Source: Antedon bifida
Taxonomy: Eukaryota > Echinodermata > Crinoidea > Comatulida > Antedonidae
Direction: 5' to 3'
Assembly (NCBI GenBank): GCA_963402885.1
Contig: OY727095.1
Coordinates: forward strand, 4,655,001-4,719,000
Length of the DNA stretch: 64,000 bases
The translations under genes were made by a program, and so were the position numbers. The notes under the pieces are model-generated. The model did not search any database and was not told the origin of the DNA. It was given only the letters and a program-made list of their open reading frames with translations. Shown piece by piece: positions 1 through 64,000 of this stretch (the first letter of the stretch is position 1; the number at the start of each line of letters is the position of its first letter).

Positions 1-204
1 TATGGGAAATGAACAAAAGAGGGTACGTGTTTATTTTTAGCCTTGCTGTGAAAACCAGTGCTATTTATAGATAGAGAACGAATTAAACATGGTGGTTCTG
101 GGTGATGTTGATGATCAGTGTCTCGTCAGGTTTAGGTTATTTTCTACAAACAGACAATGAATTGCCTTGTGCACGTTTGTGTTTCGATCAAAAAACAATT
201 AATG

Positions 205-372
205 CTTGGTTTTTACTAGAGACGTAACACAACGACGTAACGCAATGACGTAACGCAACGTAAAGGATTTGACCAATCACAAGCGATGGATTTATTCGAA
301 AGTCCTTGTCATTGGTCAACTCGTTTGCGTTGCGTCTACGTCCTTGCGTTGCATCTCCCAGTGGGAACAAAG
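205..372. mobile_element. Foldback MITE rich in ACGCAACG words (copy A)
   Basis: The left half carries repeated GACGTAACGCAA words. The right half carries their complement (TGCGTCTACGTCCTTGCG) and ends in a GTGGGAAC block. The centre contains ACCAATCACAAGCGATGG and its near-complement TTGTCATTGGT. The same design recurs at 27480-27668, where both ends are clear. There is no coding capacity; frames on both strands here are shadows of the foldback. Confidence 0.7.
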
Positions 373-509
373 CATTATTCATCAAATAAATTTGACGCTA
401 TGCTATTATTGTTTTGTAAGCATAAAAAAAATATTTTATTCAATTGATTAAATGTAATTGTATACAATGTTTCTTACAATATTATCACATTTCTAGTATC
501 CACCTACTA

Positions 510-602
510 TCGCCTTTAAAATCTGCCTTGAAAACTCATCTTTTTCTTTCAAATTGAGCTCTCTCATACACCGCGCCTTTATTATTATTATTATTATTAT
601 TA
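510..602 (+). repeat. LINE 3'-end relic with ATT tail
   Basis: A short reading frame ending at 557 encodes KSALKTHLFLSN followed by a stop. This resembles the extreme C-terminus found in many CR1/L2-type non-LTR retrotransposon polyproteins. About 20 bp later comes an (ATT)n run, the usual 3' tail of such elements. Only the tail end is left. The family assignment rests on this short peptide and the tail. Confidence 0.5.
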
Positions 603-879
603 GTACTTCTAAAGTTTGATTTTCGTAATTCTATAATGTAGTTACGGTTTGCATGTATACTTGCATATTATATCATTAATGTTTTAAAGATCATTCTTAT
701 TACATCATATTTTGTTTGGTTTTGGTTTTTTTTATAATAATTTTAATTATTCTGGACCAGCTGATGGACTGATCTTTGTCAATTCAAACAAAAATAATAT
801 ATGCCTGATCATTGAGAAAAAACATAAAGCCTAATGGTCGTAATCATCGATGATAATTATCATGGTTACTAATTCTTCC

Positions 880-3800
880 CTAGTTATCGATGTCTACGAC
901 GTCACATGGTATTTCAAGTTCATCTGCAACTGATTTTAATGAGTCAATCATTGTATCTTCAGCCGTTGGTGGTTTCATATTTTTTAAATTTTCTGCAATC
1001 TTTTCGATTTCATCAGCAGCTTTGTCAAGATTACCCTTATGTATATCAATTGATGTTGTGATGAGTGTGTGCATGTCGAATATAATGGCCACTCCAGCAA
1101 GGGCAATTCCAGCTATTTTAAGCGACATGCCAGCTACCCGAAATGTAGCTCCACCAATTTCATCAAGAGTTCTTCCAACTAAACAAATTGAAAACGTTAT
1201 ATTGAAAATGTCATATTTATCTAAGGTAAGGTATTTAGTATCGTCCTCAAGCTTAACTGGAAACTGAGGAAGTTCGGATTAGGCCCTCAAACGGACCCAT
1301 GGCACCAAGATCAACACACCAGGAGAAACGTACACTGTGCCTATGCGGGATCAACAGCTTTACGTCACATCCGAAGGACGAGGGTACAGTATGTATGCAA
1401 TAAAGATAAACATTTCTCGCATGTCTTTATGTGGATCTTACCTGTTGATGCCGTAAATCGCAGAACTCCAGTGACGGCCTTACCAGCATCAGATATTTCG
1501 ATTTTAGAACCAGATCTAAAGACTAGAGTAAAGTTAATATTCAAAATGTATGTATTTCTCAGAATCGTCTTGTTCCTGCTAAAGTGAAGACCATCTCATA
1601 TGATCACCGTGCATTATCTTATGCAGCTCCTATGCTTTGGAATTCTTTTCCAAACTGCATCAAAGATGGACAGTATGTGGCTCTTTTTAAGAGGCTTCTT
1701 AAGACATACTTGTTTATAAAAGCATATTAATCCCCTTTTTTCTCCTTTTCCATGCCACCTAGATTGTTTTAGATCTAGTTTAAGTAGGGCAGGAGGCGCC
1801 TGAATCCGGGATGACCGAGACAAAACTGGTGCAATTAGACCAATCCCTGGTTAGCGACGAGGGCGTATCCCCTTACTTCGGTTTGGGTTTTTTTTTTGCA
1901 TGGTTGGAATACCTTTTATCGTATTAGTTTATGTACAGCGCTTAGAGGTTTCACAACATTAGGCGCTATATTAATCCAGGATAATAATATTATTATTATT
2001 TATGTTAGGCCTAATTCTATCGACTAGCAAAAAGGAAAAGCAGATTACTTGGCTTCTCTTATTAACATGACATTGTCATTTTCGCTTGATAATTAACGAT
2101 AAAATTTTGTATTACCTTTAACAATGTCGTTTTTAATGGTACCAATAAATTGCGTGCTGATCTTGTTTCCGATAACTGAAACGTTTTTATATTGAAAAGT
2201 AATTATGATTAATACATAATATTTTATCATTTTTGAAGGATCATTTTTGTAAAATAAGGTCCATTGATAGCAGCAGTACGGGGATGAGAACATCTTCTGT
2301 CATACGGCCCTTGTAATTAATTGTTAAAGTAGGGTGTGATAGTAAAGACCAAGAAAACGGTGTTATTCATAGAGTGAGTCTAAGTTATTAATGATAATAA
2401 TTAGAAGAATACAATTCATTAATCTCGATAACCATTCACGATATTATAATTACTTACTTATAATAATTCTGATGGAATCTTCAACTTTTTCAAAAACGAT
2501 ACGAACTTTATCAATCATTTGTGCAAACTTCATGTGAACTCTCAGATCATCCTGGTATTTCTTACGAACTTCTTGCAGATTAGCAAACGTGACGTTACAC
2601 TCGTTTATCAATTTATCAGCTTCTTTGGCTCCTCGGCTTGAAAATAATTCAGCTGCAATTGAGGAACCAATTACCGTAACTCCACCTGCACCCGCAATGG
2701 TACCTCCAGCTATCATTATTGGTGATGCAACTCCAAAAGTTGCGATTGATAAGCCCAATCCAACAATACCCAAAATTGTACCACCCACCGACACTACAGC
2801 ACCAGCTACTTTTGTCTTATTCGATCGCTTTCTGTGATTTCTGACTTCTATGGCAACCACCTGTAGTTGTTGTACCAATCTGTCGCGAGCCATCTTCCAT
2901 TTTGTTGATGCCTCTTCAAGTGCGCGTTGTCGGTCGCCATCCTCGTTCTCTTGTAAGCTTTCTAGGTACGACGCTATAGGCTTGTTGATTTCTGAATCTG
3001 TATCCCTGAATAAAACTGTAATTACCGGGATAGCAGGAATAACAAGCTTCATATTTCCAAACATCATTCTGAATAATAATATGAAAAGAATATTACATCC
3101 GAGATCAACCGCTTCACAATAGCTCCTAGAATGTTTGTAAACTTATATCAATTGATGAAGAGGGGATCAGTACATCATATATGATGTACTTGTAACATGC
3201 TATCATTTTTGTACGAATGAATTTAACTTTTAAGCGTGGTGACGCAAAGTGCTGTATTGCGTAATCACAAGTGGGAACCGAAAGCAGTACTGCCAACATC
3301 GCAGGTTTGATTTCACGCAGGCGGGGGAAAACACAATTGGAAGGGCATGTTCTTACGTTGCGTTACGATGCGTCGCTAGTGGGAACCAAGCTTTCGGTTG
3401 TTGCGCTGTACGTTGTGTCGACCGCATAAAATTAATTGTGTAATTTGTGTAGTTTATATCAGCACTAGGAAGTTCAGAATCATTTGATTTAATAAACCCT
3501 CTGTTTTGCATGGACCCTACTCTTTATCGATTTTATTTGAGTGCCTGGTGACTTTAGTTAGATACGTCTGGACTTTCTCAGAAAGTCATACTTATTTGGC
3601 AACATTATGGGAGGTGCATATACATATATTATCAGTTAATTAATTTAAAACTTAAATTAAAATTAAAAACAGCCTGGGAAATTTCTAGGATTTTTATCAG
3701 ATAATCTATATTTTTTGACAACTCTTGACCACAGTGCTGATTTTGCCATCTTCCCCAAAACTGTTAATCCACACACTGGTTAAATAATGTTAGTAAAATG

Positions 3801-4871
3801 ATTTATTATGATAACATTATTATATAAACTATTATCCATCTGTATAATGTTAACAAATAAATATAGTATAAATAAACTAATGTCGTTTGCTAAATAGTAT
3901 ATTATAGACAAGTACAGTCATTTTAGAAAACGAAGATCATGTCACTAACTGTAGAAAGACAAAATATCAAACACGAGATAGGCCTATACAAACTAACCTA
4001 TACATTCGCGCTTCCGATCATTTTCCCTCGATTGATAGGCCTAGGCATATGTATTTACTTGTTCATGTTGGCTATATAACTTCCTAAATAACGATCTGCC
4101 GCCGGGAGTGGCTGCAACATTTACTTGTTAAAGTACAACCATAGATTATATATCAGTCAATCAAAGTAACATTTATTTCTCTTCTCTTTCATAGAATATA
4201 AAAATAAAAAAACAGTTATAAATATGATTAAAATAAGAGGGCCAACAATACAAAAAAGCGAAGCTTGTATAAGGCAGCCCATAAAAACTGAAAAAGAAAA
4301 CAGGACAACACGGGAACCGGAAACAGGACAAAATCAATAATTAAGACTTTTAGTTTCAGGGTACCAAAAAATGCTAAATATATAAACTACAATAAGTGAA
4401 AGGATAATTACACATAACTGGATAAGAGGTGTCGTTTCAATTTAAAAGAAAAACACTTCTTTGACATATAACCATCATAGACATATGATCAACCTCAAAC
4501 ATGAAATAGCCAATATCATGTGAATGGCTAAAAAAATAGTTTAACATTTTGTTTAATAATACGTCGGTACAAAAAAACACTGAATAATGCATATTCAAAT
4601 AAATAAGAGCAACATTTTGAATAGTATACATATAACATTTATCTTTTCAAAAATAATTCGTGAGAAATCGAACTTACTTCCAACAAGAACAACCGCATGT
4701 GTGCTCTTGGAATATTTCGACGGCAACCGATCCATCTGATTTGATTTTGTCGGCAATGATTGTCCATTTTTTAGTATTTTCTTCATCCCCATGTGATTCA
4801 ATTGATTCCTGAATATGCTGTATAGTAGATCCATTGACATTTGTCAGAATAATCTGCTGGAGTCCCTTCAT
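880..4871 (-). CDS. Apolipoprotein L-like protein (three exons)
   Basis: Coding exons on the minus strand are 4871-4678, 3068-2458 and 1178-880 (1104 nt, 367 aa). Both introns have GT-AG borders and the phases match (2 to 1, then 1 to 2), giving one continuous frame. Exon 2 has a charged helix around residues 95-150, then a glycine-rich hydrophobic stretch at about 150-207 containing VAGAVVSVGGTILGIVGLG and a second apolar block. Exon 3 continues with IGRTLDEIGG, a membrane-like helix (IAGIALAGVAIIF), and DMHTLITTSIDIHKGN, close to the HKG-containing end of vertebrate APOL domains. In vertebrates these proteins bind membranes and lipid, and some form pores; the role here is unknown. The first 64 residues (HTCGCSC near the end) match nothing I recognise, and the start codon is chosen only because the frame fits. 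The gene is divergent from EEIG1, 1.8 kb away. Confidence 0.75.
1270..1400 (-). repeat. LINE/SINE-type 3' region fragment
   Basis: On the minus strand this reads CTCGTCCTTCGGATGTGACG followed by TAAAGCTGTTGATCCC. This is a block seen in the 3' regions of many invertebrate non-LTR elements (typically CGTCCTTCGGATGGGACGTT). There is no coding capacity. It lies just upstream of APOL-like exon 3. The identification is from memory of the motif only. Confidence 0.45.
1569..2001 (+). mobile_element. LINE C-terminal relic plus 3' tail
   Basis: A frame at 1569-1730 encodes a recognisable LINE polyprotein C-terminus: AAPMLWNSFPNCIKDG, then FKRLLKTYLF and a stop at 1728-1730. The rest is a 3' UTR-like stretch with GCGCTATATTAATCC at about 1962, ending in an (ATT)n microsatellite at about 1983-2001. 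The reverse transcriptase part is missing, so the element is dead. It lies in the APOL-like gene's second intron, in the opposite sense. Confidence 0.75.
3232..3432. mobile_element. Degenerate copy of the ACGCAACG foldback MITE (copy B)
   Basis: It begins TTAAGCGTGGTGACGCAA and ends with TACGTTGCGTTACGATGCG, then CTAGTGGGAACCAAGC and TTTCGGTTG. The terminal GTGGGAACCAAGCTT block is shared with 205-372 and 27480-27668. The internal part is rearranged. It lies in the first intron of the APOL-like gene. Confidence 0.6.
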
Positions 4872-6188
4872 CCTTGATCCGTGTTGAAGAAATCAATGAG
4901 AAGAGAAACTGTTTTACATGACTATTTTCTAAACTTTCCGGGGGAAAACCAGATCATAGGATCTTACGTCGAATTAGTTTTAACTGTTGCGTTCTGAGAC
5001 ATGGGTCAAAGATCATCAAAACAATTAACAATCCTGAAAAGAATTATATTATTATTTTTGGAAATAAAATAAATGTTGTAAACTTGAATTGAATATGTAC
5101 CATGTTCTCTGACGGGCACTGGGTACTATAAACATATATATGAGGAACCGAAAGAAATAAAAGTATAATATAAGAATATTTTTACTATATTCAAATGCCA
5201 TTTACGCCCTAAAAAGTGCAGTACAAATAGATTAAGAAATTAATTTACTCACACTTGTTTTTTTATGCTATAACTTTGACGATTCCTTGTGCAATACCTC
5301 ATGCTTTGTCCTCCAAAAACATGAACAATGAAGATTCATAAAAAAGACTTTGAATATCCCATTTTCGCAGTCAATCACTTCTGTTGAAATAAAAACTGAA
5401 AAGACAACGTCATAATGGTAAATTCAATCAAAACCCCATATTGACTTCTAGTCAATTTAAGTATATTTTGCTTTAAATTACGGTTTGTATTTTTCGATCC
5501 AATTTGTTGTCAAAGTGAATAACTATTATGTGACATTAAAATTGTTATTGACATATTCAACAAAACTTTTAAACAAATTAGTTTTTCTTTATTTTTTTAT
5601 AATATAATCTTTAATTTTTATTTCACTTGTTTTATCATTACATCAGGAATGTATCGTAAGCTATAGGCCTACTGTGCTATTTCCAGAAGTGACAACAATA
5701 AATATATTTTGTATCGTATGTATATTATGTATTAATAATTCCTTAATTCCTTTAGCTGTTTTCCGTCTGACCCCACCTTCAAAGTGATCCTTGACGGGGA
5801 AAAACGCAGCTAACTTGGATCGGTGGTACAAGTTCTTCTCCGACGCTATCAGAGTATTATTTCAGAGCCATTGAAACTCTGTACTGTACTTATTTTAAGT
5901 CCCAAAAGTCCCCCAAAAAATAGTATGTTAAAATATACTACCCCCTCTTTGGGACTTTTCCAAAAAGTAAGAAAGGCAAACACCGCAAAAACTATATTTA
6001 CTTGATTTTAACGGTGATATTTATTATATCTATTTATTTAGGACTTTGTTTTTAACTTTTGCTTTTAATGTATTTTTATTTAATGACAGTGTTTAACGTT
6101 TCACTGTTTTACACAAGTGAGAAACAATAAAATAAATTTAAAAAATAAATAAAATAATCAAACTGGCGGCCCATCACACACGTGCAAA
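4872..6188. other. Intergenic gap, APOL-like to EEIG1
   Basis: AT-rich sequence between two divergent genes. An unexplained block at about 5755-5900 is richer in GC (GACCCCACCTTCAAAGTG onward) and may be an old repeat, but I cannot name it. No coding exon with usable splice sites was seen. Untranslated first exons of either gene could lie here. Confidence 0.5.
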
Positions 6189-6245
6189 TGCGCATGCGTC
6201 ACGACACACTACGTTGTGGTTGCTGAAGTTCGCGACGGTTTTTAT
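6180..6245 (+). promoter_or_regulatory. Likely EEIG1 promoter (NRF1-like and CRE-like sites)
   Basis: TGCGCATGCG at 6189-6198 matches the palindromic NRF1 motif. It overlaps a CRE-like GCGTCACG. It lies about 470 bp before the EEIG1 start codon in a local GC-rich patch (CGCGACGG nearby). The same NRF1-like palindrome occurs upstream of TRAF (30198-30207) and OCIAD1 (44709-44718). The transcription start is not established. Confidence 0.45.
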
Positions 6246-6636
6246 AACACACACAAAACAATAAAAACGTCACCGATTTTCTTTAAATTTATTGTTGAAG
6301 TTCACAGAATATTAACAATATATGACAGTATGTAACTCTAAGGTATTTTATAGATGTACAACCGTTTAATAAGTGTATTTGAATGCGAAGGATTATATGG
6401 TTTATATGCACGTAAGGTTATATCACCCAGCCCAGCAGATGCCAGCCTAGGCCGGTCTACTACGTGGTCAGCTGGCTCACAGCAGGATTTTCGCAGGGCA
6501 GTGTTTGTTCATCCCAGTATTATTGAGTGGAAATATTGAGTTTACAGGTGCCTAGCACGGATTTTATTAACCAAAGATAGATTGTACTTACGACTGATTG
6601 AAAGATTTAAAATATTCATGAAATCTTTTATAATAA

Positions 6637-23712
<17,076 letters not shown>

Positions 23713-25324
23713 AATTTTCAGGCAATCGGTGTAACACAGTCTAAAGATAAATTTCACAGCCTTTTCAGTATTTATAGTATTTGGCTGTGATAACTATTTG
23801 CGAACAAGGTGGTGATACTTGAGAAATGAAGATGGCTACTGCCACGCAGACTTTAAGCATGCATGTGTATGTACAAGCTTCGTGATTATTTTCGGACTTG
23901 ACATATCTATAACACTCTGAATGTCTATTTTTTGAACAACCTATCAAGTTTTTTCCACAAAACATTGTTCATAATCGTATGTTTTGTTTCCTAGCACGCC
24001 TTTATAGTTCCATGTGCTTCAAATCAATGCAATACCAATTAGAATCAAGATATATTAACCGAAAGGTGTCCTAATGAACGAAAGTAAGAAAAAAGACACA
24101 CAGTATCTTTGATTCGGGATCAATACTTTGATTTTAATTATGTCATCAACATTTTGAATCGAACATAATTTTTCTCTTTCACAATAACACTTTCACAATA
24201 TCAATTACTGTTGTAGATTCACTTTTAACAGTTTTTAGTTTACGAAAATAAATTTACACATCAGTTTCAACCAGGACATTCTGTGATGAAACATAAATAA
24301 TAAAAAAAAATATAATATAAGTTCTATATCACCTTGGTATTGGTTAATAATATTGAATATTTTAATCTTAATCATGTACACCTGTGGTATAATTAATGAT
24401 TTACATCATCTGTATGTGCATATAGTAATGGTGAATATTAATTGAAAAAAACTAGTTATATACAGTACCTCGATCAACCATTTGTTGAACTGCTTGAGTA
24501 AAATTTTAGTGATTGTACAAGTATCTACAAATACAGCATTAGTCCATAGGCCATATCATAGGCAAGTTTAATGACTTTATCTTGCGTTACGATCAATTCC
24601 TTTATTTGAATCAATAGTTCAAATGTTTACATAAGTTAATAACAATGCAAATATCCTGTATGAACTACATGCAAGTCATGTGTTGGGGATAAAAGCACCC
24701 TTTATTGTTGGTGTGTGCTATGGTTTATAATTTTCTTAAACACACATCGTTTTTCGAGTTTTTCAAATTTTGCTTTTATTTTGCATTAACTTCCATTTTA
24801 CAAAGCTACAAAAGCTATTGCAGCGCACACCTGTAAACAAAAATGAAAGAGATAAATATTTTTTAACAATACAAAAATAAGTTCAACATTTATAATTTCT
24901 AATTAAACAAAAAGAAGGGTTTGAGATATTAAACACAAATGTCAAAGGTTATCTTTCAGGTGGGCTTACTATATTTAATCTGTTACAGTGTATGTTTCCA
25001 TGACACTTTCTAATGGTTTATAAAAGAATTCCCTTTCTCCATAGATTTAAATGTAATTCTCACTAAATAAATGGTAAGGGATTTTCATATAATTATTTTA
25101 TTACCATAAAGTTATGTGTGTGCTTACTAAAAGGTAAAGAAAACCAAAGTTGTTCAACCAACAATACATTCTTTAAAAGTCCCAAAGATGCTAACTTATG
25201 AGAACAGAACACATGAACTATTGCTGGAAAAAATGTTTATCTTTCTACCTTAGGCCATAAAACAAATCAGATTAAAATACTCCTGGATAGAAATGATAGG
25301 TTGTTCTATACTCTTAGAATGTGT

Positions 25325-25510
25325 CAATTATTCTACAGCAGTTACTGCAGTAACTACTACTGCAATAACATAGTTTGTTTCAATGTAGTTTTTAAAGCAG
25401 TCACTGTAATAAACAGAGTGTATGATATCTTTAAAAAAGCAAATATTTTGATAAACATGTTAATGCTGAACAAAGTATAGTTACTGCAGTAAATTGCAGT
25501 AGAATAATAA
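25325..25510. mobile_element. MITE with TACTGCAGTAAC ends (copy 1)
   Basis: Both ends carry GTTACTGCAGTAA palindromes next to ATTCTAC or GTAGAAT. The middle holds GCAGTCACT..AATAAACAG, shared with 33132-33295. Isolated TACTGCAGTAA words also occur near 15850. An (AAT)n run follows the right end. Confidence 0.65.
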
Positions 25511-26374
25511 TAATAATAATTTACACAGTTTCTTAAGTACAATGAAATTTGTTGCATCTAATTAACTACCTGTTTTTAGTATCTATACACAAAATCTTAA
25601 TAAATATAGTATTATTTTAGTATTACTATTTCTAAGTATCTACTAACGTACACATAAAATGTAGATTATACAGTTTTTGTCTACATGGTATACACTACTA
25701 TTATAATTAACCAGTTTTGTGATAATTATTGTTATATTTAATCATTTATGTGAACATTACGATTAATATACTATGTGTTTATTGTTGGGTAAAATGTGCA
25801 ATCTGTAAAGCCATATAATATCTCAATGGTTATAAACATTATAGATATCAAAAATTACTAATTTGTACAAAATAGGTAAATGGTATCTAACTACCAACAT
25901 TTTATTGGCTTATAATAATTTGAATAATTTATTAAAATATAGGCAGTCAATTCTCCAAAAATTGCACCCAGGTTCATTTTGGAGCGACTGTAATTAAGAA
26001 ATGTTTGTTGTGATGCATTTCAAGTGCTTGGTGAATCGTTCAATCGTGACAAATGTTTGTTGTGATGCATTTTACAATGACGTAGAAAAGATATAGATTT
26101 TATTAAATTCATATTGTATATAATTCTACATTTTTAGTATATGCCTAATTATATCTCAATGTATCATGGATATAGTGAATATTATTGTACAGATGATGTG
26201 CAAAAATCTGATCCAAATGAAGATATTGAAACTGTGTTTTTGGAGAAAGTTAGGCCAAATAAATAATATTTTCTTTGCCCTCCCCAGCTGAAAATATAAG
26301 GATGGTTTGGTTTAATTTTACATAACTTGTGTGTTTACTGTTAACAAGCAAGTGATGCAATTTATTTTTTATAC

Positions 26375-26945
26375 AAAAGTCTACACTAGTTAGAAACCTT
26401 TAGAGAAAACTCTGAGTTTTGCAAGAATTTTTTCAAAGTTTCCAAAGTGCAGATCAAACTTTGGTAAACTGCAGAAAACTAGTTAGCAAAAGTTTGGACA
26501 TTCACCTACTTCACAAACTAGTTTTTGAGGTTTGTGAATTCAGCAAATCTAGTTGTTTTCAATGTGTTTTTGCAAGTAGACAAAATTACTTCAGTAACAA
26601 CAGAGACAGTAGTTTTAAAGAACTTTGAAAACAAGTTTGGTAAAACTAACACTGGCAAAATTTTGTCTGCAAACTCGAGCAAATTCTGTGTTTGTCAAGA
26701 AAAGTTTCCAATTTTTGCTAGTGTAGACGAGTTGAAAAACTTTGGCCAAGTACACTAGTTTGGTAAAAACTAACACTGGCAAACTTTTGTTTGCAAACTC
26801 GAGCAAATTCTGTGTTTGTCAAGAAAAGTTTCCAATTTTTGCTAGTGTAGGCTAGTTGAAAAACTTTGACAAAGTGCAGAAACTAGTTTGCAGAAGTCTA
26901 CACTAGCAAACTTCAGTTTGCAAACTCGAGCAATCTCAGAATTTA
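26375..26945. mobile_element. Foldback element with internal ~120-bp tandem duplication
   Basis: AAGTCTACACTAG occurs near both ends (26379 and 26896). Inside, a block starting ACTAACACTGGCAAA and containing GCAAACTCGAGCAAATTCTG is tandemly repeated (from about 26645 and again from about 26768), with a third partial unit at 26900-26930. The terminal words resemble the TCTACACTATCAAACT MITE family, but the body is different. Short open frames here are repeat shadows. Confidence 0.6.
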
Positions 26946-27479
26946 GGAAAGTTAGAGTAGACTAAGCGTTAACTAAGCAATTTAAAAACCTCTTTTTCAA
27001 AATTTGTTAAAACCACATCTGAGCATAAATTTTAAGTTTAGGGCTTTAGTGGAGGGGAAACCGAAATCAAAAGAGGAAGTGTGTAAAAACTGTAAATAAC
27101 TAACTTTATTTGCAGAATGATAATTTTCAAAGGTTTCATCAACTTTTTGTAGTAAACAGATCTTTATGAAAGTTAGTTAGTATTAAATGCTAATTAACAT
27201 TGAAATAAATAAATTGAATGCTAAATATATTTGAAGAAAGTTGTTAGTATTCCAGATGCTAGATTATTTTCTATACGAGAGTTCTTCCATTGGTTCAGAT
27301 GCACTTCGGATGTTATATCCTGTAAACATAATTGAGCATATTCATTCAATTTTTGCACGAATTAGAGTTGAGTTTTGAGATAAGTTTGACACCTCCATGG
27401 TGTATTTGGTTTTTTTCCAATTTTTGTGTTGAGACATTAAAAGAGTTAGGTTCATTGTCTGAAATGCGTTTGGAAAATT

Positions 27480-27668
27480 TCACTAAAGCGTGGTTCCCAC
27501 TAGCGACGCAACGCAAGGACGTAACGCAACGCAAGTGAATTGACCAATCACAAGCGATGGCTTATTCGCTTGTGATTGCTAACTGTCTATAACTTCGCTT
27601 GTCATTGGTCAACACGCTTGCGTTGCGTTTACGTCCTTGCGTTACGTTCTAGTGGGAACCAAGCTTTA
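27480..27668. mobile_element. Intact foldback MITE with CACTAAAGC ends (copy C)
   Basis: Left end CACTAAAGCGTGGTTCCCAC, right end its near-exact complement (GTGGGAACCAAGCTTTAGTG). Next in are ACGCAACGCAAGGACGTAAC-type blocks on both arms, and the centre holds ACCAATCACAAGCGATGG with its inverted partner. This is the best-kept of three copies (others 205-372 and 3232-3432) and would fold into one long hairpin. Confidence 0.85.
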
Positions 27669-30179
27669 GTGCATTTGAACCGATGAAGAATTCTTGTTAG
27701 AAAATAAAATGGCATTCATTATCTAGATATTTGGCATTTGAATATGAATGTTCTTTGTTAAGTAGAGATTGGCATGGTTATCATTTATATTTATTTTAAA
27801 TAACAGATAATAACATACAATAAGCAGAATCTCTAAAGGTTGCTTCTTATTGGGGTTAAGTGCTATAGAGTAAAATTGAATGTGGTATTTAAAGTTTTGA
27901 TTGTTATGAGAGAAAGCCTCCACTATTATTAATATATATTATTTATTAAATGTATAGTTTGTGACTGTTATCTTGCTGGCCAGGAACAAAAATTGTTAAG
28001 AAAATGCTGTAGAAAAATTGCTTTTACTGGCAGTTGTTTTAACAAAAGTGCCCCGACAATGTAGAACCATGTTTTAAATATATTCTATATTGAGGATACT
28101 CTTTTGTATAGATTGATTTGTTAATGTTACAGAAAATTCATTTAATTATGAAAATGAAAGGAAAAAACTATATAGAACCTGATTTTTTTGCTGAGAAAGA
28201 GATACATGTATTGTTGAATATGTGGAATTTTTTATTTTTAAATATATTTTATGGTTTAGTTATTGGAGATTTTATTTTGCTTAAAATATGAATTTGTATG
28301 TTTTTCATGTGCCATTCACATTTCTGGACCAAGAATATTTTCTAAAAGGAATTATTGATGATTTATAGATATAACATTTTTAGTCATAGATCTTGAGTGG
28401 TATTTTCTGTTGGTTCTTTTCTGCTAGACGTCTTCCGTTTCAGTTTTTATAATTTTTTATAGCTTATAAAAAAATAGCTAGTTTTCTAGTGGTAATAGAT
28501 ATTTTTGTTTATGTTATTTTATCAACAGAAACCGTATTCAAATACATTATGATGACATTTGAAATGTTTGATTTTGAAATAATATGAACAAATGAAAAAA
28601 TGAATATAATTTTGTTGAAGAATATGATAAAAATCAATGTTGACGGAAATTAATTTAGCTTTAATTAGTTTTGCTTTCAATGATATACAACATATATAGT
28701 TTTATTTTTATTTTCATATCTTTTATATTTAGTTTCTACTTCTCATAAACTTTCTTTTTTAAATTTTAGTTTGTCCAGTTGGACATTTTCATTAAATAAT
28801 TTCTAATTTAATTTTCTTTATACTAGTAGTTGTATATGTGTAGGTCAATGAATGAAAAGAATATTCAAATATTAAAGATGAAAACATGGCCTACTTGTCT
28901 TATATAATTTAAAATGTTAGCTTTTAAAGTTCTGTTGTATTAATATAATAAAAAATGTAATATTTATTTGTCATACATCTAAGCAATATAGTGGTGAAAT
29001 AGTGAATTTCACAATTTCAGAAGAAAAATTAGTCAAATAAACAAATTACGGTAGGAAACCTATCAAGGGGACATCTTTGGAACAAAACAAAGTTTCCTCT
29101 TAATAGATCAGCTGAAAGGAGTGTTCTACTGTATGTTTTGTTACTAAATTAGGTACCAGAAGAAATCATAATCTATTTCAAATTCATCGGTTATAGTTCA
29201 CTCTATTTTACAGTAGTTGATTCCTCCAACTTACAATATTGTTAATATATATAATGTATTATTTCTGTTTTAACCTTTTTGTGGGAGTTTCACATTATTT
29301 TGCCCTTTAAAGGTTATTCTGAAAAAAAAAGGTTTTTACATTTTCTTTTTAGTTTTCCACATCAATTTGTATACCCGTTGAAAAGACATACTGAGTGTAA
29401 GACATACTGAGTGTTACCCTACTGTACTAAATACATAATAAATACTAGTATCAAGATTATTGGTTTATTGTACTATAATATACTAATGATTGTATGCATA
29501 CTGTCAATTATTTATAGTGAAGTTTGTTTATTGTTTAGCTAGTTCAGTTCTTCCAATCCCATCGTTTCAATCAGTTTGTAGTGTGCGTGAATGGTGCCCT
29601 TTTATAGTTTTAAGAGATACTATATACTGTATGCTGATTATGATATGGCCAAAAGTTGTGGACAATCTAGCTTGTTTATTTATATACAGTATTATACAGT
29701 AGTACAAAAATCAAACAATATTGTATTAGTATTTTACCATAAATATGTTGTTTATGTGAATTAAAAGTAATGAAAATTAATATTTAAGATTATTGGTATG
29801 GAATTATGAAATTTCAATCCTCAAATTAGTTGATTGAAAGATGTGAAATATCTTTTACTACAACAAGCTGTAAATTATTTTCTAACATTTAGTCAAGTCA
29901 TTCACTTTATAACTTAATAAATTGAATAAATATATGTGATAATTAGAGACGTCAGCTTTGAGTTGGTTTTTATTGTGTATCACTGGTCACTTTTTTCCTG
30001 GCTATTCAAATTAATGTCCAACTAAAAATATCTTAATGAACAAATGACAGTGTGCATGTAGTTCAATTCTTGCAATGTTATACTATAGATATCCAGTTAA
30101 GGCCCATAAAGAAAATTATTAGATTAGAAAGAATAAATATAAACATGTAAATTACAAAGTCCAGTTCATTTTGGCATCC

Positions 30180-30530
30180 AATACTTTATAATATTAATGC
30201 GCATGCGAAAATTATTGTAATTTCATGCTTCACCAACTTTAATTCCAGGTACTAGAAAAACAAAGTACTTATCGACTAGACTGTGATGTGATCTCCAAAA
30301 CAAGAAAGCCTTCGCGGGCTTTTTGGGATATAAACATCCCCTTTTGCCCTACTATTGGCGCCAAAAGAGAAGAAATATCTTTTGAGTTAACTTGTATACC
30401 ATTTTTAGGTTTGTATTATTAATAATAACTAGCAACTAGACAGAACTAGTAGGCATAGCCTAGCTTTATACTCTCGATCTAGCTAGGCCCAGGGTCGTCT
30501 TCGTCAGAGATGCACTGGCCTGGAAATCCA
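30180..30530 (+). promoter_or_regulatory. Probable promoter/5' UTR region of the TRAF gene
   Basis: TGCGCATGCG (NRF1-like palindrome) is at 30198-30207. It is followed by a GC-richer block with TTCGCGGGCTTTTTGGG and TTGGCGCC. A possible untranslated first exon ends near 30531 (AATCCAG before GTACAGTA), and an acceptor just before 32769 (TTCTCCAG) would join it to the coding exon. The start site is inferred, not shown. Confidence 0.4.
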
Positions 30531-30810
30531 GGTACAGTAAAGTAGGCCTAATTTAATCAATCGAACTTAAAAACAACTGCGGGTTTTTCCGATACTAATA
30601 CGTAGGCCTCTAGGCCTACTAGCTAGCCAAAAGCCTAGCCATACTCTATAATTAATACTGTCTACTAGCCTAGTCTATCTAGACAAGGCCTTTTAACAAC
30701 AAAAAAGGCTAGGCGTATGCCCATTTCTAGTTAGAAGCTACCCCCCTAACTAGCTAGCCTAGGCCTAACAGGCCTAGTTAGGCCTAGTAGTATTTAGTAA
30801 GCATACAGCT
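30430..30810. repeat. AGGCCTAG/CTAG-rich low-complexity tract
   Basis: Dense CTAG, AGGCCTA and TAGCCTA words, for example CTAGCCTAGGCCTAACAGGC near 30760. An equivalent tract is at 44930-45250, next to the OCIAD1/CCDC180 start region. Outside these two tracts the words are scattered and rare. Confidence 0.6.
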
Positions 30811-30921
30811 AGCAATCCTCCACCGTGTTTTAAAGCAGGAAGGGTGTCTGTGAGCATTTGAAACACACCCTTGTAATTGGGCAATACATACAGTTACAAT
30901 TTATTTGCACAAATTGCCAAT

Positions 30922-32340
30922 ATACGAATACGAATACGAATACGAATAGAACTTTATTGCAATCAAACGAAAGATTGAAGTTTAACAAAAGCGTTTCACT
31001 CAGAAAAATAAAATGCAATATACAAATATAAAAGACATTCAGAAATGTAGAACATACAATCAAAAAATTAAAACAAAATTACAATTAAAAATCACTTATT
31101 ATAAAAACAATAAATATAAAATACAAATTGTTAAAGACATAGGCCTGCAGGATAAAAATTTAAAAGTATTAAAAATGTTTACAAATTTAAAAAATGTTTA
31201 AAACTTCAAAAATGTTCAATAATATTTACACACAAAGGTACGGAAAGTCGCGGAAACATAACACAAAATGTTTACCATTTTTGGAATAATCCGTGATTAA
31301 TAATAAACGTTTTTGAACGGTTAGTTTTAACTCTAGGGATACAGAACTCACGGAGTCTTCTAAGATTATAAGCAGCAGAAGGAGCCTCCGGTAACAAATG
31401 ATTCAATCTGTGACTGGGGTCTTTGATTTTAACAAAAAAATCCTTGCACAGTCGAACACGGCGGTCTTCTAAGGTAGAAAAACCAAGGAAGCTGCGGGCA
31501 TCGGAATAAGTAGCATGCGGAAAAATACATTTAAAGGCCCTTCTCTGAATTTGTTCAAGTTGTTGATTCTGTTGCTTCGTAATATTTGATCCCCAAACTG
31601 GGGCCGCATATTCTAATATAGGTCTAATGATACTAGTATAAAATTGGACAAGTGCGGGGGCATCCAGGCCTGCCCTCCGCACCTGTTTGAGAAAGTACAT
31701 TCTAGAATTACATTTACTAATCATTTGATCAATATGAGGTTGCCATGACAAATTATGAGAAATAATTACACCAAGAAGTTTAAATTCGTCAACACGTTCC
31801 AGATTACAATCTCCAACATGGAGTGGCTCAAAAGCAGTCTTTGACCTTTTACAACTAATTCTCATCTCTTTCGTTTTCTTAATATTAAGGTACATATTGT
31901 TATCCTTAGCCCACTGGACAGTTTCGTCAAGAGTGGTTTGAAGTACAGTTGCCCCATCGTTGCCGACGCGTTCATGGATGGAGGTGTCGTCCATGTATTT
32001 CATGCACGGCACCCCATCCAGAAGATCGTCGACAAAGATGATAAACAACATGGGCCCCAACCAGGATCCTTGGGGGATACCACCCTTAACGACTGTCCAA
32101 GGGGACAATTCATCGCCTAGTTTAACACGTTGTTTTCTATCACATAGAAAAGCATAGATCCAAGAGATTAGATGGTCTTCGACCCCTAAATTATACAACT
32201 TATCAATTAATATATTATGGTCAATTAAATCATAAGCCTTTTTGAAATCAAGCAATAATAATCTCATTTCATCTCCTTGGTCAGTAGCATTAAAGCATTC
32301 GGTTAACAAATGTATAAGAGCGTCAGTGGTAGACACACCC
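30922..32340 (-). mobile_element. 5'-truncated LINE with intact RT frame (CR1/L2-like)
   Basis: The minus-strand frame from about 32340 to 31272 (about 354 codons) starts inside the reverse transcriptase at KGVSTTDALIHLL. It then shows LLLLDFKKAYDLIDHN, GIPQGSWLGPMLFIIFVDDL and the catalytic box YMDDTSIHE. The C-terminal parts are AAPVWGS and YNLRRLREFCIPRVKTNRSK. There are no stops or frameshifts, so the insertion is young. A 3' UTR of about 350 bp follows, ending in a six-base ATTCGT microsatellite tail (30924-30948 on the plus strand). Upstream domains (endonuclease) are absent: classic 5' truncation. The Met in place of Ala in the YADD box still fits the active-site pattern. The exact clade needs a phylogeny. 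Confidence 0.85.
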
Positions 32341-32799
32341 TTAGAGCAACCAAAATATACAATGATGCAAGAATTCTTTGCACACTGAAATTCAATGAAT
32401 TCTGTCCATTACATGCATATGTATGATTGGAAAATAAAGCCAAGCAAGGACAAGGTACAGTACCTCATCCTATGAAATTAACCCACTTAAAACCATCCAC
32501 ACAAGAAAATAAGATCAAGTCAAAGTGACATATGGCCTAGAATCTGGCCTAGTCTTTGGCCCTCCCCTAGTGTATATCGGCAAAGATACTGTACTACACT
32601 ATCTTTGATATCGGCTATTCATTCTGGTTGCCAGGTTTTACAGGTTATGTAATGGCAATTAGTTCATTGCATGCCAGGAAAGACAAATAGTTGTGCAATT
32701 CAGATTACACAATGTAGCATATTGTCAAACTCACTTTGTGTAAGTGACTGTATTTTAACATTCTCCAGGTGGTGTAATAACAGACCAAATACTAATAAT

Positions 32800-35700
32800 A
32801 TGCCAGGCTTTAATCGAGGTATTTTAACTGTAAAGATCAATCCCGAAAAGCACCTTTGTCCTCAGTGTGAATTGATACTTAATGATCCAGTTCAAAGTTC
32901 ATGTGGACACAGATACTGTAAAGATTGCCTTCAAACATTAATCGAGTAAGTATAAAAACCATACATTCTGAGACGTACAGTCAGTACGTAGGCCCTGCTA
33001 CTGTGTGTAGTAGTCTTGTACAAAAAGTCTGATAGTAATATTCTGTGTTTTATGTTTTTTATAAACTTGTAAGATAATCAATTTGGTGTGTAAACTTGGA
33101 TCATCCAGTTTTTGGGATCATGTCAAAATTCATGTACTGCAGTAACTGTGTTTTTTTACTGCAGTAACATATTTTAGTTTGATTCAATTCAATGCAAGCA
33201 GGCAGTCACTTCAATAAACAGTGTATTTAAAAAAAAATTATATGCAAGAAAAGAATTGGTTAGATATTAAACAGAGGTTACTGCAGTAGAATAATTTTGA
33301 CCTGGTAATAGGGAAGTTTAATTCAATGTTTTTTATAGTTCTCTTTCAATGCAATCTTTAAACATTCTATTAAACATTACTCACAGCACATGCGATTAAT
33401 TATTAATCTATAGCCTAACATACAAATTAATAATTTACTGCGGCATATGTTTTTTATGTCACATTATTAAGATACGCATTTAAAAATTGAGGGAATTTTT
33501 TTTTATTTTAGAAGTTCTCAGACTCATTTATGTCCTCGATGTTTACAAGAAGGTTGTTCAGAAGGAGATGCTACAATTGATGCTGATGTGATTATCCTTT
33601 TTACATTTACATTTTTAAATTTTATTCACACTGAGCTTGAATTCTGGTCATCTGGTCATCATCAAATCAGTTCCAGTGTCAACATTAGTTCCACACACTA
33701 GTTCCGTTCAGTTCAGCTCGAAAAGATGACCATGCTCTTGTCGACATAACCTCACCTTTAGGTTATTTAAAGATGTATTGTCCCCTGAACAAATATTTGT
33801 TTTCATTCTTTTTGTTGAATATTCCATTTAATGTCACATAATAGTTATCCACTTTGAACAAAAATTGAATCGAAAAAACCTGAAAAAACTGTAATTTAAA
33901 AGCACAAAATAGTCAAATTGGCTGCCAGCCAATAGGTTTTTGGTTGAATTTTACCATTTATTTTGTCATTTTATATATATTTTTTTTTTACGGAAGGGAT
34001 AAACTTTATTGAAACTACAAAATAACCTATCCAAAGTCTGATTTAATTAATCTTCATTTTTCATGTTTTTTGGGGACAATACATCTTTAATCATTTCATT
34101 TCCATTCATTTCACCACATTTAATTTAAAAGAAAAAATGTAAATTTTTAATGCACGATTGCCAGTAATTTGAACCAACAGTATTACAATTTCAGCATGGT
34201 CACGAAAGTCACCATAATCTAGTTTTGATTTTAATTTCAATTTCATTCATATGTTGTATTTGTTTTGTAACATTTTAATTTCTACAGTTTGTTCCAGACT
34301 TTGTTTTAAAACGAGAGTTTATAACGATTGCTGTTAAATGTATCAATAATGGATGTAGTTGGAAGGGCGTTTTTGGAAATTATGAGGTAAATAAAATCAA
34401 GCAGTAGTGTTTTGCTTTTTTAGAAATAAAATTACGAGATTGCCATCCTGAAAGTGTGGCATATAGAGCAGGCTCCAATCTATTATTAGTGCTCCACTGT
34501 TTCAACAGGATCCACCCCTTCTTTCACGTCTGGTTATGAAAAATGTTAAAATAATATAATTATAATGAATGTACTACTTGCTTACACACAGCCTTTATTT
34601 GCCCAATATGTATATACAATCACAACTTAGTTTTTTGTCTTAGAGCTCGAACATTAAAATATCTCTAAAAATACATACGAGAAACGTCAAAATACAAAAG
34701 TAGGTAAAATTCAAGATAGTAAAAACATTACAAATGCATTACATACACATTTATAAATTTGCATCATTACATTACAGAAACAATTACAGGAAATAAATAT
34801 TTTAAGTAAAGCTTATCTTTTGATCTTTCAAGTCCCAGAGCTTTTGAGAGTGTGTGCTGAAATTAAATGACCACACCCACCAACTATAATTATAATGATT
34901 AATCTGAAACAGTAAATGCCATACGTCCAGTTTCAGTCGATTTGTCACTTTGCTCTACAGTACATACTGTAATTATTAAACGAAGCAAACTATTTTTATT
35001 TACATTTTTACTTTAGGCCCATGAAGCCAACTGTAGTTACAAAACCAAACTGTGTTCTCATCCTGGTTGTGGAAAATACATCCAAACAGCAGCATACAAA
35101 TTTCACACTGAAAAAGAATGTCCATACCGGCCATTTTACTGCAAACGCTGTAATGGTGCGGTTGCATATAAGTTTCTTAAGGTATTGTTTAAAGTGATAT
35201 TTATTTTGTCATGAAGAAGTGCCATATTTGGATATGAACCACTTCCATCCCTCTCCAATGCATTTTAAAAGAGATGAGTACCAAAAATGCTTAAGGTGCT
35301 TAACCAAACAGATATATCTTTTAAATTTCAAAAAATAGAAATTTAATTGTAAATCCATATATGTCATCCAGTTCATATGGTTTTCCATTGCTTTCTGCGT
35401 TGAGCAAGGTCCTTTTTTTAAAGTGCCTGATGTATTTTTATGTCCACATTACTTCATAAAGCACAATCATTCTGAACTTTACTTCAGGTGAAATTTGTTA
35501 TAATATTTATTGTAGAAAGTTCTTCAAATTTCTATTTTTTCATTCAGAAACACAACACCACAGAATGTCCAAAATCAGAAGTTGAATGTCAGTATTGTGG
35601 AAAGAAGCTCTTCAGAGATACAGTAAGTTATAATCAAATAAACAATATACGAAATTGGTACAATAGTTGCAAGTATACTAAAAGCCAAGCAATATTCTAG

Positions 35701-37559
35701 GTTGAAAATATCCATTTATAGAATCTTGGTAATGTGCAGAATTTAAATCTATGAATAAGACTGCAAGATACCAATTGAAATGTTCCTTTTTGGGGCTATC
35801 AGAGTTTTTAATTTTGCTACTCTTAACTTAAAGTGTGTATATTAATTATTTTATTTTTTATATGCATGTGTAACTCTGATCAAACTGCTAAACAACAAAA
35901 ATACCATGTCTATTTTCTTATAGTTATCATCTCATCAAGATAATGAAACTGGAGACTGCCCCCGTTCCCAAAGCAACAACTGTGTCTTTGCACAATTTGG
36001 TTGTAACACCAAAGTAAGTAATTAAAAGTAAATTATAACATTACAAAATGCACTGAGGCTGAATCACTACACTAATGGTTATTCATTTTATTCAGCACCT
36101 ATAAATATAATTTGAACTATCGTTTGATTTTTAGTTGAGTTTGTACACAGCTGAAAAACATTTGCAAGATAACGTTCGTGAGCATCTAACCCTACTTTGC
36201 CGGGCCTTTCTACCTTTCTTCAAAGATCACAACAAAACAGATTTCGATACAAAAGTAAAACAGCAAGATAACATTTATTTGGGAAAACAAGAAGGCAAAT
36301 CTGTAGACTCTTGTGATGGACAACAAGCAGGTGCCGCTACAAGATCTGAATTGGAGGATGAGCTGAAGCAGCTTGCATCGGAAAACCTGTTAGCAACACC
36401 GGCACAATTGAAATCGCCTGAAGTACGGCAGCTTATTTCCAATCTTGTAAAGGAATTCATGGAAGCTCACTTGCAGAGTGGTTTTCGACCTCAAGTAAGT
36501 GAGGATGCGAATTATGAGAAGGCTGCAGAGAGTCTGGCAAAGATTGGAGATAGCTTAAATGCAGCATTTACTGCTAGTCATGGAGAAGATGAAGATATTA
36601 TCATCAAAGAAAAAGAGTTGAACAAGTTTTCAGAGGTTGCAGATGAACTTGCAAAGATTGGAGATAACATAGGTGCAACTGCTACTCCTGTAGAATCTCT
36701 TGCTACTGAAGTAGGTCACATGAATATTCGGATCAAAGGTAAGAAGACAAAGAGTCCTGAAGAGGTTGGAAAAGAGCTTGTAAAAATTGGAGATGCCATA
36801 GTTGCAGATAAAGAGGATATTAGTCTTAAAGATATGGTAGCCAAACAAGGAAAACAAATCAAGAAAATAGAGAAAGATTTGCGGATCTTGGACAGAAACG
36901 GAAAAACATACCAGGATGCTATGCAGGTACTTAGTGACCAATCAGAAGAGATTGGAAAACAAATTAATAAGATTAATGAAAGGTTGAAAGTTTTAGAAGA
37001 ATTTAAGAGCAGCATGACATCGTTACCAACGCAGTTAGCTGTTTTGCAAAACACCATTTTAGAAATGAAGGAGGAGATAACTGAGAATGCAAACGCCACC
37101 CATAATGGAATCATAATCTGGAAAATTTCTGATTATGGAAAAAAGAGAAGAGAAGCAATGCAGCAGGGGTCATCTATTTATTCACCAGTGTTCTACTCTG
37201 GTCCACACGGTTATAAGATGTGCTGCCGCTTGTTTCTGAATGGTGATGGAGTCGGCAAAGGCTCGCACTTTTCCATTTTCTTTATGTTGTTGCGTGGTAA
37301 GTATGACGCTACTCTGCCGTGGCCTTTCAAACACATTGTTAAGTTCATGTTAATCGACCAGAATAACTTTGAGCACATCATGGATGGTTTCAAACCGGAA
37401 CCAAACAGTACGTCGTTCCAGAGACCAAAATCTGAACGTAATATCCCGACAGGATGCCCACTGTTTATTACACCAAACGAAGTAGAAAAGAGCAGAAATG
37501 CTTACATAAAAGAAGACACTATGTTTATTAGAGTGAGTGTTGAGTTAAAGCAGCAATAG
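32800..37559 (+). CDS. TRAF2: TRAF family adaptor, TRAF2-like (seven coding exons)
   Basis: Exons 32800-32945, 33512-33587, 34288-34386, 35017-35181, 35548-35622, 35924-36013, 36135-37559 (2076 nt, 691 aa). A C3HC4 RING uses Cys20, 23, 35, His37, Cys40, 43, 56 and 59. TRAF zinc fingers cover about residues 85-230 (CSWKGVFGNYEAH, CPYRPFYCKRC, CQYCGKKLF, CVFAQFGCNTK). A long coiled-coil linker follows, then a MATH/TRAF-C domain at about 541-691 (IIIWKISDYGKKRREA, GYKMCCRLFLNGDGVGKG, DQNNFEHIMDGFKP). The MATH domain is closest in my memory to TRAF2, but an ancestral TRAF1/2/3/5 gene is possible. In vertebrates these are cytoplasmic ubiquitin ligases/adaptors downstream of TNF receptors. Odd points: the linker carries three copies of an L-x-KIGD motif (about 350, 388, 431), and the donor after exon 2 is weak (GAT/GTGATT). 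The last exon is very large. Confidence 0.92.
33132..33295. mobile_element. MITE with TACTGCAGTAAC ends (copy 2)
   Basis: TACTGCAGTAAC palindromes at 33136 and 33158, and GTTACTGCAGTAGAAT near 33273. The inner GGCAGTCACTTCAATAAACA is shared with 25325-25510. It lies in TRAF intron 1. Confidence 0.65.
33767..34090. mobile_element. MITE with TTAAAGATGTATTGTCCCC ends (copy 2)
   Basis: Same inverted ends and inner landmarks (CTGCCAGCCAATAGGTTTTT, TACGGAAG) as 19074-19366. It lies wholly within TRAF intron 2, between the two halves of the RING/zinc-finger coding region. Confidence 0.85.
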
Positions 37560-37572
37560 AAATGTTTTGGTG

Positions 37573-37684
37573 TGTCTAGAAAACTAAGATCTAAAAAACT
37601 AAGACCTAAGATATCTTAGTTTTCTAGATCTAGAAAACTAAGATATCTTAGGTCTTAGTTTTCTAGATCTTAGTTTTCTAGACA
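37573..37684. repeat. 112-bp near-perfect palindrome in the TRAF 3' UTR
   Basis: The sequence reads as its own reverse complement about a centre at 37628/37629, with 55 of 56 base pairs matching; the one mismatch is A at 37594 against its partner. It is built from repeated CTAAGATATCTTAG and TTTTCTAGATCTAG words. It begins 13 bp after the TRAF stop codon, so it should be in the mRNA, where it would fold into a 56-bp hairpin with almost no loop. Confidence 0.95.
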
Positions 37685-39300
37685 TCCAATGTTTTAGTCT
37701 CTATTTTCAAGACAAAATGGAAATCATTATAAAAAAATAAAATATATTCAGAATTATAAGAACGTATTTAAACTAAGTTTTTTTTGTGATTTATTTTTAC
37801 ACTTAATATCACCCAAAAAAAACTCTATTAAGCTGTTGGAGTTTCTTTTAAGATTATACTAGAAGATAATTGTAATTTCCTTTTATTTATCGTTTCAAAA
37901 GTCTTATATTAGTCTAATATTGACACGGCCTTGGATAGAAACATTCTGGTCTTATTCTATCTAAAAATATATTTTTTAAACTTTTTTTATGCGATCGTAA
38001 GCCAGTGGTCTAAACCAATCCTCTTGTAGGAGTAAATTTGAGGCCCTTGTGCCACTCATTAATAATAATAATAACTGGTACTTGATATAGCGCATTATGC
38101 TGAAAGCCTCAATGCGCTTTCACTGCTAAATGAGTAAATTTGACATGCACTGGGATTTATAAATGAGCTGACGAGTTGTTTTGTTTTTTGTGGCGGAGAT
38201 AAGAAAAAAGGTCTTACTACAGCACACTTGCCGCATGACTCACAAATATGAATACTCAGTGCATGTTGAAGTAACAAACCCAAAAAACTGCCTCTTAACA
38301 GGATGACAGGTAAAATAAGATTGTACATACATTCAAAGACAATCTTGGGCTGGTCATTTTTCAAGAAGTTTCAGAATGCATTTTTAAAAGTAGGAAAGAA
38401 CTTTGGGTTTCTGAAAGATTTACTATTCATTCAAAATGTATGACATACATAAGACATATTAATGGATTTGTATAAATTGCATCTAACAAATATTAAGTAG
38501 AATAAGTAACTGTGCTAGAGTGGTGGATTGTACAAGAAAATAAGAAAAAAAATTAATAAAAACAGCTAGCTGTTGTTTTGTCTGCTTTTTATTCTTATTC
38601 TTGTATAACCACCAACAACTCACCAGCCAGACTATAGTCAAGTAAACTTGTACAGTATATAATAATGTTTAAAAAACTATTAACCATTCAAAGTGATTTT
38701 TGTCTTGTATATCGAACATTAATAGTACAGTATACATTTCTATATTATATACTGTACTACATATATACTGTATATTGTAAATTATTACTGGTGTAGTGTC
38801 CTCCTTCCTCATTTTGAGGTTCTGGTTCGATTGTGGATTTAATCAAATTCCTTGAATTGTGCATCCGAGTACTGCTATCTAATAGTAGAGCAGATATATT
38901 AGTTTAAAAGTATTGTTGTTTAATGGTATTGTACTTTCCCTCCTTATCTCAAGGCCCTGGTTCAACCTGTATAGTCATCATATATTAGGCAATTTCATTG
39001 GAAATAAGTGTTCAGTAATATAGTACTAAGCTACCTCATATTGAGGCTTAGTTTAAATAAGTATAGTTTTGAAAGTATATGTAGTTAGTGTAGTTAGTTA
39101 CCTTGCCTAAAATAATACTGTATATACACGCATATAGCACTTTTCTTGTGTTGATAATTGTATTGTTTAATATTTGTTAATGTTATTGCATTCAGTAGTG
39201 CACCTAATTAATTTATGTATGATTGCTTTAAATAAATATTTTTTTTTTAATAAAAGAAAATGAATTACTTTAACATTGTGGGTGTCGAATCTGTATACAT
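37685..39300. other. TRAF 3' UTR/intergenic region
   Basis: AATAAAATA near 37737 could be a polyadenylation signal. At about 38060-38160 a LINE/SINE-like tail lies in reverse sense (ATAATAATAATAACTGGTAC, then ATAGCGCATTATGCTG and CAATGCGCTTTC). The rest is AT-rich with scattered TACTGTA words. No exon seen. Confidence 0.45.
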
Positions 39301-39324
39301 ACGTCGTATAATATCAACAGTGTA

Positions 39325-39370
39325 AAGGGGGTTTCCCTTTTGCATGACGTAATTAGGACGTACGACTTTT
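39325..39370 (+). promoter_or_regulatory. kB-like plus CRE-like module upstream of BCL10
   Basis: GGGGTTTCCC at 39328-39337 fits the NF-kB consensus GGGRNNYYCC. It is followed 7 bp later by TGACGTAA (39345-39352), CRE/ATF-like. It lies about 550 bp before the BCL10 start codon. A second copy with the same order and nearly the same spacing is in BCL10 intron 1 (40753-40778). Either a duplicated regulatory block or two relics of one repeat. Confidence 0.4.
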
Positions 39371-39888
39371 CGCAAGGGACCTAAATACTAAAAATAAACA
39401 TTCTTAACCGATCTGAAGTTTAATTAATCCAAATAATCTATTAAACATAAAGTAACGATTAATGACAAATGGTTAATACTACTGTTAATGTTAATATTCA
39501 TTATTAATAAGAAGGGCCTATGAATTATACACTGAAAATGGACGGGTCCATTACCAGTTTGCACAATACAAAAATAATCATGCTACTTCCGGGTGTAACG
39601 AATCATAAGAACCAAGGAATGTTCACGTCGTCTGATACAGTACTACAATTTGGCGAGACTTACGATTTATCACCGATTGTTTGTAGTTATAGACCAGTTA
39701 TTCACCTAAATCAACACTTAAACTACAGTACTACATACAGACTTCAATATACTGTAATAGACTAAGTAATTATAGCCTCGATGTAACAACTGACTGAAGA
39801 CTTACAATACTGTACTTACAAAAGTAACGAAGCTGTGTTCAACGTTAGTCAAAACTCCGTGATAAATCTCTCTATAATAGGCCTAAAT

Positions 39889-42208
39889 ATGGCAAGATTT
39901 TCAACAAAAGAAGAATATGAACATTTCCTACATTGTGAGGTAAGACACGAACATTCAATGCTCTGTAGGCCTAGCTAAGTATGTTGTATTGTTTAGTAGA
40001 CACATTAGTAACATTGAACATGGAATGTCGGCGACCACCCCATTCATTCAGGAAGTATGTTGTTTATTGTTGAATAAATCGTGATGACGTGGTCGGTGGG
40101 TGGAATGATAGAGGCTTACCTTTAGTACTGTATTGGAAAATAAAAGAATATCCCTACCTTTATGTTTAGTCAAATAAAGAAACAGAAATCAATTTAGATA
40201 AGTGATTAATAAGACCTCTGGGTGGCAGTCAGTAGCAGAATTTTAATCAGCTGCCGATTATTCCATGTCTTCGTTTAGTTGTGACTGAATATTATTTTGT
40301 TTGTTGATATTAAATGCCACAGAAACCGTCGTCTGGACAACGCGCGTAGGGAACGTTAGTTGCGCGTACGATTAAACAATTGCGCACTCGCCACCCATAT
40401 TTTGATACACCACCCATCATGCCCTATACTGCGCTAACCGTGCCCCCACCGAGCATCTAGGGCGAAATCCAACATCGATAATGTCCTGCCTATTATTATA
40501 TATTATATAACTGTCTGAAAAAATATCCCAGGATACATGCGAAAAATTACTTACCTTGCACGTAAATAATTGTTTTTTTAAATTAAGCAATACCGTAAGC
40601 CTACTGTATTATTCCGTTCGACTGGCTGCAAGATTTATATCTATTCTCTGGGCAACTACTGGTGAACATATTGCGCGCAAAAATTCATAGTCGTTGATTA
40701 GCCAGAACTTTAGCAGCCTTGGTAACGAAAATTACAAAAAAAAAAATACATGGGGGTTTCCCTTTTAACATGACGTATTTGAGCCGGGACGACAACCACA
40801 TGCACAACGTAGCAAATGCAATAAATGGGGAGATCCCACATTTCGGACAGTTTAAGAATGATGTGTTAAACATAAAATAATGTATCAATAATGATATGCC
40901 TAATCTCTACTACTATGCAGGATGACTTGTTTGTAATCAAAATAAATTTAAATTTAATATCATATTTTCTGTTGTCTTGTTGTTACATACTATTTTGGTT
41001 GTATATGTAAACATTTTGTAATATAATGAACAATAATAATTATACAAATTGAATTTCATATACAAATAATAATTTATAACCCATTGCTTTCCTCAACAGG
41101 TTATTGAAAATAACTTTGCCTTTCTCTGTGATAACATCAACCCCTCAGACCATGTGGATTTCTTGCGTTCAGAACGAATATTTGATCAAGAAACCGTTGA
41201 AGACATAATGTCACAGAACACAACGAGACAGAGGTGTAGAACATTCCTTGGCTATCTAAAAAGACGTGGAGACACTGCTTTCCAGATTTTTGTTAAGTCT
41301 CTAATGAAAAACAGAACACAGGTTTTTATAGTTAAACGGTTAAATGTTGCATTAGAGGACCTCAAGAGTAACCCACCTGTTTCAAGTAAGTAGGCCTACG
41401 GTATTTTGTCAATATAGCTTGTTGCTGCTTTCATGTCCAATGACGACATCTAAGCTTTACTGGTCAACAACTTGTAAAATTGTCTGCTTTTTCATGGATT
41501 TTCAGGTGTTGTAGATTTAAGATTTAAGACATTTAGAATTTTAACTATTGAGAGTGCTTCATTTCGCTTTCTGGAAAACTATTTTGATAGCGATTTGATA
41601 ACCTGAACCTGAGAATAATGTATTATTGTATAGTGAATTACTGTTTTATTAATATAAATATTTTCCTGTTTTATTAAGTTGCTGAGAGAAAACCAAGACC
41701 GAGTAATGATGAAATTATTAGTTCAAGAGTTCTAGACGAAAGTGACACACAAGCAAACATGAAAAACAACAATAGAGAAATACCTAAAAGTATTGAGAAG
41801 CAGCTTCCGATACCTGGTCAGCCCGGGGCAATCCCCCTCCCAGTGAGGCCTACAACACAGAACAATGGTAAGGTGGTAAATATAAACCTGTTGCCAGTGG
41901 GGCATTCGAGGGTCAAACGAAACCCACTTTTTTCTGTTTTTAAACTATAGACCATGCAGTAGAAGTGACGGTAAATAGATCTACTGGGGCCTATGAGCTC
42001 ATGATGATTTTTCTAACCCCGCTTTAAATATTCTAGATACAAGTTAAGTGATACTATAGAACAAAATGTATATACTAGATGACCAACATTTGTATACATA
42101 CACATTATAATCTCAAATGTGATAATGTTTTAATTTTTTTTCTTTTCTACAGAACATTTACCACCCTCATCTGGAAAGAACCCCTCACTAATCGCACATC
42201 AAATTTAA
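39889..42208 (+). CDS. BCL10: BCL10-like CARD adaptor (four exons)
   Basis: Exons 39889-39939, 41100-41385, 41679-41867 and 42153-42208 give 582 nt (193 aa), with GT-AG borders and matching phases. Residues about 10-105 form a CARD: FLRSERIFDQETVEDIMS aligns with the HLRAKKILSREDTEEIS region of human BCL10, and NRTQVFIVKRL with its KTQNFLIQKI. The C-terminal tail has LPIPGQPGAIPLPVRP (about 155-170), which parallels the LPRPGDPGAPPLPPD stretch near the end of vertebrate BCL10. BCL10 forms CARD filaments seeded by CARD9/10/11/14 and recruits MALT1 to drive NF-kB. At 193 aa it is shorter than the human protein (233 aa), mostly in the Ser/Thr-rich tail. ATG context (AAATATGG) is good. The adjacent TRAF gene lies 2.3 kb upstream on the same strand. 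Confidence 0.85.
40750..40790 (+). promoter_or_regulatory. Second kB-like plus CRE-like module, BCL10 intron 1
   Basis: GGGGTTTCCC at 40753-40762 and TGACGTAT at 40771-40778. The block GGGGTTTCCCTTTT and the CATGACGTA word are shared with 39328-39352, then similarity fades into a shared ACGAC word. Function is not shown. Confidence 0.4.
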
Positions 42209-43382
42209 ATTAAATTAAACAGATGTCAATAATTTTAATTGTTTGCTTTTGTACGCAAATTTTTTGATTTTGGAATTCTAATTTAAAGCTGAACTGGCTG
42301 CTGCAGGTGGTGAGGTCTGACTGCTGTAAATTCTTGTCTATGTTTGTATACAGTATTATAGTCTAGGTTGTAGACCGACATTAGTAACAAGATAAATAAT
42401 TCGACTGGTGGACTAAAAAGACAATAATACAGACTTGGGGTAAGTCTAACAGTATTAGTACGGATTGAGGTTACATCTGTCACGAATAATAGGGGATGCT
42501 ACTTGATATGGATGGAGCAGAACTGCTCACACTAAATAGATTTAGTAACAAACTAGGCTGTGCTTTCCTCTGTGGTTATGGTACACATGATGTCGAATGG
42601 TTCACTCTGCAGAGATCGACTGGATGCATCATGGTTCTTTATATTCATTGCAACCAATTGTTAGAACCAGGGAATGACCACAATCACGTTAGGCCTACAA
42701 CTAAACTAAACTAAATTTATGTTCTTCTTCTCAAGAAAGATGATTTGCGACATGTACTGCTACAACACAGCATAGTGTACTTTTGTAGTTGGAGAGACCA
42801 ACATGCCGCAACACAATCTTTCTTTTTTTCACCTCATAGGTGAAGTTATCTAATAAAGGCATCTGTTTAATGTTTTCTATTTTTATTTTTAATGAGTAAG
42901 CATAGTGAGTGCTTCTGTACAGTATTAATAAATATGACTCTATACTTTGTTTTTTTAATCATTATTGATATTTTTTATTTATCAATCATAGTAATATTGA
43001 CTAAAATTAGTGCAGATATGTTACTGTTAATTATATCTATAGACCGAAATTAGTAAAAGATAAATATTTTGGCACACGTGGCGTTTCATATGTATAATAC
43101 TTGAGCTACTACTACAACAATCAAAACGTCGATTGGTGGACTAACAATAACATGAAAAGTAAAATCAGCACCAGTTACACAAGAGTTTTACTGATTTCAT
43201 TCTAACTTTCTATCATGTTATATGTTACTCATATCATTACAACAATTACAAAATATTCATGTTATTCATCACTGGTAATGTCAATATTCTGCAATATGTT
43301 TAATGTTTATTTAGTACACTAATCAATCAATGATTATATAGTATGTATTTTAGTCGAATCAAGACTCTCCACAAATTGGATT
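42209..43382. other. BCL10/OCIAD1 convergent 3' region
   Basis: It holds the 3' UTRs of two converging genes. A 72-codon frame at 42496-42714 has no recognisable domain and is not called. No structured repeat was noticed. Confidence 0.4.
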
Positions 43383-44180
43383 TTATTCGTCCCAAGAGTC
43401 ACCATAAGTATTGACTTTAGTCTTCACAGACTTTGAAAAACCGGTATCTTCAAAATTTTTAGAACGCGGTTTCGAACCACTCCTATCTGATGCTACAGGT
43501 TGCTTATTATCAAAATTATTCTGCATCGTGTTGCGATTTGATTGATCGCGATTCTTTTTTCGTAATTCTTCATACGTGGTCATTGGTTTAGCCGCTTGAC
43601 TTTCGTTTAAATCATTATCAAATTGGTAAAGTGTTTCTGGTCTGTCCATTTTATCATCTAGTGATGGTAATTTACTTGTGTCGATATCAAGATTAACATG
43701 TGGGTCACTGCTACGTATCGCGTTCCTTTCACTTTCACGTTCATCATATTCTTCGGTTTCTATTGCAATATTTGGTACACCAGCAAATGTCCCAGGCCCA
43801 ATATTTTTTCCCTTCCTTAACATTTCTCCAACCTCGGAATTTTCAAGCCTCATAAATTTTTTCTTACACTCATTAACGTATGATATTTTGCCAACTAAAT
43901 ACCCAGTTAACATAGCAAAGCCAATCTTTGGTATTTGACCTAGACGGCCTGTTGTTAGGTATCCCATTCTTATTAGTTGATGAGTACCTATCGCAGCCAA
44001 TGTTGAAAGTGGCAGTGATCTGTAGTAAAAGCTTTCCCTCCTGCATTCAGCTACAATCTCCAAATCGCCCGGAGTGAGATTAATGTTTTGCTTTTTTTCT
44101 CCACGTCTACCATGACTTTGATCAACTGGTGGATAACCTGCTGAATTGGTCTCACCACTGCTGCTGCCAGAGTACGACAT
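43383..44180 (-). CDS. OCIAD1: OCIA domain-containing protein 1
   Basis: One uninterrupted coding exon, 265 aa. The OCIA domain (about residues 36-125) includes AECRRESFYYRSLPLS, IPKIGFAMLTGYLVGKISYV and KKFMRLENSEVGEMLRKG. Two short hydrophobic segments fit the membrane hairpin of this family. The middle is disordered and acidic; the C-terminus has TTYEELRKKNRDQ and ends VNTYGDSWDE, almost identical to the vertebrate KVNKYGDTWDE end. In animals OCIAD1/Asrij sits on mitochondria and endosomes and affects respiratory complex assembly and JAK/STAT and Notch signalling. An acceptor-like TTTTTTGTAG one base before the ATG indicates an untranslated first exon upstream. It faces away from CCDC180, 1.26 kb apart. 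Confidence 0.95.
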   Translation of the reverse strand: MSYSGSSSGETNSAGYPPVDQSHGRRGEKKQNINLTPGDLEIVAECRRESFYYRSLPLSTLAAIGTHQLIRMGYLTTGRLGQIPKIGFAMLTGYLVGKISYVNECKKKFMRLENSEVGEMLRKGKNIGPGTFAGVPNIAIETEEYDERESERNAIRSSDPHVNLDIDTSKLPSLDDKMDRPETLYQFDNDLNESQAAKPMTTYEELRKKNRDQSNRNTMQNNFDNKQPVASDRSGSKPRSKNFEDTGFSKSVKTKVNTYGDSWDE

Positions 44181-44397
44181 CCTACAAAAAATATCATTAA
44201 TAATAGTTACTATAAAAGTATTAATACATTTTAGTGGGGCACAAAAAAAATGTTTAAAAAAGTGTATCAGAGAATAGGTAGGTGTGTGATCTCAAGATTT
44301 TGTCTGCCAGTGGTGATCTATCTGCCTTCTTTATGGTATTAAGTAGGCCTAGCTAGCTGCCCTGGGAGGGGACCAACTTAGCAATAGTATTAAGGGC

Positions 44398-44411
44398 TGA
44401 CTAGAGGGCGC
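44398..44411 (+). promoter_or_regulatory. CTCF-like motif near the OCIAD1/CCDC180 start region
   Basis: TGACTAGAGGGCGC matches 12 of 14 positions of the bilaterian CTCF core (CCACYAGRGGGCGC). It lies in the presumed OCIAD1 5' UTR intron. Motif match only. Confidence 0.35.
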
Positions 44412-44689
44412 TCTGTTTGGTCGGGACTCCTAATGTAAATGGAGGTAGGAGGCTAAGGGCAGGCCTAGGTAGGTTTATAGACCTATACCTAGTTTGGCTA
44501 GCCGCCATCACAAGTTATGTGGTAAAAGTAATACCTATGTTTTGAATATCAGTTATGTATGAGTTAATCTTGCAATCATTTGAAGTTTCAAAGGAAAATG
44601 CAGTGCTTTTCAACCAGAACTTCAGCACCAAATCCCACTCTTCACAAAAAACACGAATCACAACTACCCCACCAACGTTTGGATGGAAA

Positions 44690-45440
44690 TGAAGTTATTG
44701 CCATATAACGCATGCGCATATTGTTGCTACGGCGAACTAAAACAACTTCGAAGGTAGAAAACCGAGAAAAATGTGGCAGTTTAATTCCAATAAATCATTA
44801 ACTCTACTAGTTATTTTTCACTAAACATAGTTTAGACTGTTGATTCTAAAACTTGCAATATTGAAAACAGTTTCTGTGGTTCTGAAACCGGTATATATTA
44901 TAGAATATTTTTAACTTAAATAAAAACTTCGCTAGCTAGGCTAGGCCTAGGCCTACCTAGCCTCTAATAATAGTAGGCTCTTGATGAGTAGGGCCTAGAC
45001 TAGCCTACTAGGCCTAGTATAGCAGCCTAGTAGGCATACTCTACCTTTCTAGTTAGCTAGGGCCTGGGGGGAGCTAACATGGGTTAGCCTAGGCCTAATG
45101 CTAAGGCCTAGGGTAGGCTAGCTAGCTAATATAATAATATGAGAGGCTAGCCTGGCCCTAGGGTAGGCCTAAAAAATGTGCTTTATAAGTGGGCTAGCCT
45201 ATAAGGCCTAGGGGCCTATGCCCCATACCAACTAAAAAGATTAGATAGGCCTAATATATATAGCCACTCTCGACGACCATAAAGAACCGGCATCAGCCGC
45301 ATTGTGATTATTAGTCCTATTCTAAAAAAATGTTTATACAGGTAATAAAATATGTCCAGCTACACCAACCAACCAGTTTTTCCGAAACATGATTTTTTAT
45401 TTCTGTTTTCTGACTAGGCCTAAGCGTCAGACAACAACAA
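44690..45440. promoter_or_regulatory. Divergent OCIAD1/CCDC180 promoter region
   Basis: CGCATGCGCA (NRF1-like) at 44709-44718, followed by GTTGCTACGGCGAAC at 44723-44737, which loosely resembles an X-box (RFX) site. A CTAG/AGGCCTA-rich tract fills 44930-45250. The two genes point away from each other with 1.26 kb between start codons, so a shared promoter is plausible but start sites are unknown. Confidence 0.45.
44930..45250. repeat. AGGCCTAG/CTAG-rich low-complexity tract (second)
   Basis: Runs such as GGCTAGGCCTAGGCCTACCT (44938-44957) and many GCTAGCTA words. The partner tract is at 30430-30810, also next to a gene's 5' end. No unit length is evident; it is a word-biased tract, not a clean tandem repeat. 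Confidence 0.6.
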
Positions 45441-45444
45441 CAAT

Positions 45445-48400
45445 ATGGCTAACACACAGCAACCCTGTAAGGTGATTCAAAGTGGTAAAGTGTACAGACA
45501 GATATTTGATGCAGAGGTAAGAGGGTGCCTTGCCCGAAATATAAAATGGATCATTGTTTTGTAAAACTATTGTTGTACTGTTTTCTAATTATCACATACA
45601 CAGTATTCATATTTTTTACCATATTATTGTAAAGTATACTGTACCTACTACGACATATAATTGGCACACACAGGTATATAGTTACATAATAAAATATATG
45701 TAATGGTAATAACAAAGAAAAAGTTATTTTCATATAATTTAGATAATACTATAAATTATCTTATTCATAGGTTCAACTTGTGCAAGCTTTAGAGAAATCA
45801 AAAGCAAATCCTAAAAAAGTTATCCCTAAACAAAATGGCATCCCACTTGTTAAAGAAAATAGGAAGGAGATGGGTGAAAGGTCATTGAATAAACGTCAAG
45901 TGCTGTGGATTGAAGGTAACCCAAATGACGACAAGTCAGAGAATCCTGTATTGTATAGGTAGGTTTGGGTCAAAGTTCAAGGTCAGGAGGATGGTTTTGT
46001 AAGAGTAAATAATATCCTAAACTAGTGTATAATACCAATAGTGTTTTATTAATTTACATTTTTTATTGAAGGCAAACGGTTTTGAAATCAATAGAAACAT
46101 CGGTTGAGCCAGAACATATAACGGCAGCCAGAGATGTCAGAGGTCTAAGTGATATAATCAGTAAGAATTTAAATATCTTTGACATAAAACTAATACCTAA
46201 AGCTCTGTGTACACTATCAAACTTGATGTGACAAAAAATGTAATGTGGCCATATATGGACATGATGATATATATCACTACCATATTTGGGCATATCGCTA
46301 CCATATTTGGGCATATCGCTACCATATTTGGGAATATCGCTACCATATTTGGGCATATTGCTACCATATTTGGGCATATCGCTACCATATTTGGGCATAT
46401 CACACTTTTGTTTGTCAAACTAGTCTGATAGTTTAGACAGAGCTAGCCTGTTTCAGTGTATCACATTTTTAAGGTATCCATGAGCAACCATAACTGGTTT
46501 ATAGTTTTAGTTTATTTATGAAAGTTAAAGACTTTGGTATGCTTTGGTTGGTACCTAGTGGATACATCCACAATGCATAAATTGCATGCATGTAAATATT
46601 GCCATACATTTTACTTTTTAATACGTTTCATTCTTGATGAGTTTGTACAATAAATTGTAAATTTTATATGATGAGCCACAGAATAATGCTTTATAAAATA
46701 CATTTTATTTTGTTCAATTCAACTTTATTTAACCATGGAGGCCCAGATCAACACATGGCTGTTCTTCCCTGGAGCTGTGTGCACATACAACAAAATACAA
46801 ATACAATTTATTTGGACTGCTAGCTAGATTGTGTAAAAACTTACAGACTTTTTTGTATGTAAATTTATATTATAGGCAAAGAGCAATCTGGGTCTGACAT
46901 AATAGACAGAATCAGTGAAAGCAGACGACAAAGACACGAAGAAGCTGTGGAAGATCTGCAGCGGGAACTGTCAATCATTGCTAAGGTAATTAAAGGCCTG
47001 TCCAGACCAGTTATAGTTTTATACATGTTTACACAGCATACAACTCAAGTCTGAATGCGAAGTTCACGGTTTTGTTTTACCCTCATTAAACACAGTTTAA
47101 CAAGAAATAAATATAAACTATACCCAGCTGGACAACATCCTGGTATTTTTCCATCCAGTGGCGTAATCGGCATAACGCACAGGACAAATGCCCCTGGTTT
47201 AGCACTCCTAAGGGGCTCTCCAACGCTGGCTAGTTGCATTGGAATTCTCATGCTCTGGGGTCCCTTGAGCTCTGGGACCCCTGGGTTTAGCCAGTGAGCG
47301 CTCCCGTTACATCACTGTTTCCATCATGATGGGTGTAGGCACCATTTCATGTACAATCATTATTTATAAATGCTAATATGTTATTTATCTGTCTTTATAT
47401 TTCATTTGACAGGAGTTTGAACCTCATATTACTGCTTCTGGAAAACAATTACTTTCTAATATGCAAGACAATGATAAAGGTACAATAATAATTTATATTA
47501 TGTATTTAGCTACTTGATATATGAAGCTGTAATTTTGTAATTACATTTTCATAATTATAATGTAGTCTGGGTAAATTACTATAGTATCAGGTTATTAGAA
47601 ATGTTCTTTTTTCCAAAACAAACCAACAATTAGTATGTAAAACTAACCTTGACAGTTTCGCTGTCCTGATTGAACAGCTTCTTCATATGCAAATTTCCTA
47701 GATAGAGATTGGAACATGTGATGAACATGTTGCCCTGAACTCTCCTAAGGGTACTGTACAAATTAAGAAATTTATTAACCTTTACAAATTGGATCCTTGA
47801 CACCAACAAACATATATTTAGATTTACTTATCTTAGGAAGCAATTGCCAAGATACAACATCATTTTTTTTTTTCAGTTATTGAACAGTTCCTGTCTAAAA
47901 TACAAGATGACATGGTAAAATATCTGTTTTATTTTCACTTTTTAAGCAATAAACTCACATTGTTTATTATTTCGTATTTGTATTAATGTGTACATAGACT
48001 TTTGTTGGTATTTTTGTACAATTTTAGAGACATAAAATTGGTTTAGAAAGAATGTCACACCTCTCAACTCTCCCGTGTTGTTGATACCAATCTTTTTAAT
48101 AGTGCCCTCTATGGTTTGGGGTATTTTTCAAAATGTTATAGCACCCTCTATAGTTTGGACATGCTTTCATAAGTGACTTGATATTTCATTTTTTCAATTT
48201 GAAGTTCTGTAATTATATTTGCTGTTGGTCTCTAACTAAATCTATCTAATTGTTTTTTTAAAAAGGCAGTAAAGACACTTGGGTTTACTTATGCATATAA
48301 TATCACTGTAATAAACAACTCACAAAGTAGCCACAGTAAACCTCACTGGAAAATGTTTTATTTGCAGGAATTGCGAGGTTACACATTACAAGGATTGATA

Positions 48401-51400
48401 GAATTGTGGAATGACATAGCTAAGCAGTCTGAATATCGTAGAAATTGGATAATAGAATTAGATAAACAGTTTCATAGCTATGAAGGCCAACGGATGCAAA
48501 AGGTAATTGAATCGTAACAGGGAATGCACAAAGTTAGTAGTCCTCAGTCAAAAATTGATGCATTGAAACTGGATCAGTTATAGGAACCTGTTTAGTGTTA
48601 ATTGACCTAGTAAATGACCTGTTTTTAACCGGGTGAAATCAACTGATTCTGCTACGGTAGAGAAATGCCTTTTCTGGGACAATTAGCACATTATGAATAT
48701 TTTTCTACTTTATTTCTTGTTTTATTTGTGTAGATAAAAGAAGTCCTAAAGGCATATGCCAAGTTTCTTGAACAGATAGCTCACCTAATGCCACCAGATG
48801 TGAGCCGGTACATAGAAAAAGAGTCGCAGATCGTCAACCAAACTTTAATTCATAATAGACGCTCATATAGTAACCTGTATGTCCGCTTGATGAAAGCAGA
48901 CATTGAGCGTGAGAAAGACCTACATTATGTTTGGGAAGGCCGAGTGGAAGACTGGAGGCAACTAAACACTGAAGTAGCTATCAAATCCTTTCAGTATGTC
49001 CTTCACTGGTTAAAGCCATGTCTACACTATCAAACTTTATGTGACAAAAAAATGTGATGTGCCTGATGTGCCCATATATGGACATGATGATGTCATATCA
49101 CTACCATATTTAAGCATAGCACTACCACATTTGGGCACATCACACTTTTTTTGTCAAACTAGTTTGATAGTGTAGACAGAGCTTTAGTCTGCATCAAGTT
49201 GAAATTATTAGTACAGTAATGCATATAATTATTTTGTTTCTATCCAGTTTATATGTCAATTTACAGTTTTTACCACGAAGATATTTAATGATAATATTGT
49301 TATATTTTAGAAATTTTATGAACAGCAATGACATCACCAAGCCACCTAAAGTTGATGAGTTTATACAACAGCTGAGAGAAGAGCAAGATGAACTGAATAC
49401 AAAAAGACTTAAGCTAATCCAGTCACTTAGGTACCTACATTACTAGTATATTTCCTAACAATTTTGAATCAGTGCAATGCTCAAGCATAAGGCTTCACTT
49501 AGAGCTTAAGCCACCTGGCACAGCATTAGGCACTACACAGGCTAAAGCTACATTCACACTTGTTCTGGTTCATGGAACAGAATACGGCGCTGTTCAATTT
49601 GTTACATGATTTTCAATTATTTAACTAATGTGAATGTGACTAATAACTCACATTCTTGCATCATAATCCTAGGTTCTCCATTTAAGTTTCTCCTCTGCAA
49701 ATAATGTATTCATTTTCTTGTTGCCCTCTCCTCCTCTTCACCCACCTTCTGTTTTAAACTGTGTTTGTCAATTAGCTTTCATATCAATTATATTCAGGGA
49801 AATGAAGCCGCCAAGCTCTACAAAAGCTGCAGTTTACCAATGGAATAATGAAATTGGTTCAATCAACAAACAAATTGAACAAGTCCATGTTGCATATCTT
49901 GATAAGATGCATGAAGAATATGAACGGATTTGTCAAGATTGTCTTGCGGAGATGGAGAAGCACAAGGTGCGTATCATTTGTGTGGAGCTGTAGCTTGGTG
50001 GTTAAGATGCTTGGCTACTGATCCCAGGGTTCTCGGTTCAAATCCTGTCAGATGGAAACACAGTCTTTTAGCCATAGGATTTCAGTTACCTTTTATGCCA
50101 ATGTGGACTTGACAATGAATTTACTTTTTCCACATTTACAGAGTTCTTTGATGGAAGCTGGAGTGTGCTCGGAGGACAGAGTCTTGTCGGTCATTGAAGA
50201 GAACTTTCTTCCACTTATTGGCGAAAGACAGAAAGTCTTTGAAGAAATTCTTCAAACCATGGATGTAAGTCAATAAATCATTCATTTCGTAAAGAGACAC
50301 AAACTAATAGAGGCATGTACAGTACTGTATATGCCATTGTTAACAGGTAGAGGATCATAGAGCAGACCCGAGGCAGACTAAGTGACCCTCCAACACTGGA
50401 GACCTCTGACATTTCTAGCCCTTTTCAAAAATTTGTAATGCCTGTTTTCTACCTCTGGACCCTGCTCAAACTCCAAGGCTTCTGAGTCAGTCAGTCAGCA
50501 CTCATAGCTGATGCACCAGTCAGAGAGCTTTTGTGTTAGTACATCATTGCTTTCTACACATAGATTTAGGTTTATGGCTTTGAAATATTTTTGTTTTGTT
50601 TGTTTAAAAAAAAGTACATCATGTATATATTGATTGTCCAATCATTCTTGCTGTAATAATAATTTTTGTAGAAAATCAGTTGCATAAAGATTGTTTAAAC
50701 CTAATTTGGTTTTTCTCTAGAAATCTTTGGAGAATCTGTCAGTAGCTTATGCAAGTCAGCTACACAGTCTGTTCAAGTATGCTCAAGGTGCGGGACATCT
50801 ATGGGATGTTCACGAGATTGGCCTTGCAAAGCAAGAAAGAAAACTTCAAGAAATGTTAGAGGCCTGTCGTCATGAACATGACAATCTAAATCAGGTTAGT
50901 TCCTACTAATGCAAATTGTGTTAGAAATAATGTTCAGTGGATAGGCAAATTGCCAAGGATAATAACCATAAGTGAATTAATTCACTATCCTTCTTAAAGG
51001 TGGAAATTCTGTTCACAAGACAAACATACACAAGATGCTCTACATAAACAAAGTATTTGGGAGTGGAGTTATAAATTGTCATTAGAAAAAAATCCTGGCA
51101 CTGACAGGACTTGAACCCAACTTGTAGCCAATTATCCACCACCAAGCCACAACTCCACTCTATATACTGTACAATATTGCTACCTATTAGCTTTTTTCCT
51201 CAAAGCACACTTTATACTAAATACTTATGTCTCTCTCTCACTGTGTATAGATGCTATCATATGCTTGGACTAGACTAGTGTCCCATGTCCTAGAATATTT
51301 TATCACATTTTTCCTTGTTAACATTACAGGATATGGAAGCAAATCTAGATATCGTAATGGACAGGATGAGACAAGAAGCCACAGAAGACGAACTTAAGGA

Positions 51401-54400
51401 TAAACTGTCTAAAGCTATGCTAGCACTGGACAACATTAAAAGCAGGTAAGAAGATGGTTTATTTCATTGATTGATTTTATTGATTAACCAGAATCACACA
51501 AATACATACAATATAAATATTTACATTGTAAACATCTGACCAATTACTCAACACCCTGATGCAAAGCTACTCCACAGGAGTTACAAACAATACAAAAATC
51601 AGTACAACAGTAAGACTCGAGTTAAATGGAAATCCCCAAAAAAGTAAAATACTTATTAATTCAATTGGGGTCCAGAACACGGTAAAACAAACTGCACATT
51701 TCCACAGTTATTCTATGTTATTGCATGTGTTTTGAAATTACTTATTTTTGTTATAGTTGATTCATGACTAATTTTGAGAATACAACCTTAAAATACCTCT
51801 TGATCCACGGATTGTCCAAGTATCAAAAACATCAAGTATCGGACTGTAGCTTCAATGACTGGTTTTTTTGGGCAACTCAATTTTGTTTGCAACCTCACTT
51901 TATGATTCTATATTATTTGCAGTTATGATACATTCCATGAGCAACAGTTCAGCATTGTCAAACAATACCCAGGCATGGTACAAGATGAGTTGAAGCGTTA
52001 TGACAAATCCGTCTGCAAGTTTTTCGAAGTGGACAGACTTCATCCAACTGTAAGTCTAAAGCTCTGTCTAGTTTGACAAAAAAAAGTGTGATGTGCCCAA
52101 ATATGGTAGTGATATTCCTAAATATGGTAGTGATATGACATCATCATGTCCATATATGGTCACATCACATTTTTTGTCACATAAAATGCTGACTGATAGC
52201 CGAGAATAGCAACATGGCATCTATTTTGAAATTTGTCTATGTAAATAATTTGTTTTTAGGAAAGGAAACTAGAGAGTGCTGAACAGAGTAAGCTAAGAAA
52301 ACAACAAAGGTCTAGCTCTCGTAACCAAGCTACACCAAGTCCAGCCGACAGCAGAGGGCAATCCAAAATTGGGGTTAGTTCTCTTTCTCATACATTTAAT
52401 ATGATTTCTCTGAAATAAACACGTCTTTGGTCCTTAAAGAATACAAAAAAAACATGTTTTGTTTAACAGGTAAATAAATAAATAAATAAATAAGCTGATT
52501 TAATTGGATATTTTTAAAATATAGAAAAGTAGATATAATTTTAAAAGTATGAATTCCTATAATAAATATAATACAGACACAGATTATCAAAACATACAAC
52601 CTTGACTTGAGGTTTCAATATGTGTTTATGTCAGACATTGTTACCTGAATACAAAAACAAATGGAAGAAAATAATGAAGAGGGTAAGATAAAGAGAAAAG
52701 TTATAGACATTTTGTTTCTTTATTTTTTCACAATTTATATTACATTGTTTTTTCTTTTACTATTATAATATTTTTTAAATTTGATTTATCTTTTAATTGT
52801 TATTTATTTCACCGTTATTGTTTTGTTTATTTTAAGCTGTTAATACTATTGTGTGTTATTCAAGTTTTTTTATTAATTTGTTTTAATTTTACTTGTTTTA
52901 CTAACTTATTAAATCAGTTAACCAATGCCAATCAGTTGTTTTTTATATTTACATTGTGGTAACTGAACTATCAGATTGGTAGAGTGGGCTATTTATTTAT
53001 CTCGGAAGACTTCACCACCAGCTGATATCTTTGGCTTTTTAATAACGGTAACATTCAAATTTTCCTTCCAAAGATTGATTGCGAATTGTGTTCTATTTAC
53101 AGACTGTATCGGTAATTTCTCGAGACTCTGTAGTAGGTAAAGAGGGAGGTACCTCTTCCTACCCTGCCCAACTTGGTGTCAAAGAGGTACTTTCCTCGAA
53201 GCAAGGAACAACATTTTACGTTCTCACATCTGCTGAAGATGCTGCTCAACAAACAGATGAAGATATATTAGATTTGCCATCATTAGAGAAGTCTCCAGCT
53301 TCAAGTTATCTGCTTCCTGTGGTGGAGAAGGTTCTTATTGACCAGGAGTTGTTCCAGCACGTCAGAAGAGAGTAAGTTCTCAATTACATTCATTATTTTG
53401 GAATTAAAGTTCACCAAAAATCAAGCAATAATGAAATTACAGTTTCTAAAGAATCCAAGGTTTCAGGTTGCTATCTGAACAAAACTTAACAAAAACAAAT
53501 GAAATTATTTATTATTTCACAGAATGAGAATGGCTTTTATTGACAATCTTGAGGAATGGTCTGTCCAAGCTGTTGAACGGGCTAGCAGTGTAGTTGCTGC
53601 TAAGGTACGATTTCTTTTGTTTTGTTTTCATACTATAAACTTCTGGAACTGCTTTAGATCTTTGTCAGTGATTGGAACATATTTTGAATAGAGAACTAAT
53701 CTGTATCGTCATAGATTCTATGATTAGTTTTGCAATGCTCTGTGTGAAAAGGAATACAATAAATTTGCTTTCTTTTGTTACTAAAGATTGAGGAGTTAAA
53801 CAGTGAACTTGACTTACGATTACATTTACATGGCCCTCGTTGTCGGCGTGCAGAGCTTGACATCCACAACGTGAGAGCAGCAGAGTTGGTGATGCATCAG
53901 GAGCGTGTCAGCCGTCATTCCAGAGGTATTACCTCTGCTTTGAAAGACTGTAAAGATCGTTTCATTAATATGCAACTTGAACATGACAAGTTGGCGGACA
54001 ATTTCAGAGAGGAGATTGATTCTTTGGAATCAATTTTTGTCAATGCCACAAAATCTTCCATGTAAGTACTGAAAGTGAATTTATAAAACCAGCACACTCC
54101 TTGGGCTTTCCTAACATTTCCAGTCTTTCTGGTTGACAATATGCAAATTGTGAGACCTTCAGGACGTCTGTTGAAGTTTTTAGGTGCATGGTAGGAGAGT
54201 GTTGACTAACAGCATATCAAACTAATTTGAACAAAAAAAACACATCAAATTGATTTAAGTGCTTACTTCTTATTTACAGGTTGTCGGTTTTGTCAACTCA
54301 AGTTAGCACAAAACTTGACAGCTACATGCAAGTGATCCGGGCTTCCTTACGCAAGTTCCGCCAGTACTTGGACGACACTTTGCAAATGTTACGTGAATCA

Positions 54401-57400
54401 AATGCCAGGTTCATTATGTCTTTCAAGTAAGTATGTAATGTCATTGTCCCACCAATGTCATTGTAATGTCATTGTCCCACCAATGCCAATGTAATGTTAT
54501 TGTCCCACCAATGCCAATGTAATGTTATTGTCCCACCAATGTCATTGTTATGTCATTGTCCCACCAATGTCATTGTATTGTCATTGTCCCACCAATGTCA
54601 TTGTAATGTCGTTGCCCCACCAATGTCATTGTAATGTCATTGTCCCACAAATGCCATTGTAATGTCATTGTCCCACCAATGTCATTGTCCCGCTATTGTT
54701 ATTGTAATGTCATTGTCTCACCAATGTTATTATAATGTCATTATCCCGCTATTGTTAATGTAATGTCATTGTCCCACCAATGTCATTGTCTCATCAATGT
54801 CCCACTAATGTTATTGTAATGTCATTGTCCCATCAATGTCATTGTAATGTTATTGTCCCACTAATGTTATTTATCATTTTCTGCTAATGTTTTTGTCAAT
54901 AAACATTTAATTTCTTGATGTTTTACATACTACATGAATTAATGCGATCAAATGTTTTTGTTTGTTAGATTGTTTTCTGATGGAGGCAACTTCTGTCCGG
55001 AAGAGACTGATGGTTACAAGAAGCGGTTGGAAAAACTAGCCACCAAAATTGATTCATCTGAAGGGTTTGTCATGGCAGACCTTGAAGGGATGGAATCCAG
55101 ACGTCTACAGCAAGCTTCAGAGATTGCTACCAAGTTTGAAGACAGGTAGCCTTCAAACTATTCGTTTTATTTCTAAGCGCTTTAGATAATCTGGACTGAA
55201 ACCCCCAGTTCTGTTTACATGCCTACAAACATATTACTAAAATGAAATTAGATTTTTCTAAAATATAAACATTTAAATGATAATTTTGATCAGGTAGCCT
55301 ATTTGTCATTTATTTAAGACCAACCAAGGACAATCTTATATCTCCATTTTGTGTAATACTAAGTATGGGAGTCTATCTTGTAAATAATGTACGTTTGTGG
55401 ATGTCTATATAATTATGTTTTCTCTAAATACATTTTCATGGCCCATTGTTTAAATTACCTATTAATTGTTTTGCTTACAAACATTGGTGTTTACTAGAAT
55501 ATAATTTCTTCTGAAATATAAACATGTTCAATTAGTGTGTTCAATTTGAACACCTTAATATTTCATCCTCTAAAATAACCTAATAATGAAGCCTTTTAAA
55601 CAATTTCAGATTTAAGCATCACTTATTTGACCTGACGTTTATTGAAAAACTCACCCGTTGGTTAACCAACACCCAAGTAAAGATCAAAGCAGAGGTAGCT
55701 GACAGCAATTCACAAGCTCAGAAGATCCTGAACTTTCTGAACACTATCGAAAGACGGGTAGATGCGTGTCAGAAGCCAAACTTAGACAAAGAGGTAAGAC
55801 CTGCCATAATTTTGAAAGTTATTTTTTTACAAGTTTTTCCTATTAAAGTTTATGTAGACAGCACAGCACATATTAATACTAACCTTTTATACATATACTT
55901 GGTATTTGCTCATCCAGAACGCAACCGGACCCAACGTTGGTTAACTTCGGTGATCTGACGAGAACAGGTGTTTCAACACAGTAGAACAGTTTGTTGAAGT
56001 TTAGTATTGTTTATCATGTGATAAGAATTTTTTGAGTAAACAGCTTGCAATTAAACAATTTTCATATTCCAGAAAATAAGAAAGCCAAACATAATTATAT
56101 CATTTCTCTACTAAGGGTGTCGCACATGAGCCTTGAAAAAGTATCTTCACTTTGAAAAGCTAGAACACTGTTCACCATGTTATTTAGGAAAAAAGAAATG
56201 TTTTAAATATTTATATAGCACCCTCTATCATACGGATAGTAGAAACCGTTTAATCGTTACACAGAATCAACATTATATACCGGAGCACCCTCTATTGCTG
56301 GATAGCTGCTGCAGTGAATGTTCAGAAATATCATTCATAATAATAATAATAATAATAACATTCAGTGGCAGTATTTACAAATTAACAAACCAAAAACGAC
56401 TATCCACAGATATACTTAAACTTGTCAGTTACAAAATTAATTAAGTAGTGAAGTCAACAAAGATAATCACTTTAGCATAAACAAAATATTGTTGACTAAA
56501 CTCTAATAATGGTTTAGATTAATTTGTAGATTATTTTATGGAGGAAATAGGGATAAATTACACCCATCAGACTGTAAAATGATACAGCATATACTCCCCT
56601 AGGCCCTGCAACTAAACACCCATGAGCCTAAGGCATGAAACTGGTTAGTCTGTGTTGCTCCAGGGAGCGTACTCAAGATTGATAGAGAAATGTGACGGCT
56701 TCATATATCATCACAGATACTGTTCAACAACATTAGTACCATTTAATTTGTTTTTACTCTGGTACATAATTTCATGAAAGATTATTTTGATATTTTCAAT
56801 TTAGTTAATCTAGGAAGTTAAATTGATTCATTTAGAAATTGTCTGATATGATGTCCTTGAAACTAACATTCTAAATATCAAGTTTCTTTTAAAGCATATT
56901 ATTATTGTCTATGAGTTTTGGATTTTGTTTGGAAATGTTAAGTGAATTTTACTATTTAGGCCTATTTGTAGTTTCCATCATTGAAATCAAGATCATCATT
57001 GTCAATCCTTGACCTTTAATTGTCAACTTTAGTTTGTCATTGTTATTGTCACCAACATCATTGTCACCATCATTAGATCATTAGGGAGCTTTCGATTTGC
57101 GACAACCATCGACGAACCTAGTTCAGGTCAATCGGTCGGTTGTTGTCTGGACCTAGAAACCTGTGTCGAGATGAGGAGTGAGGACACATGTTCCAATATC
57201 TGCATGCCCACAATGAATTAACATTGTCACTATCAATGTCATCAACATTACCATGCCAACATTGTCACTATCAATGTCATCAACAGCACAATGCCAACAT
57301 TGTCACTATCAATGTCATCAACGCTACACCATGCCAACATTGTCACTATCAATGTCATCAACACTACACCATGCCAACATTGTCACCATCAATGTCACCA

Positions 57401-60400
57401 ACAGCACCATGTCAACATTGCCACTATCAATGTCACCAACAGCACCATGCCAGCATTGTCACCATCAATGTCACCAACAGCACCATGCCAGCATTGTTAC
57501 CATCAATATAACCAACAACACCATGCCAACATTGTCACTATCAATGTCATCAACACTACACCATGCCAACATTGTCACCATCAATGTCACCAACAGCACC
57601 ATGCCAACATTGTCACCATCAATGTCACCAACAGCACCATGCCAGCATTGTTACCATCAATATCACCAACAACACCATGCCAACATTGTCACCATCAATG
57701 TCATCAACATCACCATGCCAACATTGTCACTATCAATGCCGCCAACATTGTCACCATCAATACCATGCCAACATTGTCACTATCAATGTCATCAACACTA
57801 CACCATGCCAACATTGTCACCATCAATGTCACCAACAGCACCATGCCAGCATTGCCACTATCAATGTCACCAACAGCACCATGCCAACATTGTCACTATC
57901 AATGTCATCAACACTACACCATGCCAGCATTGTCACCAACAGCACCATGCCAGCATTGCCACTATCAATGTCATCAACAGCACCATGCCAGCATTGTCAC
58001 CATCAATGTCACCAACAGCACCATGCCAACATTGTCACCATCAATGTCACCAACAGCACCATGTCAACATTGTCACTATCAATGTCATCAACATCATGGC
58101 AACTTTGTCACCATCAATGTCAGTAAAATCATCACCACACCATAATTGTCACCATCAATGTCAGCAAAATCATCACCACACCATAATTGTCACATTGTCA
58201 CCAACATAACCATCAGTGTCACCATAATCATCATCAGCTATCCATCAGTATGATTCTCATTATCAGTAGCCTGTTTTTATTGTTTTTGGACTTTCCATTT
58301 ATTAATAATATCCTTTAAATGTCAGATTATCTAACATTACAATAGCTTGCTTATATGCATAGTATGTGATTCACATGGGAATCGCTGTAATTTACTGCAA
58401 CATACAACAATAACCTTCTACGTTAATCCTAAAAAAGGATTGCAATTTATTTTAAAAGCATAGTAAATGAATTTTATATACAAATGGGTATTTTATGCCT
58501 TTTTAAATGCTATAACTACTTTAACATTTATTATTAGTTAATGTTTTTTAAAAATAAATATTAATAAATATAAAGCATATTATTATGGTTTGAATTGCTT
58601 GTAGAACTACAATTAACTAGAAAAAGTTTCATTGCTACTTTTTTTCTGTTTCCATCTCATCTTATTGTTTTTACCACTCAACATCATCATCATTATTGTC
58701 ATATGTCATTCATAATCATCAATCATAATAGTTTATCCTCTGCACCACTAATTTTTATTATTATAGTATCTATATTTCATCATCTGAACATGTCATCATT
58801 CAATATACAAATAATAAATGTTTATAAATGCAATGGTTCAAATAATTTGATGAGGTGAAAGATGAAATTTCTAAGTCTGTGAGAAAATAGAACAGACAAT
58901 GCTGCTATTGGTTTTTTAAGCAGATATTTTTTTATACGAGAAAAGAGTTTTTTTCGTACACAAAAAATAGGAAAAATAATATAAAATAGTACCTACTATT
59001 GAACACCATGTGAACCACAATTGTCCAATCAAATGACAGAAATTTATTGTGTTATATTGTACCATCTACAATGATTGTTATCGACCTCATCATCCATTAT
59101 AATTTTCATTATATATTTCATCATACTGTATGATCAATATCATTTATCATGATTGTTATCATCATCAGATTCAAATTCAAATTATATTATCATTATCTGT
59201 TATCATTTTCATCATCTCTTGTACCTCTTTCTATCATGGTACTGTAGTTATCACCACTTTGCAAACATCCTTATATCAAGAATCATCTACCTCATCAATC
59301 AATATCAGTATCATCTTTAATTATTTTTACCACCACAATACAACATTGTTATCTTCTTTATTATCTTTTTATCTATTTTCTTTCCTATTAAATCATCTCT
59401 ATCAACGACATGATTGTCACGTTTAATAAAATACAAAATTATAAACATTAAATTGATATTGATAATAAATTTGTTTCTCGATTGATAAAAGTTACAAAAA
59501 CTCCTTTGGGATGACATATATACAAAATTTATTCAATTTACTGTCCTCCTTGATGGAGTGTTTGGCGCCATGTCCTGCATAATTGTATTAACGACATAAA
59601 AACTATGAAATTACTAATACATAATTTAAATTAATTAATAAGAGAGAATATTCAGTTCTATGGACACAAATAGCTAGCTGTAATTCCCGAATCAATTTGA
59701 CATCACTTATAAAATATTAACTTAAAAAAATATCATTACCATTAACATAATAACTATATTTCAGAATGCATATTTTATTGTTTCATTCCAAATCGATTCT
59801 CTATTTTTGGCTTTCCCAGTTTCATTTGTCTAAATTGAAAAGTAACATTTACATTTGAGAACTCTGAAAAATCATCTTAAATGCACAAATACATTTTAAC
59901 AATGTTCAAACCATCACATATGCACCGTGAAATCATGTTTTCTCTAATCATGTGTAATGTGTTTTTTGCTAGTAAATGTGAAAAAAGAAAGTGATTAAAC
60001 GAACGAAGTAGTAATTTGATTTTTACTATGCACTACTTCTATTTGAAAAAAAACTCAATGTAACGGGTGATTCAGGCAAAGTTTGTCCTTATAGACATGA
60101 AACCAAATCATGGCTGTCTGTCTCAAACCAGGATTCTCTTGCAGGGTTGTATTTACGTGAGAACATACATTAATGAGCCATTCATTATTCAATTGTAAAG
60201 TAGGTTACTATGATTTACCTTTATAGAAAGTAACCCAATTGTTATTTGGACTTCATTTTGATATCTATGACTTAAGCTCATAGTCAGGATTTTTACAGAG
60301 GGTTCTTTTTCCGCAAAAAAGGGAAGTGCAGACATGAACTACTGAAGAAGGAAAAAAAGATTGAGTCCTAGCCTATTAGATGAAAGTAATTTGCCTGCTA

Positions 60401-63400
60401 GCTATGTAGGATTGGCCAAAAAAGTTCATGAGTTAGGCCTCTTCACCTCTGCCCTGGATCTGCACCATGTTTTAACCAGGAATTGTGTTTACATTTAAAA
60501 ATTGTACATTATTGCCATGCCACTAGAAATCAAAAGCAGGTCACTATGATGACCTCTATTACTGTATACCCATTGTTATTCTTTTAGTCTATGTTGTCTA
60601 GGATTACAGTGGGTAGACAGAACACTAATTAAAATTTAATTAATTTTTTTTTGTGGAAAATTCTCAGTCCAGTTACCGACACAACTTTACCAGTTGATAG
60701 TACTTCTTGGCATCTTCATTGTTATCATGAACAAGACAAGATCAGTCGCGGATTTATGCGAGCTAAATACTCTTTATGAATTACCATGAGTACCATTTCC
60801 GACTATCATTTACCTAAATTCGCTACATTCCTCACCATGAGGCCTGTGGCTCAAAATAATTAGTGTCTGAGCCAGTGAGTATTTCAAAATTCTATATTCG
60901 CCCCATAAGATAATCAAAAGTTTCAGACCAATGATTTATCACTGTACTGTAGTAACAAGTTAGAACATGTCAATTCATAGTACACATGCAGGGGAATTGG
61001 GATGTGCTTCCTTGCTCGTCTTTTTCTTTCCCTATGGTGACCGACCATCAATTCATAAGGCTTAGGTCTTCGATCGATCGTCACAAATCAAATGCTCCGT
61101 AATATACTATAATGGTCAAATTTGATGGACATGACCATAACCAACCAGTCATTCAACCACATTATAATGTATTCAAATTAAAGTTTCCGACGACACTATT
61201 CTTTGTTTATTAAAGACAAATTAATTTAATGTTTAATTTATGATATCAACACATCACTGTATTATTTTCTTCACGTATGGTAAATATATATATTTACATT
61301 GCGTGATGATGACCTATTGTCGAAAATATGAGTGTAATAAATTGTTAAGATTAAGGATTTTGCTTTCTCATGTTATTTACCAGGCTCGAGTGTTATGTGT
61401 ATTAATTTATTATATGTTTTCATTACAGAAGAGAGAACAATTGAATATTAACATAGTAGCTAGTTTTTATTTGCATGCACTTCCCTATTAATAGTCGGTT
61501 TGTATTAATATTGTGATTCATCTGAGTATAGACCATTTTTGTGAGATTGGAAATTGTCCTTTGAGAAATGAAAACTAAATCGTGATTTTAATATGAACAC
61601 GATACCATTTGTAACACTTGTAGCCAATTACTAAAAACACAATTATGGATATTAAACATTTTATTTGACAGTTTATCTAAAATATAAAGTACAATATATT
61701 GTCATAAAATCTTTAAAAAGCAAAAAAATCATTAAATATATTGAATACTAAACAAATTCTCCCCCAGCCTCCCCACTAAAATGGTGGTAGTTTCCAATGG
61801 TTTTGCTCACAAAAATCATCTATCTCATTGCTGTGGTATCGTCTACCTCATTGTGATTGCTGTGGTTTTCTTTGACAGACTTCTTTTTCTACCTTGACTT
61901 CTACCGTTCCTACTATTTCTACATCTAACTCTACAGCACAAGATGTAAGTACGAGATTAACATTAGTGTGTATTACTTAGCAACTAATATACAGATCAGT
62001 GTTTGTTACCTAGCAACTAGCGAACATAGGTATCAGTGTTTGTTACCTAGCAACTAGCAAACATTGGGATCAGTGTTTGTTACCTAGCAACTGACAAACA
62101 TAGGTATCAGTGTTTGTTACCTAACAACTAATAAATATAGGAATCCGTGTTTACCTAGCAACTAACGAACATAGGAATCAGTGTTTGTTACCTAGCAACT
62201 AACGAACATAAGGATCAGTGTTTGTTACCTAGCAACTAACGAACATAAGGATCAGTGTTTGTTACCTAGCAACTAACGAACATAGGGATTTAGCACTTTA
62301 ATGTTTCTTTTCTAACATGTGATTGTACATTAATGTTGCACATTGACTATGACACCAATAGAGCGTAAACACATTTATTTAGAATGCAAATTATATTGTT
62401 GTGTTAAACATGTACAGTGATGATTTTAACAGATTGTGTACTTTATAAGCCCTATCCAGGGGCCGGATTTATCAAACTTGCTTAGCAAAAAAATCGTCTT
62501 AACTTTGCCTTAAATCCTTGATTTTGCCTAAGTCAGATTTATCAATATATCTAAGCAAAAAAATTTGCTTAATTTTGTCTTAAATCTAAGACGAACAACA
62601 CCCTGCCTTAAGATGAAAAATGTCGTCTTATCTCATTTCTGCAACAGAAACATTCTTTTTTGACAACGCGAGCGCGCTAGGCCGGAACATTGAACATTCG
62701 GAAAGGCTACGCTAGTGCGTTTTCCGCTGACGCTAAAATAATGATATCGATCTTCAAAGATGGCCTAGAAATTGGACGAGCAAAACTAATATTTTCGGGA
62801 TAGGTACGACCCAATTGACTAACTTTTAGAAAACTGTATCGGCTGCCAAGGGTCGCTGTCATTGATAAAAATAAATAAATGTTGATTTGATTTAAGTTTA
62901 AAGCGAATGATTTTCGTATGTATTTCCGACTGTTGTGCTCTTTCTCTATTTCAAGTAATAAAAACAATAGTAGCCAGAATGCGCCCTCTCTTGTTGGGAG
63001 TGAAAATATGGAGATAAAATGTTATAGCGCCGCCATCGCTAAGGGAAAAAAGCTAAAACGCATGCGTAAGCAAGAATTTTTCGTCTTAAGACATAATTTG
63101 CTGCCCTCTAGAGTTTAATTTTGCGCATGTGCAAAGTAAAATTTACCTAAGACAATTTTTCTGCTAAGACATTGCTAAGACGGTTTGATAAATAAGATTA
63201 AGTTATTTGCTTAAGCACTTCTTAAATATTTCACCTTAAGCAAAAATATAAGCAAATATTGATAAATGCCAACCCTGGTCCTTGATTGCCATACCAAGTA
63301 ACAAACTTCTACTAAACAATTTACAATAATTTTATACTTTTTCCACATTATAAATTCCTGTGTTTTTTTTATAACTTAATAATTATTATTATTTATTATT

Positions 63401-63682
63401 ATATTAATAATTTTATTTGTTTTCCAATCAGCAAATAACATCGTGGGAGTTGTTAGATAGTCTGCAAGACATTTTCAAATCATTTGATGATCGTAACCAA
63501 TACTTAAACTGTTCTAAGCACCAGCAACCACCACCATCGGCCACGCTACAGGGCAACATTGCAGTAAGTGGGGGTAAGGTAGGCTTCCAGGCCGAGGCCC
63601 AACAACAAGTGGTGCCTGTCACGAAGGCAGGAAAAGCCCAAGTTGAAGACTCTGCTATTGGTCTTATCAAGAACATTCTCTC
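45445..63682 (+). CDS. CCDC180: CCDC180 orthologue (23 exons, 3' end beyond window)
   Basis: Exons: 45445-45516, 45771-45958, 46072-46160, 46876-46985, 47413-47479, 47877-47914, 48368-48502, 48734-48993, 49311-49430, 49798-49966, 50142-50264, 50721-50894, 51330-51445, 51923-52049, 52260-52373, 53103-53371, 53523-53604, 53787-54061, 54280-54426, 54969-55145, 55610-55793, 61879-61944, 63432-63682. That is 3353 nt (1117 codons plus two bases), all GT-AG and phase-consistent. The product is almost wholly coiled coil. Family landmarks: KVYRQIFDAEVQLVQALEKS at the start, then a DUF4455-type region with MKPPSSTKAAVYQWNNEI, GAGHLWDVHEIGLAKQE and ELDLRLHLHGPRCRRAELDI. A Ser/Thr-rich linker and the start of the DUF4456 region follow. 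CCDC180 function is poorly known; it is associated with testis and ciliated cells. Exons 22-23 are less certain, because exon 22 is a short low-complexity Ser/Thr exon after a 6-kb intron. An extra exon in that gap cannot be excluded. Confidence 0.88.
46197..46446. mobile_element. TCTACACTATCAAACT MITE, copy 2, with 21-bp tandem core
   Basis: Ends: TAAAGCTCTGTGTACACTAT and GTCAAACTAGTCTGATAGTTTAGACAGAGCTA. The core is six copies of a 21-bp unit (CATATTTGGGCATATCGCTAC) at about 46275-46403. Because 21 is a multiple of three, the array leaves open frames on both strands (heptapeptide MPKYGSD on the minus strand). These are repeat artefacts. It starts 36 bp after CCDC180 exon 3. Confidence 0.85.
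47148..47325. mobile_element. 162-bp hAT-type MITE with perfect 8-bp target duplication
   Basis: The element 47156-47317 starts CAGTGGCGTAAT and ends GTTACATCACTG, near-inverse ends typical of hAT transposons. It is flanked on both sides by the identical 8-bp duplication TTTCCATC (47148-47155 and 47318-47325). It has no coding capacity. It lies in CCDC180 intron 4. Confidence 0.9.
49011..49187. mobile_element. TCTACACTATCAAACT MITE, copy 3
   Basis: Ends TTAAAGCCATGTCTACACTA and GTGTAGACAGAGCTTTAG, with inner GATGTGCCCATATATGGACA and ACTACCATATTT repeats. It starts 18 bp after CCDC180 exon 8 and fills more than half of the 317-bp intron. Confidence 0.85.
49983..50100 (+). repeat. tRNA-derived SINE (copy 2)
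   Basis: A box TAGCTTGGTGGTTAAGATGC, then B box GGTTCAAATCC at 50035-50045, in tRNA-like spacing. The stem bases do not pair as a functional tRNA, and no poly-T terminator or acceptor arm is seen. A tail runs past CAGTCTTTTAGCC. It lies in CCDC180 intron 10. Confidence 0.75.
51088..51160 (-). repeat. tRNA-derived SINE (copy 3)
   Basis: On the minus strand: GAGTTGTGGCTTGGTGGTGG (A box) and GGGTTCAAGTCC (B box, plus-strand 51108-51119). Same family as 23429-23530 and 49983-50100. It lies in CCDC180 intron 12. Confidence 0.7.
52056..52180. mobile_element. TCTACACTATCAAACT MITE, copy 4 (truncated)
   Basis: It begins CTAAAGCTCTGTCTAG only 7 bp after the CCDC180 exon 14 donor, then TTTGACAAAAA, GATGTGCCCAAATATGGTAG and ATGTCCATATATGGTCACAT. 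The right terminal repeat is lost near TTGTCACATAAA. The whole intron is 210 bp, so the element makes up most of it. Confidence 0.8.
52470..52494 (+). repeat. (AAAT)n microsatellite
   Basis: Six tandem AAAT units in CCDC180 intron 15. Confidence 0.9.
54430..54890 (+). repeat. 28-bp minisatellite in CCDC180 intron 19
   Basis: About 15 variable units of the type AATGTCATTGTCCCACCAATG, most often 28 bp long (some shortened to 20-24). The array starts four bases after the splice donor GTAAGT of exon 19 and fills nearly all of a 542-bp intron. Its words (CAATGTCA, CATTGTC) recur in the larger array at 57210-58235. Confidence 0.9.
55911..55978 (-). pseudogene. 5S rRNA-derived fragment
   Basis: On the minus strand TTGAAACACCTGTTCTCGTC, then AGATCACCGAAGTTAACC and AACGTTGGGTCCGGTTGCG follow 5S rRNA from about base 25 to 80. 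It shares the TTGAAACACC entry point with the 12412-12510 copy, so both derive from the same truncated source or insertion mechanism. It lies 117 bp after CCDC180 exon 21. Confidence 0.7.
56336..56357 (+). repeat. (AAT)n microsatellite
   Basis: Seven tandem AAT units in CCDC180 intron 21. Confidence 0.9.
57084..57195. mobile_element. Truncated inverted copy of the 20039-20231 MITE
   Basis: Starts GGGAGCTTTCGATTTGCGAC and contains TAGTTCAGGTCAATCGGTCG and GAGGAGTGAGGACACATGTT. These match the reverse complement of the right half of 20039-20231. The other end is missing; the minisatellite follows directly. Confidence 0.6.
57200..58240 (+). repeat. 1-kb minisatellite, ~38-bp unit, in CCDC180 intron 21
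   Basis: About 27 units of a 38-bp motif (CACCATGCCAACATTGTCAC then CATCAATGTCACCAACAG), with 41-bp variants that add CTACAC. No unit contains a stop in any forward frame, so three long overlapping frames run through it (up to 318 codons). They are artefacts: no start context, no splice signal, His/Gln/Thr/Ser/Met only. Flanks are rich in CATCAT. Confidence 0.95.
58240..61878. other. Remainder of CCDC180 intron 21
   Basis: AT-rich with ATC/CAT-biased stretches to about 59420, then unremarkable sequence. A degenerate relative of the GGGAG-ended MITE may lie at 60980-61100. A possible splice acceptor at 61430 (TTTTCATTACAG) is followed by in-frame stops and no good donor, so no exon is called. 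Confidence 0.4.
61972..62273 (+). promoter_or_regulatory. Nine-unit tandem array of X-box-like (RFX) motifs
   Basis: A 37-bp unit repeated about nine times carries GTTACCTAGCAAC, exact at 62005, 62042, 62079, 62187, 62224 and 62261. Single-change versions are at 62116 and 62150, and a weaker one at 61972. It fits the RFX X-box pattern GTNRCC-N-RGNAAC and contains the CCTAGCAAC core of classical X boxes. It lies in CCDC180 intron 22, starting 28 bp after exon 22. It is certain as a tandem repeat; the regulatory reading is inference. Confidence 0.6.
62457..63278. mobile_element. 822-bp non-autonomous transposon with GGATTTATCAA ends
   Basis: Left end CAGGGGCCGGATTTATCAA; right end TTGATAAATGCCAACCCTG, an imperfect inverse. 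Subterminal repeats of CTTAGCAAAAAAAT and TAAGACGA/TCGTCTTA occur on both sides. The GC-richer core (62640-63110) has an 86-codon minus frame (62707-62967) with no recognisable domain. No clear target duplication. It lies in CCDC180 intron 22. Confidence 0.7.
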
Positions 63683-63717
63683 GTAAGTACTTGTTTCATA
63701 TGTTGTATACCATTAAA

Positions 63718-63862
63718 ATACAGTAGAATCCCCTGAAACAACCCTATTCAGGGGACACGTCTATAAAGAGAACACTTTCCTGTGAAATAAATGAGTGGAA
63801 ATATGTTTTGACAATGCAGGAGACACCCCTATTAAGGGGTCACTTTAATAGGGGCTCTACAG
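63718..63862 (+). mobile_element. TACAGTAGAATCCCC MITE (copy 2)
   Basis: The left end ACAGTAGAATCCCCTGAAAC and right end TAGGGGCTCTACAGTA are inverted. The inside has CCTATTCAGGGGACACG and CCTATTAAGGGGTCACTTT. Related to 16736-16905. It starts 36 bp after CCDC180 exon 23. Confidence 0.7.
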
Positions 63863-64000
63863 TATAGTGTACTTTCAATATTGAACAATAATAGTATAAA
63901 GAGCATGATGCCAATTATGGTTCATACTAAATTTGTAGATTAGTATGTTATTATGTACGCCTGGCTGCCACAACAAAATACTATGTGAACCATTCATTTT

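Follow-up and report, generated by a model that had tools for sequence, protein, structure and literature searches.

A near-perfect palindrome shortly after a TRAF-like coding frame

The window, the whole 64,000-nucleotide stretch of Antedon bifida DNA analysed here, corresponds to C8:4655001-4719000 of the genome searched (G000; 315.6 Mb in 27 contigs). It contains an open frame whose predicted product carries a MATH domain (Pfam TRAF-mep_MATH, E 1.3e-40; MATH_2, E 6.6e-34). Of the upstream zinc-finger stretches, one gives no match and the other a weak zf-TRAF match (E 0.0032), below the cut-off. Because the zinc-finger support is weak, the label TRAF-like rests on the MATH domain, and as a gene label it is safe on these domain matches. 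The features of the locus are as follows.

36135..37559, plus strand: open frame with MATH domain, TRAF-like gene
37557-37559: stop codon TAG of the TRAF-like frame
37561..37569, plus strand: left copy of the target-site duplication (TSD), 9 bp, AATGTTTTG
37570..37687, no strand: complete non-autonomous foldback/MITE-like element, 118 bp, its termini aligned with those of other copies; left terminus GTGTGTCTAG (family form GGGTGTCTAG), right terminus CTAGACATCC (family form CTAGACACCC)
37570..37628, plus strand: left terminal inverted repeat (TIR), 59 bp, TCTAGAAAACTAAGA-type modules in both orientations
37606-37619 and 37638-37651: nested palindrome CTAAGATATCTTAG
37614..37643 (G000:C8:4692614-4692643), no strand: central perfect palindrome, 30 bp, TCTTAGTTTTCTAGATCTAGAAAACTAAGA, putative deletion join
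37624-37633: nested palindrome CTAGATCTAG
37629..37687, minus strand: right TIR, 59 bp, abutting the left one with spacer 0; 56 of 59 pairs kept
37688..37696, plus strand: right copy of the TSD, 9 bp, AATGTTTTA, 8 of 9 bases the same as in the left copy
37736..37741, plus strand: first AATAAA 3' of the stop codon, a candidate signal by consensus only

The palindrome at 37573-37684 has 56-bp arms that abut without a spacer, and 55 of the 56 pairs are complementary, as the first-pass annotation had reported; the lone broken pair is A37594/C37663. The smaller nested palindromes that it had pointed out are present as well, CTAAGATATCTTAG twice and CTAGATCTAG once. When a match is scored +1 and a mismatch -2, the spacerless arms score 53, compared with top scores of 7-11 in 20 simulated 64-kb windows (first-order Markov, same dinucleotide make-up). 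The runner-up among separate palindromes within the window has an 8-base spacer and scores 13. The symmetry is genuine and far beyond chance. The originally described extent of 112 bp is accurate for the pairing of the arms, but the biological unit is longer, 118 bp at 37570-37687. Terminator-like scans of the window chiefly re-detected the palindrome, and promoter-like sites occurred at chance level.

The palindrome belongs to a dispersed family with modular ends

The family terminus GGGTGTCTAGAAAACTNAGA occurs in the genome at 481 sites with at most two mismatches, compared with 4 sites for the reversed control; these sites are end-like, and some copies contribute several. Exact 25-mer family ends occur 24 times, compared with 0 in the control. 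A 161-base query around the palindrome found 328 candidate places, and the 40 that were scored gave 138 matches on many contigs, a number that counts palindromic copies on both strands. We fetched 35 stretches around candidate places and read their ends. The copies read have in common the termini GGGTGTCTAGAAAACTAAGATCTAG... and ...CTAGATCTTAGTTTTCTAGACACCC, the exceptions being shortened or diverged at one end. The family comprises two main sequence variants, one with CTAAGA modules, to which the window copy belongs, and one with CTCAGA modules; the latter is the majority among the 100 terminus sites listed of the 481. Its short forms are free of coding sequence and range from 51 to 1290 bp across the 21 copies measured, with 118 bp in the window.

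A 15-bp module, TCTAGAAAACTAAGA, and its complement make up the ends of the family in varying number. Many copies contain arrays of whole terminal units, with terminus-to-terminus spacings of 53-164 bp, and spacings of 53, 68, 94 and 107 bp recur at more than one locus. The family thus has the long TIRs of foldback elements, in which short subrepeats stand in tandem and vary in number. Longer relatives are also present. Specifically, L073 is a 555-bp copy with the ends of the family, a non-coding interior and a TSD matching at 8 of 9 positions, and elements of 700-900 bp align with one another at mostly ~70-90% identity in the alignments obtained for 3 of 21 queries. The interior of the family is repeated as well, since 205 bp taken from where the L019 interior begins match the genome 41 times.

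At G000:C7:8892081-9010590, seven element copies are spaced at 18.8-21.0 kb, seemingly as part of an array of large duplicated units; the array copies read are of the 118-bp form (L009, L042) or of a longer form (L010, L041, L043). The DNA on the two sides of the 51-bp family copy L054 (G000:C7:18951182-18951432) forms an inverted repeat over 33 bp per side, and that around L061 (G000:C8:26117095-26117485) does so over 11 bp. On occasion, the family may bring about an inverted duplication of its target. Copies L013, L016 and L083 are close to long tandem C2H2 zinc-finger arrays, with an 84-bp period in L083 and some open for more than 500 aa.

A 9-bp target-site duplication is the signature of the family

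The 118-bp element in the window is bordered by two 9-bp direct copies with one mismatch between them. Of 60 left/right end pairs tested in the family, 20 agreed at 7 or more of the 9 flanking bases. From the fetched loci, we then took one outer end pair per copy for 31 copies picked by the analyst, a sample that includes the flank-sharing loci L058/L060 and L048/L049 and excludes L076, a duplicate of L036. The 9-bp duplication is perfect in 12 of the 31, matches at 8 or more positions in 16 and at 7 or more in 19. Because L058 and L060 have common flanks, at most 11 of the 12 perfect duplications are independent. In a control with swapped flanks, at least 7 of 9 bases matched in 7 of 930 combinations and at least 8 of 9 in 2 of 930; both of the latter combine L058 with L060, two loci with identical flanks. 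Perfect duplications of 6, 7, 8, 10, 11 and 12 bp were found in 0, 0, 0, 1, 0 and 0 of the 31 copies, respectively. The counts, the swap control and the other lengths together identify the 9-bp duplication as the family signature.

The remaining 12 of the 31 delimited copies have no 9-bp TSD matching at 7 or more positions; they include L009 (the other 118-bp form), L017 and L061. Two of these 12 carry a 10-bp duplication instead, perfect in L045 and matching at 9 of 10 positions in L065. The TRAF exon, taken as far as 37569, matched nothing but itself in the genome; because this exon is single-copy, there is no paralogous empty site for comparison. Before insertion, the site would have contained a single AATGTTTT(A/G).

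The window palindrome has dispersed inverted termini, a TSD of fixed length, a short size and no coding sequence, the properties of a MITE-sized cut-and-paste element. It is a copy of a DNA-transposon family that is scattered through the genome, and most likely an ordinary insertion just behind the TRAF-like gene. We put at about 0.95 the probability that a non-autonomous, MITE-sized foldback-type cut-and-paste element inserted behind the TRAF-like stop codon and duplicated 9 bp there.

The spacerless form matches the predicted product of a proposed deletion between palindromic modules

The central 30 bp of the window element, TCTTAGTTTTCTAGATCTAGAAAACTAAGA, is its own reverse complement and is also the innermost 30 bp of the 74-bp end in longer relatives. 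At no more than one mismatch, this core occurs at 41 genome places, compared with 0 for the reversed control. In an element with the palindromic 30 bp at both ends, its two copies would be inverted and direct repeats at the same time. Two 74-bp ends joined at one 30-bp core make a perfectly palindromic sequence of 74 + 74 - 30 = 118 bp. Only positions 37571, 37594 and 37685 set the window copy apart from this fused product. L009, which lies at another locus on C7 and is present four times in the duplicated array, also has three differences from the fused product, at other positions. The exact 74-bp end forms the right ends of L019 and L022, and L023 and L025 carry it on the left with one mismatch; among the copies compared, no long element has the exact 74-bp end at both sides.

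By this comparison, the window copy matches the fused 118-bp product, and we infer that a deletion event lies behind the 118-bp form. A longer element would have lost its interior by deletion between its two copies of the 30-bp module; the join could come from slipped pairing, from single-strand annealing or from an excision site that was repaired imperfectly. Because the inner modules are palindromic, such a deletion would necessarily leave a spacerless palindrome. A transposase supplied in trans from another locus, most likely one of the Mutator superfamily, would then have mobilised the shortened form, which would have inserted directly behind the TRAF-like stop codon, duplicating the 9-bp target. 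The three mismatches of the window copy would represent ordinary decay, and the long hairpin predicted in the transcript would be a by-product of the insertion. The 118-bp copies may go back to a single deletion, to two deletions or to template switching. The scheme possibly offers a general account of spacerless near-perfect palindromes: where a foldback TIR has a palindromic inner module, one deletion between two such ends would yield a perfect palindrome with both termini still present.

Symmetry, decay and the predicted RNA hairpin

The element begins 10 bases after the stop codon and ends 48 bases before the first AATAAA. As it lies between the two, its hairpin is probably part of the mRNA, within the 3' UTR of the TRAF-like gene. 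The RNA of 37557-37760 has a predicted fold of -90.5 kcal/mol, compared with -32.5 +/- 3.7 in 200 shuffles (z = -15.6). An RNA duplex in the transcript had been suggested for this palindrome, and the prediction agrees in that a very stable hairpin precedes the first AATAAA. The window has no Rfam match at the gathering score. Effects of the hairpin at the RNA level are possible on the folding model. It is improbable that the insertion has been co-opted and that its ~60-bp RNA hairpin, following the TRAF-like stop codon, serves as a substrate or ligand of the dsRNA machinery; in that case, expression of a putative immune adaptor would be coupled to the load of viral dsRNA or to small RNAs that the family copies have in common. 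The stable 3' UTR hairpin of the TRAF-like gene is a natural place to seek side effects of an insertion.

The window copy has diverged from the inferred original by 3 substitutions in 118 bp (2.5%), plus one difference in the TSD. Each of its three changes breaks a DNA pair and none is compensated, and the same is true of the three changes in L009. As a result, symmetry is equal in the two copies, at 56 of 59 pairs each. The substitution at 37685 still permits a G-U pair in RNA. The three changes fit neutral decay of a once perfect palindrome, and this pattern does not indicate selection for pairing. The first-pass annotation had argued that such symmetry must be either very recent or maintained. 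Recent origin was one of the options it offered; maintenance is unsupported, because the three pair breaks are uncompensated and L009 is equally symmetric.

Three other explanations of the palindrome were weighed against insertion of a transposon copy. One is a functional 3' UTR hairpin, kept by selection as a substrate of Dicer, ADAR or a dsRNA sensor, that controls the TRAF transcript. The extreme stability of the predicted RNA duplex, its location ahead of the first AATAAA and the G-U pair kept by one of the three substitutions (37685) are in line with this idea, and palindromic MITEs have become microRNA genes, as Made1 did for hsa-mir-548 (according to the available part of PMC1784062). 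We nevertheless consider it improbable, because the sequence is a family repeat that is not confined to the TRAF-like gene, 3 of 3 changes break DNA pairs without compensation, and L009 is just as symmetric elsewhere. The transposon reading thus strikes one candidate regulatory hairpin from the list.

The two remaining explanations concern how the symmetry came about and are less probable still. The first-pass annotation had suggested growth of the palindrome in place by fold-back (snap-back) DNA synthesis, which would produce spacerless symmetry and nested palindromes; the 33-bp inverted flanks around the 51-bp element L054 suggest that inverted duplication may occur in the family. In the window, however, the symmetry ends at the family termini, the flanks are direct repeats of 9 bp rather than inverted ones, and both the termini and the arm sequence recur in copies across the genome, which makes local growth very improbable. 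An artefact of assembly or sequencing, which it had asked to be excluded, is the least credible of the three. Palindromes are difficult to assemble, but many copies of the family have flanks and a TSD of their own, and its longer forms are not full palindromes.

Superfamily assignment and search for a transposase

The family likely belongs to the Mutator superfamily, judging from TSD length and architecture. Its TSD agrees with the ~9 bp characteristic of Mutator elements, and a Mutator-superfamily transposase is proposed because of the 9-bp duplication together with the foldback architecture. No autonomous transposase was found inside family ends. The genome has 33 matches to PF10551 (MULE). 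The 4 of these inspected with 1.5-2.2 kb on each side have no family terminus, and all 33 are at least 19 kb away from the termini listed (24 exact sites; the first 100 of 481). Among open reading frames of at least 110 aa in L009-L077, inspection by eye revealed no transposase between family ends, L044 apart; the accompanying Pfam scan covered three L044 and two L074 frames only, a scope within which a diverged transposase could be missed. In L044 (G000:C1:20004842-20011654), facing ends 6.4 kb apart enclose a DDE_Tnp_4 transposase and a Myb/SANT gene. This candidate was rejected as the source because, by eye, a Harbinger-like element with its own ends, GGGGCGGATTGCAATA... and ...TATTGCAATCCGCCCC, is nested in a family copy and accounts for its enlarged size.

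Membership in the P superfamily, as a Galileo-like foldback element, is an unlikely alternative to Mutator, though less so than the explanations weighed above. It is suggested by one family end (G000:C12:20089616) that is 2.1 kb from a fragmented P/THAP9-like transposase, but a matching right end is absent up to C12:20106000, and the fragment was rejected as an unproven source. Moreover, 3 of the 42 genome matches to PF21789 belong to one local repeat at C12:20.09-20.12 Mb, and the other 39 are more than 150 kb from the listed termini (24; the first 100 of 481). P and Galileo elements have TSDs of 7-8 bp. In contrast, the TSD of the present family is 9 bp, and perfect 7- or 8-bp duplications, measured from the ends used for the 9-bp count, are found in 0 of 31 copies. 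At this C12 locus (L074 and L083, G000:C12:20089616-20093891), PF21789 matches recur every ~14.7 kb, at 20092348, 20107058 and 20121828.

Comparison with known foldback elements

The element behaves as a foldback MITE, and its family is a further one of an already known type: a foldback family of 481 end-like sites, at no more than 2 mismatches, is added to a 315-Mb genome. The TU foldback elements of sea urchin have long inverted repeats, the outer part of which consists of short tandem repeats, and a TSD of 8 bp. The likeness to TU is one of general architecture. The literature searched, of partial coverage and without a repeat database, contained no name for the family.

Judging from the available parts of the reports, the most similar elements among those found belong to the foldback group of the Mutator superfamily. 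The closest is Tm1, a Mutator/Foldback family of Meloidogyne root-knot nematodes, whose composite TIRs string together short motifs, typically of 14 bp, in varying numbers (PMC3169594). In that account, TSDs of 8-10 bp, mostly 9, accompany 45 of 53 complete Tm1 elements, and MITE-like short forms without transposase are the majority (PMC3169594). Like Tm1, the present family has composite modular TIRs (15-bp modules here, 14-bp motifs there), mostly 9-bp TSDs, many coding-free MITE-like forms, unrelated sequences nested within copies, and autonomous copies that are few or lacking (PMC3169594, as far as available). Unlike Tm1, it has modules in both orientations inside one end, creating palindromes within each end, and no transposase-bearing member was found here. 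The sequences differ as well: Tm1 has motif C, CGATTCAGTATC(C)GC, and terminal motifs A1/A2, in contrast to GGGTGTCTAG... here, and by eye the motifs A1, A2, B, C and D given in the available part of PMC3169594 show no likeness to the family termini. Foldback ends are described there as having arisen independently with different transposases (PMC3169594).

Tetris and DAIBAM of the Drosophila virilis group, as described in the available part of PMC4079207, likewise have modular foldback TIRs and TSDs of 8-10 bp, with no autonomous copy found; the tandem unit of their TIRs is ~220 bp, unlike the modules here, and the resemblance is one of description (PMC4079207). The same source names sea urchin among foldback hosts, citing Lieberman 1983 (PMC4079207). 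Human Made1, the source of hsa-mir-548, is a near-perfect palindromic MITE of 80 bp (37 + 6 + 37) with two TIRs almost back to back, like the window element (PMC1784062, part available). Unlike it, Made1 is related to Hsmar1 (mariner) and has a 6-bp middle and short TIRs (PMC1784062), whereas the window element has spacer 0 and 59-bp modular arms. By analogy, Made1 as presented in that part of the source may serve as a precedent for the RNA-hairpin idea.

Other features of the window

A second dispersed repeat occurs in the window at 9289-9440, 46198-46438, 49011-49157 and 52063-52185. One portion of it resembles TAAAGCTCTGTGTACACTATCAAACTT, its core is built from a 21-bp unit, TATCACTACCATATTTGGGCA, in varying copy number, and the repeat looks like a second MITE-like family. 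On the minus strand, an apolipoprotein L-like match (Pfam ApoL) is above the curated cut-off at 2450-3142 and below it at 880-1278, and a reverse transcriptase fragment (RVT_1) is located at 31272-32408. Two long minisatellites are present, at 54434-54871 (unit ~28 bp) and at 57217-58209 (unit ~38 bp), the latter open in three plus-strand frames of 204-330 aa.
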